Shown one piece after another: positions 1 to 64,000 of a stretch of DNA of 64,000 bases. This DNA comes from Leptonema illini DSM 21528 (GTDB lineage Bacteria; Spirochaetota; Leptospiria; Leptospirales; Leptonemataceae), in contig NZ_JH597773.1 of NCBI RefSeq assembly GCF_000243335.1, forward strand, positions 1,977,550 through 2,041,549, written 5' to 3'. The translations under genes were made by a program, and so were the position numbers. Numbering within the stretch: position 1 is the first letter of the stretch; every line of letters starts with the position of its first letter. Below the pieces are notes generated by a model, which saw nothing but the letters and a program-made list of their open reading frames with translations, had not been told where the DNA came from and made no database searches.

Positions 1-997
1 AGACGGCCATCTTTTTGATATTCTGCAGATTGTAATGAAACGGATGCGTCTCGACGAACTTCTCGCCTTCGGGATAACCGAATTCCTTTGCTCCGGCCGT
101 TACCGTGCGAATGATCATTCCTTTTTCGTCAGTAAAAAGCTCCTGAATCGTCACGCGAAAGGGCTGCGGATAACGAAAATACTCTTCGGCATTCGACAGA
201 TACACAAGTCGGATGGGCACATTCAGGCGCTTTGCCGAGGCCGAGACCTCGCGAAAGGTCGTCTCACCGTTCATGTCGCCGAGCACCGCCTGGATGCGTC
301 CGTCGACGGCCATCTGACGGATGTACTGATAATCGGCGTCATCGTTATGAAAGCTGCGAAAATTGAAATGCGACGACATCCATTCCAGCTCTTTCAGGCG
401 ATCGGGAACGCCTGAATATCCGCGCAGGGCGACGTCGTAGGCCTCGACGTACTTTGCATAGTCCGGAGCGTTACCCAGGCGCTGGCGAATCAGCTCGGCC
501 GTTTCCTTGCGGCTGGCGCGATCCCACATTTTCTTGAATGCGGCGTAGTCGGGCGATTCTTTCAGAAAAAGAAAGTGCAGGCGGTTCACATAGACGATGA
601 CGGAATCAAAGTCCATCAGATAGGCGACAGGTGAACGGGCCCACGCGATAAAGGTGAAGTTCTGATCGGTACCGACGCCGACATAGGCGCCGCCGATGCG
701 CTCCACGTGCGGCCTGAAAAGATCGATCCGTCGTTCATTCGATGAAGGGTAATGATCGGCAAACAGCTTCGCCTTCTGCTTGATCACGTCAACGGATCGA
801 ACCGCAAAGGCCTCGTCGAAGCGGGCCCTGTCTTTCACGCCCTTGCCGAACTCGTCTTCAAGATCAGAGACGGTCTGAACAACGGAACCGACGGATTGCC
901 CCTGCGCCGGATCGGCCGACTGGCACTGGGAAAGATTCAGGATAAAGAAAGGAACAAGCAAAAAGGAAAGCGGGCTCTGCCCGGATAGCAATGACAT
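1..997 (-). CDS. Putative lipoprotein, LIC_10091-like family, 3' end outside window
   Basis: This is an open reading frame on the minus strand that runs off the left edge of the window. I read it from an ATG at 997 without interruption for about 332 codons. The N-terminus is a hydrophobic signal segment ending in a relaxed spirochaete-type lipobox (LSQC, Cys25), so the product is probably a lipoprotein. The body contains GVGTDQNFTFIAWARS around residue 100, followed by a helical stretch rich in charged and aromatic residues and a segment VDGRIQAVLGDMNGETTFRE that looks like a Rossmann-type beta-alpha unit. The style resembles the uncharacterised Leptospira LIC_10091-like family, which is remotely methyltransferase-like. 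That assignment is from memory and not verified. The gene is divergent from the DUF368 gene, with a 196-bp gap that must hold both promoters. No function is known. Confidence 0.7.
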   Translation of the reverse strand, partial: MSLLSGQSPLSFLLVPFFILNLSQCQSADPAQGQSVGSVVQTVSDLEDEFGKGVKDRARFDEAFAVRSVDVIKQKAKLFADHYPSSNERRIDLFRPHVERIGGAYVGVGTDQNFTFIAWARSPVAYLMDFDSVIVYVNRLHFLFLKESPDYAAFKKMWDRASRKETAELIRQRLGNAPDYAKYVEAYDVALRGYSGVPDRLKELEWMSSHFNFRSFHNDDADYQYIRQMAVDGRIQAVLGDMNGETTFREVSASAKRLNVPIRLVYLSNAEEYFRYPQPFRVTIQELFTDEKGMIIRTVTAGAKEFGYPEGEKFVETHPFHYNLQNIKKMAV

Positions 998-1193
998 ACG
1001 GCATATCTTCGCAGAAAGGGCAAAGGGCAAAGCATTTTTTTGCCTGAAGGCCTGTTTACAAAGCACGCGTGTTCACCGGGGATTTTTCCTTCCCGCTGAT
1101 CCCGCTCGCACCGAAATTCTCCTCTGGCCTGGTCGCTACCGCCTCGTTTCAGATGGCTTTACAGCAGCCCTTAAAGCGAAAATCTCGCCCTGT

Positions 1194-2450
1194 ATGCAAA
1201 AAACTGAGTTCGCACACGAACAGTATCGCACGTGGACGCAGCGCCTCATCCTGACCGCAAAAGGCTTCACGATGGGCGCCGCCGACATCATTCCCGGCGT
1301 TTCAGGCGGAACGATCGCCCTCATCAGCGGCATCTACGAGCATCTCATCACCGCTCTTTCCACGCCGGCACCGCGGCATATCATCGCCCTGCTTACCTTC
1401 CCCTTCTGGATTACTAACGCCGAAAAAAGAAAACGCAACGGCCAGACGCTCGCCGAGATCCCCTATCTCTTTCTCATCTTTCTGGGAACCGGTATTCTGC
1501 TCGGTATTCTGTCGATGTCGCGCATGATTCCGTTCTTCATGGATCATTATCCGTTTCAAACCTACTCGTTCTTTTTCGGCCTCATCGTGTTCTCGATCAC
1601 GATCCCCTACAAGATGATGAATCACGGCTGGAAGGAATGGTCGCTTCTCATTGCTTTCACACTCGGCACGTTCTGGCTGGTGACCATATCTCCGTTTGAG
1701 AAGATTCCCGTTCAGGTCGAATGGCAGGAGAGCGCCGATTCCATCGAAACGAAAACCGCCCTTGTTCATACCGACTCAAGCGGATCGTTCCTCGTTGAGA
1801 TGCCTGAGGCTCCCGAGCATCTGACACTGCGCCTTCCGGAACGGCAGGGCGAGATAACGGCCACACTCGTCACAACAGGCCAGGGCGATGAGATCAAGAA
1901 GGAATACAGGATCGAATCCAATACGACGGAGCTTGATCTACTGCTGCGAGAGCCAAAACCAAAAGACGACTCAATCGCCATCAAGGGTTATCTATCGGCC
2001 CGCCAATCGCATACGTTCTCAGTCGGCGATTATGCATGGATCTGGTTTACAGGCGCTCTTGCTATCTGTGCGATGATCCTGCCCGGCATATCGGGCGCCT
2101 ACATCCTTGTTCTTCTGGGAGAATACAAGTTTATTCTGCAAAGTCTGCACGAACGCGACATCGCCGTCATCGGCGTATTCGTCTTCGGAGTCGCCACAGG
2201 CATCCTGACCTTTGTGCATCTGCTCAAATATCTTCTGAAACATTATCACTCCGTGACGATGGCCGCCCTCACCGGATTCCTTGTCGGTTCGCTGGGCAAG
2301 ATCTGGCCCTTCCTCTATCTCGATGCCTCCCCGCAAACGATCGATTATGGCGTCTTCGCCGGTATTGCCGGAGCGGGTGCGATTCTCTTATTTATTCTTG
2401 AGCGGCTTTCCAGCAAACTCGGAGACCCAGAGCCTCCTGTGAAAGATTGA
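1194..2450 (+). CDS. DUF368 (PopT-type) polyprenyl-phosphate transporter with extra soluble domain
   Basis: This is a polytopic inner-membrane protein of the DUF368 family. Members called PopT were shown to recycle undecaprenyl phosphate, the lipid carrier for cell-wall and surface polymers, across the membrane. Both family repeats are visible: MGAADIIPGVSGGTIALISG (residues 27-46) and a second copy, ILPGISGAYILVLLGEY (about 295-311). Hydrophobic helices surround each. Ordinary members have about 270-310 residues and this one has 418. The excess is a hydrophilic, beta-rich insert at about residues 170-275, placed between membrane segments and just before the second repeat. The ATG at 1194 has no clear Shine-Dalgarno but lies shortly before the first conserved motif. 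The next gene starts 27 bp downstream, so the two may be co-transcribed. Confidence 0.88.
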   Translation: MQKTEFAHEQYRTWTQRLILTAKGFTMGAADIIPGVSGGTIALISGIYEHLITALSTPAPRHIIALLTFPFWITNAEKRKRNGQTLAEIPYLFLIFLGTGILLGILSMSRMIPFFMDHYPFQTYSFFFGLIVFSITIPYKMMNHGWKEWSLLIAFTLGTFWLVTISPFEKIPVQVEWQESADSIETKTALVHTDSSGSFLVEMPEAPEHLTLRLPERQGEITATLVTTGQGDEIKKEYRIESNTTELDLLLREPKPKDDSIAIKGYLSARQSHTFSVGDYAWIWFTGALAICAMILPGISGAYILVLLGEYKFILQSLHERDIAVIGVFVFGVATGILTFVHLLKYLLKHYHSVTMAALTGFLVGSLGKIWPFLYLDASPQTIDYGVFAGIAGAGAILLFILERLSSKLGDPEPPVKD

Positions 2451-2477
2451 AAGCCTTCGCTTAACCGGGTTACACAC

Positions 2478-3830
2478 ATGAGCTCGTCTGACTTCATCAA
2501 GCGATTGCAGGGGCTGATGCCCGAACGCATCCGCTTTGCAGAAGCCGACGAGCTGGAACCCTATTCGCGCGATCGCACGGTAAAACAGAACCTATCGCCG
2601 GCCTTTGTTCTGTTTCCCGAAACGACCGAAGAGGTGGCGACCATCGTTCGCACGGCCTTTGAATACAGGCAGCCTCTTACTGTGTCGGGCGGCCGCACGG
2701 GCTATGTCGGCGGAGCCATCGCCGCCCCAGATGAAGCCATCGTATCGTTTGAAAGGATGAACCGCCTGCTGAGCTATGATCCGTATCTGCCGGCGCTTCA
2801 TGTGCAAGCGGGTATGACGACGCGATCGGTGCAACAGGAGGCCGCCTCCCGGGGGCACTTCTTTCCCGTTGACTTTGCCTCGGCCTCTGCCTCGCACATC
2901 GGAGGCAACCTCGCCACACATGCCGGCGGCATTCGCGTTCTAAAGTATGGAACGATCCGTCGCTATGCCATCGGACTGACGGCCGTCGACGGACGAGGCG
3001 AGATCCTGCGCTTTCCCGATCTGCTCAAGAATAACACGGGCTACGACCTGAAAGAGCTTCTGATCGGATCAGAAGGCACGCTTGCCCTGATCACCGAGGC
3101 GACGCTACAGCTTGTACCCGAACCACCGGCCACGGATCTTGTTCTGATGGCCTTTCATGATTTTCCGTCGCTTCTTGAGGCCCTCTCGATTCTGCGTCCT
3201 CTGGATCTGCATGCATTTGAGATCTTTGACGATGCCTGCCTGCGTTTGATCTGCGAGCATCGAGACCTTCCCTGCCCCTTCGCCGAGATACCAGCCTTTA
3301 CCGCCCTTGTTGAATACGTACCCGGTACGACCGATGAGGTGCTCATGACCGTACCGGCCCAGGACATCCGCCTTGCCTCAGACGAGGCACAGCGTCGTCG
3401 CTTCTGGATCTATCGCGAAGGCATCAGCGAGGCGCTTTCGCTATCGGGCCCTGTGCATAAAAACGACATCTCTGTGCCCATCGCCAGGGCTGCTGAAGCG
3501 GTCGATGCACTGCGTCAGATCCAATCCGACAGCCTGCCCGGCACGCTTTTCATCTTCGGACACCTGGCCGACGGCAATCTTCATATCAATGTGGTCGCTC
3601 CCACTGATAAGGACGAGACGGCCTTTCGCACACAGGCGGCGGATTTCGATCTGCGTAGTTATACCTTTCTTTCTTCGGTCGGCGGATCGATCAGCGCCGA
3701 GCATGGTATCGGTCGTTTAAAGAAGAAATACCTTTCTTACAGCCGATCCGAGCGCGAGATCGAATTGATGCGCAGCATAAAAATGGCCTTTGATCCGGAG
3801 AACATTCTGAACCGCGGTCGAATTTTCTGA
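2478..3830 (+). CDS. FAD-linked 2-hydroxyacid oxidase/dehydrogenase (GlcD/D-LDH family)
   Basis: This is an FAD-binding oxidoreductase of the vanillyl-alcohol-oxidase fold. Such enzymes oxidise D-lactate, glycolate or a related 2-hydroxy acid to the 2-oxo acid. The N-terminal FAD_binding_4 domain shows VSGGRTGYVGGAIA (about residues 69-82) and SHIGGNLATHAGGIRVLKYG. The C-terminal FAD-oxidase domain shows FGHLADGNLHINVV and SAEHGIGRLKKKYL, which carry the substrate-site histidines of the family. At 450 residues the length is normal for a single-subunit D-2-hydroxyacid dehydrogenase. No iron-sulphur partner (GlcF) lies nearby, so the exact substrate cannot be named. It starts 27 bp after the DUF368 stop, in the same direction. 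There is no recognisable Shine-Dalgarno before the ATG. Confidence 0.88.
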   Translation: MSSSDFIKRLQGLMPERIRFAEADELEPYSRDRTVKQNLSPAFVLFPETTEEVATIVRTAFEYRQPLTVSGGRTGYVGGAIAAPDEAIVSFERMNRLLSYDPYLPALHVQAGMTTRSVQQEAASRGHFFPVDFASASASHIGGNLATHAGGIRVLKYGTIRRYAIGLTAVDGRGEILRFPDLLKNNTGYDLKELLIGSEGTLALITEATLQLVPEPPATDLVLMAFHDFPSLLEALSILRPLDLHAFEIFDDACLRLICEHRDLPCPFAEIPAFTALVEYVPGTTDEVLMTVPAQDIRLASDEAQRRRFWIYREGISEALSLSGPVHKNDISVPIARAAEAVDALRQIQSDSLPGTLFIFGHLADGNLHINVVAPTDKDETAFRTQAADFDLRSYTFLSSVGGSISAEHGIGRLKKKYLSYSRSEREIELMRSIKMAFDPENILNRGRIF

Positions 3831-4023
3831 ATCCGTTTTTCAAAATCCGATAGTATAATTTCTTTATTTTTGCTTGTTCTTTCTCTGCGCCTTTTTATTA
3901 TCTCACCAGGCAGAGTTGCTGACGTCTCGAAACGTATGCCGCATCATGCAGTGCGAGACGAGCTAAAGAGACAAGAGTAAGACTGAGAAAGATCAGAAAA
4001 AGTTAGAATTGAAGAGGAGCGAT

Positions 4024-4614
4024 ATGGCCTATACAACGATCAGTACAGATTCACTCGGCACAGGGGTGGGATTCCACCGTCCGGAAGTACCGGTCTTCGA
4101 ACCGCTCACGCCGACGGATCCTGCCATCAAGGCGATGACCGATCTTAAGAAGGTCAGTGCGCGTACCATCTTCCCGAAAGAGTCCATCGAGACGGCGAAT
4201 CAGAAGATGATTCAGAACCGTATTCGAATGCTCTTTGTCGTAAACATCTCTGACGAGGTGATCGGTCTTATCACGGCCAACGACATCCTCGGCGAGAAGC
4301 CCGTGCGCATCGCCCAGCAGGATCAGAAGAAACATAGCGACATCACCGTGCAGGATATCATGACTCCGGTCGATCAGATCGACTGCTTCCAGATCAAGGA
4401 TGTGAGTACCGCTCGCGTCGGCGATATCGTCGAAACCCTGAAATCGAAGAAGCGCCAGCATGCGCTTGTCGTCGACTACCAGGGCTTCAGCAACAAGCGA
4501 ACGATTCGCGGCATCTTCTCGTTGAACCAGATCGCCCGACAGCTGGGTATTCAGGTGCGCAGCTATGCCGTCGGCGATACGCTGGCCGAGATTGCCCGCG
4601 TCCTCCAGGCCTGA
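4024..4614 (+). CDS. CBS-domain pair protein
   Basis: This is a 196-residue soluble protein built from two CBS motifs. The first, SARTIFPKESIETANQKMIQ with a following ISDEVIGLITANDI strand pair, covers about residues 40-95. The second, TVQDIMTPVDQIDCFQIKDV through HALVVDYQG and IRGIFSLNQIARQLG, covers about 105-180. CBS pairs bind adenine nucleotides and usually act as energy or ligand sensors. There is no attached enzyme or transporter domain here, so the target is unknown. I start the gene at the ATG at 4024 because GAAGAGGAGC ends four bases upstream. A TTG at 4009 would add five residues but would place the Shine-Dalgarno inside the gene. It is flanked by a 193-bp gap upstream with AT-rich promoter-like sequence and by a strong hairpin downstream. 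Confidence 0.85.
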   Translation: MAYTTISTDSLGTGVGFHRPEVPVFEPLTPTDPAIKAMTDLKKVSARTIFPKESIETANQKMIQNRIRMLFVVNISDEVIGLITANDILGEKPVRIAQQDQKKHSDITVQDIMTPVDQIDCFQIKDVSTARVGDIVETLKSKKRQHALVVDYQGFSNKRTIRGIFSLNQIARQLGIQVRSYAVGDTLAEIARVLQA

Positions 4615-4623
4615 CCTCGTTTC

Positions 4624-4657
4624 GCCGGCCTCAGAGCATGCCGCTTTTGAGGCCGGC
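4624..4657 (+). terminator. Strong hairpin after the CBS gene
   Basis: GCCGGCCTCA (4624-4633) pairs perfectly with TGAGGCCGGC (4648-4657) around a 14-base loop, starting ten bases after the CBS stop codon. The run that follows on this strand is A rather than T. It is therefore not a textbook intrinsic terminator, although it is well placed to end or stabilise the CBS transcript. Confidence 0.5.
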
Positions 4658-4741
4658 AAAAAATGACCCGTCTCCCGTTTTCCTCTTTACGCGAAGATCC
4701 GATCTGCTATTTCGAAACCAGTTGCGAAAACGGGGGAAGAT

Positions 4742-6235
4742 GTGGGAAAGAAATTCGTATTATCTATCGATCACGGTACGACCGGTTCACGTGTATTCTG
4801 CTTCGATGAAAAGGGCAAGACCCTTTCCAGCGCCTACAGAGAGTTCACGCAGCATTTTCCAAAACCCGGCTGGGTGGAGCACGACGCCGAAGAGATATGG
4901 GCCGGCGTAAAGTTTCTTCTACAAGACGCTATCGACAAAGCCGATCTCGACGCGAAAGACGCCATCGCCATCGGCATCACAAATCAGCGTGAAACCGTCG
5001 TGCTCTGGGAAAAGACGACCGGTAAACCCGTTCATAAGGCCATCGTCTGGCAGTGCCGCCGCACGGCCGATATCTGCGACGAGTTGAAGAAGGCCGGGCA
5101 TGAGAATACGATCCGCGCGAAGACCGGCCTGGTCATCGACGCCTACTTCTCGGGCACCAAGCTTGCCTGGCTTCTGGATAACGTTCCGTCGGCCCGCACG
5201 CTTGCCGATCGTGGTCGCCTTGCCGCCGGCACGATGGATACCTGGCTGCTTCACAAGCTGACCGGCGAACATAAAACCGATTATACAAACGCCAGCCGCA
5301 CGATGCTTTTTAATATCGAGAAGCGCACGTGGGATGACGAGCTGCTGAGCATCCTGCGTGTACCCGCCTCGATCCTGCCCGAGGCGCTGCCCAGCTGCTC
5401 GCCCTTCGGCATCACGAAAAACACCGGGGTTCTTCCCGACGGCATTCCCGTGCTCGCCATGGCCGGCGATCAGCAGGCCGCCCTGTTCGGTCAGCTCTGC
5501 ACCGAACCCGGACAGGCAAAGAACACCTACGGCACCGGCTGCTTTCTTCTATTTCATACGGGCAATCAGTTCCTGATCAGCCGCTCGGGACTGCTCACCA
5601 CGCTTGCCATCGACAAAAAGGGCGGACCGGCTTACGCACTTGAAGGCTCGGTCTTCATCGGCGGAGCGGTCGTTCAGTGGCTGCGCGATTATATGAAGTT
5701 CTTCGCCAGCGCCCGCGAAACGCAGCAGTTAGTCGAAGACATCGATCGCGAAGAAGATGAACTCGTCTTTGTTCCGGCCTTTGTGGGACTCGGCGCTCCG
5801 CACTGGGATATGAAGGCCCGCGGCGCCATCTTCGGCATCACCCGCGACACCTCGCCCGCTCGCATCACGCGCGCCGCTCTGAAATCGATCGCACTGCAAT
5901 CGGCCGATCTTGTTAAGGCGATGGAAGCCGACACAGGCCAGTCCCTTCCCTTTCTTCGCGTCGACGGCGGCGCAGCGGCGAATAACTACCTGATGCAGTT
6001 CCAGGCCGACATCCTGAACCGGCGGGTCGAGCGTCCGGCTAACGTCGATACGACGGCCACAGGCACGGCCTATCTTGCCGGCATCGGCGCCGGCGTCTGG
6101 AAAGATGCCGACGAGCTGCGCTCGCTTTTGCGCGATTATTCGATCTTCAACCCCGAGATGAGCGAAGAGAAGCGCAGCCGCGAGCTCAAGCTCTGGCAGA
6201 AAGGCGTCGAGCGTTCGAAGCACTGGGTGGATTGA
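4742..6235 (+). CDS. glpK: Glycerol kinase
   Basis: Glycerol kinase phosphorylates glycerol to sn-glycerol 3-phosphate for lipid synthesis and catabolism in the cytoplasm. The FGGY-family fold is full length (497 residues). The N-terminal phosphate loop DHGTTGSR lies at about residues 9-16. It is followed by ITNQRETVVLWEKTTGKP, the substrate-site segment IVWQCRRTADICD, GLVIDAYFSGTKLAWLLDN, the nucleotide-site motif GDQQAALFGQ, and the C-terminal RVDGGAAANNYLMQFQADIL signature. The start is GTG at 4742, directly behind GGGGGAAGA, which acts as the ribosome site. No glpF or glpD lies beside it, so it is a solitary gene, unlike many bacterial glp operons. The downstream neighbour is convergent hipT, with 73 bp between. 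Confidence 0.96.
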   Translation: MGKKFVLSIDHGTTGSRVFCFDEKGKTLSSAYREFTQHFPKPGWVEHDAEEIWAGVKFLLQDAIDKADLDAKDAIAIGITNQRETVVLWEKTTGKPVHKAIVWQCRRTADICDELKKAGHENTIRAKTGLVIDAYFSGTKLAWLLDNVPSARTLADRGRLAAGTMDTWLLHKLTGEHKTDYTNASRTMLFNIEKRTWDDELLSILRVPASILPEALPSCSPFGITKNTGVLPDGIPVLAMAGDQQAALFGQLCTEPGQAKNTYGTGCFLLFHTGNQFLISRSGLLTTLAIDKKGGPAYALEGSVFIGGAVVQWLRDYMKFFASARETQQLVEDIDREEDELVFVPAFVGLGAPHWDMKARGAIFGITRDTSPARITRAALKSIALQSADLVKAMEADTGQSLPFLRVDGGAAANNYLMQFQADILNRRVERPANVDTTATGTAYLAGIGAGVWKDADELRSLLRDYSIFNPEMSEEKRSRELKLWQKGVERSKHWVD

Positions 6236-6308
6236 CTCTGGCGTCGCGTCGACCACCTAATATTGACGAGCTCGTTCGGGGCGAACGCTTCGAAGCCTGA
6301 TCCCCCGG

Positions 6309-7244
6309 CTAATCCAGCGTAAGCATCGCCGCTCTCTCGTTCAGAAGAGCGGCGTAGAGCAAGCGACTCTCTTCAGATAAAAAGGATCGAGCGATCCAGT
6401 CATGCATTGCGGGTAAGGCGTTTCGCATACTTTCGACGATGCGCCGGACGATCACCGGTTGCAGGCGAAGTCTTTCGAGCGGAAAATAGCGTAACAGATC
6501 GGCCCTGGTTAGATTTCTTTTTTTTCCGTTCAGAGGTAACGCCATCTGTTCCGCATCTTTTAATACAAGCGTCGTGCTGAGTTGATCATAGACAGGTGAG
6601 AGACGAACAACGCCGTCCTGTATGATGACTGAGAAATTCTTCAGATGCATATCTTCGTTGCCGGTAAGATATGCGAAAAGCGTCATGCGAAATAGTCGCT
6701 CTTTTTCCAGCACGGGAAACGTACAGAAACGATCCACAAGCGACGCTACCTTTTCCATGCTGCTGTCATACTTCGTCTCGCGGCTGCGGCCTGCGAGCTG
6801 CGCAAAATCCTCGATATGGACGCGCTCCGAATGACCGCGCCGATCAAACCGACGCACACAATAAGCAAGCGATCCATCTCTTAAATAGAGAAGCGTATGA
6901 AACGGCACCTCAAGACCGGCAAGCAACGCCAGATGCATCGTCAGATCTTCGTTCTCGGGAAGCTCTTTATAGAGAGGATGAGCAGGTTTGATGATATAAC
7001 GACCTCCCGTATCGACGATGTCAAAGCGGCCTTGCTTGATTCTCAAAACGGCGCTCAGCTTCGGCTGAACTCCCTGAATCGACATGCGAGGAGCTCGATC
7101 CATCGCCTCGCGCAGAAGTGCCTCGCTATCATAGGGAAGCGGCTCCAGTCGGGCAAATCCGCGGGCAATACGATGCAGACCGGCCCGGCTGTAGTGCGTT
7201 TCCTCCCCGACTAACGCCTCGTAGGTGACGGGACAACGATTCAT
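6309..7244 (-). CDS. hipT: HipT-type serine/threonine kinase toxin (HipA C-terminal module)
   Basis: This is the kinase toxin of a split HipA system. It begins with the short MNRCPVTYEAL segment typical of HipT proteins and lacks the N-terminal subdomain of full HipA, which is encoded separately by the gene upstream. The glycine-rich loop with the autophosphorylation serine is MSIQGVQPKLS (Ser55). The ATP-site lysine is in YIIKP (Lys86), the catalytic loop is GNEDMHLKNFS (Asp198) and the metal-binding aspartate is in SPVYDQLSTT (Asp220). All key kinase residues are therefore present. Studied HipT enzymes phosphorylate tryptophanyl-tRNA synthetase. That target is carried over from the family, not shown here. 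The ATG overlaps the hipS stop by four bases (ATGA). It is last in a three-gene minus-strand operon and converges with glpK. Confidence 0.93.
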   Translation of the reverse strand: MNRCPVTYEALVGEETHYSRAGLHRIARGFARLEPLPYDSEALLREAMDRAPRMSIQGVQPKLSAVLRIKQGRFDIVDTGGRYIIKPAHPLYKELPENEDLTMHLALLAGLEVPFHTLLYLRDGSLAYCVRRFDRRGHSERVHIEDFAQLAGRSRETKYDSSMEKVASLVDRFCTFPVLEKERLFRMTLFAYLTGNEDMHLKNFSVIIQDGVVRLSPVYDQLSTTLVLKDAEQMALPLNGKKRNLTRADLLRYFPLERLRLQPVIVRRIVESMRNALPAMHDWIARSFLSEESRLLYAALLNERAAMLTLD

Positions 7245-7561
7245 GGCTTCTCCCGCTCACGCACGGATACCGCTCCAACCAGATCTGATCCGACTGCGGC
7301 GAGCTGCGACATCCAGTCGTCACGATCGATCTTCTTTGTGCGAAGAAGCGCTTCGAGTAAAACGCCTTCAGGTAAGAGCCCGTCAAAAAAAGGCGGAAAA
7401 TGATCATACTCATAGACGCTACGGTCCGTCGGCATGGTTAACGATACGGGCGGACCGGAATAATCCGCTCTGTAAGAGAACCTGTAGCGGCGTCTTGCAG
7501 AAAGCTCTTCAAGCGTGCCGGCATACTTCTCGCGATAATAGACATCCAGACTACGACTCAT
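7241..7561 (-). CDS. hipS: HipS-like antitoxin (HipA N-subdomain 1)
   Basis: This 106-residue protein corresponds to the N-terminal 'couple_hipA' subdomain of HipA made as a separate polypeptide. Characteristic segments are SLDVYYREKYAGTLEE, FSYRADYSGPPVSLTMPTD and FPPFFDGLLPEGVLLEALLR, followed by DDWMSQLAAVGSDLVGAVSV. In characterised HipBST systems HipS, rather than HipB, is the main neutraliser of the kinase. I start it at the ATG at 7561 (MSRSLDVYY). GAGGG lies ten bases upstream, and a longer reading from 7597 would overlap hipB by 47 bases. With this start it overlaps hipB by 11 bases and hipT by 4, so the three proteins are likely to be translationally coupled. Confidence 0.9.
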   Translation of the reverse strand: MSRSLDVYYREKYAGTLEELSARRRYRFSYRADYSGPPVSLTMPTDRSVYEYDHFPPFFDGLLPEGVLLEALLRTKKIDRDDWMSQLAAVGSDLVGAVSVREREKP

Positions 7562-7811
7562 CGTCACCCTCGGCGAGACGATCGATGCCCCGGACAAACG
7601 GACCAGAAAGATGAAGCTGCATACCCAGAACGGTAAGAATGCGCATCAGAAGATCAAGGCGAACGCTTGTGCGTCCATGCTCCAGATCGTAGAGGATCGT
7701 CTTGCCGACGTCCGCACGCAGTGCCAGCTCCACGCGGGAAAGTCCGGCCTGGCGACGATGTTCGGCAATGAACGCTCCAAGAAGCTCTGGCTTTTCGAGA
7801 AGGTTGATCAT
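7551..7811 (-). CDS. hipB: HipB-like helix-turn-helix antitoxin/repressor
   Basis: This 86-residue DNA-binding protein has a Cro/CI-type helix-turn-helix: LLGAFIAEHRRQAGLSRVE, LALRADVGKTILYDLEHGR and SVRLDLLMRILTVLGMQLHL. In HipBST modules HipB binds the operator and assists HipS in holding the toxin. The start chosen is the ATG at 7811 (MINLLEKPELLG). The longer frame from 7850 would read through the first operator, and its extra residues (MMNSGDFCRFCSK) look non-coding. No Shine-Dalgarno is visible before 7811. It is the first gene of hipB-hipS-hipT and is preceded by three matching dyads that overlap the promoter. Confidence 0.88.
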   Translation of the reverse strand: MINLLEKPELLGAFIAEHRRQAGLSRVELALRADVGKTILYDLEHGRTSVRLDLLMRILTVLGMQLHLSGPFVRGIDRLAEGDDES

Positions 7812-7813
7812 TT

Positions 7814-7829
7814 TACTGCAAAAACGGCA
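7814..7829. promoter_or_regulatory. Predicted HipB operator 1
   Basis: TACTG-N6-CGGCA, immediately upstream of the hipB start codon (ATG at 7811). It shares the TACTG-N6-CGGNA layout with two further sites upstream, all centred on 6-base spacers. It is placed to block both transcription and translation initiation. This is a prediction from the repeat alone. Confidence 0.6.
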
Positions 7830-7881
7830 AAAATCACCGCTGTTCATCATTCAAGGCGATATTTCCCCTGATTACAAGCAT

Positions 7882-7911
7882 TTTATACTGCTATTACGGT
7901 AAAAAAAGCAA
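7882..7911 (-). promoter_or_regulatory. hipBST promoter with operator 2 between -35 and -10
   Basis: Read on the minus strand, TTGCTT (7911-7906) and TATAAA (7887-7882) are separated by 18 bases and form a plausible sigma-70-type promoter about 70 bases ahead of hipB. The dyad TACTG-N6-CGGTA (7886-7901) fills the spacer and touches the -10. Binding of HipB there would give autorepression, the usual logic of TA operons. Confidence 0.6.
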
Positions 7912-7946
7912 GTAAAGGATTCAAGGTATCCGTTGCAAAGAGTATT

Positions 7947-7962
7947 TACTGGAATTCCGGTA
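7947..7962. promoter_or_regulatory. Predicted HipB operator 3
   Basis: TACTG-GAATTC-CGGTA, the most symmetrical of the three sites. Flanking bases extend it to TTTACTGGAATTCCGGTAAA. It lies upstream of the -35, about 61 bases from operator 2. It also lies just beyond the 3' end of the DUF1801 gene on the same strand. Confidence 0.58.
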
Positions 7963-7979
7963 AATCCGGTCATTGCGCA

Positions 7980-8441
7980 TCACTTCCTTGCCTGTTCATA
8001 GATCTGAATCCACTCAGCGGGCGTCATCCTCGTCGCCAGCTCTGCAAGCAGATCGTAGGGCAACTCCTGCTTCGCCTTAAAGCGCAGGCAGCTCTTGCCC
8101 ATGTCTACGGTGAGATTGCGCTTATTCAGTTCGTCCGTGAACCAGCGCAATAGATCAGGCGAAGCATACAGGCCCATGTGATAGACGGCGATATGGCTTT
8201 TCTGAGAGGCGATGTTTATAAAAGGCAACGGCAGCTTCGGGTCCACATGATACCCTCTCGGATACAGCGTTTGCGGCACGACAAAGGCGATCATGCGATA
8301 TTGAAAATCGAGCGCAAAGCCCTTCGGCAAATGCTTCTTGAAAAGGGAGACAAGCCGCTCGATCTTCTCTTTTCGGTCGGGCTCGAGACCGTCTATGTAT
8401 TCGGATACCATAAGCGATGTGTCAGATGCCTTCGGTTTCAT
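7980..8441 (-). CDS. DUF1801 domain protein
   Basis: This is a small cytoplasmic protein of the DUF1801 (YdhG-like) fold. Family members have been proposed as iron-binding chaperone-like proteins, but the role is not settled. Recognisable segments are VSEYIDGLEPDRKEKIERLV near the start, FAIDFQYR-type MIAFVVPQ, NIASQKSHIAVYHMGLY and MGKSCLRFKAKQELPYDLL near the end. I use the ATG at 8441 (MKPKASDTS) because GAGG lies nine bases upstream. The longer frame from 8477 would overlap the preceding gene. It lies 26 bp after the YdeI-like gene on the same strand, and both are general accessory genes of uncertain function. Confidence 0.82.
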   Translation of the reverse strand: MKPKASDTSLMVSEYIDGLEPDRKEKIERLVSLFKKHLPKGFALDFQYRMIAFVVPQTLYPRGYHVDPKLPLPFINIASQKSHIAVYHMGLYASPDLLRWFTDELNKRNLTVDMGKSCLRFKAKQELPYDLLAELATRMTPAEWIQIYEQARK

Positions 8442-8467
8442 AGTTAACCTCGAAAATAAGAAACCGG

Positions 8468-8806
8468 TCACTTCCAATCAAGCGCTTTTGAGCCGGACTC
8501 AGTCATCTTTCCTTCTCTTATTAAACGCTCCGCCAGTTCGCGGTTTCTTGTCGAAGTGGTCCCCTTCGTCTTTCTCGGTGTGAAGAACTGTAGATAGGAG
8601 GACTCATCATACGCCTGGCGCTTGCTCTCGCTCCAGCCAAAGCAGAGGCCTTCTTCAAGCAGATCGTGAAAGCTGATCGAAGGCGTCTGCGATCCTTTCT
8701 TGTAAAGGCGTACACGCTGGCCCGCTGAGGTGGAGGCATTCCGCTCCAACCAGCGTCGCAGCTCGTCTCGATCTTTGAAGGCCTGTATGGGAAGTGGGGA
8801 TGACAT
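8468..8806 (-). CDS. YdeI/OmpD-associated family protein, short form
   Basis: This 112-residue protein resembles the N-terminal half of the YdeI/OmpD-associated family. Visible signatures are ELRRWLERNASTSAGQRVRLYKKG, SISFHDLLEEGLCFGWSESKR and a QFFTPRKTKGTTSTRNRELAERL stretch, which match the family's DUF1905-linked core. Typical members reach 180-200 residues and continue with a C-terminal helical domain. This one ends shortly after the core (KALDWK) and may be a natural short form or a truncated relative. Some family members are annotated as bacteriocin-protection proteins, which is weak evidence for function. The ATG at 8806 lacks a clear Shine-Dalgarno. It is followed closely by the DUF1801 gene. 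Confidence 0.75.
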   Translation of the reverse strand: MSSPLPIQAFKDRDELRRWLERNASTSAGQRVRLYKKGSQTPSISFHDLLEEGLCFGWSESKRQAYDESSYLQFFTPRKTKGTTSTRNRELAERLIREGKMTESGSKALDWK

Positions 8807-8863
8807 GGGATGGTGTCGGTGGGTTAGAGTATTTCGGTTAGATCAAGTGCGTCTGGCCACAGC

Positions 8864-9256
8864 TCATTCGTCGTCATCCGTCTTCCACAGCTCCAGATCC
8901 GAAACCGGACGTGGAAGGCGGCCTTCGAGCCATTTCGCGCAGAGAGCCGGCGTGAACTCACTCGAAGTCGACTCAATGACCCACGAGAGAAACTGCACGC
9001 CGCCGTTCATATACGGAGGGGGCGATACGGGCTTGAAAACGGTCGGCAGCCTTTCTTCGATTGATAGAAGGTTCAGAACATGGCCGAGCTCCTGTACGTG
9101 GCGCCAGGCAAGCGGATGGTCGGTATTCAAGGAAAACTTAACCCACCAGTTGCCGCTGTCATAGCTACCGGCACCGATAGATTTGCGACCGGCGGGCAGT
9201 TTTATGGCAGGCAGCTTTTCAAGAAACGTTAACAGAGGTTCAAAGTCGTGTGACAC
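8864..9256 (-). CDS. Hypothetical protein, 130 residues
   Basis: I do not recognise this family. The frame has good codon use and an acidic, soluble composition. A central SYDSGNWWVKFSLNTDHPLAW segment and a tryptophan-rich C-terminus (FLSWVIESTSSEF, CAKWLEGRLPRP, LELWKTDDDE) suggest a small globular domain of the sort seen among immunity-like proteins, but nothing identifies a partner. The start is a GTG at 9256 with no obvious ribosome site. It sits in a run of small minus-strand genes between hipBST and the next hypothetical gene, and is separated from both by about 100 bases or less. Confidence 0.6.
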   Translation of the reverse strand: MSHDFEPLLTFLEKLPAIKLPAGRKSIGAGSYDSGNWWVKFSLNTDHPLAWRHVQELGHVLNLLSIEERLPTVFKPVSPPPYMNGGVQFLSWVIESTSSEFTPALCAKWLEGRLPRPVSDLELWKTDDDE

Positions 9257-9360
9257 AGTGGAGACAGTACAGTCACAGGAATAACCGGAGCAAGGTTTTT
9301 TTGGGGGACGGAGGATGCCGACTTAGAAAGGATCAGAAAAACCATAGTGCTCGTGCTATA

Positions 9361-9798
9361 TCACCAGCAACCCGCATCTTCGCCAGCTGGATCAAATGGA
9401 TCGGGCCTGAGCTCTAGACACAGCTCATACTCGGAGTTCGGAGCATAGGACTGGCGTAGAAAGATCTTCTGCGCACGGGCTGTCCGAAGAAGCCCTTCCC
9501 GAATAGTGAATGCCATACGCTGTAGTTCTGACAATGGTCCGGCTATACCCTGCTCGTCTATCCGATTTTCTGGCCATGACATCAGCTTGAGATACAGATA
9601 GGGCCCGAGGTGTTCATGCTCAGATGGTCGCTCATTGCGGGGATCAGAAGTGAACCTGGTCACTTCTTGAATAAATCTTTCAATTCCTTTGCGATCGCCA
9701 ACGATTTTCCATGTTTTCGTGTCGTCATCTCGATCGTAGAAAAAGCCGAGCTTTCTCCATTCTTCTCTTACAGCTGCTCTCATTTCTGGAGAAAGCAT
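9361..9798 (-). CDS. Hypothetical protein, 145 residues
   Basis: This is a soluble protein of unknown function. It reads MLSPEMRAAVREEWRKLGFF at the start, then FTSDPRNE, SEHEHLGPYLYLKLMSWPE and an alpha-helical tail ending in LCLELRPDPFD. The SEHEHxGPYxYLKL pattern looks like a conserved core, so this is probably a real family. I cannot name it. The ATG at 9798 is preceded by GGAGAGGAGTAGGG, a strong ribosome site that overlaps the end of a tiny upstream frame, so the two may be co-transcribed. It is part of the small-gene cluster downstream of the orphan antitoxin promoter region. Confidence 0.65.
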   Translation of the reverse strand: MLSPEMRAAVREEWRKLGFFYDRDDDTKTWKIVGDRKGIERFIQEVTRFTSDPRNERPSEHEHLGPYLYLKLMSWPENRIDEQGIAGPLSELQRMAFTIREGLLRTARAQKIFLRQSYAPNSEYELCLELRPDPFDPAGEDAGCW

Positions 9799-9802
9799 AT
9801 CC

Positions 9803-9898
9803 CTACTCCTCTCCCTCGCTTACAAACAGCTCCCTGACAGCATCAGTGTTCCCGTCCGCCAGCAATTCCCAGAGCTTCAAGGCCAGCTCAATTGCCAC
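9803..9898 (-). CDS. Possible 31-codon small ORF
   Basis: A GTG-initiated frame of 31 codons with protein-like composition (VAIELALKLWELLADGNTDA, then VRELFVSEGEE) ends four bases before the ATG of the 145-residue gene, and its last codons form that gene's ribosome site. An in-frame TAA lies just upstream of the GTG. It may be the remnant C-terminus of a lost gene or a small coupled leader. There is no homology I can name. Confidence 0.3.
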   Translation of the reverse strand: MAIELALKLWELLADGNTDAVRELFVSEGEE

Positions 9899-10056
9899 GT
9901 TTTATATTAGCAAGTCTAATTCTGAACTATCGTTAGGGACGGATTCATTTTACAGGTAACTCTCTGTGCAAATCAGATTATCAGTATTGATCATGATCGT
10001 TACTGAGTTGAAAACTCTGAATCCTATAGAATTCCTGACTTTACTGGAGGGACGTT

Positions 10057-10266
10057 ATGAGGACTGACACCGAAATCAAGGCAGAAGGCATGGCCGCTCT
10101 GAAAGGAGCCCTCGACCCCGTAGAGGTCGAGAGATTTATTCTTCTGCTACGAAGAGATTCCTTCGATTATGCGGAGTGGCAAAGAAGCCTCTGGCCTGAA
10201 AAGAAAACGAGCGACATCTTTGATATGGGCCGAAAGCAGGCTGAGGCAAAAACAAAAGGCCCGTAA
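10057..10266 (+). CDS. Orphan PIN-toxin antitoxin homologue
   Basis: This 69-residue acidic protein is clearly related to the antitoxin encoded at 35219-35425. The shared pattern is M-[RK]-[TS]-D-x-E-I-[KR]-x-E-G-M at the N-terminus, then ERFI-x-L-[LI]-x-RD-x-x-DY-x-EW and a basic/acidic tail. At 35.2 kb the homologue sits directly behind a PIN-domain toxin. Here no toxin frame lies on either side, so the gene is solitary. The ribosome site GGAGGG, eight bases before the ATG, is strong, which argues for active expression rather than decay. It might be an anti-addiction antitoxin, or it may have lost its partner. It is convergent with the broken CPBP protease gene, about 100 bp away. Confidence 0.75.
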   Translation: MRTDTEIKAEGMAALKGALDPVEVERFILLLRRDSFDYAEWQRSLWPEKKTSDIFDMGRKQAEAKTKGP

Positions 10267-10371
10267 GGCTTCGAGGCATGTTGTCGATCAGGGCCGGCAA
10301 AGCCTTGCCAGATCATTTCTGTTTTATCACCAACCGGGCGCCTCTTCTTATCCAATCCAACCGATCCCCCA

Positions 10372-11093
10372 TCACCCTCGGATCGCATAGGCCAGAATAT
10401 GAGCAAGTATATGAGCCAGAATGGCCGCCTCAAGGCCATAGCGCCAGAACAGGAATCCTGCTACAAGGCCGAACATTGCATTGCCTGCTGCAATATAGAT
10501 CATGGAGAATGTCGTGAGCGTGCCGGCTGCGGCAAGCGCCGCCGGAATATGCGATAGCCAAAGAGCAAAGCGCTTACAATGATGCCAGACCAGAAGGCCC
10601 CGGCAGATGGAGCTTCCGTTCGGATGATCTTCCACGCAAGCCACACAATGAGCGTCATTATGCCCCATCTCAGAAGCACCTCTTCGGTGATACCCCCATA
10701 AAGAACACGAGCCAGGATGGGCACGGGTCTTTGCTGATTGGAAGGGCCGAGTTCGGCGGGCAGAAACGAATAAAAAAGCAGAATGACAGACATGCCCGCC
10801 AATCCACCCAGAAAACCAGGAATCAGCTGAGAACGCAGCACGGCGACGACCGGCTGCCGACTTATGAGCGCAGACAGGACCGGAGCAAGCAATCCGACCT
10901 TCTTCGCTAAATACGTACCCGTAAACGTTGCAATACAAACGAGAATCGTATTCTGGATGGCCGTTGCGAGCTGAATTGTTTTAAGAGGCACCGGCCCGCT
11001 GTCTTCGATCATTTGCGGAAGCGCAAGATACGAGATGGCGAACGATCCGGGTAAGGCGATTGCGAGAATGAAAAAGATAAGTTTCCAGTTCAT
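10372..11093 (-). pseudogene. CPBP (CAAX-type) intramembrane protease with a -1 frameshift
   Basis: Two minus-strand frames together make one roughly 240-residue CPBP-family membrane protease. The 5' frame, from the ATG at 11093, carries several hydrophobic helices and the catalytic motif GGITEEVLLRWGIM. The 3' frame, ending at 10372, carries the second motif (LFG...LSHIP) and the third, HILAHILAY. Continuity is restored if one base is added at about 10558, after codons for SALLFG, so a single-base deletion (or a sequencing error) separates them. Intact members cleave substrates inside the membrane. Some process prenylated-type or bacteriocin-related proteins. In this sequence only the first two-thirds would be made, followed by an arginine-rich out-of-frame tail. 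Confidence 0.82.
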
Positions 11094-11296
11094 GACATGC
11101 CTTCTATTTCGATGCTATCCGCCTTGTAAAGTATTTGTCTGTTCCTGAGATCACCTGTACCTGACCCGCCAGAAAATAGGATCAACGAACGTGCTCATTG
11201 ACGCCCTGAGTCTCCTGCGAGAATCTGGTCATACGGGCAGCATACGATGCCTCAAACGGCAGCCGTTCGCCCGCCTTGAGTTCGCCAGGTTAACCC

Positions 11297-12580
11297 ATGA
11301 AACACATAAAGAGAAATCGATTCAAACGCTATCTTGACATCCTCGATCAGCCCGTTCGCTTTAATCCCTTTGTTTTCAGCCGCACCTTTCTTCTCTGGGC
11401 CTTTCTTGGGTTAACAGGAGGCAGTATCGCTGGCCTTTACTGGATCGGTCTCGAATACCTGACGCATGCGCTGTCGAGCTTTGGCGGATGGTATGTAATC
11501 CCCGTGATGGCCCTGTGTGGACTGCTTGCCGGACTGATCATCCATTTCATCGGCGATCCGGGTGAGATTCATCTTATCGTGAACAACATCCGCTTCAATC
11601 ATGGCCGGCTTGATCCTAAGAATAACCCCTCGATGATCCTGTCGTCACTTCTCTGCGTCGCCTCGGGCGGCAGCCTTGGTCCCGAAGCGCCGCTTGTGCA
11701 GGTGACGGGCTCGACGGGAACCTATCTTGGGAAGCTGTTCAAGCTGAAGGGAGAAGAGCTGCGAACGTTAACCATCGCCGGTATGGCAGCGGGCTTCACG
11801 GCGCTTTTCGGGGCTCCACTTGGAGGCAGCCTGTTTGCATCTGAGATCCTGCATCACAAGCATGCCGTCGCCTATTACGAGGCGATCATCCCCGCCCTTG
11901 TGGCAAGTTGCTTCAGCTATCTTGTCTTCGCCGTCATCGTGCATCTGGGGCTCGGGCCGATCTGGCATCTGGCGACCTATCAGTATTCGGGTATCTTCGA
12001 TTTCGCCTATGCCGCTCTTTTTGCCGTTGTCGGAGCAGCTGCAGGATGGGCCTTCATTTACTGCGCTAAATTCATGAAATCGGCCTTTGAATGGCGGACG
12101 CTGCCCATCTATGTGAAAACGTTTGTCGGTGGCGTTATACTCGGCGTGATTTCGTTCTATCTGCCGATTACGCGATACTTCGGCCATCACCAGATCAACG
12201 ATCTTCTCACGGGTAACCTGTCGCTCTCGTTTCTGTTTGCCATTCTTGCCTTTAAGATCATCGCCATTGCCGTGACCGTTTCTTCGGGATGGCGAGGCGG
12301 ATTCATTATTCCGCTCTTCTTTGTCGGGGCGACGCTTGGATTGATCCTGCATCAGCTGCTTCCGGCGATCAACCTGACGCTGGCCATCGTCAGCTGCATG
12401 GCTGCCGTCAACGCATGCGTGACGCGCACGCCGATGAGCACGACCATCTTGCTTGCGACGCTGACGGGATTCGGCCATTTTGTTCCGATCCTCTTTGCCA
12501 GCCTGACCGGATACTTTCTCGCTCCGAAGATTCCCTTTATTCGATCGCAGATGGGGGATTCCCCCTCCCATCCCGCTTGA
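11297..12580 (+). CDS. ClC-family chloride channel/antiporter
   Basis: This 427-residue polytopic membrane protein belongs to the ClC family, which moves chloride (often in exchange for protons) or fluoride. Family landmarks are GGSLGPEAPLVQVTG, the counterpart of the GREGP selectivity segment though with Leu in place of the usual Arg/Lys, then GAPLGGSLFASEIL, and SSGWRGGFIIPLFFVGATLG, the counterpart of GxFxP. There is no C-terminal CBS pair, so it is the short bacterial form. The ATG at 11297 follows GGTTAACCC with no strong Shine-Dalgarno. The upstream gap of about 200 bp is divergent from the broken protease gene and should hold the promoter. The U32 gene begins ten bases after the stop. 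Confidence 0.92.
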   Translation: MKHIKRNRFKRYLDILDQPVRFNPFVFSRTFLLWAFLGLTGGSIAGLYWIGLEYLTHALSSFGGWYVIPVMALCGLLAGLIIHFIGDPGEIHLIVNNIRFNHGRLDPKNNPSMILSSLLCVASGGSLGPEAPLVQVTGSTGTYLGKLFKLKGEELRTLTIAGMAAGFTALFGAPLGGSLFASEILHHKHAVAYYEAIIPALVASCFSYLVFAVIVHLGLGPIWHLATYQYSGIFDFAYAALFAVVGAAAGWAFIYCAKFMKSAFEWRTLPIYVKTFVGGVILGVISFYLPITRYFGHHQINDLLTGNLSLSFLFAILAFKIIAIAVTVSSGWRGGFIIPLFFVGATLGLILHQLLPAINLTLAIVSCMAAVNACVTRTPMSTTILLATLTGFGHFVPILFASLTGYFLAPKIPFIRSQMGDSPSHPA

Positions 12581-12590
12581 CCGCTCGCCC

Positions 12591-13913
12591 ATGTTGAAAA
12601 AACCGAATGTCATGGAACTGCTTGCCCCTGCCGGAAACATGGAAAAGATGCGCGTCGCTCTGCATTACGGAGCGGATGCCGTCTACCTGGGGCTGGCCGA
12701 TTTCTCGCTGCGCTCGATGAGTCGCGGCTTCTCAGAGGATGAGGTATTCGAGGCGATCAAGCTGGCGCGCTCGCTCGGTCGTAAGGCCTTCATCACTCTA
12801 AACATCCTGCCGCATAACCGCGACCTTGAGGCGCTGCGCGAACATCTGCAGCGCCTTGCACCGCATCGGCCCGATGGCGTCATCGTCTCTGATCCCGGCG
12901 TCTTCGAGATGGCCGCCGAGCTGCTGCCCGACTCTGATCTGCATATCAGCACGCAGGCGAATATCACAAACGCCGCCTCGGCGAAGTTCTGGAAACGCAT
13001 GGGAGCGGCGCGCATCGTTCTTGCGCGAGAGGTGAGCATCGAAGAGATCAAGCAGATCCGCGACGCCGTCGATATCGAGATCGAGGCCTTTGTGCACGGC
13101 TCGATCTGCATGGCCTATTCGGGGCGATGCTATATATCGAGCTTCATGACAAATCGCTCGGCTAACGACGGCGAATGCGCGAACTCCTGCCGCTGGAATT
13201 ATACTCTGCTTGAGAAGAAGTCCGGCGAGGGCGAAATGACTGCCCCCGTACAGAGAGATGAAGAAGAACCGACCTACTTTCTTCGCGAAGAGAAGCGCCC
13301 CGACGAGTACATGCCCGTCTTCGAGAACGATCGCGGCACGTATCTGATGAGCGCAAAAGATCTCTGCATGATCGAGCATATTCCCGAGCTGCTTGAGGCC
13401 GGCGTGACTTCTTTCAAGATAGAAGGACGCGGCAAGGGCGTGAACTATGCCGCCGGCGTCGTCAAAGTCTATCGCGAGGCGCTTGATGCGGCCGCCCGCG
13501 GCGATCGTACCGTTGATCCGCGCTGGATCGAAGAGCTGGGAATGTTTTCAAGCCGGGGTTATACGACGGGTATGTTCTTCGGCCCGCACCCCGATAAAGA
13601 CTATCATCACGACGAGGCTCGCATCGACCGCAAGACGCACGACTTCGGCGGCATCGTTCGCGAGCGCAGTGCCGAACAGATCCTGCTTGCTCCGCGCACG
13701 GTGCTGCGCCCGGGCGAGCAGATCCAGTTCTTGAGCAAGGGCATCGAGACCGATCTTTTTACGATCACCGCTGTCTTAGATGAAGAAGGCAACACCGTGG
13801 CGGCGACAAAGAACGAGGCGATGGCCCGGCTGCAATTCGATCGCCCCATCCCCGATGTCGTCCGACCGATGGATATCATCCGCCGCCCCTGCATGACGAC
13901 GGCTGCGAATTGA
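12591..13913 (+). CDS. trhP: U32 family protein, TrhP (YegQ)-like tRNA hydroxylation factor
   Basis: This 440-residue protein has the U32 collagenase-like fold. It begins with MELLAPAGNMEKMRVALHYG and AVYLGLADFSLR, and contains the family signature EAFVHGSICMAYSGRCYISS near residue 165, followed by ANDGECANSCRW. These cysteines match the conserved iron-sulphur-type ligands of the family. The length agrees with E. coli TrhP (about 450 residues), which helps make 5-hydroxyuridine at position 34 of tRNAs. The related RlhA is about 650 residues and is less likely. Older annotation as a peptidase is probably misleading. It starts ten bases after the ClC stop without an obvious ribosome site, so coupling to the upstream gene is possible. 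Confidence 0.85.
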   Translation: MLKKPNVMELLAPAGNMEKMRVALHYGADAVYLGLADFSLRSMSRGFSEDEVFEAIKLARSLGRKAFITLNILPHNRDLEALREHLQRLAPHRPDGVIVSDPGVFEMAAELLPDSDLHISTQANITNAASAKFWKRMGAARIVLAREVSIEEIKQIRDAVDIEIEAFVHGSICMAYSGRCYISSFMTNRSANDGECANSCRWNYTLLEKKSGEGEMTAPVQRDEEEPTYFLREEKRPDEYMPVFENDRGTYLMSAKDLCMIEHIPELLEAGVTSFKIEGRGKGVNYAAGVVKVYREALDAAARGDRTVDPRWIEELGMFSSRGYTTGMFFGPHPDKDYHHDEARIDRKTHDFGGIVRERSAEQILLAPRTVLRPGEQIQFLSKGIETDLFTITAVLDEEGNTVAATKNEAMARLQFDRPIPDVVRPMDIIRRPCMTTAAN

Positions 13914-14622
13914 TCTCTGGATAATGGTTAACCGCAGAGGGCACTGAGGACGCTGAGATAAAACCTTGACAGAAAATCATCTGCCGTGGATTTCTTTCGC
14001 CTATTTTGTGGACCACAAAACGCAGAAAGAAATTCACAAAATATACTTGCTATGCTAATTCCCTGTAACAACAGGCCTCAGAAAAAGAGCACTATGCCTC
14101 GGGAATTCAGGACTAAAAACATTTAGCGTCCACGAAAGGCACGAAAATCGCGAAAATCGAAATTCACAACCCCCAGCCTTTATAAGCGCAGGCGATCGAA
14201 GGGGCTAAGAAAGAATAGCAGTAAGATTTCCGGAAGAGAAAACCTTTTCGTGTCGTTCGCGCTTTTCGTGGACAATAAAAAAAGCCAAAAAACCAATCAC
14301 AAAAGGCATCCTTCAAAATCTGTTTGAAGGGTAGTATCCTGAAACGACAGGCCTCCGGATAAAAGCACTATGCCTCGGGAATTCAAGACGCAAAACATTC
14401 AGCGTCCACGAAAATCGCGAAAATCGGAATCTTCATTTTCCTTAACTTAATAGAGTCAAGCGATTAGAAACCAAGAAAGAGAACAGCAGTAAGATTTTCC
14501 TGAACGCAAGACCTTTTCGTGCCCTTTTGTGCTTTTCGTCGACCACCACTCGACCGATGCGGCAGTCGGTTTTTTTAGCGGACACCGGGGCGGTGTCTGG
14601 CTTTACTGTACCAGCTCTCATT
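13914..14622. repeat. Intergenic repeat block with two approx. 205-bp direct repeats
   Basis: No gene is visible in this 709-bp gap. Two imperfect direct copies lie at about 14066-14275 and 14340-14545. Each opens with ACAGGCCTC...GCACTATGCCTCGGGAATTCA, continues with GCGTCCACGAAA...CGCGAAAATCG, and later has AGCAGTAAGATTT and ACCTTTTCGTG before a TTTTCGTSGAC element. A separate GGTTAACCGCAGAGGGCACTG element at 13927 matches the family seen near 42.7 and 43.1 kb. A perfect hairpin GACACCG-GGG-CGGTGTC lies at 14581-14597, just ahead of the alcohol dehydrogenase gene. The block looks like accumulated non-coding repeats of the kind dispersed elsewhere in this window. Confidence 0.7.
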
Positions 14623-15624
14623 ATGGAAATCAACGCACAGGCCGCCCTTGCTAAAGGCGCTTCTCTTACACCGTTTCGTTATACATCGGCCGATCCGGCT
14701 CCGCATGAGGTGGAGATCGAGATCACGCACTGCGGAATCTGCCGCAGCGATCTACATCTGATCGACAACGACTGGGGCGTGAGTAAGTATCCGCTTGTGC
14801 CCGGGCATGAGATTATCGGGCATATTACGAAGGCGGGCACCGACGTTTCGCTGAAGCCAGGTACGCGCGTCGGCGTCGGCTGGCAGCGCTCGTCTTGCCT
14901 TGAATGCGAAGAATGCGTTTCAGGCCGCGAGAATCTGTGCATCAAACACGAGGCTACCTGCAACAAACACTTCGGCGGCTTTGCCGAACGTATCGTCGTT
15001 GACTCACGCTTTGCCTTTCCCGTGCCCGACGCTCTCAGTTCCGAGAATGCCGCTCCTCTGCTCTGCGCCGGCGTCACCGTTTACACGCCCATGCGTCACT
15101 TTGCCGTGAAGCCCGGTCAGCGCGTAGGCGTTATCGGCATCGGCGGGCTCGGCCATCTGGCGCTTCAGTTTGCGCGAGCAATGGGATGCGAGGTCACCGC
15201 CTTCTCTTCAAGCCCTGATAAAGAGGCCGAGGCGAAATCGTTCGGAGCGCATCACTTCGTGCAGATGACGAAGCAGAATCTGCGCTCGCTGCGTCGTTCC
15301 CAGGATTTCATTCTGAATACGGCGATGGTGGAGATGGACTGGCATGCCGTTATCCAGACGCTGCGCAGCGACGGACGCCTCTGCTTTGTCGGAGTGCCCG
15401 ATAAGCCGCTGAGCCTGCCCGTGCATCTGATCCTCGACGGACGACGCAGCATCAGCGGCAGCAATATCGGCGGACGCAACGACATGCTTGAAATGCTTCA
15501 CTTCGCCGCTCTGAACGGCATCAAGGCGCAGACCGAGGTGATGCCGCTTGCCTCGGTCAACGAAGCGGTGCAGAAGGTGCGCGACAACAGAGCTCGCTAC
15601 CGTATGGTTTTAGCGATGCAATAA
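14623..15624 (+). CDS. Zinc-dependent NAD(P) alcohol dehydrogenase (YahK/CAD type)
   Basis: This is a medium-chain dehydrogenase/reductase of the cinnamyl-alcohol dehydrogenase group, interconverting aldehydes and alcohols with NADPH or NADH. It shows CGICRSDLHLIDNDWG with the catalytic zinc cysteine, PLVPGHEIIGHI with the zinc histidine, and a structural zinc loop CLECEECVSGRENLC. The Rossmann dinucleotide motif is GVIGIGGLGHLALQFA, and the C-terminus is complete. The YahK-like proteins of many bacteria share this layout. I start at the ATG at 14623 (MEINAQAALAKG), where homology-like sequence begins. The longer frame from 14527 covers repeat-derived sequence and the hairpin. No ribosome site is obvious. 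Confidence 0.9.
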   Translation: MEINAQAALAKGASLTPFRYTSADPAPHEVEIEITHCGICRSDLHLIDNDWGVSKYPLVPGHEIIGHITKAGTDVSLKPGTRVGVGWQRSSCLECEECVSGRENLCIKHEATCNKHFGGFAERIVVDSRFAFPVPDALSSENAAPLLCAGVTVYTPMRHFAVKPGQRVGVIGIGGLGHLALQFARAMGCEVTAFSSSPDKEAEAKSFGAHHFVQMTKQNLRSLRRSQDFILNTAMVEMDWHAVIQTLRSDGRLCFVGVPDKPLSLPVHLILDGRRSISGSNIGGRNDMLEMLHFAALNGIKAQTEVMPLASVNEAVQKVRDNRARYRMVLAMQ

Positions 15625-15662
15625 CGGTTGCCGCCGCCCTGCCCGATGACAAAGCTGTCCGT

Positions 15663-17324
15663 ATGCGTTCTGCATTCCCCAATCTCACCGGCCGACTTGC
15701 ACTGGCAGCGCTGCTGCTTCTGCTTCCGGCCACCATCCTTCCGGAGAAGAAGATGACCCCTACCTTTCAAACTCTGCTTGATCGATCCCGACGCTTCACG
15801 CTGCCCAACGGACTGCGCGTCGTCTTCTTGCAGAGAGGGGATGCTCCGGTGGCCGCTCTCTATCTGAAGATTCGCGCAGGCGGATCAGACGAATCGCCCG
15901 AAGATACGGGCATCGCCCACATGCTCGAACATATGCTTTTCAAGGGCACGAAGATCCAGGGCACGCTCGACTATGAGGCCGAGGCTCGATACCTTGAGAT
16001 CATCGATCGCTGGGCCATGAAGTACGATCGCAGCCGGCGCGAGCTTGAGGCGGCACAGGCAGACCGTGCGGCTCCTGAGAAGATCGAAGAGCTGACCCGA
16101 CGCGTCGAGAAATGGCGCAACCGCATGGATCTGATCCAGTCCGATGTGGCGAAGTTCCGCGTGCCCGACGAAGACTCCCTGCTCTATTCTCTGAACGGCG
16201 AGCGCGGGTATAACGCCTACACCAACCGCGATCTTACAAGTTATCTTGTCGAGCTGCCTTCGAATCGTATCGAGGTCTGGGCGCGCATCGAATCCGACCG
16301 CTTTAAGAATCCCGTTCTACGCGAGTTCTACACGGAGCGCGACGTCGTCTCTGAAGAGAGACGCATGCGCGTCGAAAACGTCGGATCTTCTCTTTTAATG
16401 GAGAAGTTTCTCGAAGAGGTCTACGGCGATCATCCGTATGGCCCGTCTCTCATCGGACCTATGGAGAAGATCCTTTATTTTAACCGTCCGCAGGCCGCAC
16501 GCTTCTATCAGGAGCATTACGGTCCGGATAACGCCGTCATCGCCGTCGTAGGCCGCTTCGACGAGGCGGAGGTTAAAGGCCTGATCGAGAAGTACTTCGG
16601 CGACTGGCAGCCGCGAAAAAAACACGGCTCAGAAAAACCCGGGAGCAAGCACGATACGATTCCCGAAGCAAAGCCGCAGCTGCGCAGGGTCGATGTCGAT
16701 GTGCGTCATCCCGGTTCGCCTGCGATGTTTATGGCGTGGTTCAAGCCGCCTTTTCCGCATACCGACGATTTGAAGCTCGAGGTGCTGGCCCGCATCCTCG
16801 CCGGCAGCGAAGAGACCCGTCTCTACCGACGCCTTGTTCTTAAAGATAAAATCGCCGCCGCCGTGAATATCTACTCTGGATTTCCGGGCGAGCGTTATAC
16901 AAACATGTTCTTTCTTTCGGCCGTTCCCGTTCTGCCTCCGCAGGCGATGAGCGATGAAGCGGCCGTCGCGCAGGGCTATGATCGCATCGAGATGGCCGTC
17001 TTCGAAGAGATCGAACGCATCGTCCGCGAAGGCGTCACCGACGAAGAGGTTTCGCGAGTTAAGAAAGGTATCGCTACCGAGCTTGTGCAGGGATTTCAAT
17101 CCAACGGAAATCTGGCCGATTCTCTCACTTACTACGAGACGATTACGGGCGATTACCGCGATACATTCCTGAATTACGATAAGCTGAACACGATTACAGC
17201 GGCTGACGTGAAGGCGGTCGCCGCGCAGTATCTGAAGCGCGACATCCGCATGATGGGTCGCCTGCTTCCGCCTCCTGCGCAAAACAATGAAGCGCCCGCC
17301 AACGGCGAGAAGGAGGCACGCTGA
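15663..17324 (+). CDS. M16-family zinc peptidase, catalytic subunit
   Basis: This exported peptidase of the insulinase/processing-peptidase family has 553 residues. A signal peptide (RLALAALLLLLPA) occupies the first 25 or so. The inverted zinc motif HxxEH is HMLEHMLFKG (His86, Glu89, His90), with the distal glutamate expected in the conserved stretch TERDVVSEERRMRVE. A charged helical insert of about 60 residues (around residues 100-165) separates the motif from GYNAYTNRDLTSY and is longer than in minimal members. It is followed, with a one-base stop/start overlap (TGATG), by a second M16 gene that lacks the motif. Such active/inactive pairs usually form heterodimers in the periplasm. Confidence 0.92.
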   Translation: MRSAFPNLTGRLALAALLLLLPATILPEKKMTPTFQTLLDRSRRFTLPNGLRVVFLQRGDAPVAALYLKIRAGGSDESPEDTGIAHMLEHMLFKGTKIQGTLDYEAEARYLEIIDRWAMKYDRSRRELEAAQADRAAPEKIEELTRRVEKWRNRMDLIQSDVAKFRVPDEDSLLYSLNGERGYNAYTNRDLTSYLVELPSNRIEVWARIESDRFKNPVLREFYTERDVVSEERRMRVENVGSSLLMEKFLEEVYGDHPYGPSLIGPMEKILYFNRPQAARFYQEHYGPDNAVIAVVGRFDEAEVKGLIEKYFGDWQPRKKHGSEKPGSKHDTIPEAKPQLRRVDVDVRHPGSPAMFMAWFKPPFPHTDDLKLEVLARILAGSEETRLYRRLVLKDKIAAAVNIYSGFPGERYTNMFFLSAVPVLPPQAMSDEAAVAQGYDRIEMAVFEEIERIVREGVTDEEVSRVKKGIATELVQGFQSNGNLADSLTYYETITGDYRDTFLNYDKLNTITAADVKAVAAQYLKRDIRMMGRLLPPPAQNNEAPANGEKEAR

Positions 17325-18814
17325 TGCGACGCCACTTCAAACAGAAGCTTCTCCCGAAATCCGCTCGCGGCTTCAGGCAGATGCTCTTACTATTCTTGAT
17401 TACCGGAGCTTTCATGACGAACAGTGCAGGAGCGCAGACGCTGGATCTGCTGCAAAGAGATGGAAACGTGCTTGAAGGCATGAAGATCAAGCCGCTATCG
17501 TATACGAATCCGGCCGTGAAAACGGTGCAGATCGACGCACAGGCACGGCTCTATATGCTTGCCGACGATACGCTGCCGCTGATCAATCTGCGGCTTGTGT
17601 TCGAAGGCGGCACGTCATCCGAAGAGAAGGCGTTCGGAGTCACCTCGGCCCTTGCCTCGTATATGAAGCTGGGCGGAGCCGGGGATCGCTCGGGCGAAGA
17701 GATAGCCGACGCCCTTGCCACGCTTGGCGCCTCGCTTGAGATCGGCGCCTCTGAAGATACCTTTATCGTGCAGTTAAGCGCCCTGAAAGGCGACTTCCCC
17801 GCGGCGATGCAGATTCTCGAAGACGTGCTGCTGCGTCCTCGCTTCGACGAGGCCATCCTTCCCGTTATTCAGAGCTCGATGCGCACGGCCATTCAGCGAC
17901 GCAACGACCGCCCCGAAACGATCGCCCAGCGCAAGCTGCGCGAGGTCTTTTTTCTTCCCGATCGTCGCGGTCATTCGCTTCAACTGGCCGACGTCGACGC
18001 CATCGACGTAGCGGCCGTTCGCCAGGCTCATGCTACGCTGTTCGCACGACGCAACCTGCATGTCGCTCTGAACGGGGATTATCCGGCAGAGATGGCCGAT
18101 GCGATCTCGAAGCTTGTAAAGGCGATGCCGGCCGTCACGAAGCCTTACGTCGTCTATGATCGCGAACCGGCGACAAAAGGAGTCGAGAAACTCCGTGGAA
18201 AGATCCTGCTTGTGAAGAAGGACGTCTCGCAGGCCGTCGTCACGATCGGAACCTTTATTCCCGCTCACAACGACGCCGATTTTTATTCTCTTCAGGCGGG
18301 TAACTATATCCTGGGCGGCGGTTCGTTCGTTTCGCGATTAATGCAGGAGGTGCGCGCCAAACGCGGACTTGCCTATTATTCGTATTCGCGAAACGACTTC
18401 GACGCCCGCTTCGGTCGCTTTGTCGCCGCAAGCGGAACGAGAGCCGACCGCACCGCCGAGACGCTATCGGTCATGCTTGAGGTGATCGGCGGAATGGACC
18501 GCGTTTCCAACGACGAATTGAAGCTTGCCACCGACTCCATCGTCAACTCTCTCGTTTTTGAATACGACAACCCGGGGCGCCTGCTTGCTCAGGAGATCCG
18601 CTTTCGCATGCATCGTCTTCCCGAGAACTATCTTGGTAAATTTCAGGATCATATGAATCGTGTGACCACCGCCGATGTGAAACGCGTCTTCGCAAAGCAT
18701 GTCGATCCGTCGCAGATGTGGATCGTCGTCGTCGGCCCCGAATCTCTCAAGGCCGATCTTGAGAAGATACGCCCCGTTGTCGTCATCGATCCCGAGGAAT
18801 CGCCCTTAAAGTAA
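17324..18814 (+). CDS. M16-family peptidase-like protein, non-catalytic partner
   Basis: This second M16 protein has 496 residues and an N-terminal signal-like hydrophobic segment (MLLLFLITGAFMT, then AGAQ). Where the zinc motif belongs it reads EKAFGVTSALASYMKLGG, with no HxxEH, so it cannot bind the zinc in the usual way. The later landmarks are intact: RRNLHVALNGDY, GNYILGGGSFVSRLMQEVRAKRGLAYYSYS, which is the substrate-binding strand and R/Y pair of the non-catalytic subunits, and a full C-terminal domain. It is translationally coupled to the catalytic partner. The likely role is substrate capture in a heterodimeric periplasmic protease. The substrate is not evident. Confidence 0.9.
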   Translation: MRRHFKQKLLPKSARGFRQMLLLFLITGAFMTNSAGAQTLDLLQRDGNVLEGMKIKPLSYTNPAVKTVQIDAQARLYMLADDTLPLINLRLVFEGGTSSEEKAFGVTSALASYMKLGGAGDRSGEEIADALATLGASLEIGASEDTFIVQLSALKGDFPAAMQILEDVLLRPRFDEAILPVIQSSMRTAIQRRNDRPETIAQRKLREVFFLPDRRGHSLQLADVDAIDVAAVRQAHATLFARRNLHVALNGDYPAEMADAISKLVKAMPAVTKPYVVYDREPATKGVEKLRGKILLVKKDVSQAVVTIGTFIPAHNDADFYSLQAGNYILGGGSFVSRLMQEVRAKRGLAYYSYSRNDFDARFGRFVAASGTRADRTAETLSVMLEVIGGMDRVSNDELKLATDSIVNSLVFEYDNPGRLLAQEIRFRMHRLPENYLGKFQDHMNRVTTADVKRVFAKHVDPSQMWIVVVGPESLKADLEKIRPVVVIDPEESPLK

Positions 18815-18826
18815 ACCGATAATCGA

Positions 18827-19678
18827 ATGAAGCTAAGCGAGTATTCTTACAAGAACTTTCAATTCCTCGGCAACTCAGAGGGCGGCACACATACGTGTAT
18901 CGCCCTTCCGCAGTATCGCCTGCTTTTCGATACCGGAGTCGGATCGGCCCGGTTAACGGAGTATCCGCTGATTCTTCTCAGCCACGGACATCTTGACCAT
19001 GCCTCGGGGCTGGCCTATCTGATTTCACAGCGCTCGCTGCGCAAGCTGGCCCCGCCTGAAATCTATGTACCGCCCGAGGTGTATGAGCCGCTGACGCAGA
19101 TCATGAAGCTCTGGGGCGATATTGAGGACTATCATTCGCAGTTTCATCTGCATGCCGTAGATTACGACCGTCATTATCCATTAAAGGGAAATCAGTTCTT
19201 TCGCGCGATTCGCAGCAGCCATCGCGTTCCCTCAAACGGATACTCCATCGTCGAGAAGGTGCTGAAGCTGAAGCCCGAGCATCTGAATCTGCCCGGTAAA
19301 GAGATCGCACGACGCAAGGCGACAGGCGAGAATCTCTTTAACGAGACCTACCAACCCATCATCACGTTTTCAGGGGATACGACGATCGAGTTCGTCACCG
19401 AGAACGAGATAGTACAGAAATCGCGCATCCTCTTTCTGGAGTGCACGTATATCTGCGAGAAGCGCCAGACGGCACGGGCCCGCGAATGGGGGCACATCCA
19501 CCTTGACGAGATCGTCGCCAACGCCGAGGCCTTTCGCGAAGTGGAGAAGCTCTTCCTGATTCATTTCTCGCCGCGCTACGGACGGCGTGAGGTCGAAGAG
19601 ACGCTGAAACGCAAGCTGCCCGACTGGTTATACGCACGCACAACTCCGTTTCTTACGCTTCGCGACGCCGAGGCCTGA
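18827..19678 (+). CDS. Metallo-beta-lactamase-fold hydrolase (RNase Z-like)
   Basis: This 283-residue protein has the metallo-beta-lactamase fold. The metal motif SHGHLDHASGLAYL gives HxHxDH at about residues 53-58, and later ligands are probably in SSHRVPSNGYS, TFSGDTTIEF and LIHFSPRYGRRE. The order, ending in HFSxRY, is that of the RNase Z/ElaC-like group, although the exosite arm of true RNase Z is not apparent, so I do not assign tRNA 3' processing with confidence. The start ATG at 18827 follows the M16 stop by 12 bases. It converges with hisA, with under 50 bases between. Confidence 0.85.
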   Translation: MKLSEYSYKNFQFLGNSEGGTHTCIALPQYRLLFDTGVGSARLTEYPLILLSHGHLDHASGLAYLISQRSLRKLAPPEIYVPPEVYEPLTQIMKLWGDIEDYHSQFHLHAVDYDRHYPLKGNQFFRAIRSSHRVPSNGYSIVEKVLKLKPEHLNLPGKEIARRKATGENLFNETYQPIITFSGDTTIEFVTENEIVQKSRILFLECTYICEKRQTARAREWGHIHLDEIVANAEAFREVEKLFLIHFSPRYGRREVEETLKRKLPDWLYARTTPFLTLRDAEA

Positions 19679-19727
19679 TGGCAATGAAAACGTGCCAGAA
19701 GGGCGGCAGGCAGGTGAAGAAAACCGA

Positions 19728-20492
19728 TCAGGCCTCTGTCGCCGCGATGGCCTCGCGAAGATCAAGACGATTCTCGTAGATCGCCTTACCGGTGATGATG
19801 CCGACAAGGCGGCCCGATGTATTGATATCGAGCAGCGCCCGAATATCGTCGATCGACGAAACTCCGCCCGAGGCCACAAGCCGGAACGGATAACGCTCCA
19901 GTATGTCGCGCATCGTCGCTACCGGAGGCCCGGCGAGCGTGCCGTCAGTCGAGATGTCGGTGAAGATGATCTCCTGCACATGATGGTCGATGAGACGTTT
20001 CAGATAATCGTCGAGCTTCAGTCCGGAATCCTCCTCCCATCCGCTTACGCGAACGATGCCCGATTCGGCATCGACGCCGACAAGGATGCGCGAGGGCCCA
20101 TACGTATCGATCATCTCTCGCAAGAAGACCGGATTCTTCACGGCTGCCGTGCCTATAATAACGTAGCGGAATCCGCTTAACAGATACTCGCCCGCGGTCT
20201 GTGCGTCGCGAATACCGCCGCCAATCTCAAGATCGGCCTTGCCCTCGGCGGCAAGAAGGATCTCGTTGCGAGCATCTCGATTCACGGCAATATCGCCGCT
20301 GCGGGCTGCGTTCAGATCGACGACATGGATGCGGCGGGCCCCCTCTTCGATAAATCGTCGCACCATATCGCCGGGCGTCGTTTTATACACCGTCGATTCA
20401 TCATATCGTCCTTTATAGAGACGGACAACGTTGCCATCGAGCAGGTCGATGGCAGGCATGATTTCAGTTTTCTTTTGCGAGGGAAGAGACAT
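19728..20492 (-). CDS. hisA: HisA, phosphoribosylformimino-5-aminoimidazole carboxamide ribotide isomerase
   Basis: HisA catalyses the ProFAR to PRFAR isomerisation, the fourth step of histidine synthesis, in the cytoplasm. The (beta/alpha)8 barrel is complete at 254 residues. The N-terminal MPAIDLLDGNVVRLYKG contains the catalytic aspartate. Two phosphate-binding halves are visible: LEIGGGIRDAQTA with FRYVIIGTAAVKNP, and IFTDISTDGTLAGP with LVASGGVSSIDDI. The start at 20492 gives a short extension (MSLPSQKKTEI) before the usual start region, and an ATG at codon 12 is an alternative. It is the last gene of hisB-hisH-hisA, 83 bases after hisH. hisF is not in the window. Confidence 0.95.
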   Translation of the reverse strand: MSLPSQKKTEIMPAIDLLDGNVVRLYKGRYDESTVYKTTPGDMVRRFIEEGARRIHVVDLNAARSGDIAVNRDARNEILLAAEGKADLEIGGGIRDAQTAGEYLLSGFRYVIIGTAAVKNPVFLREMIDTYGPSRILVGVDAESGIVRVSGWEEDSGLKLDDYLKRLIDHHVQEIIFTDISTDGTLAGPPVATMRDILERYPFRLVASGGVSSIDDIRALLDINTSGRLVGIITGKAIYENRLDLREAIAATEA

Positions 20493-20575
20493 GGATATTA
20501 CCTGTTTTTGACAGAGCTTCGAGTGGTCGGCCCAGAAGAAAAGCAGCTTTTTCTATCGAACACAGAGCTGTTCGA

Positions 20576-21187
20576 TCAGATCGTCGTAACCCAGTCTTTT
20601 AGAAGGCGCAATCCCGCCGCGTCGGATTTCTCGGGATGATACTGCGTGGCGAGAATCGAGCCCTTGCGCACCGTTGACGCAAAGCGATCGGAGCCGTACT
20701 GCGTCGTCGTCACCGTATCGGCCGGGTCGGTATTCTGCGGCCTGTACGAATGTATAAAGTACATCGAATGGTTCAGATAATCGGGCCCTCCGCCAACGGA
20801 CGTCAGCGTATTCCATCCCATATGCGGCACGCGAAGCGCCGGGTCATCAAAGCGAAAGCGACGCACCTCGCCTTTCACAAGACCGAGGCCGGGTACAAGG
20901 CCGGGAGCGCCATCGGTCTCATCGGAGTTATCAAAGAGCACCTGAAAGCCGATGCAGATACCGAGCAGAGGCTTATTCTGAGCGACGTGCTCTCGTAAGA
21001 TCTCCTCGCGGTATCCGCGCAGATGATTCATCGCCGCCGTAAAATGTCCGTCGCCGGGCAGCACAAGGGCACGGCAGGATTTCAGCGCATTCGCATCGGC
21101 CGTAAACTGCACATCGTCGTGAAACAGGCGCAGCGCCTTCACGATGGAGTGGATGTTCCCCATCCCGTAATCAAGAACGGCGATCAT
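20576..21187 (-). CDS. hisH: HisH, glutamine amidotransferase subunit of IGP synthase
   Basis: HisH hydrolyses glutamine and passes ammonia to HisF, which makes imidazole glycerol phosphate and AICAR. It is a class-I amidotransferase of 203 residues. The nucleophile is in [12 protein letters not shown] (Cys in GICIG), the preceding oxyanion strand is LVLPGDGHF, and the histidine-glutamate pair is TQYHPEKSD near the C-terminus. The N-terminus [19 protein letters not shown] is typical. The ATG overlaps the hisB stop by four bases (ATGA), indicating translational coupling. Its partner hisF must be elsewhere in the genome. Confidence 0.95.
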
Positions 21188-21786
21188 TCAAGCATACCCT
21201 TTGTAGAGGGCACGGCATCGCCTGCTCTCGGATCGACCTCGACGGCCATCCGCAGCGCACGTCCGAGCGCCTTGAAGACCGACTCATGCAGGTGATGGCG
21301 GTTCTCTCCGTAATGGATCAGGACGTGCAGATTCATCTTCGCGTTCATGGCGAACTTCTGCAAGAACTCAAGGCTGAGCTCCGCATCATAGACTCCGAAC
21401 TTGCCGACGTTAATCGCGTCCGGACCTTTATAGGTGAAGTTGAAGCGTCCGCCCAGATCGACGGCGACGGTCGTCAGCGTCTCGTCCATCGTCAGCGTAA
21501 AATGTCCGTAACGTCGGATGCCCTTTTTATCGCCCAGCGAGTCGTGCAGAAGCTTGCCGAAAAGGATGGCCGTATCTTCGACGGAATGGTGGCCGTCGAT
21601 CTCCAGATCGCCGCGCAGATGCAGATCGATATCGATGAGGCCGTGCTTCGCAATATGCGAGAGCATATGCTCGAAGAACGGAATCTCGGTATCAAAGTTC
21701 GTCTTTCCGTTACCGTCCAGCCCGATCGCCAGGCGGATGTCGGTCTCAGAGGTCTTGCGTGCGCCCTCGGCGCGTCGATCTGCCAT
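21184..21786 (-). CDS. hisB: HisB, imidazoleglycerol-phosphate dehydratase
   Basis: This enzyme dehydrates imidazole glycerol phosphate to imidazole acetol phosphate. It is the monofunctional form (200 residues) without the N-terminal phosphatase domain of enterobacterial HisB. Manganese-binding motifs are present: [31 protein letters not shown] and the second-repeat counterpart [15 protein letters not shown] near the end. The ATG at 21786 begins [17 protein letters not shown]. As first gene of the hisBHA cluster it should have its promoter in the 126 bases between 21787 and the tRNA-Leu gene, which is on the opposite strand. Confidence 0.95.
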
Positions 21787-21912
21787 ACGTCCAGATCATC
21801 GGTTTCGAGCAGGCGATCAATGATAATCGCAGAAAGGAAAAAATCCCCCGCCTGGCAGCACCGGGTTGATTTTCGCTTGCCCGCCTGCTCGCCGCCGCTT
21901 CTCTGGTCTCAG

Positions 21913-21996
21913 GCCCAGGTGGCGGAATTGGTATACGCGCTAGTTTCAGGTACTAGTGGGAGCAATCTCGTGGAGGTTCAAGTCCTCTCCTGGGCA
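21913..21996 (+). tRNA. tRNA-Leu (CAG anticodon)
   Basis: This is a class II tRNA of 84 bases without encoded CCA. The acceptor stem GCCCAGG pairs with CCTGGGC, and the discriminator is A. The anticodon arm is CTAGT-TTCAGGT-ACTAG, giving anticodon CAG. A long variable arm (GGGAGCAATCTCGTG region) is typical of leucine tRNA, and the T arm contains GTTCAAGTC. It reads CUG codons. Its tail and downstream terminator are partly repeated at 34.1-34.2 kb, which makes it a likely integration landmark. Confidence 0.93.
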
Positions 21997-22006
21997 CATC
22001 GCCATC
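21992..22006. repeat. Left copy of island-flanking direct repeat
   Basis: GGGCACATCGCCATC, spanning the last bases of tRNA-Leu and the first bases after it, recurs exactly at 34135-34149. In both places it is followed within about 20-25 bases by an almost identical terminator and the same CGTTTGGGGGGG tail. The 12-kb defence island lies between, so this is the candidate left attachment site. No integrase gene is present. Confidence 0.6.
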
Positions 22007-22026
22007 ATAAACTCAGTCAACCAAAA

Positions 22027-22046
22027 GCCCCGGAAGGGGCTTTTTT
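22027..22046 (+). terminator. Intrinsic terminator after tRNA-Leu
   Basis: GCCCC (22027-22031), loop GGAA, GGGGC (22036-22040), then six T residues. On the opposite strand the same stem is followed by TTTTGG, so it may also stop readthrough from hsdR. The sequence AGCCCCGNAAGGGGCTTTTTT with the CGTTTGGGGGGG tail recurs at 34170. Confidence 0.9.
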
Positions 22047-22121
22047 CGTTTGGGGGGGATGGGTGGGGCGCGGGAGGAGGCCTGGAGTATTAAGCGATTG
22101 CTGGATGGCGGCCGCAATAAT

Positions 22122-25019
22122 TCACCCGACCATCCCATTCATGAATACGTCGACATACTTCTTCATCTTTTCGATGATTCGATTACCGATGCTTCTGGCC
22201 TCGAGAACACTGGGACGGTTTTCCAGACAGTTCAGAACATCCTCCCGGATGGGTTCCTGTTCTGTGAATATGTAGGCATCGAGCAAGGCAGAGAATTGCT
22301 TACGATCCAGATTTTCTTCTTCGCAAATTTGGTTCAATGCGAGGATTTTCTGATCGTGCCAGTATTTCTCGAATTCGTCGGGGATGTTATCAGTTTCGCT
22401 GATAACGGGAAGGTTGGCTTCAATGAACTTCTGTATAAGTTCTCGCTTGCTTCGCATTACCGGATCGTTTCCCATCTGCTCCAGTAATCTCTTCTTCTCT
22501 TTATTCGACTCTCCCTCTTCAGCTTCCTTGATCTTCGCCAGAAGCTTGAGAATATAAGCCACATTGACATCATCTCTGTGAATCAGCTCGAGTTCAAAAT
22601 CCACATCTGCAAGAATCGACACCTTCTCTTTCTCACGGTCGCTCTTTACATGTTCACGTAAGTCCTGATATTTGCTCGCATAGTTGTTGAATGATTGCTC
22701 CGTCATGGGAAGGTCATCCCATGTAAACTCTGTAAAAGACCTGAGAGTATTTCGAATCCGCATCAATTCTCGAAACGCTTTTACAAACGCAAACATGGCC
22801 TCTTCATCGGGCAGATCATTCACACTGTTCGGAGTGGGCACTATTTGAAGCAACGCAGCGAAGGCAGCACTGAAGGCGCGAACGATCTCTTCGTAGGGGG
22901 GAAGAATAATCGTCTCTCTGGCCTCTTTATTCGAAAAAAGGGCGATCGCATCGTCTGTTGCGGCCTTGAGGTTTCGAAAGCAGAGGATGTTTCCGTGGGA
23001 TTTCTTTTCGCCGATCACTCGATTAGTGCGGGAGAAGGCCTGAATGAGGCCATGGTGTTTCAGATTCCTATCGACATATAACGTATTGATCTTTTTTGCA
23101 TCAAAACCCGTAAGATACATGCTCACAACAAGAAGGATATCCAGCCGGTCTTTATCTAAAAAACCTTCCTTCTCTCGATCCTTTAATCGTTTGCTTATAT
23201 TTTTCGTGTAAGCGTCAAACTGCTGGTTGTCTTTTATCGAAAAACTTGTTCCGTAGAGTTGATTGTAGTCAGATACAAATTCTTCCAGTTTATCGCGGGT
23301 ATGCGGTGTATTGTAGGAAAATCCGGCCTCGCTGACCTCCCATGTTTCATCCGGAATCAGCCCGTTTGCATCCTGATCTTCCTCGTTCGCCGAAAATGTA
23401 AAAACGGTAGCAATGCGCAAATCGGTTGCTCCTGCTTTGATCTTCTTTTTGAAGATTTCGTAATACTTGATCAGAACATCGATGCTGGTAATCGCGAATA
23501 TCGCCGAAAACTCTTTGTTGTGTGTTTTTCTGTCATGATTCCGAATGATATAATCAACGATCTTTTCCAGCCGTACCGGCGATTCCAGAACCTCTCTTTT
23601 GTCGATGTCTTCCACCTCAATGTCGATAAAGGTTCGATTGGCCTGTTTATAACGTCCCAGGTACTCGATCTGAAATGGCAGAACATTTCGGTCTCGAATC
23701 GCATCGGTGATCACATATTTATGCAGACATTCGCCGAAGAGATCCTTCGTCGTTCGCATTCCAAATTCATTCTTCTGGAGGTTTTCTGCAAAAATCGGAG
23801 TTCCGGTAAAACCGAATAGTCGGCTCTCATGAAAGAAATCGGTTATATTCTTATGGGTTTGCCCGAACTGGCTACGATGGCATTCGTCGAAGATAAAAAT
23901 AATTCTCTTATCCTGAAGACCTGACATGTCCGTTTTATACCGATCCACAGTGATCGCCCGGTGTAATTTCTGAACCGTCGTTATGATCAGTTTCGGATCT
24001 TTGATTTCGCCCTTCCCGTGCTTGAATCTGCCAAGGAACTGGTCCACAAGCATCTTCGTATTGGCCGAAGCGTCGACGCTTCCTTCGTGAAACCGGTTAA
24101 ACTCCTCCTGCGTCTGATAATCGAGATCCTTACGATCCACGACAAAAACTACTTTGTAGACTTCGGGCAAATCCATAATGATCTGGCTTGTCTTGAATGA
24201 AGTAAGCGTCTTTCCCGATCCCGTCGTATGCCAGATGTAACCGTTCTCACCGCTGCTTTGAACGTGCTTGATGACAGCTTCCGTTGCATGGTATTGGTAC
24301 GGACGAAGGATCATCAATACCTTGAAGGTTTCATTGATAACAATGTAATGAGCGATCATCTTTCCGAGATGATCGGGGCTCAGGAATGCGTCGGCAAAAC
24401 CATGCAGCTCGGTGATGTGACGATTCTGAAAATCGGTCCAGAAGTAGGTCTGCCGTGCATCCTGTTTTCTATTATTCGCAAAGTACTTTGTATTCGCGCC
24501 GTTGCTGATCACGAAGATCTGCACATACTGGAAAAGGCCGTAGCTCGACCAGAAGGAGTGCCTTTGATACCGGTTGACCTGATGAAAGGCTTCTTTCAGT
24601 TCCAGCCCGCGTCGTTTCAGTTCGATCTGCACAAGAGGAAGGCCATTTACGAGAAGCGTCACATCATAGCGATTTTTGTAGCTCCCCTCCATGGAAATCT
24701 GATGCGCCACCTGAAATCGGTTATCCGTCCAGTTTTTCGAATCGAAAAAGCGCAGATAGATGCTTTCGCCGCTCTCGCGGGTTAACTGGAAACGGTCTCG
24801 AAGCGTTTTTGCCTTCTCGAAGACATTGCCCTTTGCGAGATGGCTCAGGACCGCTGCAAACTCTTTCTCAGACAGGGAAACCTGATTGAAGAGTTCAAGC
24901 TGTGTTTTCAGGTTTGCAAGCAGGCTTTCCTCGTTATGGACCTTTGCTTCTTCGTAGCCCAGAGAGCAGAGCTGTTCGATCAGTTTTGTCTCTAATTGTG
25001 CCTCGGACTGCGAACTCAT
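22122..25019 (-). CDS. hsdR: Type I restriction endonuclease, motor/nuclease subunit HsdR
   Basis: HsdR is the ATP-dependent translocase and nuclease of a type I restriction-modification complex, acting with HsdM and HsdS on unmodified foreign DNA. The length, 965 residues, is within the usual range. The N-terminal PD-(D/E)xK nuclease domain shows YDVTLLVNGLPLVQIELKRRG (Asp119, Glu133, Lys135). The helicase core follows: HTTGSGKT (Walker A, 264-271), FIFDECHRSQFG (DECH, 378-381), FGFTGTPIF, and later YLTGFDAKKINTLYVDRNL and LIQAFSRTNR. A helical C-terminal region probably docks on HsdM. The ATG overlaps the rhuM stop by four bases. It is the last gene of the seven-gene minus-strand run that begins with hsdM. 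Confidence 0.95.
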   Translation of the reverse strand: MSSQSEAQLETKLIEQLCSLGYEEAKVHNEESLLANLKTQLELFNQVSLSEKEFAAVLSHLAKGNVFEKAKTLRDRFQLTRESGESIYLRFFDSKNWTDNRFQVAHQISMEGSYKNRYDVTLLVNGLPLVQIELKRRGLELKEAFHQVNRYQRHSFWSSYGLFQYVQIFVISNGANTKYFANNRKQDARQTYFWTDFQNRHITELHGFADAFLSPDHLGKMIAHYIVINETFKVLMILRPYQYHATEAVIKHVQSSGENGYIWHTTGSGKTLTSFKTSQIIMDLPEVYKVVFVVDRKDLDYQTQEEFNRFHEGSVDASANTKMLVDQFLGRFKHGKGEIKDPKLIITTVQKLHRAITVDRYKTDMSGLQDKRIIFIFDECHRSQFGQTHKNITDFFHESRLFGFTGTPIFAENLQKNEFGMRTTKDLFGECLHKYVITDAIRDRNVLPFQIEYLGRYKQANRTFIDIEVEDIDKREVLESPVRLEKIVDYIIRNHDRKTHNKEFSAIFAITSIDVLIKYYEIFKKKIKAGATDLRIATVFTFSANEEDQDANGLIPDETWEVSEAGFSYNTPHTRDKLEEFVSDYNQLYGTSFSIKDNQQFDAYTKNISKRLKDREKEGFLDKDRLDILLVVSMYLTGFDAKKINTLYVDRNLKHHGLIQAFSRTNRVIGEKKSHGNILCFRNLKAATDDAIALFSNKEARETIILPPYEEIVRAFSAAFAALLQIVPTPNSVNDLPDEEAMFAFVKAFRELMRIRNTLRSFTEFTWDDLPMTEQSFNNYASKYQDLREHVKSDREKEKVSILADVDFELELIHRDDVNVAYILKLLAKIKEAEEGESNKEKKRLLEQMGNDPVMRSKRELIQKFIEANLPVISETDNIPDEFEKYWHDQKILALNQICEEENLDRKQFSALLDAYIFTEQEPIREDVLNCLENRPSVLEARSIGNRIIEKMKKYVDVFMNGMVG

Positions 25020-26014
25020 TTTTCTTCAATCTCTTTTATCATTTTATCGAAGTCCGATTCAAACTGTCTATCTTGAATTACCCGAAATTTCTCAAATTCG
25101 CTCTCGGCAAAATCCTTTGCTATGCGGGCCGTAATCTTGCCGCTATCTTTCAAAACTTCCCGTTCATCGAACTCAAGAAATGCGTCGAGGCGCGAAGCCC
25201 AGTCCTCCATCGTCATGGGGATCTTTCTCCTCGCCCTTTCTTCGGCAAGATCCAGATAGGCACCGACGATTCGTCCGAGGGATTCCAGTTCTTCTTTAGA
25301 CAGATAGTTTTTAGCGATGGATACGTCGGACTTGAGGATTTTGCCATCCGGCGCCCCTGCCCATGACGTGAGACCCATGTTCTTCTTTTTGCTGTCGGCT
25401 CGATCCTTGATTAGCTCTGCTGCCGTTTGCCCATGAATGGCGAAATGCAGCTTGTTCTGGACTTTTGCAAAGAAATCCCGGGTCGTTGAAGCATTCCTGT
25501 CGTAGTCAACGCTGGTTGCATAAATATCGGTGATCTTCTGGTAAAAACGGCGCTCCGAGAGTCTGATTTCCCGGATCTCTTCCAGAAGTTTCTCAAAGTA
25601 GTCCTCTCCAAGAAAAGTCCCGTTCTCCATACGCTGCCGGTCCAGAACATAGCCTTTGATGGCAAATTCTTTTAGAATGGAGGTAGCCCACTGCCGGAAT
25701 TGAGTGGCTCGCTTTGAATTGACCCGGTAGCCGACCCCTATGATCACATCCAGAGAGTAGAAATTTGTCGGTTTGGTAGAAAATTCGGAAATTCCGAATT
25801 TTCTCATGGTCTCTTTCTCCGTCAGCTCTTCCGTTTCGTAGATATTTTTGATGTGCTCATTGATCGTAGAGGGTGCCTTCTCAAAAAGCGCAGCCATGGC
25901 CTTCTGGGTGAGCCAGACCGTCTCGCCCTCCACACGCACCTCGATGCCGTCTTCTCCCTGCTGTGCGGTGAAGATCAGGAATTCGGCAGTTGAGTTTCGG
26001 ATAAGTTTTTTCAT
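25016..26014 (-). CDS. rhuM: RhuM-family protein
   Basis: This 332-residue protein belongs to the RhuM (virulence-associated, Fic/DOC-neighbour) family, which is very often found inside restriction and defence loci. The conserved N-terminal region is VRVEGETVWLTQKAMAALFE, then STINEHIKNIYETEEL and RKFGISEF, followed by the family core FYSLDVIIGVGYRVNSKRATQFRQWAT. The C-terminal half is helical and charged. The molecular activity is not established; the N-terminus looks DNA-binding. The stop overlaps the hsdR start (ATGA), so rhuM and hsdR are coupled. A gap of 105 bases without features separates it from gajB. Confidence 0.88.
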   Translation of the reverse strand: MKKLIRNSTAEFLIFTAQQGEDGIEVRVEGETVWLTQKAMAALFEKAPSTINEHIKNIYETEELTEKETMRKFGISEFSTKPTNFYSLDVIIGVGYRVNSKRATQFRQWATSILKEFAIKGYVLDRQRMENGTFLGEDYFEKLLEEIREIRLSERRFYQKITDIYATSVDYDRNASTTRDFFAKVQNKLHFAIHGQTAAELIKDRADSKKKNMGLTSWAGAPDGKILKSDVSIAKNYLSKEELESLGRIVGAYLDLAEERARRKIPMTMEDWASRLDAFLEFDEREVLKDSGKITARIAKDFAESEFEKFRVIQDRQFESDFDKMIKEIEEK

Positions 26015-26119
26015 GTTTGTGAATGATAAATGATGAGTTATGAATTATGAGTGTTTGCCGATGTTTTGTTTTGTAGTCAGGATGATGCTCCGGTGACAGA
26101 CGACAGATATGCTCCAGTC

Positions 26120-27877
26120 TTATTGTTCAAACGGATCGCCTATTACATTCCTCGTTTCAAATATCTTTTGAATCATGGAAAGTGCTTTCTGTGACAATTC
26201 CTGGGTAAAGAGCAGAGTTAAATTATGCTTTGCTCTTGAACAACTGACATAAAACAGATTACGATTGCGCTCGAACGTTTCCCGCTTGTCGGCCGGATAT
26301 CCATCGCTCATCCATTCGAGCATTTGATTCCAATTATATTGATTCCAACCTCGTCCAAATACAACCAGCACATTATCAAACTCGGCCCCTTTCACACCGT
26401 GCTTGGTCGAAAAAGGCGTTTTTTCGTCAATATACTCATGAAGGTTTATAACTTCCCGATATTTAACAGTTCTGATTGATCGGATCTTTTCTAAAAATCT
26501 CTTCTCCTCTTCGGAATGACTATCAGCGGCGCCGTCACTTAATAGATTGAATTTTCTTTCCGATTCTTCTACTTTTGCTGACGCTCTGGGTGTTTTGGAT
26601 TCTAATAACAGATCCAGCACCTCACCTATAGACCCGGTATTCCTTAATTCCATTAACCGATTCAAGTTGTCGGTCCATATTTTTTTGTCACGTTGAGATT
26701 GAAGGCTGGGATGATTCTTGTTGCCAATCTGGAATAACTCGCCATATTCACGACGCTCGAATGCTGAAGCTGTTGGCTCAATAATATCAATAAAGAACTG
26801 AATATATTTATCGCCTTTTTTTAAGTAGTCGTCTGGATAAGGAAAACAATCAGCAAGGTTCTTGAAATTCTGCTCAGTCGCAATGAGGTTATTCGTAAGG
26901 AAGAGTATTTTTGTTTTTGTGGGCGACATATCCCATCCATCTGCTACCATTAACTCTTTAACTTTTTCAATGTGCTCTTTTGCATTTGCGGTTGGTAGAT
27001 CGCCGGTCCAATGACCTCCCCCCCGCCTTGTACCGACCCATAAATTAGAGTGAAAGATTCTTACTGCTCCCTGAGATTGCGGATTTGATTCCGCTTGTGG
27101 TAGTTCAGGGCGCATCCGATTGAGGCAAGCAACAATATTTTTGTCTGACCTGAAGTTGGCTTTCTTACCTATCTCAACGATCTTTCCTGCCTTACTGGAA
27201 ATCAGCCCACATGCCGCAGAACCATAGATTTTCTGCCAATGATCACCAAATAAACCAATAATTACACCAGACTCGTTATCTACAAGATTAGTAACGACGC
27301 TCTCTGCCAGATGGACATCAGTGTCTTGATATTCATCGATTAAGATTATAGGAAATTTACTCTTTACGAGTTTCTGAAACTTAGGATAGGAAAGTATGCG
27401 CGCCATCAAGAAAACCACATCATCATGGTGGAGAGAGATTTCCCTATTGTTAATTCTGGGATACCCCAAATCATATTTAACAATCTGTTCTGCAATCCCA
27501 CCCGCTTCCTTGATCCGTTCTTCCCATCTTTCTCCAAGACTAGGAAGCAGCTCTCTCAACTTGATTTGATAATTCTGCAAGATACTCCAGCAAAACGCAT
27601 GAATCGTATCAGCAAAAATAACCGGATGATGGTCCGTTCTATCTTTAATTTCGTCTTTTGCCACATTCGTATAAGTAATGCAGGCAATTTGTTGCTCGTT
27701 TAATAGAAATTCACTAGCTCGCTGCTCTATAAGATACTTAATCGTCTCTATCAGAGAGTATGTTTTTCCAGCCCCTGCTCCCGCCTCAAGGCGAAAACAC
27801 TGGTTATTATCGATGCAAGATCTTAGTTGTTTTAAGGCTTCGATGGAAGCTTGCTCTGCTGGGCTTTGACGGGTCAT
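26120..27877 (-). CDS. gajB: Gabija GajB, UvrD/PcrA-like helicase
   Basis: GajB is the helicase-like partner of the Gabija anti-phage system. It is thought to sense DNA ends produced during phage replication and to assist GajA. The superfamily-1 motifs are visible in 585 residues: LEAGAGAGKTYSL (Walker A, about 32-39), ACITYTNVAKDEI (motif Ia), IILIDEYQDTDVHL (motif II, 181-185), GLFGDHWQKIYG (motif III) and YVSCSRAKHNLTLLF (motif VI). The first ATG (27877) overlaps the gajA stop by four bases. The DNA is visibly more AT-rich than the flanking core genes. The neighbouring OLD/TOPRIM gene makes Gabija far more likely than a housekeeping UvrD. Confidence 0.9.
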   Translation of the reverse strand: MTRQSPAEQASIEALKQLRSCIDNNQCFRLEAGAGAGKTYSLIETIKYLIEQRASEFLLNEQQIACITYTNVAKDEIKDRTDHHPVIFADTIHAFCWSILQNYQIKLRELLPSLGERWEERIKEAGGIAEQIVKYDLGYPRINNREISLHHDDVVFLMARILSYPKFQKLVKSKFPIILIDEYQDTDVHLAESVVTNLVDNESGVIIGLFGDHWQKIYGSAACGLISSKAGKIVEIGKKANFRSDKNIVACLNRMRPELPQAESNPQSQGAVRIFHSNLWVGTRRGGGHWTGDLPTANAKEHIEKVKELMVADGWDMSPTKTKILFLTNNLIATEQNFKNLADCFPYPDDYLKKGDKYIQFFIDIIEPTASAFERREYGELFQIGNKNHPSLQSQRDKKIWTDNLNRLMELRNTGSIGEVLDLLLESKTPRASAKVEESERKFNLLSDGAADSHSEEEKRFLEKIRSIRTVKYREVINLHEYIDEKTPFSTKHGVKGAEFDNVLVVFGRGWNQYNWNQMLEWMSDGYPADKRETFERNRNLFYVSCSRAKHNLTLLFTQELSQKALSMIQKIFETRNVIGDPFEQ

Positions 27878-29880
27878 TCTTTCCCCTCCCCGACAACGAC
27901 TTCTTCATCAGTATCAAGCCATTTAAGCCCTTCTGCGATATATTTTGGTACAGTCCAATCCGTTTTGTCGACCGAATACTCAATCGCAAAATTTGCTTTG
28001 CTTGATTTCCCTATTTCTTGCGCTTTCTCAAAAACGGCTTTCTCTAATTCCTTACCTTTCAAACGACTCAAATCAAAGACATCAGCATTTGCCAACATGA
28101 AAGCATCTTCGAAACTTCGCCCGCAAACTCCTCCCTTTTTCTCCGGGATTTGATAAGCGATGCGCCGGTATCCAACAACCCTTGCCTTTTCGTCGTATGC
28201 CAGAATTTTCTTGAGATCGCCATATCCATCAATCCCATACCATTTGGAAATGCCTGCATTGCTTGAGTCAGTGCCTTCACCGACACTTGAAGCAGTATAG
28301 GTTGTTCTCTTACCCTCGGTAGTTTTTCGTACCGAATCTAAATCGGTAATAAATAGCGTTTTAAGCTCAAGAAAGTCTATAAACTTATAGAAATGATGAG
28401 CAAAAGCACCCCCAATCTCAACAACCGATAAATACTTCCGCCTCAGTTTGGTAGCCTGAGTTTCATCCACCTTACGAATAATCTCTGGTAAAATGATTCG
28501 TTCCGTTGGTCCTTCGATTAAGATGGCTCTGTCTGCAAAATAAAGATCACACTTTGTAAGTGTTAAGTACTTATGCAGGAACTCTTTATCATCTTTGACA
28601 TCGTCTTCTTTGAATGCTGCCCCGAGATCCTTCACTCTGGTTTCCTTGCCATGCTTAGACAAAAAGTATCGGACTTTTCTGAAATCCGCTTCATTCGCAA
28701 TATGTGATGAGTGGGTACTGACCACAAACTGTACCGGCCAGATTTTTCCATCATTGAGCTGTTGTTGAAATTCTTGGACAATTTGATCGAGCTGACGAAT
28801 GAAAACTTCCTGCATTTGTGGATGCAAATGTGCTTCGGGCTCTTCAATAAAGATTAAATGGCCTTTAGGTGGTGTAGTCTGGGACTGGAATTCACGAAAA
28901 TATTCATAAATACGGAACAGAATAAAAATAAGATTTCGTATACCCAGGCCATTATAGGTTTCTGGCAAAGTGAAGTAGTCTTCTCCTTGATAAAAGACCT
29001 TGGTATTGCTCTCCAACAAAGATTTGACATTGAGTTCGGTTACGGCATTGAGATTGGGATCCTGTAGGCCTGGATAACCAAAAATACTTAGAGCAGGCAA
29101 AAGAGCTTTCACCTTCTCTTGAAAATCAGTATCAACTTTTTCTTGTAGCTCTTCTGCAACCCTTCGAACTTCTTCAGATTTTTCCTTAAACTCCGCGGTG
29201 GCCCCGGAGCTATTCGCACTGTTAAATATTTTTCCAAGGGATTTTCCAAGCACATCGCGTTCACTGTGCGTTTCGTCATCCAAACCCCGCTGGGCATTGA
29301 TAAGACCGGACAAAATTAGCTTTTTGAACTTCGAAAAATCGAGTCTGACTCTGTTTTCAGAATTGGTCGGTTCAATTGCGTAAATTACAGCTTCAAAGTG
29401 CTGATTAATCAGTGCTTTTAAATCCGAAAAGTATTTGCGTCTATTCTCTACGCTTAAAGGCTGAAAAAAATCTTTGATTTTTCCATCTTTAAGCTGATAG
29501 GCTACCAAAACCTTGGTTTCAAATAGTGTTTCATCGAGATCTATGATGAACTCACCCAAAACTCCGTACTCATCTTTATCATTCGTATAATCCAGTAACA
29601 ATTCCAATTCAATAGTTGGAATCAGCTTCCGTATCTCGGCTTCAGATTTTTCTTCTTTGAACGCAGCCAGCCCGTTTTCAAAACCGCATAGACACGTCTG
29701 GGTAAAGTCTTCGTAACGTAATTTGGGTCCGGATGGCCCTAAAAAACTTCGGAAAATCTCTGCCAATGATGTTTTGCCTGAGTTGTTTCGGCCAACGATT
29801 ACTGTTGTTCTTTCATCAAAAGTAAGCGTTAGATTTTTTAATAATCTGTAATTCTTGATTCTAGCACTTTTTATGAGCAT
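27874..29880 (-). CDS. gajA: Gabija GajA, OLD-family ATPase-TOPRIM nuclease
   Basis: GajA is a sequence-specific DNA-nicking endonuclease whose ATPase domain inhibits the nuclease while nucleotide levels are normal. The 668-residue protein has an ABC-like ATPase domain with IVGRNNSGKTSLAE (Walker A, about 30-37) and HLIFIEEPEAHLHPQMQEVF (Walker B/D-loop, around 341-360), followed by STHSSHI. A C-terminal TOPRIM nuclease domain has AILIEGPTERIILPE (Glu456) and LFITDLDSVRK (Asp513, Asp515), so both activities look intact. This architecture next to a UvrD-like helicase defines class 2 OLD nucleases, that is Gabija. It begins 42 bases after hsdS on the same strand. AT-rich composition suggests recent acquisition. 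Confidence 0.92.
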   Translation of the reverse strand: MLIKSARIKNYRLLKNLTLTFDERTTVIVGRNNSGKTSLAEIFRSFLGPSGPKLRYEDFTQTCLCGFENGLAAFKEEKSEAEIRKLIPTIELELLLDYTNDKDEYGVLGEFIIDLDETLFETKVLVAYQLKDGKIKDFFQPLSVENRRKYFSDLKALINQHFEAVIYAIEPTNSENRVRLDFSKFKKLILSGLINAQRGLDDETHSERDVLGKSLGKIFNSANSSGATAEFKEKSEEVRRVAEELQEKVDTDFQEKVKALLPALSIFGYPGLQDPNLNAVTELNVKSLLESNTKVFYQGEDYFTLPETYNGLGIRNLIFILFRIYEYFREFQSQTTPPKGHLIFIEEPEAHLHPQMQEVFIRQLDQIVQEFQQQLNDGKIWPVQFVVSTHSSHIANEADFRKVRYFLSKHGKETRVKDLGAAFKEDDVKDDKEFLHKYLTLTKCDLYFADRAILIEGPTERIILPEIIRKVDETQATKLRRKYLSVVEIGGAFAHHFYKFIDFLELKTLFITDLDSVRKTTEGKRTTYTASSVGEGTDSSNAGISKWYGIDGYGDLKKILAYDEKARVVGYRRIAYQIPEKKGGVCGRSFEDAFMLANADVFDLSRLKGKELEKAVFEKAQEIGKSSKANFAIEYSVDKTDWTVPKYIAEGLKWLDTDEEVVVGEGKE

Positions 29881-29922
29881 ACTCTTCCCTCCATAATTCT
29901 AATAAGCCAGCATCCGGCTCCC

Positions 29923-31104
29923 CTATGCGAACATCTGCTGTAGCAGCCCTTTCTTAAATTCCCGACTCTTTTCGATTTGCGCGGCAACCTTCTCAATCTT
30001 CGCATCCAACGCAGACAGAAAGTCGGCAATCTTCTGCTGTTCGGGGAGAGAGGGGAGATTGAGCTTAAATCCAAGAATGTCGCTCCTCGATAATCCAGGG
30101 ATCATATTGCCTGAAGCAAGCGCTTCAAAGCTATTCTTATGTAATAACAAAAATTGATACAGCATTACTGTTATTGCATTAACTGGACGAATAGCCATCA
30201 GTTGACGACCAATTGCCACTTTTTCAATACCCAATTGAAGCAAAGTCCCGACACCACTTCCCTTAACGGTTATTAAAATATCACCCTTGACTCCTGCATT
30301 CTTACAATTTCCAGTCCATTTAGCGACTGCCTGATCATGATTTGTGAAGTCAGAAGGACCAGAGAAGTAAGGTATTCCAAATCGTTTTGATCCGTATTGT
30401 TCTGGAGATAAATGTAGCCCTGAAATCAACTCCGCCACCTCCCCCAACCGCTGCTCCTCCCATTTCGGATAACTCTTCCCATTCTCATCCTTGAACCGGA
30501 GCTTCTGCGAAAAGATCTTCTGCATCACCCCTTTCTTGTATTCTTCCAGCAGGGCCTTCCTTCGAGCCAGTTGCTCGATCTTCCGGTCCACCGCAGAGAG
30601 AAAGTCGGCGATCTTTTGCTGTTCAGGGAGGGAGGGGACGTGGAGCTTGATCGCTGCAAAATCTTTGAAGTACAACCTCAATCTGTCACTTGTCAGGCCA
30701 TAGGAATATGAAGTGAATAAATACAGGCTTCGCTTTCGGGCGAACATTTGGACAAAAAAATCTGTGTTTACTCCCTCGTCGGGAACAAGTGCAACGTAAG
30801 CCGGGCTGACCATGCAATCCTGCATGGCGAGTCCGAATGCCCCCTGCCACATTCGCATCATGTTGTAGACAATGTCACCGGCCTTAACTCCAAGGTTATC
30901 GCCTGCTTCAGCAACATCATCCATCTTTCGGTCCAGAGAGTTCCTTGGAACGAGCCCTCTATCCATGGTAACAGAATAGATCGGTAAAGTTTCATTCCCC
31001 TTTTCGCGTCTATTCTGAAATAATTCTTTTCCTTTCTTCTCTTTCCACTGCCCTCGAAACTCGGGAAATCGTAAACATGGTGTGTTTTTCGTTGGTTTTG
31101 TCAT
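29923..31104 (-). CDS. hsdS: Type I specificity subunit HsdS
   Basis: HsdS chooses the bipartite DNA target of the type I system. It has two target-recognition domains (about residues 1-155 and 205-345), each followed by a conserved helical spacer. The spacers are near-copies: VPSLPEQQKIADFLSAVDRK near residue 157 and LPSLPEQQKIADFLSALDAK near residue 350. Such duplication allows domain exchange and specificity switching. The TRD sequences are AT-rich and do not resemble each other, so the site is asymmetric and cannot be predicted by eye. The ATG overlaps the stop of the PIN-like gene by four bases. Confidence 0.94.
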   Translation of the reverse strand: MTKPTKNTPCLRFPEFRGQWKEKKGKELFQNRREKGNETLPIYSVTMDRGLVPRNSLDRKMDDVAEAGDNLGVKAGDIVYNMMRMWQGAFGLAMQDCMVSPAYVALVPDEGVNTDFFVQMFARKRSLYLFTSYSYGLTSDRLRLYFKDFAAIKLHVPSLPEQQKIADFLSAVDRKIEQLARRKALLEEYKKGVMQKIFSQKLRFKDENGKSYPKWEEQRLGEVAELISGLHLSPEQYGSKRFGIPYFSGPSDFTNHDQAVAKWTGNCKNAGVKGDILITVKGSGVGTLLQLGIEKVAIGRQLMAIRPVNAITVMLYQFLLLHKNSFEALASGNMIPGLSRSDILGFKLNLPSLPEQQKIADFLSALDAKIEKVAAQIEKSREFKKGLLQQMFA

Positions 31105-32198
31105 AGTTTATTACCGATAGAAACTCCAGCTTCAACGAGCATGTCCTTAAACTCCCGGAAGCTGATCAACTTTGACTTTTCGGCTTTGAATAATTGCCTA
31201 CCCTTATCAACTATAAGAGCATCTGTCACATACAGGCTTACATAAGGTAAATATGTGATATTCAAGAAATCTATTCCGTCACTGATTCTTGGAATCGCCT
31301 CACTTTCGCGAATGCTTTCAGAGAGCTGCTTCAGCATATTATATCCCGGAAACAGCTCAATTGGAACTAATAGCAATTGTTCGACAAACTTATCTAAGCT
31401 GATAGAGCGATAATCAAATGCAGCGTATGTGTTTTTTAGAAAACGTAGATGGATGGGCAGATAAGTTGCCTCGCCGACATCCAGTTTCAACAATTCCGAT
31501 AGCGGTATCCCAGCCTCCTGAACCAGATTATCAACAAATCCAATTATGATGTTGCGTGGGTCGTTATCTCGCAATCGAGCTATCAATCGGCTGATATTCT
31601 CGATGGCCACATCTTGATGCCTCTCTCCTCTTTTAAGAAACCCTTTTGCGGAATTTTCCAGCGCGGCAGGAAAATCTGCGACAGTCTCCTGCTTTCTTGA
31701 CAGCATATCATTTATTACACTACCAAGTTTAACTTTTTGAATTTCCAGGGAGTATTGTCGAGATGCCTTCTGGAAGTGCTCATGCCCATATGTTGCGATA
31801 GCTTTTTCTCGCAACATTCTGGAATTATTTGTGTATTCCTGCTTATATTTTTCCCTGTTATCATCCGAGAGAATAAACACAGCATCTCTCAGCATTTTAT
31901 CCCGATCTACTTTATGATCTCGAAATACAAAATTTATCTCCTCATGGACAATCGCCAGAGGTGAAAAGTTGGAAAAACCGTATCCTTCTATTATCGCCCA
32001 TAAATCATCGAAATCATCAGTCCTGCTGGTTTGAAACAGTTCCATGAGCAAATGAGAATGCAAAACGGGCAGATATTCCTGTTGTGCTAACCATTGAACT
32101 ACGGATTTTCGGAATTCTGTATCTCTGGACATTTGAATCCATACCATTGTATCCAAAAATACAAAGTTCCTACCATTACAGTTGCAATCGGTGTTCAT
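31101..32198 (-). CDS. Large PIN-like nuclease candidate between hsdM and hsdS
   Basis: This 365-residue protein is of a type I cannot place in a named family. The N-terminus NFVFLDTMVWIQMSRD (Asp16) followed by LPVLHSHLLMELFQTSR (Glu53) is a PIN-like nuclease opening. The C-terminal IDFLNITYLPYVSLYVTDAL (Asp326) with a following VDKGRQL would supply the remaining acidic site, so the catalytic residues are split by about 250 residues of mostly helical sequence. PIN nucleases usually cut RNA. The gene lies between hsdM and hsdS in the same direction, with GAGGGA before its ATG, and overlaps hsdS by four bases. It is therefore an integral part of the operon. By analogy only, its position recalls PrrC, the tRNA nuclease guarded by a type I system. 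Confidence 0.7.
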   Translation of the reverse strand: MNTDCNCNGRNFVFLDTMVWIQMSRDTEFRKSVVQWLAQQEYLPVLHSHLLMELFQTSRTDDFDDLWAIIEGYGFSNFSPLAIVHEEINFVFRDHKVDRDKMLRDAVFILSDDNREKYKQEYTNNSRMLREKAIATYGHEHFQKASRQYSLEIQKVKLGSVINDMLSRKQETVADFPAALENSAKGFLKRGERHQDVAIENISRLIARLRDNDPRNIIIGFVDNLVQEAGIPLSELLKLDVGEATYLPIHLRFLKNTYAAFDYRSISLDKFVEQLLLVPIELFPGYNMLKQLSESIRESEAIPRISDGIDFLNITYLPYVSLYVTDALIVDKGRQLFKAEKSKLISFREFKDMLVEAGVSIGNKL

Positions 32199-32242
32199 TC
32201 CCTCACCCTACCACACCCATCGGACATTCCTAACTCATAACC

Positions 32243-33805
32243 CTAAAACGGCGTCTCAATCCCCAGCTCTTTGCAGTAAGCGGCAATCTCCGTGTCCGTC
32301 TTTGCCATCTCTTTATCCAGAGATTTCAGTTCCTTTGAAATCGCCTTCAGATCGATAGGCTCTTCCTCTTCGAAGGTATCCACATACCGGGGAATATTCA
32401 GGTTATAATCGTTTTCCCGAATCTCATCGATGGAGGCGAGATAGCTGTATTTCTCTTCGACTTTTCGTTCCCGAAAGGTCGTAACGATCTTTTCTACGTC
32501 TTCGGGCCGAAGCTGGTTTTGATTCTTCACCTTCTCGAAGTGCCGGCTTGCATCGATGAAAAGGATATGGTCCGGATCACTTCGCTTTTTCTTTAACACC
32601 AGGATACATGTGGGAATCCCCGTTCCGTAAAAGATATTCGGAGGAAGGCCGATGATGGCATCGATATAGTTCTTTTCCTCAATCAAGTACTGGCGGATAT
32701 GCCCCTCCGAGCTTCCACGAAAAAGCACTCCATGCGGCAGAACAATGGCCATAATTCCATTGGTATCGAGCTGATAGATCATATGCTGTACAAAGGCGAA
32801 GTCGGCCTTTGTGGCCGGCGCCAGCTTTCCATAGGGAGCAAAACGGTCGTCATTCATGAAAAGAGGGCTGGCACTCCAGTGAGCAGAGAAAGGCGGATTG
32901 GCGACGACCGCTTCAAATTGTTGATCGATATGATGCGGGTGTTCAAGGGTATCGTCATTCTTTATGTCGAACTTACGATAATGAACTCCATGCATGATCA
33001 TATTCATGCGGGCAAGGTTATAGGTCGTCGGATTACTCTCCTGACCGTAAAAGGCGCCGACCTCTTTCACCTCTTTTGCAACACGAAGAAGTAGCGAGCC
33101 GGAGCCGCAGGTCGGGTCATAGACGCTCTTCAACTTCTTCTTTCCCGAAGAAACGATCTTTGCGAGGATTGTGCTGACGGATTGTGGAGTATAGAACTCC
33201 CCTGCCTTTTTCCCCGCTCCACTTGCGAACTGACCGATCAGATATTCGTAAGCATCGCCGAGAACGTCATTCGTTACGTTATCCAGTTGGAAATCGATCT
33301 TGTTAAGATGGCTGAGAACCTTAACGATCAGTTCATTCTTTGCGTTTTCCGTTCGGCCCAGCTTGCTGCTTGTCAGATCCAGATCTTCAAAGAGGTTTTC
33401 GAAATCCTCCTCGCTCTCAGCTCCCCGCGTGCTCTGCTGGATATTGCTCAGCACTTTTGTAAGATCGCCGAGGATGAAATTCTCTTTCCCTTCTTCTGGC
33501 TGCCCCTTTCGGGCAAGTTCAGCAAAAAGTTCAGAGGGTTTTAGAAAATAGCCGAGGGTTTCAATGGCTTCATCTTTGATGGCTTCAAGATATTTTTTCC
33601 CCTTCGAGGAGTTTTCATCGATCTCCTGGTATTTCAGGCCATCCGGTTTCAGGATGTGATCGGCATAGGCATGCATTTTTTCGCTGAGATATTTGTAGAA
33701 GATGAATCCGAGAATATAGTCCCGGAACTCATCGGCTCCCATTTTGCCGCGAAGGGTATTGGCGATGTTCCAGAGTTGTTGCTGAAGAATCTGTTTGTCT
33801 GTCAT
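32243..33805 (-). CDS. hsdM: Type I DNA methyltransferase subunit HsdM
   Basis: HsdM transfers a methyl group from S-adenosylmethionine to adenine within the site selected by HsdS. The N-terminal helical domain (LWNIANTLRGKMGADEFRDY, FIFYKYLSEKM) is followed by the N6-adenine methylase core: FYTPQSVSTILAKIV, SVYDPTCGSGSLLLRVA (SAM-binding motif I, DPTCGSGS) and VVANPPFSAHW (catalytic NPPF). A C-terminal helical tail interacts with HsdS. The length of 520 residues is typical. It is the first gene of the minus-strand defence operon, and the promoter should lie in the structured, gene-free stretch from 33806 to about 34130. Confidence 0.96.
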   Translation of the reverse strand: MTDKQILQQQLWNIANTLRGKMGADEFRDYILGFIFYKYLSEKMHAYADHILKPDGLKYQEIDENSSKGKKYLEAIKDEAIETLGYFLKPSELFAELARKGQPEEGKENFILGDLTKVLSNIQQSTRGAESEEDFENLFEDLDLTSSKLGRTENAKNELIVKVLSHLNKIDFQLDNVTNDVLGDAYEYLIGQFASGAGKKAGEFYTPQSVSTILAKIVSSGKKKLKSVYDPTCGSGSLLLRVAKEVKEVGAFYGQESNPTTYNLARMNMIMHGVHYRKFDIKNDDTLEHPHHIDQQFEAVVANPPFSAHWSASPLFMNDDRFAPYGKLAPATKADFAFVQHMIYQLDTNGIMAIVLPHGVLFRGSSEGHIRQYLIEEKNYIDAIIGLPPNIFYGTGIPTCILVLKKKRSDPDHILFIDASRHFEKVKNQNQLRPEDVEKIVTTFRERKVEEKYSYLASIDEIRENDYNLNIPRYVDTFEEEEPIDLKAISKELKSLDKEMAKTDTEIAAYCKELGIETPF

Positions 33806-34134
33806 TTTGTTTTTCGAACTTCAATAATGTGGTCCACCCGACCCATGACTCTGCCGGGTCGGGCAAAATCCTGCTCAGATCTGCCTTACAAGGCGTATAA
33901 AACCGCACAGGTATTGTGCAAGAAAAATCCCTTCCATTTCTACGGTCCAGAACTTCACGCATCGGATTTTGCGATTTGTAACCGGGGGTGGTAGGAGCAT
34001 TCGGAGCCCGTCCGCATTGCCGTCCGCCCCATTCAAATGGGGCGGACAGCAACTGCCAGAGACCATCCAGGCTTAAAATCCAACTGTATTTGCTCAATGT
34101 CTGTAAAACCAGGGTCCAACTTTTGCCGACCTGC
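33806..34134. other. Gene-free stretch upstream of hsdM with strong inverted repeats
   Basis: No convincing gene is present. Two strong hairpins stand out. CCCGACCC and GGGTCGGG (about 33838-33864) flank a loop near the hsdM start. The perfect 11-bp stem GTCCGCCCCAT (34022-34032), loop TCAA, ATGGGGCGGAC (34037-34047), is not followed by a T run. They may be transcriptional or recombination signals at the right end of the island. The hsdM promoter must also lie here, but I could not pick it out convincingly. Confidence 0.5.
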
Positions 34135-34149
34135 GGGCACATCGCCATC
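34135..34149. repeat. Right copy of island-flanking direct repeat
   Basis: GGGCACATCGCCATC, identical to the tail of the tRNA-Leu region at 21992-22006. It is followed by the same style of terminator and CGTTTGGGGGGG tail, and then by a loosely similar GC-rich stretch. It is the candidate right boundary of the defence island. Confidence 0.6.
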
Positions 34150-34170
34150 TTACTGACCGGAATTCAAGAA

Positions 34171-34190
34171 GCCCCGCAAGGGGCTTTTTT
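34171..34190 (+). terminator. Intrinsic terminator, near-copy of the tRNA-Leu terminator
   Basis: GCCCC-GCAA-GGGGC followed by TTTTTT. It has no gene of its own immediately upstream on this strand, which supports the view that it was duplicated together with the tRNA-Leu tail. Confidence 0.85.
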
Positions 34191-34448
34191 CGTTTGGGGG
34201 GGCGCGCGGGGTGGATCGGGTGGCAGGAGTATGAGGAGGCCACTGCATGGGCTCAGGGAAAGAGTTGACAGCTTTTCGGTATCTGATCAAATTAATACAG
34301 GGACATGCTTTTTCGCTTCAACGCTTACCTTCATACTCTGGCAGGTCCTTGATGCCCATATATCAGTTCGATTTTCAAGGCTGCGGTCGCTTTCACAATG
34401 AATGCAGGAATAACCCTTTCGCTGAGCTTCGGCAAGGAGGTAACGACA

Positions 34449-34508
34449 ATGATCATTTCCATCAGAACGATGGCATGCTTGAGTGTGGTAGTGGTGCTAC
34501 TGGGGTAG
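34449..34508 (+). CDS. 19-codon hydrophobic peptide with strong ribosome site
   Basis: AAGGAGG lies nine bases before an ATG that opens MIISIRTMACLSVVVVLLG and then stops at TAG. The peptide has a basic start and a hydrophobic core, like a signal peptide or a single membrane span. It could be a membrane microprotein, a type I toxin-like peptide, or the stump of a truncated exported protein. The stop codon falls inside the first stem of the tRNA-like structure that follows. Nothing identifies a function. Confidence 0.35.
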   Translation: MIISIRTMACLSVVVVLLG

Positions 34509-34612
34509 TATGGTAACAAGAAATGTTACACGATCAGGAGTGAAACACAGCAGCCGAGATTCTCGAACATAGTATGGGAGTGCACAGAGGGGTTCGATCC
34601 CCCTCTGCCCCA
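34502..34612 (+). other. tRNA-like structure or tRNA 3'-end remnant
   Basis: The last 25 bases are a convincing tRNA 3' end: T arm AGGGG-TTCGATC-CCCCT, then CTGCCCC and discriminator A. GGGGTAG at 34502-34508 can pair with CTGCCCC with one wobble. The 111-base interval does not give a normal D or anticodon arm, although GTAAC-AAGAAAT-GTTAC and CGAG-ATT-CTCG form small hairpins inside. I read it as a remnant left by an integrative element that used a tRNA 3' end, or as a decayed tRNA. It is not a functional tRNA call. Confidence 0.45.
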
Positions 34613-34788
34613 TAAACGTCCTTCAATGATTTGAGTCCTTAATCTTACAGGCTTTGGTCCCCAGCTTTGGGGCAGGCACGAGAAGAATCGAAATCTTTAC
34701 CGAAGCTTTCAATGTATATGAATACTGCCTGGGCTTGAGACGATGAAATTGGTAAAGGGACTGCCGGGGCTGGGATTGTGAGACACAT

Positions 34789-35235
34789 ATGAAGGTCTAT
34801 CTGGACAACTGCTGTTTCAATCGACCTTACGACGATCAGTCAGACTGGAAGATACGCGTTGAAACAGAGGCCAAACAGGGAATCCAGGATCTCATCAAGG
34901 CCGGGCAAATCAGCCTTGCATGGTCCTATATACTCGACTTTGAGAATTCTAAGAACCCTAATCCCGACCGGCGCTCTTCCATAAGGACATGGAAGACGAT
35001 CGCCGTCCAGTATATCAGAGAATCGGCCGCTCTACTCGAAGAAATGGATCGACTGGTCAATCTGGGCATCAAGCCGCTGGATGCCCTGCATGTGGCCTGT
35101 GCCATCTCAGCCGAGTGCACCCATTTCATTACGACCGATAACGGCATTCTGAAAAAATCTTCGCTAATATCCGGTATTTCCATCGTCGATCCCGTTGACT
35201 TTATTAGAGGCTATAAACATGAAATCGGACGCTGA
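34789..35235 (+). CDS. PIN-domain toxin (LDNCCFNRP family)
   Basis: This 148-residue PIN-domain ribonuclease is the predicted toxin of a TA pair. It opens with MKVYLDNCCFNRPYDDQ (Asp6), which is a widespread distinctive subgroup of PIN proteins. The other acidic positions are in SYILDFENSKNP, KPLDALHVACAISA and HFITTDNGILKKSS, so the four-acid catalytic centre is complete. The antitoxin gene follows rather than precedes it, overlapping the toxin's end by 17 bases, which is an inverted order relative to classic vapBC. The preceding 176 bases contain a CCCCA-GCTT-TGGGG hairpin at 34659-34672 but no clear promoter. Confidence 0.85.
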   Translation: MKVYLDNCCFNRPYDDQSDWKIRVETEAKQGIQDLIKAGQISLAWSYILDFENSKNPNPDRRSSIRTWKTIAVQYIRESAALLEEMDRLVNLGIKPLDALHVACAISAECTHFITTDNGILKKSSLISGISIVDPVDFIRGYKHEIGR

Positions 35236-35425
35236 AATTCGAACGGAAGGCATGCGCCTTCTCATCAAGTATATGGATAACCTCGACGCCGAGCGGTTCA
35301 TCACTCTCATACAGCGCGACAGGATGGACTATACGGAATGGCGGCAACGGCTCTTCGAAGGCATGTCGGGCCGTGAGATCAGCAAACAGGCCATGGAATT
35401 CGCAGAAGAGGACCGACAGGGCTGA
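35219..35425 (+). CDS. Antitoxin of the PIN pair, paralogous to the 10.06-kb orphan
   Basis: This is a 68-residue acidic protein, MKSDAEIRTEGMRLLIKYMD, followed by LDAERFITLIQRDRMDYTEW and a helical tail. It shares its whole plan with the solitary gene at 10057. The ATG at 35219 lies inside the end of the PIN toxin gene (17-base overlap), so translation is probably coupled. The longer frame from 35195 adds residues wholly inside the toxin gene. Such small proteins neutralise the preceding PIN ribonuclease, but no DNA-binding motif is apparent, so autoregulation may come from elsewhere. Confidence 0.78.
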   Translation: MKSDAEIRTEGMRLLIKYMDNLDAERFITLIQRDRMDYTEWRQRLFEGMSGREISKQAMEFAEEDRQG

Positions 35426-35489
35426 GCACAGGTATACAGAGTAGAGAGATTCTAAGCTATGGTAAAGGATCAATCGCACGCTGCCCCAG

Positions 35490-35575
35490 AATCTTACCTT
35501 TCGCGCTTTTCGCGGTTAAAATTCTTTTCCCACCCAATACGAGAGAAGCGCGAAAAGATCATTTGATAGTAACCC
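35490..35575. repeat. Fragment of the dispersed CGCGAAAA-type intergenic repeat
   Basis: CTTTCGCGCTTTTCGCGGTTA and, 35 bases on, GAGAAGCGCGAAAAGATCA form an imperfect inverted pair. They belong to the same CGCGAAAA family as the repeats at 14.1-14.5 kb and 42.85 kb. The rest of the 176-bp gap (35426-35601) holds nothing else recognisable. Confidence 0.5.
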
Positions 35576-35601
35576 CACTCCCCTTTCGCGCCTTCTCCCT
35601 C

Positions 35602-36084
35602 TTACTTCAACGTCGCCAGATACTTCGCCAGATTCTCAGCATGCTGGATGCCGCCTTCAATGGCTCCGTACTTCTCGTTCACGAAATTAAGCTGTTCTTC
35701 CGTGAAGAAATCCTGCACCATCGTCAGATGCGTTCCCTCGCCCGACGGCTCCATCGTGATGACGGTGCGAAAGCTCACATCTTCGGTTTCGCCATCGGCG
35801 CCGAGATGTTGATACACGATGCGATACGGTCGGTCAATCTCAAGAAACTGCACACGGTTCTTAAAATCTGTGCCGTCGGGGCCGTGCATAATAAAATCCC
35901 AGATGCCGCCGTTTGAGAAGTCCATGTTCTTTGTTGTCAGAGTAAATCCGTCCGGCCCCCACCACTCTGCCAGATGCTTCGGATCAGACCACGCCTCGAA
36001 TACAAGATCGATCGGAGCATCGTAATATCTCTTATAAATGACTGTAGCGCCATTGATTTTCGTTTCAACGTTACTTTTTCCCAT
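35602..36084 (-). CDS. AHSA1/SRPBCC-family protein
   Basis: This 160-residue protein has the START-like AHSA1 fold, with a hydrophobic ligand cavity. Family segments are [29 protein letters not shown] near the start, [12 protein letters not shown], and TFFTEEQ-type [15 protein letters not shown] with a C-terminal helix [11 protein letters not shown]. The ligand is unknown. It follows an ArsR-type regulator with a 14-base overlap. This regulator-SRPBCC pairing is common in bacteria and suggests that the product responds to the same, unidentified signal. Confidence 0.9.
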
Positions 36085-36400
36085 TGGATTTTTCCTTTTT
36101 CATTTTTTGCAAATACACATCGAGCCGGTCCAGCCGTCTTTGCCAGAGTTTACGGATCTCAAGCAGCCAGTCTTCGACTTCATGCATACCGGCCTCGTCC
36201 AGATAGTAGATGCGCTTCTGCGCCTCTTTCTTCATCTGAAGCACCTTCGCCTCTTTCAGCACCTTCAGATGCTGCGAGATAGCCGGAGCGCTCATGTCAA
36301 AGTTCTCGCCGATCTGCGTCGCAGTAAGCTCTCCGTTCCGGGCGACGAGCCTGACGATCTCGCGTCGCGTATCGTCGGCCAGTGCGGCAAAGGCGTTCAT
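36071..36400 (-). CDS. ArsR/SmtB-family transcriptional regulator
   Basis: This 109-residue winged-helix repressor opens [20 protein letters not shown], followed by the recognition helix region [20 protein letters not shown] and the wing [12 protein letters not shown]. No metal-binding cysteines of the ArsR/CadC type are visible, so it belongs to the non-metal subgroup that is usually paired with AHSA1 proteins. It overlaps the downstream AHSA1 gene by 14 bases. A concentric 36-bp dyad immediately upstream of the start is the evident operator, giving autoregulation of the two-gene operon. Confidence 0.92.
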
Positions 36401-36407
36401 GATGTTA

Positions 36408-36443
36408 ATTTAATCATCCACTTAATTAAGTCAATCATTAAAT
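36408..36443. promoter_or_regulatory. Operator of the arsR-AHSA1 operon
   Basis: Outer arms ATTTAATCAT (36408-36417) and ATCATTAAAT (36434-36443) are inverted with one mismatch, and the inner palindrome CTTAATTAAG (36421-36430) shares exactly the same centre. On the minus strand TTGACT within the dyad, followed 16 bases later by TAAATT, would be the promoter, so a bound repressor would cover it. The site starts eight bases upstream of the ATG. Confidence 0.72.
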
Positions 36444-36562
36444 AATCAGGATAGACCAATTTCTGTCGGTAGTAAAGTCGGTTCTCATTTCCTTCCTGGT
36501 TCTCCACAATACCTGTTCCCGAGCACGCGGATGGCCTTTGAATATCAAACCGGAATCTGCGC

Positions 36563-36591
36563 TTGACACACGTAATCTGCCGCGTTATTCT
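36563..36591 (+). promoter_or_regulatory. Promoter of the 36.6-kb TA operon, leaderless layout
   Basis: TTGACA (36563-36568), a 17-base spacer, TATTCT (36586-36591), then six bases to the ATG at 36598. Transcription would begin at or beside the start codon, leaving no room for a ribosome site, and none is present. The same spacing from TTGACA to ATG (35 bases) occurs at the 39.5-kb TA operon. Confidence 0.68.
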
Positions 36592-36597
36592 ATACGT

Positions 36598-36849
36598 ATG
36601 CAAACCAAACTGACGCTCTCTATCGAGAAAGAAGTCATCCAGAAGGCTAAGCGCTATGCGCAAAAGCGTCAGGAAAGCATATCGTCTCTTGTTGAGGCCT
36701 ACTTCCGGGCATTGACTTCTGAAGACGCAGAAAAGTCCGACGAAATTCCCCCCATCACGAGGGAGCTGGCCGGCACACTGGAGGGGGTTCAGATTGATAC
36801 ATGGAAAAACGAACGCATGGATAGGTTGACGAGGAAGCATCTACGATGA
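36598..36849 (+). CDS. Antitoxin of a PIN-type TA pair
   Basis: This 83-residue protein starts MQTKLTLSIEKEVIQKAKRY, followed by RQESISSLVEAYFRAL, the pattern of DUF6364/ribbon-helix-helix-like VapB antitoxins. The C-terminal tail (PPITRELAGTLEG, then a basic end) would wrap the toxin. I use the ATG at 36598 because the promoter elements end six bases before it. A longer frame from 36538 would run through the promoter. The stop overlaps the toxin start by four bases (ATGA). The mRNA looks leaderless. Confidence 0.85.
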   Translation: MQTKLTLSIEKEVIQKAKRYAQKRQESISSLVEAYFRALTSEDAEKSDEIPPITRELAGTLEGVQIDTWKNERMDRLTRKHLR

Positions 36850-37280
36850 ACGAAAAGACGCCCGCCATCTTTTTAGATACGGACGTTATCCTTGATCTGC
36901 TCTTGAAAAGAGAGCCTCACTTTATATCGGCAAGGACTCTATTTGCCAGAATTGAAACAGGCCAGATTCAAGGCTTCACTTCAGCACTCGTTCTCTGGAA
37001 TATCTACTACCTTGTGGAGAAGTATGCTTCTCGAAAAATTGCGCGAGCGAGAGTGGCGAAGCTGCGCATTTTGCTGTCGATTCTCCCCGTTGATGATCGG
37101 ATCATTGAACAGGCCCTTCAATCGGACATCAAAGATTTCGAGGATGCGGTTCAACTTTTCGCGGCCCGATCACAGGGCATCCAGACTTTAATCACACGCA
37201 ATAAGAAAGACTACCCTAAAGCTGAGATTCAAGTCATGACACCCCGCGAATTTCTGGAAACGCTCTACTCCGCCGGGTAG
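36846..37280 (+). CDS. PIN-domain toxin
   Basis: This 144-residue PIN ribonuclease has AIFLDTDVILDLLLKREPHF (Asp11, Asp13) at the N-terminus, then the substrate-side segment FTSALVLWNIYYLVEKY, SDIKDFEDAVQLFAAR for the third acidic site, and TLITRNKKDYPKAEIQVMTP for the last. RNA cleavage is expected and the target is unknown. It is translationally coupled to the antitoxin. The 3' end overlaps the 3' end of the convergent GH5 gene by 16 bases, so the two transcripts would be antisense there. Confidence 0.88.
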   Translation: MNEKTPAIFLDTDVILDLLLKREPHFISARTLFARIETGQIQGFTSALVLWNIYYLVEKYASRKIARARVAKLRILLSILPVDDRIIEQALQSDIKDFEDAVQLFAARSQGIQTLITRNKKDYPKAEIQVMTPREFLETLYSAG

Positions 37281-39340
37281 CCTGAATAGGTCATCTTCCC
37301 GGTTAGATAGATCGGACTTTTCTTCTCGACCAGTATGCGCTGATTGAGCTTGCTCTGCAGCTGTTGCAGATCGCCATCGCTGAACGAGCTGCCTGCACCA
37401 TCAACGACGATTGCATAGTGAAGCGATTCGTCGTTTTCATCGTTATCGATATCATCCCACAGAACGACAACGCTTCCCGATCCAGCCTCGCGGCTTCGAT
37501 CGGCGATAAAAACGGCCTCGTTTATGCCCTGCGTCACAGCGCCGAAAAGCGTGCGGTTATAGAGGCGCTTCTCGGTAATGACGACGGCCTGCAGCGGATC
37601 GATATGCGGCGGAAGATAGATCTCAGTCGGCGCTTCGGAGCTGCGGCCTTTCCAGATCAGAACAAAGAAACGGCGACCGGCAAAGTGCTGCGGCTCCGCC
37701 GCTCCGGGTCTGATCGAGGCCCAGGAAAACACCGTATTCCAGGTGTCATAGCCGACGGCGTTATAATGCGAACTGATGATACGTCCCTGGGAACGACGCA
37801 CGTAGGCCCGCTGAATCACGTGCTGGTTAACGTTAAAGCGAGTTCCGTAGTTCCCGACGACCGAGAAATCCTCACCGTTCCAGGCATCCTTTTCGGTCAT
37901 CAGCTTCGACGGATTGCCGTTCATGTATTCGTGATGGTTATCGTAGTAATAATCCCAGTGCCACTGCGTGCCCGAAACAAGCGGATTATAGAAGTCGGCG
38001 AATCGGGATTTGCTGCTCTGTGCGCCATCCGAGATTTCCATGGCCTGATAGACGGCGTTGATCATGCGCGGAGTATCCTTTGCGCCCGTTCCATTCAACC
38101 ACATGCCGAACTCGCTCAGGAATACGGGCGTCTGCAGGAAGCGTCCCTCCCGACGGATCTCATCCAGATACTTGAAGTAGGTAGCGTTATCAATGCCCGT
38201 CAGATCCGTTCCCATACGAGCGGCATCATAGAAATGCGTGTTAAAGACGAAGCCCGGCCCGGGCGGCGCAAGCAGATGCCCTCCTCCCGTAGCCGGAGCG
38301 ACGAACCCGATATTCGTATTCCAGAACACAAGCGGCTCGGCAAAGACCCACTTTGATTGCCATCCGGTTTGATTCAGAACCGTACGGATTCTCTGATAGA
38401 GCGGCCAGAGCTTCTGATTATCCCACTGCGCCGGAGTCAGGCCCTCCATGCCGCCGTCGACGGGCTCGTTGACGGGATCAAGGCCCAGTATATACGAAAA
38501 CTCTTCATCGGTTAACTGTTGTCTGATGTAAGCCGTCGCCTGCTCGATCTGCCAGACGAACTCATCCTGCATGCGACGCGTTCCCGCCGACGTCGACAGC
38601 GGGGCGTTATTCCAGAAATTGCGAAAGGCCCGTCGCACGGCCTCGTTCGTCAGATTGTTCTGACTCCAGGAGGCGCAGACGAAGCCGCAATATTCTTTCG
38701 GATAACTCCCGCCCTGCGTAATCCATGCCGGAGCTCCGTTCCCCGTATGCCACGAGTTCTTATTGAAGAGGTGACGAGAAAACAGATCCTGATGGTAGTC
38801 AAGCAGCACATACATACGCCGCTGTGTCGCCTTACGTATCTGAGCGATGACGGCATCAAGATAGGCATAGTCGATCGTATTCACGGCCGGATGCACGCCC
38901 TCCCAGGCGATCGTGAACCGGATGATGTTCGCACCGGTGGTGACACCAAGCCGGTCAAAGGCCAGTCCGGCATCGGTATCGTTCGCAAAGGGCTTGAAGC
39001 CGTGCTCGGCCAGCTTCACGTTCCCCGAGATATTGAAGCCGCGAAACGACACCTCGCGACCGAGTCCGTCGACGAAGATGCGGTCCGTTACGCCGCCGTA
39101 GCTCTTATCGCCGACGACGATCTGACGCTCGGCCTCCGTGTTCGCATAGTCGAGGCTATGCGGACCGGGTACAGCGAGCAGCTGACTATCCAGCGATGCG
39201 GTCCGAAATTCCTCGCTATTACCGGTAAGCGGCACGATTGAGGGTAGTGAAATGGAGCCATCCTGCTCGGTGCAGGATAACAGAAGGCACAGCAGTGCCG
39301 CAGCAAACGGCAGCCCGCTTGCTCTCTTAAGTTTTCGCAT
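37265..39340 (-). CDS. Lipoprotein glycoside hydrolase, family 5 (endoglycoceramidase-like)
   Basis: This 691-residue exported lipoprotein has a signal peptide ending LLCLLLSC, with the lipid-attachment Cys23. The GH5 barrel reads RGFNISGNVKLAEHGFKPFA, NIIRFTIAWEGVHP, MYVLLDYHQDLFSRHLF, the acid/base motif LGLDPVNEP, and the nucleophile strand PVFLSEFGMWLNG. The YHQD and NEP contexts are those of endoglycoceramidase-type GH5 enzymes, which remove glycans from glycolipids. A C-terminal beta-sandwich of about 180 residues follows. The true substrate is not known. Anchoring in a membrane suggests action on external or host glycolipid. The 16-base 3' overlap with the PIN toxin gene is convergent. 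Confidence 0.9.
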   Translation of the reverse strand: MRKLKRASGLPFAAALLCLLLSCTEQDGSISLPSIVPLTGNSEEFRTASLDSQLLAVPGPHSLDYANTEAERQIVVGDKSYGGVTDRIFVDGLGREVSFRGFNISGNVKLAEHGFKPFANDTDAGLAFDRLGVTTGANIIRFTIAWEGVHPAVNTIDYAYLDAVIAQIRKATQRRMYVLLDYHQDLFSRHLFNKNSWHTGNGAPAWITQGGSYPKEYCGFVCASWSQNNLTNEAVRRAFRNFWNNAPLSTSAGTRRMQDEFVWQIEQATAYIRQQLTDEEFSYILGLDPVNEPVDGGMEGLTPAQWDNQKLWPLYQRIRTVLNQTGWQSKWVFAEPLVFWNTNIGFVAPATGGGHLLAPPGPGFVFNTHFYDAARMGTDLTGIDNATYFKYLDEIRREGRFLQTPVFLSEFGMWLNGTGAKDTPRMINAVYQAMEISDGAQSSKSRFADFYNPLVSGTQWHWDYYYDNHHEYMNGNPSKLMTEKDAWNGEDFSVVGNYGTRFNVNQHVIQRAYVRRSQGRIISSHYNAVGYDTWNTVFSWASIRPGAAEPQHFAGRRFFVLIWKGRSSEAPTEIYLPPHIDPLQAVVITEKRLYNRTLFGAVTQGINEAVFIADRSREAGSGSVVVLWDDIDNDENDESLHYAIVVDGAGSSFSDGDLQQLQSKLNQRILVEKKSPIYLTGKMTYSGYPAE

Positions 39341-39481
39341 GAGTGTCTCCTCAGAGCCGACCGCAAGCCCGTTTGAACGAGGCTGATTCCGGCCGTGCCC
39401 TGTGATTTATTTGTTTGAGACACCTGAAGCATGAGGATCGACATTTGTCGACTATTTTTCCCGAAGTCCCACACCCCTTTG

Positions 39482-39510
39482 TTGACACACACTGCATTGT
39501 GTGGTTCTCT
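39482..39510 (+). promoter_or_regulatory. Promoter/operator of the 39.5-kb vapBC-like operon, leaderless layout
   Basis: TTGACA (39482-39487), a 17-base spacer, TTCTCT (39505-39510, a weak -10), then six bases to the ATG at 39517. The spacer is filled by CACAC-TGCATT-GTGTG (39488-39503), a perfect 5-bp dyad that is a natural operator for VapBC autoregulation. No ribosome site precedes the ATG. Confidence 0.6.
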
Positions 39511-39516
39511 GTGTAT

Positions 39517-39717
39517 ATGGCCACAAATCTCTCCATTGACGAAAAGCTACTCGATGAAGCAAAGGAGCTCGGTCGGTTCAAAACGAAGCGTGAGACCGTG
39601 AATATGGCGCTTCAGGAATTTATTCAGCGCAGGAGGCAGTTGGAAGTCCTGTCTCTTTACGACTCAATCGACTACAACGCCGATTACAATTACAAGGCAG
39701 AGCGAAAGAAAAGGTAA
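39517..39717 (+). CDS. vapB: VapB-type antitoxin
   Basis: This 66-residue antitoxin reads MATNLSIDEKLLDEAKELG, then FKTKRETVNMALQEFIQRRR, the standard VapB (DUF2191) N-terminal DNA-binding and dimerisation region, with a C-terminal tyrosine- and lysine-rich tail for toxin binding. The ATG at 39517 is chosen because the promoter and operator lie immediately upstream. The longer frame from 39415 passes through them. The stop and the toxin ATG share one base (TAATG). Confidence 0.9.
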   Translation: MATNLSIDEKLLDEAKELGRFKTKRETVNMALQEFIQRRRQLEVLSLYDSIDYNADYNYKAERKKR

Positions 39718-40124
39718 TGCAGGTACTGGTCGACACAAGCGTCTGGTCTGAATTCCTCAGACGAAAGGCGATGCATTCAAGCGAAATCCGCAACACGCTG
39801 AAGGCCCTGATCGAGCACAAGCGCCTGCTTTTGATCGGGCCGGTTCGACAGGAGTTACTTTCAGGAGTCAGAACAGCGGATCAGTTCCTTGAACTCCGCC
39901 ATAAGCTGAGGGCATTTCCCGATCTTCCTATCTCAACAGAAGACTATGAGACGGCAGCAGAATACTTCAATCGATGCCGATCAGACGGCATCCAGGGCTC
40001 TTTTACCGATTTCTTGATCTGTGCCGTCGCTAATAACCATCGGGCCTTGATATACACAACTGACGGAGACTTCCAGCACTTCAGCAGGGTTCTGCCTGTA
40101 TCGCTTTTCAGGCCTGAAGAATAG
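39717..40124 (+). CDS. vapC: VapC-type PIN ribonuclease toxin
   Basis: This 135-residue PIN-domain toxin has MQVLVDTSVWSEFLRR (Asp6) at the N-terminus, GPVRQELLSGVR (Glu), SFTDFLICAVANNH (Asp) and LIYTTDGDFQHFSR (Asp), so the full acidic centre of an active VapC is present. VapC toxins cut initiator tRNA or the sarcin-ricin loop of 23S rRNA. Which applies here is not known. It is coupled to vapB by a one-base overlap. No terminator is obvious in the 100-base gap before the next gene. Confidence 0.92.
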   Translation: MQVLVDTSVWSEFLRRKAMHSSEIRNTLKALIEHKRLLLIGPVRQELLSGVRTADQFLELRHKLRAFPDLPISTEDYETAAEYFNRCRSDGIQGSFTDFLICAVANNHRALIYTTDGDFQHFSRVLPVSLFRPEE

Positions 40125-40225
40125 TACGTGATGCGCTTCTTTTTTCCCGTCCGGGCCTTTCCGTTTTGCCCGTCCATGATTTTTATTATTCTCAATCCCT
40201 CTAAGTCATCCATTCAAAGGACGTT

Positions 40226-41404
40226 ATGCGCATAAAAAGAAAGGCATCGACCTTCCTCATTATTACGACATTGCTCACCGTTATCGGCATCGTCATCGGC
40301 GGATGTGCTTCGTTCGGAACCCTGCCCTCCGAATCGGACGTCGACGGTTTCAAGCAATCGTCGCATTACGATGCGGAGCGACAGATCTTCGTCAATCGGC
40401 GACCCGGCATCATCGAAGAGATGCGCGCCCGCACGACGACCTTCTCGCTGCTCATGCAGTTTCTTTTTGGAGGCAGCTCCGAACGCTCTCCATCGACGAA
40501 GCTGCCCGAGGTGAAGCCCGATCTTGCGGAATTCCAGAGGCCCGCCGACGATATCAAGCTCATCTGGTTCGGCCATTCCAGCGTGCTTCTGAATCTTGAA
40601 GGTCGGATGGTTCTCGTCGATCCGGTGTTATCCACGTCGACGGGTCCGATGGGCTTCATGATGACGCGCTTTCAGGATCCTGTCGTCAAACTCTCGGAGC
40701 TTCCGCCCATCGACGTTATCCTCATCTCGCATGATCATTACGATCATCTCGATACCGACTCGATCCGATTCTTTAAAGAGAGCAAGACTCGCTTTATCGT
40801 TCCGCTTGGCGTCGGTTCGCATCTTGTCGGATGGGGGATTTCGCCCGACCGCATTACCGAGCTGGACTGGTGGCAGAACGTCGAGCATGACGGACTTCGT
40901 ATCACGCTCACACCGGCGCAGCATTTCTCGGGTCGGGACTTCTCGAATCAGAACAAAACCCTGTGGGGATCTTTTGTCGTTCAAAGCGCGAAGCATAAGA
41001 TATTCTTCAGCGGCGATACGGGCTACGATACGCATTTCAAAGAGATCGGCGACAGGCTCGGTCCGTTTGATCTCGCCTTCATCGAAAGCGGACAGTATAA
41101 CGAAAAATGGCGGGAGGTGCATATGCTGCCCGACGAATCGCTTCAAGCCTTTAAAGATCTGAAGGCGAAGCGTTACTTTCCGATTCACTGGGGGATGTTT
41201 AACCTCTCGCTGCATGCCTGGCATGAACCTGTCGAACGCATCACCGCCGGAGCGCGACGAGACGGCATCCCTCTCGTCACTCCTCGCATCGGCGAGGCCG
41301 TGCAGTTGAACGACCGTTATGTTGCCGAGTCCTGGTGGAGGCCGCTACTTCTTGCGGCGAAATCGACAGAGGCGCCGACCGGCTCCGAAGCGACGATAGA
41401 ATAA
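40226..41404 (+). CDS. Lipoprotein metallo-beta-lactamase-fold hydrolase (NAPE-PLD/UlaG-like)
   Basis: This is a 392-residue exported lipoprotein. The signal sequence ends IVIGGC (Cys27). The catalytic domain carries IWFGHSSVLLNLEGRMVLVDP, ILISHDHYDHLDTDS (HxHxDH), LTPAQHFSGRDF, FFSGDTGYDTHF and FPIHWGMFNL, a layout close to NAPE-PLD-like and RomA-type lactonase/phosphodiesterase proteins. Members act on phospholipids or lactones. An anchored extracytoplasmic location would fit lipid metabolism. The ATG at 40226 follows AAAGGACGTT, a usable ribosome site. The next gene is a phosphoesterase 140 bp downstream. Confidence 0.9.
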   Translation: MRIKRKASTFLIITTLLTVIGIVIGGCASFGTLPSESDVDGFKQSSHYDAERQIFVNRRPGIIEEMRARTTTFSLLMQFLFGGSSERSPSTKLPEVKPDLAEFQRPADDIKLIWFGHSSVLLNLEGRMVLVDPVLSTSTGPMGFMMTRFQDPVVKLSELPPIDVILISHDHYDHLDTDSIRFFKESKTRFIVPLGVGSHLVGWGISPDRITELDWWQNVEHDGLRITLTPAQHFSGRDFSNQNKTLWGSFVVQSAKHKIFFSGDTGYDTHFKEIGDRLGPFDLAFIESGQYNEKWREVHMLPDESLQAFKDLKAKRYFPIHWGMFNLSLHAWHEPVERITAGARRDGIPLVTPRIGEAVQLNDRYVAESWWRPLLLAAKSTEAPTGSEATIE

Positions 41405-41543
41405 TCGCGAGAGCCATCACCAAAACCCGGCGCCTGAACGAAGCGGAGATCGATTCTCCGCTTGCACTTTCTTACATTTCCGCACAGATCCGTCATACTT
41501 TTCTCGTTTTCGCCGGAGCCTGTTTTTGATTTCTTAGCTTATC

Positions 41544-42674
41544 GTGCGTACAATCATCTTCTTTTCCATTTTCGTAACCATCTTCGCTCTGATGAACGCC
41601 TACGTTCATTTTCGCTTTGTGCAGCGGCTTGCCATACCCGACATCTACCGACACATTGGAACAGGCCTTGTCGTATTCCTGTTCGTCTGTCAGCTGATGT
41701 ATGCGGCCTCCTTTCGCTTTGACGTGTTTCCGGGAACGGTCTTCCTCGTGCTTGGCACGGCCATCGGTTTTTCTTTCATGCTCTTTGTCGTCGCCCTCGG
41801 ATACGATTTCTTACGCACGGCAACCGATCTCATCCTGCGACCGAACGGCGGACGACTGCGCCTCGCCCTTGATGGCGTCGCCCTGCTCGTGATGAGCGTG
41901 TATCTTGTGTCGGGCCTCGTGGGCGGGATGCGCGATCCGGCCTGGGTGCACGTGCGCGTGCCGGTTTCTGTTCCGGAGCATAAGGCCTTTCATATCGTTC
42001 AGCTCAGCGACGTGCACGTCGGTCATGTGATCAAGAAGCCCTTTGTCGAACGTCTTGTGGCTCGAATCAACGAAAGCGTGCCCGATATCGTCGTGATCAC
42101 CGGAGACCTGGTCGATCGCGATCCCGATAGCATCGCCGACGATCTCGCCCCACTTGCCGGCCTGAAAACGCGCTACGGCGTCTATTTTGCCGCCGGCAAT
42201 CACGAATACTTTCATCGTCCACTGCGTTCTCTTGAGATCCTGCGCGGACTTGGCGTCAAAGTACTCGATGACGAGTCCACCGTCCTTCGCGACGAGTCTG
42301 GCAGGGCCATCCTCAACATCGTAGGGCTTCGCGATCCCGTCGGTCGCAGCATGCAAATCCTGCTGCCCGATCCCGATAAGGCATTCGCCTCTGTTAACAG
42401 GGATCTGCCGACGATCGTTCTTGCCCATCAGCCCGTCTGGATCAACGAAATCGAACGCTTCCAGCCCGACCTCGTTCTCTCGGGCCACACACACGGCGGC
42501 CAGATCTTCCCGTTCTCGTATCTTGTGTACTTGAATCAGCCCTATTTGAACGGCCTGCACTCTTATCAGGACGGTCGCTATATCTATATCAGCAGAGGAA
42601 CGGGCTTCTGGGGCCCACCGATCCGCGTTCTTGCGCAGAGCGAGATCACGGAGCTTGTTTTGAGTGAGGAATAA
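41544..42674 (+). CDS. Membrane-anchored calcineurin-like metallophosphoesterase
   Basis: This 376-residue protein has about four N-terminal membrane helices (residues 1-130) followed by a cytosol- or periplasm-facing metallophosphoesterase domain. The metal-site motifs are complete: IVQLSDVHVGHV, VVITGDLVDRDPD, YFAAGNHEYFH, TIVLAHQP and LVLSGHTHGGQIFPF. The family (YaeI/YkuE-like) includes UDP-2,3-diacylglucosamine and phospholipid phosphoesterases. The membrane anchor suits a lipid substrate but does not prove one. The start chosen at 41544 appears to be GTG (MRTIIFFSIFV). It is followed by a repeat-rich gap with no gene. Confidence 0.9.
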   Translation: MRTIIFFSIFVTIFALMNAYVHFRFVQRLAIPDIYRHIGTGLVVFLFVCQLMYAASFRFDVFPGTVFLVLGTAIGFSFMLFVVALGYDFLRTATDLILRPNGGRLRLALDGVALLVMSVYLVSGLVGGMRDPAWVHVRVPVSVPEHKAFHIVQLSDVHVGHVIKKPFVERLVARINESVPDIVVITGDLVDRDPDSIADDLAPLAGLKTRYGVYFAAGNHEYFHRPLRSLEILRGLGVKVLDDESTVLRDESGRAILNIVGLRDPVGRSMQILLPDPDKAFASVNRDLPTIVLAHQPVWINEIERFQPDLVLSGHTHGGQIFPFSYLVYLNQPYLNGLHSYQDGRYIYISRGTGFWGPPIRVLAQSEITELVLSEE

Positions 42675-42683
42675 GAGCCAGAT

Positions 42684-43165
42684 GTGGTTAACCTCAGAGG
42701 GCACGGAGGACGCGGAGGGAAGAAAAGGGACCTGAGGAGTTAGTCCTTGGATTGGCAGCGGATCTTCGTGGATTTTAATAGAAAGGCGAAAACCGTTAAA
42801 CCACGGAGGCACGGAGGAGGAAGAGAGGTGGAAGGAGAAGATTTTTTGGTCCACGAAAAACGCGAAAAGCGCGAAAGAAAATCAGGACAGGGACAGGAAA
42901 GCAACGCAATTTAGCGGTCTACTGATTGCCAGTCATAAAGGACATCGGAATTCCCGTTTTTCAGGTTTGCGCCCTCCGTGGTCATCCCTCCTCTCCGGAT
43001 CTATTCCGCGCCTTTCATGCTCACCCTTTCTTCCCCGACTTTCTCCGTGCCTCCGTGGTCACCCATCTTCCCCGGATTTCCTCCGCTCTCTCAGCGTCCT
43101 CCGCGGTTACCTTCTCCCCCGGATTTCCTCCGCGCTCTCAGCGCCCTCCGCGGTTAACCACTCCC
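42684..43165. repeat. Intergenic repeat block with large inverted arms
   Basis: No gene is present in this 495-bp gap. The left part (42684-42840) contains GGTTAACCTCAGAGGGCACG, GGACGCGGAGGG and GTTAAACCACGGAGGCACGG. The right part (42965-43165) holds several reverse-complement copies, for example CAGCGTCCTCCGCGGTTACC and CAGCGCCCTCCGCGGTTAAC, interspersed with CCCCGGATTTCCTCCG. The two sides could pair into a long imperfect hairpin. Between them lies GTCCACGAAAAACGCGAAAA (42851-42870), the element also seen at 14.1-14.5 kb. Such GGTTAACC-GAGG repeats look dispersed through the genome. Confidence 0.7.
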
Positions 43166-43169
43166 CCTC

Positions 43170-43691
43170 TCACACAATCGGATCAGGGCAGGTCTTACGA
43201 TGCCCGCATTTCTCGCAGTGTGCTCCCATCCAGACACGATCAAACTGATTCATGATCGCCTGAACGAACTGCCGATCGGTTGTGATAAAGCCCGATTCAA
43301 AGTTACGCCGGTTCGGGCTTTTCATGCCCAGGCCGGCGCCGGTGAGGTTCGCCGATCCTGAGTAGGCGAAAGTTCCGTCGATAATCACATGCTTGAAATG
43401 GATGCGCGGACAGAGCACGCGCTCCATCTGCTCCCAGAGTCGTGGATATTTATCAAAGCTTGCGCGAAAGCGCGGGCCCGGCTCTTTTGCATGGGCAAGG
43501 CGGATGGCCACACCCTTTGCGACGATGGCATCAAGGATGGCCAGGAACGATCGGCTGCCGCGCGCCGTTTTCACGTGCAGATCCTTGATGTCGGCGGTGC
43601 CGATCCAGACGAACTTGCTGGCCTTCGCTACGGGCCCGATAACGCGCTCATAGAGCTCGGCATCGGTGATGAATTCGGTCGAGCCGGTCAT
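43170..43691 (-). CDS. Phospholipase D-like single-HKD protein
   Basis: This 173-residue protein has one HKD-type motif, HFKHVIIDGTFAYSGSANLTGAG, in which His, Lys and Asp are all present (HxKx4D). The N-terminal strand-helix pattern (FVWIGTADIKDLHVK, GSRSFLAILDAIVAKGVAIR) matches the PLD/nuclease fold. With one motif it would need to dimerise to form an active site, as bacterial Nuc-type enzymes do. The C-terminus carries a CxxC...C arrangement (HCEKCGHRKTCPDP) that may bind zinc. A nuclease or phospholipase role are both possible. It is the last of the minus-strand genes that begin at 46.3 kb. Confidence 0.82.
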   Translation of the reverse strand: MTGSTEFITDAELYERVIGPVAKASKFVWIGTADIKDLHVKTARGSRSFLAILDAIVAKGVAIRLAHAKEPGPRFRASFDKYPRLWEQMERVLCPRIHFKHVIIDGTFAYSGSANLTGAGLGMKSPNRRNFESGFITTDRQFVQAIMNQFDRVWMGAHCEKCGHRKTCPDPIV

Positions 43692-43725
43692 CCGATAGAC
43701 GTCAGGATAGGTGCGAGATTCCAGC

Positions 43726-44982
43726 TCACACGTTATCCTCTTTGATCAGAATAAAATTGGCCACCCACTGAAACACGAAGAATCCGACAAGAAACGCAGC
43801 CGTCATTATATTGAAGATCTCCCCCTTTATAAAAACAAGAGAGATACCGGCGACCCCGATAGCGGCAAGCACCGCCGTATACACCGGAAGCACGTACTTT
43901 GACTTCGCCGGAGAAAGCATCGAGCCGCACGGAACCATCATAAGGAAACCGAAGACGGCCAGCGTCAGGTAACGCTGATCTGAGAGGGCGAAGAAAAGGG
44001 CGATGCCTGCCAGAAAAAGAAGAAGCGAGAGTCCGACGAAATTGGCGCTCCAGCGTTCCTTCTTATCAAGAAGCAGGCGACCGTATTTGTTCAGGCGAAG
44101 AAAGAGGTTGCCGATGGGATTGATCACCCACGTAGAGAAGGCCAGGAGCGTCAGACCGACGATTACGGGAATGAGGTACGGCTGCCATGCTTCGTTACGC
44201 TGTGCGATCGCTCGCAGACCGCGAACCCCCAGGAAGAAGCCGATCAATACGGCCCACTGCCCTTTTGCCGAGAGCTTTCCCATAAAGAAGCTGTATTTCA
44301 GATAGAGCCGATAGAACAGGCTTCGAGCCTTCAGCGCCTCAAGAAGCCCGGACTGGGCAAGCGAGAAATCCGGATCTTTCTGCAAGGCCTCTTTAAAATG
44401 TTCGAGCGCCTTTCTGTGATCCCCTTTTTCAAGAAGCCCCCAGCCATAGTTCGTATGCGTGAAGGCGTTTTCGGGATCTTCGCGAAGCGCCCCTTCGATC
44501 GTGGCAAACGATTCCTGTTTGCGGTTCAGCTTCAAAAGGGCGCTGCTTCGCGTATTCAACGCCAGCAGATTCTCGGCGTCGATGGCCAGCGCCTCTTCGG
44601 CCAGTTGCAGCGCCTGTTCGAACTGTTTTCGCGCAAGCTTCACCTGCCCGAGCAGAGCGAAGAAATCTGCGTCATAGGGATCGAGCTCTATGGCCTGTTT
44701 CAGATCTCGCTCGGCGTCGTCAAAGCGATCGAGCTGTATCTCTGCACGAGCCCTGATGTAAAACAGAAGGGCGTTATCGGGCTCGTATCCGATCGCGTTA
44801 TTCACGACAAGCAGAGCGGCCTGATGTTTATCCTGCTGGATATTGATCTCGGCCAGCATGGCCAGGTAATCGGCGTTTGTATGATCGCCGGCAAGCAAGT
44901 CCCGCAGCAACTGCTCGGCCTGTACGTACTTCTTCTGCTGAACGAGGATCTGTATCTTTGAGATATGATTCTGTGTTTCCAT
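43726..44982 (-). CDS. TPR-repeat protein with C-terminal membrane domain
   Basis: This 418-residue protein has about six tetratricopeptide repeats in the first 230 residues (for example VQAEQLLRDLLAGDHTNADY, DRFDDAERDLKQAIELDPYD, DHRKALEHFKEALQKDPDFS). The rest is a membrane domain of about six helices in two groups, with the linker LRLNKYGRLLLDKKERWSAN between. The TPR part should be a cytoplasmic protein-interaction scaffold. The neighbour upstream on the same strand is an AAA+ ATPase that also has TPR repeats, so the two may work as a membrane-tethered assembly. No enzyme motif is visible. The gap to that neighbour is 32 bases, indicating an operon. Confidence 0.82.
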   Translation of the reverse strand: METQNHISKIQILVQQKKYVQAEQLLRDLLAGDHTNADYLAMLAEINIQQDKHQAALLVVNNAIGYEPDNALLFYIRARAEIQLDRFDDAERDLKQAIELDPYDADFFALLGQVKLARKQFEQALQLAEEALAIDAENLLALNTRSSALLKLNRKQESFATIEGALREDPENAFTHTNYGWGLLEKGDHRKALEHFKEALQKDPDFSLAQSGLLEALKARSLFYRLYLKYSFFMGKLSAKGQWAVLIGFFLGVRGLRAIAQRNEAWQPYLIPVIVGLTLLAFSTWVINPIGNLFLRLNKYGRLLLDKKERWSANFVGLSLLLFLAGIALFFALSDQRYLTLAVFGFLMMVPCGSMLSPAKSKYVLPVYTAVLAAIGVAGISLVFIKGEIFNIMTAAFLVGFFVFQWVANFILIKEDNV

Positions 44983-45014
44983 TCCGTGCTCCGCCGTGTT
45001 TTATTGCCGTCCGA

Positions 45015-46331
45015 TTATTTTTTGATCTTCAGATACGCGAGGATGTCGTCGTACAGACCGCCGTCGTTGGCGAACAGGGCGAAATTCTTCGCCGTCATAA
45101 ACCAGTCCTGCGTGCTCGGCTTATGCTTTTTCAGCGCCTGCTGAAGATCCTTTGTTCCGATGGGCTTCGGGATGCCGTCGACAAAGGCCGATTCAAGCTT
45201 TGCCTCAATGGCGATGTCGATGACGGCGTCGATATCGGCGCCTGAATACTTCTCCATCTTCGCGGCCAGAGAGCGAAAGTCGATCGTATCGACGGGTCGG
45301 TTCTTCAGCTTCAGACGCAATATGGATTCGCGCGTCTCTTCGTCGGGCGGTGGAATGAAGATGATGCGATCAAAGCGTCCGGGACGACGAAACGCCGGAT
45401 CCAGATTCCACGGCGTATTCGTCGCTCCGAGCACAAGCACGCCTTCGTTCGTGCTGTCGACTCCGTCAAGCTCCTGTAAGAACTGATTGATGAGGTGCCG
45501 GCCAGCCGATTGCTTCATATCGCTCCGGCTCGCTCCAAGGGCGTCGATCTCGTCGATAAAAAGAACGCAGGGAGTATTGCGTCTGGCAAGCTCGAAGATC
45601 TCATGCAGATTCTTCTCGCTGTTGCCGATCCACATATCGAGGATGTCGTTAAGCGTAACGCTAATAAAGCGGGCGTTAACCTCGCCGGCCGTCGCCCTTG
45701 CGATATGCGTCTTGCCGCATCCGGGCGGTCCGTATAAAAGAATGCCGCCGCCGGCCTTCTTGCCGTAGGCCTTATACAGCTCCGGATGCAGAAGCGGTCG
45801 GATGATCTTCATCTCGATCTCTTTTTTCACCGACTGCATGCCGCCGACATCGGCGAAGCGTATGTCGGGGCGTTCGAGAAAACGCTCGCTATCATCGCCG
45901 CTCGATGTGGCGTCGCTCATGCTTCCGCTTGAACGAAAACGCAGCTCGGAATCCAGCTCTTCGTCGGCAAAGGACGGATCAATGGCAAGGATGTGCCGGT
46001 AAACCTCGACGGCTCGGCCGATTGCGTTCTCTTTAAGAAGGCCGCGCGCATAGAGCGTCAGCGTATCAAGCGTCGCCTCCCCCGAAGATTCGGCAAGGGC
46101 CTCTTCAAGAATAAGATTACAGGCCGAGTAGTTCCCCCTGCTGAAAAAGATCTTCGCCAGTCCCGGTTTAGCCTTCGGATGTCGCCCCTGATCGAGAATG
46201 ACATACTGCCGTTCGGCCTCGTCCAGCCTGCCAAGCATCAGCAGGGTGTCGGCCAGGAGCAATCTGAGAGGCAGATTATCGGGAGAATGCTTGAGAGCCT
46301 CTTCAAGGGAGTTGATTGTTTCTTCGTTCAT
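45015..46331 (-). CDS. AAA+ ATPase with N-terminal TPR repeats
   Basis: This 438-residue protein has TPR repeats in the first 120 residues (SLEEALKHSPDNLPLRLLLA, LDEAERQYVILDQGRHPKAK) and an FtsH/CDC48-type AAA+ module after that. The ATPase shows GGILLYGPPGCGKTHIARAT (Walker A), CVLFIDEIDALGASRSD (Walker B), GATNTPWNLDPAFRRPGRFD (sensor 1 and arginine fingers) and a C-terminal lid. No protease or membrane segment is attached, so it resembles a stand-alone unfoldase/chaperone. I start at the ATG at 46331 (MNEETINSLEEAL). The longer frame from 46364 adds a cysteine-rich start that looks non-coding. It sits directly ahead of the membrane TPR protein, and the two presumably function together. 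Confidence 0.88.
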   Translation of the reverse strand: MNEETINSLEEALKHSPDNLPLRLLLADTLLMLGRLDEAERQYVILDQGRHPKAKPGLAKIFFSRGNYSACNLILEEALAESSGEATLDTLTLYARGLLKENAIGRAVEVYRHILAIDPSFADEELDSELRFRSSGSMSDATSSGDDSERFLERPDIRFADVGGMQSVKKEIEMKIIRPLLHPELYKAYGKKAGGGILLYGPPGCGKTHIARATAGEVNARFISVTLNDILDMWIGNSEKNLHEIFELARRNTPCVLFIDEIDALGASRSDMKQSAGRHLINQFLQELDGVDSTNEGVLVLGATNTPWNLDPAFRRPGRFDRIIFIPPPDEETRESILRLKLKNRPVDTIDFRSLAAKMEKYSGADIDAVIDIAIEAKLESAFVDGIPKPIGTKDLQQALKKHKPSTQDWFMTAKNFALFANDGGLYDDILAYLKIKK

Positions 46332-46517
46332 AGATCGATACCCGCCGCAATCCGAAAAGCACATGCATGCAGTTTCTGGACGGACTGTAGATTTTTCATC
46401 CTATAAGGGGTTGTCTCGCCCGGCATCTGGCCGGTCAAACAAAAAAGCCCTCCGGATTCCGGACGCCTGCTCGTACGCTGACGCACGGGCTCCAGACAGG
46501 AAAAAAAGACGAGACGC

Positions 46518-46553
46518 TTGTCGAGCCCAGGATTAGATTGTATACAATCTAAT
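46518..46553 (+). promoter_or_regulatory. gpx-ohrR promoter with perfect 22-bp palindrome (OhrR-type operator)
   Basis: TTGTCG (46518-46523), 17 bases, TATACA (46541-46546) make a sigma-70-type promoter. A perfect palindrome with half-site ATTAGATTGTA covers 46532-46553 and includes the -10. Its core, TTGTATACAA, is the classic operator of OhrR/MarR-type peroxide sensors, and an OhrR gene is the second gene of the operon. Confidence 0.8.
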
Positions 46554-46568
46554 TTAACAGGAGTCACT

Positions 46569-47051
46569 ATGTCACTGCATGAATTAACAGCGACCCGCAA
46601 CGACGGAAAAGAAGAAGGCCTGGATTCTTATAAAGGCAAGGTGCTGCTCGTGGTGAACACGGCGTCGCAGTGCGGATTCACACCGCAATACAAAGGATTG
46701 CAGGAGCTTTATACGAAGCACAGAGAAAAAGGCTTTGAGGTTCTCGGCTTTCCCTGCGACCAGTTCGGCCATCAGGAGCCGGGATCTGACGAAGAGATTC
46801 ACAGCTTCTGCGAGCGCAATTTCGGCGTTACGTTCCCGCTTTTCAAGAAGATCGAGGTAAACGGCGACAACACACATCCGGTATTTGAATACTTAAAGAA
46901 AAACGCTCCGGGCCTTCTCGGGCAGCGCATCAAATGGAACTTCACGAAGTTCCTGGTCGATGGTCAAGGCAAGGTGATCAAACGATATGCGCCGACGACG
47001 ACGCCTGAAAAGATCGAGTCCGACATTAAAGAACTTCTTGAAGCGAAGTAA
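46569..47051 (+). CDS. Glutathione peroxidase-like peroxidase (cysteine type)
   Basis: This 160-residue peroxidase of the glutathione/thioredoxin peroxidase family reduces organic hydroperoxides or hydrogen peroxide. The active-site segment is VVNTASQCGFTPQYKGLQ, with peroxidatic Cys35 in place of selenocysteine. It is followed by the catalytic Gln in GFPCDQFGHQEPG and the Trp/Asn in RIKWNFTKFLVD, so the tetrad is complete. Bacterial cysteine forms commonly use thioredoxin. The ATG at 46569 has AGGAG seven bases upstream. The longer frame from 46518 would cross the promoter. It is the first gene of a two-gene operon with ohrR, which matches its antioxidant role. Confidence 0.94.
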   Translation: MSLHELTATRNDGKEEGLDSYKGKVLLVVNTASQCGFTPQYKGLQELYTKHREKGFEVLGFPCDQFGHQEPGSDEEIHSFCERNFGVTFPLFKKIEVNGDNTHPVFEYLKKNAPGLLGQRIKWNFTKFLVDGQGKVIKRYAPTTTPEKIESDIKELLEAK

Positions 47052-47067
47052 GGGCAACGTAAGACAG

Positions 47068-47508
47068 ATGGCCGATTCGCTCGCCCTCGAGAATCAGATC
47101 TGCTTTCCCGTATATGCAAGCTCGCGGCTGATGACGGCGCTTTACCAGCCGCTGCTAACCGAGATCGGGCTGACGTATCCGCGTTACCTCGTCATGCTTG
47201 TTCTGTGGGAGCAGGACGGCATCGCGTTGAAAGAGATCGGACGTCGGCTGCTTCTTGATTCGGGTACGCTTACGCCGCTTCTGCGGGCACTCGAAAAACA
47301 GGGGCTGCTGAAACGTCGTAAAGACCCTGATGATGAGCGTAGCCTGATCGTGCTTCTTACGGCAAAAGGCAGGGCCCTTCGCGAAAAGGCTGCCTGTATT
47401 CCCGAGCAGCTTCTGAAAAAAACCGGTGCATCTCCATCGGATGTTGTTCGCTTGAAGAAAGAGCTGGATCGCCTGCTTTTCACTCTGCAAGAAGCGGTTT
47501 CTGTTTGA
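47068..47508 (+). CDS. ohrR: OhrR-type MarR-family peroxide-sensing repressor
   Basis: This 146-residue MarR-family regulator begins MADSLALENQICFPVYASSR. Cys12 stands where OhrR proteins carry the cysteine that is oxidised by organic hydroperoxides. The winged helix is complete (IALKEIGRRLLLDSGTLTPL, LRALEKQGLLKRRKDPDDER, IVLLTAKGRAL). It lies 16 bases after the peroxidase gene, and the palindrome at the operon promoter has an OhrR-type core. The expected circuit is that oxidation of Cys12 releases the operator and induces peroxidase and repressor together. A longer frame from 46987 lies inside the peroxidase gene and is unlikely. Confidence 0.92.
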   Translation: MADSLALENQICFPVYASSRLMTALYQPLLTEIGLTYPRYLVMLVLWEQDGIALKEIGRRLLLDSGTLTPLLRALEKQGLLKRRKDPDDERSLIVLLTAKGRALREKAACIPEQLLKKTGASPSDVVRLKKELDRLLFTLQEAVSV

Positions 47509-47539
47509 CGCCTGAAGCCGTTAGCGGCCTCTTAATAAG

Positions 47540-48199
47540 GTGCAGCCGGAATCCATCTTTCCCTTTCTTGCAGAGGCGCCGGCCGACTTCCGTCGCAGCT
47601 TCACGGCGTCTTTGATCCCGAAGCGTATTGCAAAAGGCGAATCGCTGGCCATGCAGGCCGATCTATGTTCTTACCTGCCTTTTGTGGCGCAGGGATCGGT
47701 GCGCGTCTTTCGCGTCGGCGAATCGGGCCGCGAGATCAACCTCTATCGCATTGAAGAAGGCGAAAGCTGCGTCATCACCGCCTTCTGCATTCTGAATCAG
47801 GAGGCCTTCCCTGCCTTTGCGACAGCCGAGCTTGATACCGATCTCTTTCTGCTGCCGGCCTCTTCTTTTCACGGCTGGATGAACCGCCACGAGTTCTTTC
47901 GATCCTACGTCTTCTCGCTCTTTTCGCGCAGATTCGCCTCCATCCTCACGTCTATCGAAGAGATCGCCTTCGGTCGCATGGACGAGCGCCTGGCGACGTT
48001 ACTCCTGCGCTTCGACGAAGACGAGATCCAGCGCACGCATCAGGAGCTGGCTCATGAGTTAAGCACGGCCCGCGAAGTGGTCAGCCGTCTCTTGAAAGAC
48101 TTTGAACGCGACGGCCTGCTTACGCTTTCACGGGGGCGCATCCGCATCGTCGACCGCGCCGGGCTGAAAAAAAGATGCGATTTTTTACCCGATCGGTGA
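47540..48199 (+). CDS. Crp/Fnr-family transcriptional regulator
   Basis: This 219-residue regulator has a cyclic-nucleotide-binding-type beta-barrel (residues about 15-130, with FVAQGSVRVFRVGESGREI and YRIEEGESCVITAF) and a C-terminal helix-turn-helix (THQELAHELSTAREVVSRLL, then FERDGLLTLSRGRIRI). No FNR-type N-terminal cysteine cluster is visible, so it is not an oxygen-sensing FNR. The ligand is unknown. The start is a GTG at 47540 preceded by AATAAGG. The next genes are a DUF2892 protein and an MFS transporter. Crp regulators beside DUF2892 or rhodanese genes often respond to nitrosative or sulphur stress, but that is only context. Confidence 0.9.
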   Translation: MQPESIFPFLAEAPADFRRSFTASLIPKRIAKGESLAMQADLCSYLPFVAQGSVRVFRVGESGREINLYRIEEGESCVITAFCILNQEAFPAFATAELDTDLFLLPASSFHGWMNRHEFFRSYVFSLFSRRFASILTSIEEIAFGRMDERLATLLLRFDEDEIQRTHQELAHELSTAREVVSRLLKDFERDGLLTLSRGRIRIVDRAGLKKRCDFLPDR

Positions 48200-48297
48200 T
48201 CTGATCACAGACAGATTCTAAAGTCCGTGTTACTATAATCTTATGAACCCGCCACCGGCCTGAAAGGCGTGGAGCGAGAATCAAAGGGAGGAATGCT

Positions 48298-48474
48298 ATG
48301 TCACAGAATGTAGGTGGAGTGGATCGTATCGTTCGTATCGTCGCCGGATTGGCCATCATCGCCGCCGGTATCTATTTCCAGAACTGGTGGGGTGTCGTCG
48401 GCGTCGTTCCGCTTCTTACGGGCTCGCTGGGATGGTGCCCGGCCTATCTGCCGTTCAAGATCAGCACGAAGTGA
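48298..48474 (+). CDS. DUF2892 (YgaP-type) small membrane protein
   Basis: This 58-residue protein reads MSQNVGGVDRIVRIVAGLAI and continues through two hydrophobic helices with GWWGVVG-like (NWWGVVGVVPLLTGSLGWCP) and the family ending AYLPFKIS. This is the DUF2892 domain, which occurs alone or fused to rhodanese in YgaP. GGGAGG lies seven bases before the ATG. Its last four bases are shared with the GTG start of the MFS gene. A sulphur-related or stress role is suspected from family context only. Confidence 0.92.
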   Translation: MSQNVGGVDRIVRIVAGLAIIAAGIYFQNWWGVVGVVPLLTGSLGWCPAYLPFKISTK

Positions 48475-49772
48475 GATTCCACACTCGCCTGCTCGATGCC
48501 TTTCGCGGCGCGGGCGGGCGAAATGTTTTCTTGCTCGGGCTCGTCAGCTTTTTCACAGACGTTTCGAGCGAGATGATCTATCCGCTATTGCCCGTCTTCC
48601 TGGCCGCCCTTGCACCGGCGCAGACGGCGCTTTTTATCGGCCTGATGGACGGCCTGGCGGAAAGCACGTCCGCCCTGCTTAAAATCATCGCCGGAAGCCT
48701 GAGCGACCGTATGCAGAATCGCAGGCTGCCCGCCATCATCGGTTACGCCATTTCAACGTTTTCAAGGCCGGCGATGGCCCTTGCAGGCGGCCCTCTTGCC
48801 GTCGTCACTCTCAGGTTTGCCGACCGTATCGGTAAGGGAATCCGCACACCGGGACGCGACGCCCTGATTCGCGAATCGGCACCGCCCGAATACCGCGGCC
48901 TTGCCTTCAGCTTTCACCGAGCGATGGACCATGCCGGAGCCGTTCTCGGCCCGATCCTTGCCCTGCTTATTCTGATGCTTCTTACGGTTCTCTCGCCTCA
49001 CGGCAATTCGGCTAACGATCAAGAAGCCGGATCTCTCAACAGCGCATTGCTTTTCTCAACAGGCGAAGGGGCGGTGCCCGTAGAGCACCTGCGCACGGTA
49101 TTTCTGATCGCACTTCTTCCGGGATTGTTTGCCCTGCTTGCTCTTTTTTTTGTTCGAGAACCACGACATGAAAAAGCGTCACGACATGATCGGAACGGTT
49201 CGCTGCCGCGATCGTTCTATGGCTTTGCCTTCTCCGTTTTCATTTTTACGTTAAGCAACAGCTCCGACCTGTTTCTCGTTTACCTGGCAGCCACGCGCTT
49301 TCAGGCGTCCTCCGCCGCACTGCTTCTGCTCTGGGTCGGGCTTCATATTACAAAGATCGTCTTTTCGCTGCCCGGAGGATCGTTATCCGACCGGCTCGGC
49401 CGCCGTCCCGTTATCATCGCCGGATGGCTTGTGTATGCGGCCGTATATGCGGGCTTCGCCTTCGCAACGGAGTTCCGATTTTACCTGCTATTTCTGTTTC
49501 TGTACGGCGCCTATTACGGACTCACCGAAGGCGCCGAGAAGGCCGCCGTCGCCGACTATGTCAGCGCAGCTCGCAGCGGAAGGGCCTTTGGAATCTATCA
49601 TGCTGCCGTCGGGTTCGCTGCTCTGCCGGCCAGCCTGCTCTTCGGCTGGATCTGGACGGCCTTCAACGCAGAGACAGCCTTCTTAACAGGGGCCCTGATC
49701 GCCGTCGGAGCCGCCGTTCTTCTTGTGTTTGTGCCTCGCCCGGAAGTCGCGCACAGTCACGAAGGACCTTAA
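48471..49772 (+). CDS. MFS transporter
   Basis: This 433-residue major facilitator protein has twelve predicted helices. The loop 2-3 signature is LMDGLAESTSALLKIIAGSLSDR, the first helices read FLLGLVSFFTDVSSEMIYPL, and the second half repeats the loop signature as LPGGSLSDRLGRRPVIIAGW. The substrate is unknown. The group with SSEMIYPLLP is widespread and uncharacterised. I start it at the GTG at 48471, overlapping the DUF2892 stop by four bases (GTGA), because the earlier ATG at 48387 would put 28 codons wholly inside the DUF2892 gene. Translation is therefore coupled to DUF2892, and both lie downstream of the Crp-type regulator. Confidence 0.9.
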   Translation: MRFHTRLLDAFRGAGGRNVFLLGLVSFFTDVSSEMIYPLLPVFLAALAPAQTALFIGLMDGLAESTSALLKIIAGSLSDRMQNRRLPAIIGYAISTFSRPAMALAGGPLAVVTLRFADRIGKGIRTPGRDALIRESAPPEYRGLAFSFHRAMDHAGAVLGPILALLILMLLTVLSPHGNSANDQEAGSLNSALLFSTGEGAVPVEHLRTVFLIALLPGLFALLALFFVREPRHEKASRHDRNGSLPRSFYGFAFSVFIFTLSNSSDLFLVYLAATRFQASSAALLLLWVGLHITKIVFSLPGGSLSDRLGRRPVIIAGWLVYAAVYAGFAFATEFRFYLLFLFLYGAYYGLTEGAEKAAVADYVSAARSGRAFGIYHAAVGFAALPASLLFGWIWTAFNAETAFLTGALIAVGAAVLLVFVPRPEVAHSHEGP

Positions 49773-49873
49773 AGCCCGAAAGCGATGCGAATTCGTGTCG
49801 TCACCTTCGCTACAGGGATAACCCTTGCTATCAATAAGCGATTCCGGGGTTTTATTCAGACTTTGCGAGGCTA

Positions 49874-51271
49874 TTAACGGCTTTTAGCCTTCTTTTTCGC
49901 GCTTGCCGTTTTTTTAGCGGCCCCGCCCACCGACTTCTTCTGACCGGCCTTCAACGAAGCCATGCGAGCCTCTCGCTGTCGGTCAAGCGTCGCCTCAAGT
50001 TCGCGCGTCTTCCAGATCTTCGAACGAATGAGGCGAGCTCCACGGCGGAAGTTAAAATACGACCATCCCCACTGGAAGAGGACCATGACGCGATTGCGAA
50101 AGCTGATCAGGTAGGCGATATGAACGACGATCCACATCAGCCAGGCGAGAAAGCCCGTTAACCGCATACTGCCCGATTGCACAACGGCATCGGTGCGACC
50201 GATCGTCGCCATGATACCTTTATCAAAATAAACGAAGGGTTTGCGCTCTTTGCCTTTTACCTCGGCGATGATGTTCTTCGCTACATGCTTGCCCTGTTGG
50301 ATGGCGACCGGAGCGAGCCCCGGAAGCGCCTTCCCGTCAGCCGTGTGACTGAAAGAGGCTTGATCGCCGACGACAAAGACGTCGGGCGATCCGGGGATGC
50401 TCATGTCGGCCTCGACGATGACGCGACTCTGGCGGTCGAGCTCGACGCCAAGCGTGCGGTTCATGCCGTTGCCGAGAACGCCGGCCGCCCACAGAATCGT
50501 GCGCGCCCTGATATTCTCGCCGCCGGCGATGACGCCATCGGAGCGCACCTCAGTCACAGATGTATTCGTCCAGATCGTTACGCCCAGTCGTTCGAGCTCG
50601 CGTGCCGCATGCTCCGAAAGATCGGCGTCAAAGGCAGGCAAAATGCGCGGACCGGCCTCAATAAGTATGATACGCGTTCGCTTCGGATTGATATTGCGAA
50701 AGTTAGATTCAAGCGTATAACGACTGATCTCGCCCAGCGCCCCGGCAAGCTCCACGCCCGTCGGACCGCCGCCAACGACGATAAACGTAAGATACTCTTT
50801 CTGCCGGTCGACGTTCTCTTCGCGCTCGGCGAGTTCATAAGAGAGAAATACGCGACGCCGGATCTCCGTCGCCTCTTCGATGGACTTCAGGCCGGGAGCG
50901 TTATCCTCCCAGTCGTCGCGACCGAAGTAGCTGTGCGTCGCTCCACAGGCGAGAATCAGATAATCATACGAGATCTCGCGATAATCACAGACGACTTTTT
51001 TATTCTGACGATCGATGCTGAGAACGGGAGCGAGTATAACCTCGATATTCTCAAACTCAGAAACGATGGAACGGATGGGAACGGCAATATCGGCGGGGCT
51101 GATCGCCGCCATCGCCACCTGATAGAGAAGCGGCTGAAACAGATGGTGATTCCGGCGATCGATGACGGTAACGCGAATGCCAGGTCGGTCTCCCAGCTCT
51201 TTCGCCGCATTCAGGCCGGCGAATCCGCCGCCTACTATCACAACGTGGACAATATTATTTTCAGTGCTCAT
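49874..51271 (-). CDS. ndh: Type II NADH dehydrogenase (NDH-2)
   Basis: This 465-residue membrane-associated flavoprotein transfers electrons from NADH to quinone without pumping protons. The FAD-binding motif is VVIVGGGFAGLNAAKELGD, the quinone/FAD region is NHHLFQPLLYQVAMAAISP, and the NADH motif is FIVVGGGPTGVELAGAL. Later FVVGDQASF and IQQGKHVAKNI complete the family pattern. A C-terminal amphipathic/hydrophobic segment (FLAWLMWIVVHIAYLISFRN) anchors it. Unusually, the protein ends with a lysine- and alanine-rich tail of about 25 residues (KKSVGGAAKKTASAKKKAKS), which may bind anionic lipid or nucleic acid. The neighbour upstream on the same strand is 24 bases away. Confidence 0.93.
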   Translation of the reverse strand: MSTENNIVHVVIVGGGFAGLNAAKELGDRPGIRVTVIDRRNHHLFQPLLYQVAMAAISPADIAVPIRSIVSEFENIEVILAPVLSIDRQNKKVVCDYREISYDYLILACGATHSYFGRDDWEDNAPGLKSIEEATEIRRRVFLSYELAEREENVDRQKEYLTFIVVGGGPTGVELAGALGEISRYTLESNFRNINPKRTRIILIEAGPRILPAFDADLSEHAARELERLGVTIWTNTSVTEVRSDGVIAGGENIRARTILWAAGVLGNGMNRTLGVELDRQSRVIVEADMSIPGSPDVFVVGDQASFSHTADGKALPGLAPVAIQQGKHVAKNIIAEVKGKERKPFVYFDKGIMATIGRTDAVVQSGSMRLTGFLAWLMWIVVHIAYLISFRNRVMVLFQWGWSYFNFRRGARLIRSKIWKTRELEATLDRQREARMASLKAGQKKSVGGAAKKTASAKKKAKSR

Positions 51272-51294
51272 ACGCCTACCTGTGCCGCTTTCTG

Positions 51295-52977
51295 TTAACC
51301 GTTCTGGCCCGATTTGATATAGTTTCTTTTTCTAAGATAAATCAGAAGAACCAACAATGCAAAGACAAAAATGGTGAAGGCGAAGCCGACGATCCGGCCC
51401 CAGATCGAATCACCCCACATAACGCGCTGATAGGCGACCTGGTCGGTATAGAAACCGACGATATTCATGCCCTCGCCCTCTTTCTGTTCGATAAACTTAA
51501 CCTTCCAGCCCGACATGGCCGCCCTTCCCGTCGCCTTGAAGACGAAGGGCTCCGTATCGGGCACGAGGAAGATCGGAATCTCGCGGTCATAGAAGCCGGC
51601 GATCTCAAGGCGATGCTCGGAGTTCAATCGCACACGCACGTCGCCCATAAAGGCGAAGTTCTCGCGCTTGCGCGGAAGGATGCCCTCGGGCCGGTAGGTT
51701 CCTTCGATTTTATGCAGATAAGCCTCAAGCCTCGTAGCATCGCCGCCAAACCAGGAGAGTAGCGTAGTATTCCATTCGCCGTTTGCCTGTAGCCTGTCAT
51801 TCTCGGGCGGAGAGCATTCGGTGAAAAGATCGAGTAGAATACGCTCTGACAGCCGATGAAGCAGGGCCATATCATCGGCGTTAGCCAGAAGCGCCATGCC
51901 CCTTCCATCGGGGGAGAAAAGCACGAATGAAGCGAAGCCCGGGAACCGCGAAGATTGTTCATAGACTACGAGAGCCTCACCCTTTGCGCTGCAAAGTCGA
52001 CGGGCATGAAACGGACCGCTCACACCACCGAGCGACGGATCATACGTGAAATACGATCCGAAGGGAAGGTCTTCGCGGCCTTCTTCTGAGGTCGTGGCCG
52101 CTCGTCCTGCAAGCTCTTTCAAAAGCGTGGCCACATCGCGGGCATTGCTGACCATGCCATAGATACCGGGATACACAATATGCGGATGACGTATCTTAAC
52201 GGGTCTTTCTTCTGACGTATAACCATCGCTTGCCTTTTCAAGAAGCTTTTCATAACTCTCGGGCGCTCCCGAAACGATCAGGCTGTGTTTCATGCCCTGA
52301 TTGCGCATCGTCTGCGATAGCATCTCTTCGATCGTCTGCCCGCGAACGCTGGCCAGATAATCGAGAAGCAGCTGCATGCCCTCTGACGAAAAGGCGATGC
52401 GCGAATACGGGGTTTCGTCGGCGGCAAGGGACTTCGACAGTACGGCCGGATCAATCGCCGACGACGCGATACCCGAGCGCGAAGGCGGAAGCCCCGAGAC
52501 CGAATGATAGAGATTTAAGAGAAATGCGCGATCGACGTTCAATCCTTCGAAGATCTCTTTTCCTCGCAGCGGACCTCTGCGCGTATCGACCGGCATCTGC
52601 ATCAGATTGCCGGGCCGATGAATGGATTCCTGAAATCGAGCATAGATCAAGAGAGCCTGGTCGTGAGACGTAAAGCCTTCGCGTATCGAGAGCGTCTCTT
52701 TGCGCATCTCTTCTTCAAGCAGAAGAGGAAGCAGAGCCGTGCTCAGCTCTCCCGTAAAAAAAAGCGTATCATCCGTGACATCGGCCTCGCCGGTCGTTCC
52801 AAACGAGAGTGCAAGCTCGCGACCCGGCCTGAAAACGACGATCTGCAATCCCGGAACGTGCCGCGACGTCATGAGCGAGGGAGCGAGCGATTTGAGCGTC
52901 TCAGAAAGGTCTCTTGCCTCGGCAGACTGCAAAGAGAGCCCGGCCAGCATGGCGAAAAGCAGAACTCGTTTCTTCAT
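51295..52977 (-). CDS. Beta-lactamase/PBP4*-fold protein lacking catalytic residues
   Basis: This 560-residue exported protein has a signal peptide (LLFAMLAGLSLQSAEA) and a C-terminal membrane helix (IVGFAFTIFVFALLVLLIYL). The body follows the serine beta-lactamase-like plan, with VPGLQIVVFRPGRELALSFG, then FFTGELSTALLPLLL where the SxxK motif belongs, HSVSGLPPS, and YSRIAFSSEGMQLLLDYL where YxN belongs. The nucleophile serine is replaced by Glu77, the lysine by Thr80 and the YxN asparagine by Arg193. Unless I have misaligned the motif it cannot be a hydrolase and is probably a binding or scaffolding pseudoenzyme. A second, beta-rich domain precedes the anchor. Confidence 0.78.
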   Translation of the reverse strand: MKKRVLLFAMLAGLSLQSAEARDLSETLKSLAPSLMTSRHVPGLQIVVFRPGRELALSFGTTGEADVTDDTLFFTGELSTALLPLLLEEEMRKETLSIREGFTSHDQALLIYARFQESIHRPGNLMQMPVDTRRGPLRGKEIFEGLNVDRAFLLNLYHSVSGLPPSRSGIASSAIDPAVLSKSLAADETPYSRIAFSSEGMQLLLDYLASVRGQTIEEMLSQTMRNQGMKHSLIVSGAPESYEKLLEKASDGYTSEERPVKIRHPHIVYPGIYGMVSNARDVATLLKELAGRAATTSEEGREDLPFGSYFTYDPSLGGVSGPFHARRLCSAKGEALVVYEQSSRFPGFASFVLFSPDGRGMALLANADDMALLHRLSERILLDLFTECSPPENDRLQANGEWNTTLLSWFGGDATRLEAYLHKIEGTYRPEGILPRKRENFAFMGDVRVRLNSEHRLEIAGFYDREIPIFLVPDTEPFVFKATGRAAMSGWKVKFIEQKEGEGMNIVGFYTDQVAYQRVMWGDSIWGRIVGFAFTIFVFALLVLLIYLRKRNYIKSGQNG

Positions 52978-53080
52978 TATTCAAACTCCCTCAATGTATC
53001 TTTCAATAAGAGTCGCGTCCGTTTGATTTCTATGGAAATCAAACGCGGGTGCTCATATGCCGGGGCTAATCCGTCGATCG

Positions 53081-54088
53081 TCAGTCCACAAAATCGGGCG
53101 CCTTCTCTTCGGCAAAGCGGATTAAATCAGGCAGTAGCGAAAGGTCGACGCCCTTCCAGTATATATTCCATACTGATCTGCGCTGAAAACCGTCGGCGAT
53201 CTTTTCATACCAGCGATGGATGGAATTCGTGCGTCTCGATCTCCAGAAAAGCGCTCCGGTCTCGGCAAGCACGCGCTGCCATAGATCCTGCGCCACGCCC
53301 GATCCGCGCGCATCGACGCCGACGGCGAACTTAGATAGATAGAGGCCGTACTGTGTAGCCTCGAGAAGAACCGCTCCGGTGAACTGCTCTTCTATATAGA
53401 AGTCAGAGACGCGATCAAACAGATTCACATCGGCAAGCGCGCGCCCGAAGCTCTGTTCGATCAGCATATGAAGCCTTTCTTTTTGGTCGGATGTGAGCTT
53501 TCGGTAATGGACGATCACCGTCGGACGCCTGAAAAGCGTTCCTGCTCCTTTCACCGTAAAGATCTCTTTCAACAGATTGGCCGGAGTACAGACGGAAAGA
53601 TGCAGATCACGCTGACGTTCAAGCATCTGAAAGGCCAGAGCGGTTAACATCCTATCTTCGGCATCGACAGGCTCATCGGGAGCACATACGGCAAGAGCTG
53701 AGCCCTCGTTTGCGATCATGCCGCGACGACGCAAGAAGTGAATGCGCCGCACGCCCTGCGCCACAAGGTCGTGAAGAGCATTGATGAGCGAAGTCTCTTC
53801 ACTGATCACAGGCACATCCGATCCGCTCTGCGCAAGCTCATGCTGAAAGGCCTGTGAGAATTGCACAGCCGTTCCTGTAAGTAAAAGCGCCGGACGCAGT
53901 CCGAGTCTTGAGAGCGATTTCAGCTGAAAGAGCAGAAGCTCGAATTCAAGGCGACAGCTTACCGCATCTGGCACGATCAACGCGAAGAAGGCTCCCCCCT
54001 CGGATCGAAAGCGGCGAAGGTAATGCTCCACCTCCTGGCTGCGGCCGATGCTTTCGAGAAAGAGCTTTGCTGTGTCAGAGAAGAACAT
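53081..54088 (-). CDS. N-acetylglutamate synthase-like protein (AAK-NAT fusion)
   Basis: This 335-residue protein has a degenerate amino-acid-kinase domain at the N-terminus (LLFQLKSLSRLGLRPALLLT, and so on) joined to a GNAT-type acetyltransferase of the vertebrate-like NAGS/DUF619 class. The C-terminal part is diagnostic: LYLSKFAVGVDARGSGVAQD, LWQRVLAETGALFWRSRRTN and IHRWYEKIADGFQR. NAGS makes N-acetylglutamate, the first intermediate of arginine synthesis. The kinase half lacks the glycine-rich phosphate loop of ArgB, so it is probably regulatory. The ATG overlaps the stop of the LolA-like gene by one base (TAATG). No other arg gene lies in the window. Confidence 0.8.
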   Translation of the reverse strand: MFFSDTAKLFLESIGRSQEVEHYLRRFRSEGGAFFALIVPDAVSCRLEFELLLFQLKSLSRLGLRPALLLTGTAVQFSQAFQHELAQSGSDVPVISEETSLINALHDLVAQGVRRIHFLRRRGMIANEGSALAVCAPDEPVDAEDRMLTALAFQMLERQRDLHLSVCTPANLLKEIFTVKGAGTLFRRPTVIVHYRKLTSDQKERLHMLIEQSFGRALADVNLFDRVSDFYIEEQFTGAVLLEATQYGLYLSKFAVGVDARGSGVAQDLWQRVLAETGALFWRSRRTNSIHRWYEKIADGFQRRSVWNIYWKGVDLSLLPDLIRFAEEKAPDFVD

Positions 54089-54903
54089 TAACGACTCAAA
54101 TAATCCGGATCAAAAAGCGACGGGTCGGGGCGAAACTTCGGATCATAGATGCGCGTTTCAAACCGAGCGACAGAGGCGCGCCGCAAATCCATCATCTCAT
54201 ACAGCGCGGGAAAATCAGACACAAACTGGCGGTTCGTCTTCCATTCAAGAAGCGGCCTGCCCTGCCCGAACTCCAGCACGCGAAGCAAGATGCCCCGTTC
54301 CTTCACCTCCACACGTGCCGGTCGGCCTGCGGAGTCAATCCCGATGCTCAATTGCGGCTCTTCGGTCTCAAGAAGCGTGCAATCGATCATCGTCCAATCC
54401 GGCCGAAGCGAATCCACTCGCCAGGAATGAGGCTTCAGGTTTGCAGCAAACCAGGGATAAAAGAAATCGACGGGCGAGAATCCCATCGCCGATAGAGGAT
54501 CAAAGCGCTGCGACGCCTCGGGCCGTGTAAGCTGGCGGCGCGGAACGTCGAATATCCATACCTGCATGCCCCGGCCCGTCCAGAGCAGACGCAACTCCTC
54601 GGCCCGGCGAGCGGAGCGAATCGTCATATAGGCCTGCGGCGAACGCACAATGAGCTCGAAATCCTGCACGACGGTCGGCTCGTCGCGGCGCAGAAGCGTC
54701 AGAGTTCCGCGATAGAGGCCGTCGGGACGTGTGAGAGAACGGTCGAGGCCTTCCAGAACCTGCTGCAACGTGCGCCCGTCTGGAAAGGGCTTCGAAATCC
54801 GCTGCTCTTGCTCGCCGTCGACGGGGATGCCATCGGGCCATGCCTGCGCCGAAACCCTGGACACAATAAAAAATACTGAAAAAAAGAGCAGCAAAAAAGA
54901 CAT
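54088..54903 (-). CDS. LolA-like outer-membrane lipoprotein-sorting protein
   Basis: This exported protein of about 271 residues has a signal peptide MSFLLLFFSVFFIVSRVSA followed by QAWPDG. The body is an open beta-barrel of the LolA/LppX type: YRGTLTLLRRDEPTVVQDFE, AYMTIRSARRAEELRLLWTG, MQVWIFDVPRRQLTR and the family end MMDLRRASVARFETRIYDPK. Such proteins carry lipids or lipoproteins across the periplasm. I start at the ATG at 54903, which gives a clean signal peptide. An ATG at 54951 would add sixteen basic residues, and the frame from 55251 would overlap the divergent outer-membrane gene. It is followed directly by the NAGS-like gene. Confidence 0.8.
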   Translation of the reverse strand: MSFLLLFFSVFFIVSRVSAQAWPDGIPVDGEQEQRISKPFPDGRTLQQVLEGLDRSLTRPDGLYRGTLTLLRRDEPTVVQDFELIVRSPQAYMTIRSARRAEELRLLWTGRGMQVWIFDVPRRQLTRPEASQRFDPLSAMGFSPVDFFYPWFAANLKPHSWRVDSLRPDWTMIDCTLLETEEPQLSIGIDSAGRPARVEVKERGILLRVLEFGQGRPLLEWKTNRQFVSDFPALYEMMDLRRASVARFETRIYDPKFRPDPSLFDPDYLSR

Positions 54904-55036
54904 AATCCGACGACTTGCGGACGCGAAAAAGATTGCACGCCTCGCTTGCATGGGATGAGAATACTTCGGTCGTTGCATGCTGTCTTGTATTTCGTCGAAA
55001 AGCATGCAGCTCTGAACCACAGGAGGAACCACAGAT

Positions 55037-56023
55037 ATGAAAAAGACCTCATTGAGAGTTATTCTCTCCAGAGCCTTTGTTGCCCTCGCGGCCATGATGC
55101 TCTCTGCGCCGATTTTCGCCGACAAGATCCGCCTCAACGTAGGATACTGGCCCGGCGAGATGGAACCCGAACTTGAAGACCGCTTCTTGCTTGATGATCT
55201 CATCGGCCAGGGCGATCTCAACCTCGGCTGGACCGGCAAACAAACAAACACGATATGGCCTCTTGGGTTTCAGTACCATAAGGCGATGGGCAGCGGCACG
55301 CTAATTCTCAGCGCAAACTATACGCGCTACATGCCCGAATACAAATACAACTCGCTTCCGCTCAATTTCAACAGCGTTAAGCTTGTTGAGCTGAAAAACT
55401 ACGTAAGCACGGACTGGGACGGTGAGGCCGGCTACCAGATCGAGGTCGGCAAATCGGGCCTTTTCCTGACTCCTAAACTCGGCTTCCGCTGGCATAACAC
55501 AAGCTATGAATACAGCGCCGTTCAGATCGGCGGCACCGTCGGCACGACGATCGGCGATAACAATTTCGAAGCAAGCGCTCGCGGAACGTACGCAGGTTTA
55601 GGCGTGCAGTTCTATTTACAGAAGAATATGTCGATCATCGGCGAGTTTGCGACCACGTCGATCTTCCCGAACTTCGGCGGCTCGATGACCTACCAGACGA
55701 CCTTTGTTTCACTGGGCGGCTCGAACCAGATCGACATCACCGATCAGGAAGCGAGCTATGAAATACAGATCAACCGCTGGATGCTGGGATTCCAGTATGA
55801 CCATACGGCCGATCTGCACTTTCAGGTGGGACTGCGTCAGGAAGAGCAGATCCACTCCTACCCGGGATTCTTCGGCATGAACTTCTCGATCATTAACAAC
55901 AACGCCGGCTTTAACGGCGTCGATGCCACAGAGATCATCACCGACATGATCTTCTGGGAATCCGAAAAGACGCAGAAGAAAGGCCTGTTCTTCTTCGCCG
56001 TCAGCTACGACATCAACATCTGA
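55037..56023 (+). CDS. Predicted outer-membrane beta-barrel protein
   Basis: This 328-residue exported protein has a signal peptide (VILSRAFVALAAMMLSAPIFA, cut before DKIRL). The rest is built of alternating amphipathic strands with aromatic girdles (ILSANYTRYMPEYKYNS, LFLTPKLGFRWHNTSYEYSA, GVQFYLQKNMSIIGEFATTS) and ends FFFAVSYDINI, as outer-membrane barrels do. I do not recognise a specific family. AGGAGG lies 12 bases ahead of the ATG. The gene is divergent from the LolA-like gene and is followed by a strong terminator, so it is probably monocistronic. Confidence 0.82.
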   Translation: MKKTSLRVILSRAFVALAAMMLSAPIFADKIRLNVGYWPGEMEPELEDRFLLDDLIGQGDLNLGWTGKQTNTIWPLGFQYHKAMGSGTLILSANYTRYMPEYKYNSLPLNFNSVKLVELKNYVSTDWDGEAGYQIEVGKSGLFLTPKLGFRWHNTSYEYSAVQIGGTVGTTIGDNNFEASARGTYAGLGVQFYLQKNMSIIGEFATTSIFPNFGGSMTYQTTFVSLGGSNQIDITDQEASYEIQINRWMLGFQYDHTADLHFQVGLRQEEQIHSYPGFFGMNFSIINNNAGFNGVDATEIITDMIFWESEKTQKKGLFFFAVSYDINI

Positions 56024-56050
56024 TCGGTTAAAGATGACGGTCGATACCGG

Positions 56051-56072
56051 AGGGCCCTGCGGGGCCCTTTTT
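56051..56072 (+). terminator. Intrinsic terminator after the beta-barrel gene
   Basis: AGGGCCC (56051-56057), loop, GGGCCCT (56062-56068), then a run of T residues. It begins 28 bases after the stop codon and abuts the convergent HNH gene. Confidence 0.9.
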
Positions 56073-56460
56073 ATTTCTGCTCTCCGTCTGAACGGGTGGA
56101 TGGACCTTCTCCATCATCAGCGGCGTTAACTGACTGCGCCTTCTCGCGTTCGGCGCGCTCCTTTGCGATCAGATCGGCGAACTCCGCCGGCATGAGATAC
56201 TTCTTTCGGTTATTGCATTCTTTGCAGCAGGGTACGATGTTCTCTTTGGTCGAAGAGCCGCCTCTCGATAGCGGGATCAGATGATCCATCGTCAGCTCAT
56301 TGGGCTTGAACTTGCGCCGGCAGTAATAGCAGATGCCGTCGGATCGTTTGCGATTCCACCAGCCCGAATCACGCAGCTTCTTCGCCTTCTCTTTCTCACG
56401 CTGCACATGCTTTGCATCGGGCGCAAAAAAGGGATCAAATCCTGGCTCGGCATTCATCAA
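56071..56460 (-). CDS. HNH endonuclease
   Basis: This 129-residue protein carries an HNH nuclease core with a zinc site: ICYYCRRKFKPNELTMDHLI (first CxxC and the DH catalytic pair), PLSRGGSSTKENIVPCCKEC (Asn and second CxxC) and NNRKKYLMP. The N-terminus is highly charged (AKHVQREKEKAKKLRDSGWW) and the C-terminal tail is acidic. HNH proteins of this small type occur as homing or defence nucleases and also in housekeeping roles. Nothing here decides. It is convergent with the beta-barrel gene and lies 146 bp from the IS pair. Confidence 0.9.
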   Translation of the reverse strand: MMNAEPGFDPFFAPDAKHVQREKEKAKKLRDSGWWNRKRSDGICYYCRRKFKPNELTMDHLIPLSRGGSSTKENIVPCCKECNNRKKYLMPAEFADLIAKERAEREKAQSVNAADDGEGPSTRSDGEQK

Positions 56461-56606
56461 ACGTCAGAATCCCGCCGGAATTCGCAGAAACAAGCGCGAA
56501 TCAGGAGTGGTGGCGGGCCGTCCTTCCCCGTATTCAAGCAACTCTCAGCGGAATCTCATCTGCCAGCATCGGGCACAATGTGACATAACGTTCGTCCTGT
56601 AGTCTT

Positions 56607-57738
56607 GGCTTTGTTGTATTGAAACGGTCAGTAGAGTGCGAACTTCCATGCTCAGTCGTTTTAACATTGAGTCTTCAGGTTTTTATCGGAACAGAAACGG
56701 GCTTGCCGAGCTGATTGAGCTTGTTCAACAACCGGCTTCTCAAGAGAACTTCGGCTTGCTGGTTTGGGAAATTACGAGCGGCCATCCTTTCTCCGAATAC
56801 TGTTTTGTAACGAAAGAAAGTCATTTCTACGAGTGATCGCTTATGATAGTCGCTTTCCTTCTTCCATGCTGCTCGGGTCTTCTCTCTCACAGCCCTGATA
56901 GTATCATCCCTCTGCCAGGATATCTTGAACCTTTCCGCATTTGAATACTTTTCATCGAGCGTCACTGCATGTTCGCGGGGTGGAACGATCACATTGATTC
57001 CGTTGATGCGGGCGGTATTGTAAACAGCATGAGTATCATAGGCTCCGTCGCCCCTGAACGACTTTATTTTCACGCCTGACGAAATCAAATCTCGCATCGC
57101 CTTTACCGCTTCTTTGCTGTCGCCGCTATCCTCATTATTGCTTGTTAACTCGGCATAAACTATCTCGCCGGAATTAACGTCGATTCCGATATGCAGTTTT
57201 CGCCACGTACGACGTTTTGAGGGACCATGCTTTCTGGTCATCCATTCACCGTCGCCATAGACTTTCAGCCCCGTCGAATCCATAACCAGATCCACGCCTT
57301 TTTTCATAGCCTTTGAGGCATTGATCGGCTTCATCTTGATCCCCGCCTGTCTTCTGCAAACCTGTGAATAATCGGGCACTTGCAGATCCAGCTTTAGCAT
57401 CGTGAATAGCGACCTTACAAAACCGGTGGTCTGGCGAAGAGGGAATTTGAACAGGCCCCGGAGAGTCAGCATGAACTCAATTGCCTGGTCCGAATAAACA
57501 GGCTGATGGCCGCGTCCTCTATGACGGTATTCCGCTGCCCAGGTCGTGCTGATATCATCTGAGATCCATACGGTCAGGCTTCCCCGGTTCACGAGGGCCT
57601 GGTTATATTCCCGCCAGTTCTTTACACGATAACGTGTTTTCTCTTTTGCTTCGGTCTGTGTTTCAGCTTTTTTCCGGGCCATGCGTTCAGTTTATACGAC
57701 TCATTGCAGGGTACAAGCATTTTCAGTACAACAAAGCC
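56607..57738 (-). mobile_element. IS5-family element A (IS903-like group)
   Basis: This is a complete insertion sequence of 1132 bp with one minus-strand transposase. Terminal inverted repeats: GGCTTTGTTGTATTGAAA at 56607 and, inverted, GGCTTTGTTGTACTGAAA at 57738. GGCTTTGTTG is the start of IS903 ends. GTAGTCTT on the left (56599-56606) and GTAGTCTTT on the right (57739-57747) form the target duplication, with one T missing on the left. Confidence 0.85.
56675..57682 (-). CDS. IS5-family transposase of element A
   Basis: This 335-residue DDE transposase looks complete. The first catalytic Asp is in LVMDSTGLKVYGDGEW, followed by KRRTWRKLHIGIDVNSG. The second Asp is in FRGDGAYDTHAVYN, and the Glu is in YHKRSLVEMTFFRYKTVFGE with the family Y-(2)-R-(3)-E-like spacing. 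The N-terminal helical region (YRVKNWREYNQALVNRG, LPLRQTTGFVRSL-type FPLRQTTGFVRSLF) binds the ends. It is a paralogue of the transposase in element B, with the same order of motifs but clearly diverged sequence. The two genes point away from each other. Confidence 0.94.
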   Translation of the reverse strand: MARKKAETQTEAKEKTRYRVKNWREYNQALVNRGSLTVWISDDISTTWAAEYRHRGRGHQPVYSDQAIEFMLTLRGLFKFPLRQTTGFVRSLFTMLKLDLQVPDYSQVCRRQAGIKMKPINASKAMKKGVDLVMDSTGLKVYGDGEWMTRKHGPSKRRTWRKLHIGIDVNSGEIVYAELTSNNEDSGDSKEAVKAMRDLISSGVKIKSFRGDGAYDTHAVYNTARINGINVIVPPREHAVTLDEKYSNAERFKISWQRDDTIRAVREKTRAAWKKESDYHKRSLVEMTFFRYKTVFGERMAARNFPNQQAEVLLRSRLLNKLNQLGKPVSVPIKT

Positions 57739-57747
57739 GTAGTCTTT

Positions 57748-58856
57748 GGCTTTGTTGCGCAAAAAAGGCTTGTACTGTGCGGCCCTAGCGACATAACGAT
57801 ATTATGAGCGCATTGCGGATAAAGGGAAAGCAAGATCCAAAGGTTCCCTATCGAGTTCTGAACTGGAGAGATTACAACAGAGGGCTCGTTAAGCGAGGGG
57901 ATCTCTGTCTCTGGATAGAGGATGGAATTGAGGATCGCTGGTATTCCGTGGAAACACCGAATCGCCGGGGAAGAAGAGATAAATACTCTGATGCTGCTAT
58001 TGAATGCGTTCTCGTTTTGAAGAGTCTCTTCGGGCTGCCTCTACGGCAAACAACGGGGCTGCTGGCATCGCTTTTCAAGCTCTCCGGATTGGATCTGGAA
58101 GTACCGGATTACAGTCGAATCTCACGCAGACAGGGTCGGCTCTCCCCTTCTATCAAATTGCCGAAGGGAATCCGATCAAAACCAATTCATCTTGTACTCG
58201 ACGGAACGGGGCTCAAGGTTTTCGGCGAAGGCGAATGGAAAGTTCGCGAGCACGGTGCGGGGAAACGAAGGACATGGCGCAAGCTTCATCTTGCCATTGA
58301 TGCAGGTAGCGGACAGATACTGACTGCGTTACTAACCCAGCGTGATACTCACGATGCGGAGCCCGCACCCGATATCATTCGATCACTCGTAAAGCAAGGC
58401 TATGACATAAAGGATTTTCGCGGGGATGGAGCGTACGATGCTCATAGAGTGTTTCTGACATGCTTGCAGCATGGAATCAAAGCCATTATTCCAAGCAGGG
58501 AAGGAGCCATTCTATCAAGCGAAAAATACGAGAATGCCATGGATAATACCTGGCCACGCGATGAAATCGTGAAAAGAATTCGGGAAATCGGAAAAGGAGG
58601 TTGGAAGACAGAGAGCGGATATTTCAAACGATCACTTGTAGAAATGGCAATCTATCGCTACAAGCGAACGTTCGGTGACCGCCTGAGCGCTCGTAACCTT
58701 GAGAATCAGCGAGTAGAGGTCACATTGCGGGCCTCTATGCTTAATAAAATGATCAAGACGGCTAAACCGAAGTCAGAGAAGCGGATCAGGTAATAAACGT
58801 TCTGGAATTGAAATCCGGGAGGCTATTGGCTCGGATAATCTTTGCGCAACAAAGTC
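57748..58856 (+). mobile_element. IS5-family element B (IS903-like group)
   Basis: This is a complete insertion sequence of 1109 bp with one plus-strand transposase. Terminal inverted repeats: GGCTTTGTTGCGCAAA at 57748 and, inverted, GACTTTGTTGCGCAAA at 58856, with one mismatch. The flanks GTAGTCTTT (57739-57747) and GTAGTCTTT (58857-58865) are a perfect 9-bp target duplication, the size typical of the IS903 group. Confidence 0.88.
57804..58793 (+). CDS. IS5-family transposase of element B
   Basis: This 329-residue DDE transposase is intact as far as can be seen. It opens MSALRIKGKQDPKVPYRVLN, then LPLRQTTGLLASLFKLSGLD. The catalytic residues are in LVLDGTGLKVFGEGEWKVRE, FRGDGAYDAHRVF and FKRSLVEMAIYRYKRTFGDR. 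It aligns throughout with the element A transposase but differs at many positions, so the elements are different IS species of the same group rather than copies of one. Confidence 0.94.
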   Translation: MSALRIKGKQDPKVPYRVLNWRDYNRGLVKRGDLCLWIEDGIEDRWYSVETPNRRGRRDKYSDAAIECVLVLKSLFGLPLRQTTGLLASLFKLSGLDLEVPDYSRISRRQGRLSPSIKLPKGIRSKPIHLVLDGTGLKVFGEGEWKVREHGAGKRRTWRKLHLAIDAGSGQILTALLTQRDTHDAEPAPDIIRSLVKQGYDIKDFRGDGAYDAHRVFLTCLQHGIKAIIPSREGAILSSEKYENAMDNTWPRDEIVKRIREIGKGGWKTESGYFKRSLVEMAIYRYKRTFGDRLSARNLENQRVEVTLRASMLNKMIKTAKPKSEKRIR

Positions 58857-58921
58857 GTAGTCTTTTCGCGTTAGTCAATGTCTCCTGCGCATCTCCCTTA
58901 CAACCCTGACCATTCGGTCCC

Positions 58922-58959
58922 GCTCGAACCAGGCCTGGTGCTCAACCAGACTACAAAGC
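58922..58959. repeat. IS-end-like fragment, inverted copy of 63831-63868
   Basis: The 27 bases 58922-58948 (GCTCGAACCAGGCCTGGTGC onwards) are an exact reverse complement of 63842-63868. The match continues with a few differences to ACAAAGC at 58959, the inverse of the GCTTTGT at 63831. The core ACCAGGCCTGGT is itself palindromic. It looks like the remaining tip of an element whose other copy lies at the right edge of the window. Confidence 0.65.
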
Positions 58960-59054
58960 GTCACCCGCCACGCGCATTGCCGAGAGCGAGTGCGAACAGA
59001 ATTTATTTTCGATTGACGAAAGCCTGCTGTGGCGCCTTACAGTCTGTCCACGCC

Positions 59055-60932
59055 ATGCGATACCTTCTACTATTTCTCTTTCTGCCCTCCGCCTTGCTTG
59101 CAGCCCCGACGGCCGTGCAGGGCAAGCTGGATCTGCATGCATGGGATCTGAATGACCCGGTTCAGCTTTTCGGCCAGTGGGATTTTTACGCGAACGAATT
59201 CCTCTCTCCCGATTCCCTGAAAGAGGCGCCGCCGGCCGCACATTATATCGACGTGCCGTCGTTCTGGAACGGCTACGACTATGACGGGCGTATCCTCGAC
59301 GGTCATGGATACGCCACCTACAGGCTTCAGGTGAGCGGGGATTTCGCAGGAAAGCCGATGGGTCTTCATATCGCCGATATGCAAAGCGCCTATGAGCTCT
59401 ATGTCGACGGACAGCTGATCGCTTCAGCGGGAAAGCCGGGCACGTCGGCTGAGACGGCCATTGCTCGATGGGCGCCGCAGGTCGCCTACTTTCAGCCGGC
59501 GACGAATACGATCGACCTTGTTCTGCATATCTCAAACTACGAACACAGACAGGGCGGAACCTGGGCCTATTTTACTTTCGGCAGCGCGAAGGCCATCGCC
59601 TACGAACGAGACCTGTCCGTTGCCTTCGATCTCTTTCTTGCCGGAAGCCTGCTTATCATGGCTTTCTATCACCTGGGCCTGTTTGCTCTGCGCAACGAGG
59701 ATCGCTCGGCCCTCTACTTCGGTCTTTTCTGTCTTATCACGACTCTTCGCATTCTGGTCAGCGGAGAACGCGTTCTAACGACTTTTCTGCCTGAGATGTC
59801 GTTTGCCATCCAGCTGAGAATTGAGTATCTGTCGATGGCCCTCGGACTTCCGCTTTTCACCGCATACATTAGAAATCTATATCCCGATACGGCGAAGTGG
59901 CAGTATTTCATCGTAACGGACGTGATCGCCGGCGTCGCCGCGGCGATCATACTCTTTCTGCCGACAGACATTTTCAACCACACGTCCGTTCCGCTGCAGC
60001 TGACGATCATGGCAGTTTCCATCATCATATTCACAGTGATGATTCAGACGATTCGCAAGGGCAGAGACGGCGCCATACCGGCCGTTGCCGGCATGGTCTT
60101 CCTGCTGTTCTGCCTGATCAACGATATTGCTTATGTGCACGGCTACATTCAGAGCATCAACCTTTATCCTTTCGGGCTCTTTGTATTCATCTTTTCACAA
60201 TCCTTCAATCTCTCTTTGATCTTCTCGCGGGCCTTTCGTTCCGTGGAGCGTCTGTCGACCGATCTCGCGTTAACAAACGACTCTTACAGCCGTTTTGTGC
60301 CGCGCGAATTCCTGAGGCATCTCAATAAACAGGACATCCGCGAGATCGAACTCGGCGATCAGGTCGAAGGCGATATGACGGTGCTTTTCAGCGACATCCG
60401 TTCGTTTACAAGCAGATCCGAAAAGATGACGCCGCAGGAATGCTTTCAGTTCTTGAACGATTATCTCGGTCGCGTTAGCCCCGTCGTGCGATCCTACGGC
60501 GGATTCATCGATAAGTTTATAGGCGACGCCATCATGCCCATCTTTCCCGATTCGCCGAATAACGCCGTGCGCGCCGCCATCGAGATGCAGAAAGAGGTCG
60601 CACGTATGAACGAACGCGGCACGGAGCCGCTTCAGATCGGCATCGGCATTCACACAGGCAGGCTTGCGCTCGGAACAATCGGCGAGCGAGATCGCATGGA
60701 AGGCACCGTCATCTCCGATGCTGTCAATCTCGCCTCACGGCTGCAGGATCTCACGAAAAAACTGCAGAGCCCTATCATTCTTTCAGAGACGACGTATAAC
60801 CAGATCTCGCATCGCGAAGGCATGCGCTATCTGGGAAGTGTGCGCGTCAAAGGCAAGTCAGAGCTGACGCGCATCTATGCCGTCGACCTGGATCTGCCGG
60901 TCACGGCTGCCGATCAAAACGCACGTCTTTAA
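59055..60932 (+). CDS. Membrane adenylate cyclase with 7TMR-DISM sensor domains
   Basis: This 625-residue receptor-cyclase has a signal peptide (LLLFLFLPSALLAA), a periplasmic jelly-roll sensor domain of the 7TMR-DISM type (VPSFWNGYDYDGRILDGHGY, IADMQSAYELYVDGQLIASA), seven membrane helices (about residues 190-385) and a class III cyclase domain. Metal-binding aspartates are in VLFSDIRSFTSRSEKM and FIGDAIMPIF. The lysine in FIDKFIGD and the aspartate in VISDAVNLASRLQ specify ATP, so cyclic AMP is the expected product. I start at the ATG at 59055, where the signal peptide begins. The longer frame from 58878 crosses the IS-end fragment. Its last 32 bases overlap convergent tilS. Confidence 0.9.
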   Translation: MRYLLLFLFLPSALLAAPTAVQGKLDLHAWDLNDPVQLFGQWDFYANEFLSPDSLKEAPPAAHYIDVPSFWNGYDYDGRILDGHGYATYRLQVSGDFAGKPMGLHIADMQSAYELYVDGQLIASAGKPGTSAETAIARWAPQVAYFQPATNTIDLVLHISNYEHRQGGTWAYFTFGSAKAIAYERDLSVAFDLFLAGSLLIMAFYHLGLFALRNEDRSALYFGLFCLITTLRILVSGERVLTTFLPEMSFAIQLRIEYLSMALGLPLFTAYIRNLYPDTAKWQYFIVTDVIAGVAAAIILFLPTDIFNHTSVPLQLTIMAVSIIIFTVMIQTIRKGRDGAIPAVAGMVFLLFCLINDIAYVHGYIQSINLYPFGLFVFIFSQSFNLSLIFSRAFRSVERLSTDLALTNDSYSRFVPREFLRHLNKQDIREIELGDQVEGDMTVLFSDIRSFTSRSEKMTPQECFQFLNDYLGRVSPVVRSYGGFIDKFIGDAIMPIFPDSPNNAVRAAIEMQKEVARMNERGTEPLQIGIGIHTGRLALGTIGERDRMEGTVISDAVNLASRLQDLTKKLQSPIILSETTYNQISHREGMRYLGSVRVKGKSELTRIYAVDLDLPVTAADQNARL

Positions 60933-62148
60933 CGCCGACGACGGCGCCACAGATGCGTACGACTCTGCCATCCTCGACGATGAGCGGCACGACGGAGCGC
61001 AGTGGTAGCGGAATCGCCTCCCGCAGAAAGATCTCTTTCAGCTTTGTGCCCGTCGTCGTTCGCATGCCCGGCTCAAAAAAAGCGACCGTCTGCCGTTCGC
61101 CTTTCGCGTAACGGAATATTCGCCGACCGTGAATTATAAACTCCCGCTCATCCTCCGTGTATGCCGGACGTTTCAACATTGCAGCGTCGGATCGAAAGAT
61201 CCAGATCGCATCGCCTGCCGAACAGAGAATCCAGTCTTTCGTCTGCACATTCAGCCGGCCGCTCAGGGATTGCTTCATGATCTCGCCCAATACGCCCGAG
61301 TCGGCGCTGCCCTGCACGGGCTTCAGCGCAAGCCGCAGCAATGCGCGATCAAGTAGGTGCTTCACCTCTCCCGCCGAAGCCCCCTCAAACAGGGCAAAGG
61401 GCAACACAAGATGCTCTATAGTCGGGGCGGCGGCTAACGTAGTGCGACCGAAACGCTCACCGGCATGCAACCGACGCCAGAGAGCGCCCGGCTCCCATCC
61501 CTCGTCTTTCAGCGCGGGCACGACGGTGTGGCGTAGACGATTGCGTCGATACTCATCTGACCGATTCGTCGGATCTTCCCGATACGCGATTCCGTGCTCT
61601 TTCGCATAACTCTCCAGATCGGCCCGCGTCGTTTTAAGCAGAGGGCGAAAAAGGGAGATAGTCTCTTTGCGCGAAAGCGGCAGCTCGATAAACGACGGCA
61701 TTAGAAAAGCCCTGTCCGTCGCCCCGCGCATCATCTTCAGCAAAACGGATTCGGCGTAATCATCGGCATGATGCGCCGTCACTCCGACATACGGCAGGCC
61801 GATCTGTCGACCGATGCGCGACATGCGACGGTAACGCGCAAGGCGACCGGCCTCTTCAAGATTGAATCCGCCGCGATGCGCAAGCACTCGCAGACGAATG
61901 CGATCGCTGTATAACGGCAGGCCAAGCGTCGCGGCCAGACGCTCCACAAAGCGGGCGTCGCGGGCCGACGAGAGGCGCAGTCCATGATCGAGATGAAACA
62001 GAACGGGCGACTCGTCCAGCTCGCCGGCATGAAAAAGCTCGCTGTAAAGATGCGCAAGCACGACGGAATCCAGCCCGCCTGAACATCCGACGATATACAC
62101 AAGCGTGCGATCGGGTAAAAGATCGGTCGCTGTCAGCCCCGGAAGCAT
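60901..62148 (-). CDS. tilS: tRNA(Ile)-lysidine synthetase
   Basis: TilS uses ATP to attach lysine to cytidine 34 of tRNA-Ile(CAU), converting its codon from AUG to AUA. The N-terminal PP-loop reads VYIVGCSGGLDSVVLAHLYS (SGGLDS at 23-28). It is followed by FHLDHGLRLSSARDARFVE, LPYVGVTAHHADDYAESVLL and LKMMRGATDRAFLM, then LFRPLLKTTRADLESYA and the specificity segment YREDPTNRSDEYRRNRLRH. A C-terminal domain is present (TKLKEIFLREAIPLPLRSVVP). The total of 415 residues is full length. The gene overlaps the cyclase gene by 32 bases at the 3' ends. Confidence 0.95.
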   Translation of the reverse strand: MLPGLTATDLLPDRTLVYIVGCSGGLDSVVLAHLYSELFHAGELDESPVLFHLDHGLRLSSARDARFVERLAATLGLPLYSDRIRLRVLAHRGGFNLEEAGRLARYRRMSRIGRQIGLPYVGVTAHHADDYAESVLLKMMRGATDRAFLMPSFIELPLSRKETISLFRPLLKTTRADLESYAKEHGIAYREDPTNRSDEYRRNRLRHTVVPALKDEGWEPGALWRRLHAGERFGRTTLAAAPTIEHLVLPFALFEGASAGEVKHLLDRALLRLALKPVQGSADSGVLGEIMKQSLSGRLNVQTKDWILCSAGDAIWIFRSDAAMLKRPAYTEDEREFIIHGRRIFRYAKGERQTVAFFEPGMRTTTGTKLKEIFLREAIPLPLRSVVPLIVEDGRVVRICGAVVGVKDVRFDRQP

Positions 62149-62282
62149 GAACGTTCAAGCTCTGTAAGTCTTCAGGCGAAGCAAGCCTTTCTCAATCATG
62201 CGCTCCCCTCTGCATTTTCGACGGGCAATTTCTTCTGGCATTTTCCTATTGAAATCTATTGCCCTTTGATTTCCCTGGATCT

Positions 62283-62507
62283 GTGGGACTCATCGAGCGC
62301 ATCCGAAATCTCATACAGGGCGATCTGACCTCTCTCTTTACAGATCCGTCGGCCGGACTGTGGAAGGCCTTTCTCTATTTAAGCTTTCTTGCTTTTGTCG
62401 TCTTGCTCTTTACCGCGCAGCTGCTGCCGGATTGGTCTTTTCCCTTTCGCAGATTCGCCCCCGAAAGCCCCGCCCCGACCGTGCCGGGCCCCGTCCATAA
62501 CATCTGA
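62283..62507 (+). CDS. Small single-span membrane protein
   Basis: This 74-residue hypothetical protein starts GLIERIRNLIQGDLTS, then a membrane span WKAFLYLSFLAFVVLLFTAQ and a proline-rich tail ending PTVPGPVHNI. The start is a GTG at 62283. A TTG at 62259 would add eight residues. Neither has a good ribosome site. The stop lies two bases before the manA ATG, so it is co-transcribed with manA. The function is unknown. Confidence 0.65.
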   Translation: MGLIERIRNLIQGDLTSLFTDPSAGLWKAFLYLSFLAFVVLLFTAQLLPDWSFPFRRFAPESPAPTVPGPVHNI

Positions 62508-62509
62508 TC

Positions 62510-63793
62510 ATGAATCCGCAAGATAAGCGTCCCGTTTTTTATCGATTGCTGCCCGCCGTTCAGGGCTACGAATGGGGAAACTCCGACGGCCTCATACATC
62601 GACTGATCGAGAAGCGCACCGGCGAGAAGGTCGAGCCGCGTCCGATTGCCGAGATGTGGAAGGGAGCGCATCCCTCCGCCCCGTCGCGTATCGTCGGCCA
62701 TCACTTCAGCATCAAGCCCGGGCAGCTGTACGCCGAAGAGATGGCGCTGAACGACGCGATAAAACAGGACCCCGGCCACTTCCTCGGTCGATTGCATGAA
62801 AAGGGTTATACGACCCTGCCCTTTCTCTTTAAAGTGCTCGATGCGGCCAAACCGCTCTCGATTCAGGCGCACCCCGATAAACAGAGGGCCGAGCAGCTGC
62901 ATCGCGATGATCCCGCGCATTATCCTGACGACAATCACAAGCCCGAGCTTGCCATATCGCTCGGCCATTTCGAGGCAATGGCCGGCTTTCGCCCGATCGC
63001 AGAACTGCACCATGAGGCCGACCGGCTGCCGCCGCTTGCCGCCGTATGCGGACTTACGCGCAACACGCCCGATGCATCTGAAGATATCAGCCGCCTGCCC
63101 GCCAGCGAGCAGCTGCGAAGCATCTACGGCCGTATCATGCAGGCCGATGCGGCGACGATACGCCGGCATGCCACCGATCTGCTTCATATGCTGGGACAGC
63201 TTCGCGCATCGGAACGCGATAACTGGTTCGTACGTCTTGTCGAATTCTACGGCCCTGAAGATCCGGGCATCTTCGCCATCTATCTGCTTAACTATTTGAA
63301 GCTTGAAGCGGGCGAGGCGATCTATCTCGGTCCAAACGAGCCGCATGCCTATTTAAAAGGTCAGATCCTCGAATGCATGGCCTCGTCGGATAACGTCGTC
63401 CGCGGCGGCCTCACGCCGAAATTCAAGGATCTGCCTACGCTTCTTTCGATGCTCACCTACGACGACAGTCCGGGTCGCATTCTGCTTCCCGCTCCGGAAG
63501 GTCCGCTGCCCTACCCCGCCACGTATCCCGTGCCTGTGAAGGATTTTCGCGTCAGCCTGCTTCACCGCCCCGAACAGCCCGTCGCTTATGTTCCCCTCCG
63601 TCCGTTATCCATCGTTCTGCTTCTTGAAGGCAGGGCCGTTCTGCGTGCGCGCCAGGGAGATCAGGAACGCACGGAACAGATCGCCGAAGCGGAGGCGCTC
63701 TTTATTCCCGGCGACCTCGAAAGCCGCGGCGTTCAGCTCTTTTTAGAGCCCGAAGCCGATTCGCGCATCTACGAAGCAAGTACGGCACTCTAA
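62510..63793 (+). CDS. manA: Mannose-6-phosphate isomerase, class I
   Basis: This zinc-dependent enzyme interconverts fructose 6-phosphate and mannose 6-phosphate, feeding GDP-mannose and surface polysaccharide synthesis. The 427-residue cupin protein shows VQGYEWGNSDGLIHRLI at the start, IAEMWKGAHPSAPS, and the zinc ligands in PLSIQAHPDKQRAEQLH (Gln and His), DNHKPELAISLGHFEAMAGF (Glu) and LGPNEPHAYLKGQILECMAS (His), followed by SDNVVRGGLTPKFKDL. The C-terminal cupin domain is complete. It starts two bases after the small membrane protein gene. A degraded intergenic stretch and an IS-like end follow. Confidence 0.95.
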   Translation: MNPQDKRPVFYRLLPAVQGYEWGNSDGLIHRLIEKRTGEKVEPRPIAEMWKGAHPSAPSRIVGHHFSIKPGQLYAEEMALNDAIKQDPGHFLGRLHEKGYTTLPFLFKVLDAAKPLSIQAHPDKQRAEQLHRDDPAHYPDDNHKPELAISLGHFEAMAGFRPIAELHHEADRLPPLAAVCGLTRNTPDASEDISRLPASEQLRSIYGRIMQADAATIRRHATDLLHMLGQLRASERDNWFVRLVEFYGPEDPGIFAIYLLNYLKLEAGEAIYLGPNEPHAYLKGQILECMASSDNVVRGGLTPKFKDLPTLLSMLTYDDSPGRILLPAPEGPLPYPATYPVPVKDFRVSLLHRPEQPVAYVPLRPLSIVLLLEGRAVLRARQGDQERTEQIAEAEALFIPGDLESRGVQLFLEPEADSRIYEASTAL

Positions 63794-63830
63794 GCTCCGG
63801 TTGCACCTCACGCCTCACACCGCAGGTGCT

Positions 63831-64000
63831 GCTTTGTTGAATGGTTGAGCACCAGGCCTGGTTCGAGCCGGTGCGGGTGGAGCGGAACTCGTGATATGGC
63901 ACTCCTGGCATCGATTGGTGCAGCCGGTTGGGGTTAGACGGGAGGAATGACGGCAATGCGGGTGTTCCAGGAGCCCGCCCATCCCAGCGTTCCGCTCAAA
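63831..64000. mobile_element. Partial IS-like element at the right edge
   Basis: GCTTTGTTGAATGGTTGAGC at 63831 resembles an IS903-type terminus (GGCTTTGTTGAA), and the following 30 bases are repeated inverted at 58922-58959. The rest runs off the window with no readable transposase in the 170 bases present. The boundary and identity are uncertain. Confidence 0.45.

Follow-up and report, generated by a model that had tools for sequence, protein, structure and literature searches.

Toxins were proposed by Makarova et al. (2012) to reside within restriction-modification (RM) and related defence operons, including PIN RNases in ter-type operons (PMC3506569), and it is established that type I RM operons can harbour embedded defence genes (PMC11411939, PMC12255303, PMC2610378), RloC being one gene found in such a position (PMC2610378). 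In PrrC/EcoprrI, a type I RM enzyme keeps a tRNA-Lys anticodon nuclease silent. Here, we analyse X, a 365-residue protein encoded between hsdM and hsdS of Leptonema illini DSM 21528, in a window of 64,000 nucleotides (contig NZ_JH597773.1, positions 1,977,550 to 2,041,549). Since embedded genes are established and toxins of RM operons have already been proposed, X is a new protein at a type of location that is already recognised.

Like PrrC, X lies inside a type I hsd operon and is a proposed RNA-level back-up to restriction. Unlike PrrC, which combines an ABC ATPase with a HEPN-type nuclease, X is PIN-like, is placed between hsdM and hsdS, and has no conserved linkage to them. Its sequence lacks both a Walker A motif and the PrrC Arg-X3-Glu...His triad, ruling out PrrC as a relative, and the HEPN RNase motif R-X4-6-H has no match in it either. 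As cargo between hsd genes, X resembles RloC, DarTG2 of the RRDM island, TgvAB, and the PDC/HEC candidates of PADLOC (PMC2610378, PMC12255303, PMC11411939), but it belongs to none of these families, having no PADLOC match. DarTG2 lies between hsdS and hsdR, whereas X lies between hsdM and hsdS, and, unlike the other embedded cargo compared, X shares its operon with a complete Gabija system.

Among PIN proteins, the VapC-type toxins (PF01850) share with X an N-terminal strand-D-helix-strand-helix-E arrangement in register. X differs from VapC in being about three times longer, in having an unrecognisable C-terminal half, and in scoring below the Pfam cut-off, and from VapBC modules in having no small antitoxin gene directly upstream. 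A large PIN_8/PIN_12-type protein (L099, 410 aa) reads from its sequence as having a long helical insert that parts the N-terminal D and E from the C-terminal acidic half, as proposed for X; the insert of X is longer, and PIN_8 and PIN_12, tried as parent families, do not match it.

The operon and its island

The genes run hsdM-X-hsdS-gajA-gajB-rhuM-hsdR, all on the minus strand, in an operon longer than the preliminary description had reported. HMM matches bear out its identification of the neighbours of X as a type I methylase and a specificity subunit. The features of the operon and its surroundings are as follows.

32243..33805, minus strand: hsdM, type I methylase, 520 aa (Pfam PF02384, 2e-113)
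31101..32198, minus strand: X, 365-aa orphan ORF with a PIN-like N-terminal half (ORF call, profile matches)
29923..31104, minus strand: hsdS, specificity subunit, 393 aa, starting within the X stop (ATGA) (Pfam HMM match)
27874..29880, minus strand: gajA, Gabija OLD-family nuclease/ATPase (PADLOC GajA, 1.2e-269)
26120..27877, minus strand: gajB, Gabija UvrD-like helicase (PADLOC GajB, 2.6e-256)
25016..26014, minus strand: rhuM, PADLOC candidate PDC-S05 (Pfam RhuM, PADLOC PDC-S05)
22122..25019, minus strand: hsdR, restriction subunit, 965 aa (restriction-helicase sequence, position, matches to HsdR-like ORFs of related loci)
21913..21997, plus strand: tRNA-Leu(CAG), insertion site of the island (tRNA gene, synteny in relatives)
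21992..22058, plus strand: direct repeat copy 1, tRNA 3' end and terminator (exact blocks 21992-22006 and 22034-22058)
34135..34202, plus strand: direct repeat copy 2, upstream of hsdM (exact blocks 34135-34149 and 34178-34202)

At the junctions there are 44 nt between hsdM and the co-directional X, 42 nt between hsdS and gajA, 4-nt overlaps at gajA/gajB and rhuM/hsdR, and about 105 nt between gajB and rhuM. Scans for promoters and terminators returned numbers at about chance level, and a single transcript for the whole operon is likely. X is thus a co-directional ORF between the hsd genes of an intact operon, that is, an embedded gene. The Gabija system, with both gajA and gajB (26120-29880), is itself embedded between hsdS and rhuM-hsdR.

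The operon occupies a low-GC island of roughly 12 kb, where GC content is 0.41-0.48 (22 to 34 kb of the window), down from about 0.56. The end of hsdR lies 124 bp from the 3' end of tRNA-Leu(CAG) (position 21997), and several other members of the family likewise have hisB beside this tRNA-Leu in their genomes, yet no hsdR follows. Flanking the operon on both sides is an approximately 67-bp direct repeat, consisting of exact blocks of 15 bp, which include the last tRNA bases, and 25 bp, whose starts are 42 bp apart in one copy and 43 bp in the other. With up to three mismatches allowed, the 22-bp core of the repeat has only these two copies in the 4.52-Mb genome. Because of the tRNA-Leu, the drop in GC, the genome-unique repeats, and the hisB-tRNA synteny without hsdR in relatives, the whole hsdR-hsdM operon looks like a cassette acquired at the tRNA 3' end. 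Within the island we saw no integrase, and the repeats bracketing the operon point to a tRNA-targeted, integrase-less defence cassette.

PIN proteins also occur elsewhere in this genome, which holds 16 matches to PF01850. Two antitoxin-PIN toxin pairs lie within 4 kb (36538-37280, DUF6364 with PIN_3; 39415-40124, VapB with PIN), and near the island edge a PIN-like ORF of 148 aa (34789-35235), with a C-terminal PIN match only, has no obvious antitoxin listed alongside.

Gene X and its resemblance to PIN proteins

X is a real gene without a recognised family. Its 365 codons run uninterrupted from an ATG on the minus strand, the plus strand being stop-rich there, and the codon-position GC of 0.50/0.31/0.40 is typical of a coding gene. 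The ribosome site and the four-base overlap with hsdS that had been described earlier are both present, the former as a plausible Shine-Dalgarno stretch, GGTGAGGGA-ATG, and the latter as an X stop and hsdS start sharing CTATGAC (ATGA). No antitoxin gene adjoins X, given that hsdM ends 44 nt upstream and only the overlapping hsdS lies downstream.

Searches for homologues spanned several collections. Exact 8-mer patterns from the whole protein and from its N-terminal and C-terminal pieces, a scan that detects close relatives only, found no relative in 84,980 species genomes and viral contigs, and tblastn found none in plasmids (E up to 10) or phages (E up to 1). The same holds for 1,883 whole-genome searches (some genomes searched twice), a sample of fewer than 1,900 genomes from the phylum of the window and from those of four loci: L010 (Bacteroidetes), L011 (Thiomicrorhabdus), L048 (Nostoc), and L069 (Acidobacteria). 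Weak matches (E about 0.001-0.05) were set aside because, read by eye, they resemble unrelated or housekeeping proteins (a methyltransferase, RuvA, and AlaRS among them), and the whole protein gave zero matches in Pfam, PADLOC, PHROGs, and PDB. Absence from collections short of full protein databases means that X is rare or fast-evolving, not that it is unique.

The preliminary description had proposed a PIN active site in two halves, formed by Asp16 and Glu53 on one side and Asp326 on the other. All three residues are at the positions given.

32007..32162, minus strand: X residues 13-64, the stretch matching PIN profiles in register (profile alignment)
32151..32153, minus strand: Asp16 codon, candidate catalytic acid 1 (sequence, PIN profile alignment)
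32040..32042, minus strand: Glu53 codon, candidate catalytic acid 2 (sequence, PIN profile alignment)
31221..31223, minus strand: Asp326 codon, in YVTDA (sequence; catalytic role without profile support)

Against NCBIfam, whole X has a single match, VapC (E 0.076, residues 14-81), and against Pfam, PIN ranks first for the N-terminal 95 residues (E 0.05, residues 13-55 on profile positions 1-42). Both fall below the curated cut-offs, at 14.6 bits at best against 23.6 for PF01850 and 13.1 against 80 for the NCBIfam VapC model, and shuffled controls give E-values for unrelated families similar to the library-wide 0.05-0.1 of these matches. Because of these controls, we built a custom profile from 18 PIN proteins, 14 from the same genome and four from related genomes, to which residues 13-64 of X align with 13.5 bits, compared with 6.1 for the best of 3000 shuffles. 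Only one of 5344 natural 95-residue stretches tops X (14.2 bits), and it reads as the C-terminus of a PIN protein; the next reaches 10.3. The N-terminal half of a PIN domain (beta-D-alpha-beta-alpha-E) is therefore recognisable in X, with D16 and E53 aligned to the catalytic D and E of the profile.

The C-terminal half fares differently. It scores -1.5 to 0.3 bits, although one genuine PIN protein also reaches only -0.2 when left out of the profile, and T325-D326 (VTDA) misses the T-x-D spacing of other PIN proteins by one residue; from sequence, D307/D310 could be an alternative third acid. Of the two-half site, the N-terminal part with D16 and E53 in register is thus supported, whereas the part assigned to D326 does not find support in the profile. 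Structure prediction adds little, as AlphaFold has no usable model of X because no homologues were found: the whole protein, modelled without an alignment, reaches a pLDDT of 37 and is unusable, and the N-terminal fragment, at 67, has no PIN structure among the Foldseek matches listed. The best viral match, the unnamed protein A0A516LBZ8 (355 aa, probability 0.66, E 0.58), was set aside as too weak for use.

The reading we prefer, for which the balance is about even, is that X is accessory defence cargo in a type I operon of the acquired island, a divergent PIN-fold nuclease forming a second layer beside restriction and Gabija. We infer a complete PIN fold, nuclease activity, an RNA substrate, and an anti-phage role with its trigger. 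X would encode a metal-dependent enzyme, an RNase being likelier than a DNase, in which a long helical insert would split the two halves of the fold, and it may act through dormancy or abortive RNA cleavage.

Alternatively, X would not be a PIN nuclease at all, its N-terminal likeness being superficial, and would represent a largely helical protein of some other type, such as an HsdM/HsdS modulator or a sensor of phage proteins. The absence of a C-terminal PIN half from the profile scores, the lack of a PIN among the Foldseek matches listed, and the weak library E-values all speak for this, but the N-terminal score exceeds every shuffle and all but one of the natural stretches, and the genuine PIN protein that likewise misses the C-terminal profile comes from this same genome, so that we regard a non-PIN protein as rather unlikely.

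Linkage to hsd genes, composition, and role

X had been described as a fixed part of the modification unit, with a search for other hsdM-X-hsdS loci suggested as a check. Across 80 related loci, with HsdM 63-79% identical, X is present in none (0/80), nor does it occur in any other genome searched; a pattern search for PIN-like ORFs in these RM loci also found none resembling X. In 59 of the 80, the hsdS start lies no more than 250 nt from hsdM, 15 carry other ORFs between the two genes, and six have no hsdS. The intervening ORFs include RhuM and, by sequence reading, Fic-like, KilA-N-like, and DUF1016-like proteins. The hsdM-hsdS junction thus reads as a site of varying cargo and not as a conserved hsdM-X-hsdS unit.

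Codon composition likewise speaks against a fixed part. GC3 is 0.40 in X, 0.38 in GajA, and 0.39 in GajB, against 0.50 in hsdS and 0.55-0.57 in hsdM, hsdR, and rhuM; X differs from the last three with z = -4.5 to -4.8 and from hsdS with z = -2.7, while the comparison with GajA and GajB (z = 0.7 and 0.3) shows no difference. Given the similarly low GC3 of X and Gabija relative to the RM genes, both are probably later additions onto an RM backbone.

These data bear on a PrrC-like guard, in which X would be an RNase held latent on HsdM/HsdS and freed once the enzyme is inhibited by an anti-restriction protein of a phage. PrrC is an established case of this principle, which has also been proposed for RM-linked toxins generally (PMC3506569), and the location between hsdM and hsdS, with ATGA coupling to hsdS, would give matched synthesis. 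An HsdM/HsdS latch is attractive because X has no adjacent antitoxin, and position is what it rests on. However, the association is not conserved among the related HsdM loci, X has neither the ATPase sensor nor the nuclease triad of PrrC, and its composition suggests an entry into the operon separate from that of hsdM and hsdR, which makes a guard improbable. The bolder version, in which X is the first member of a new family of large PIN RNases, latched by HsdM/HsdS and firing on restriction inhibition as an ATPase-free counterpart of PrrC, strikes us as more doubtful still.

X might instead function with Gabija, or have arrived with it, and not with the RM system, as its placement in one GC3 class with GajA and GajB, apart from HsdM, HsdR, and RhuM, would suggest. 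Against this, hsdS separates X from gajA, different donors can give equal composition, and Gabija works as GajA and GajB alone; a Gabija partner is accordingly a long shot. Finally, a chance or decayed ORF without function, to which the lack of homologues across the collections searched could be ascribed, is scarcely credible for 365 unbroken codons with coding-type codon-position GC, a ribosome site, and start/stop coupling within an intact operon.

If X is a nuclease, as in the preferred reading of a divergent PIN-fold second layer, a PIN-type effector without a known relative joins the proteins embedded in type I operons, and three or four defence layers, Gabija included, stand in one gene row of a 12-kb tRNA-adjacent cassette. 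It would then offer a simple test case of whether embedded genes are tied functionally to the restriction enzyme or are passengers.

Other genes of this operon appear in the related loci as well. RhuM (PDC-S05) is present again in the type I RM loci L018, where it lies between hsdM and hsdS, and L033 and L035, where it follows hsdS, and distant GajA/GajB-like ORFs are found in only one of the 80, L064.
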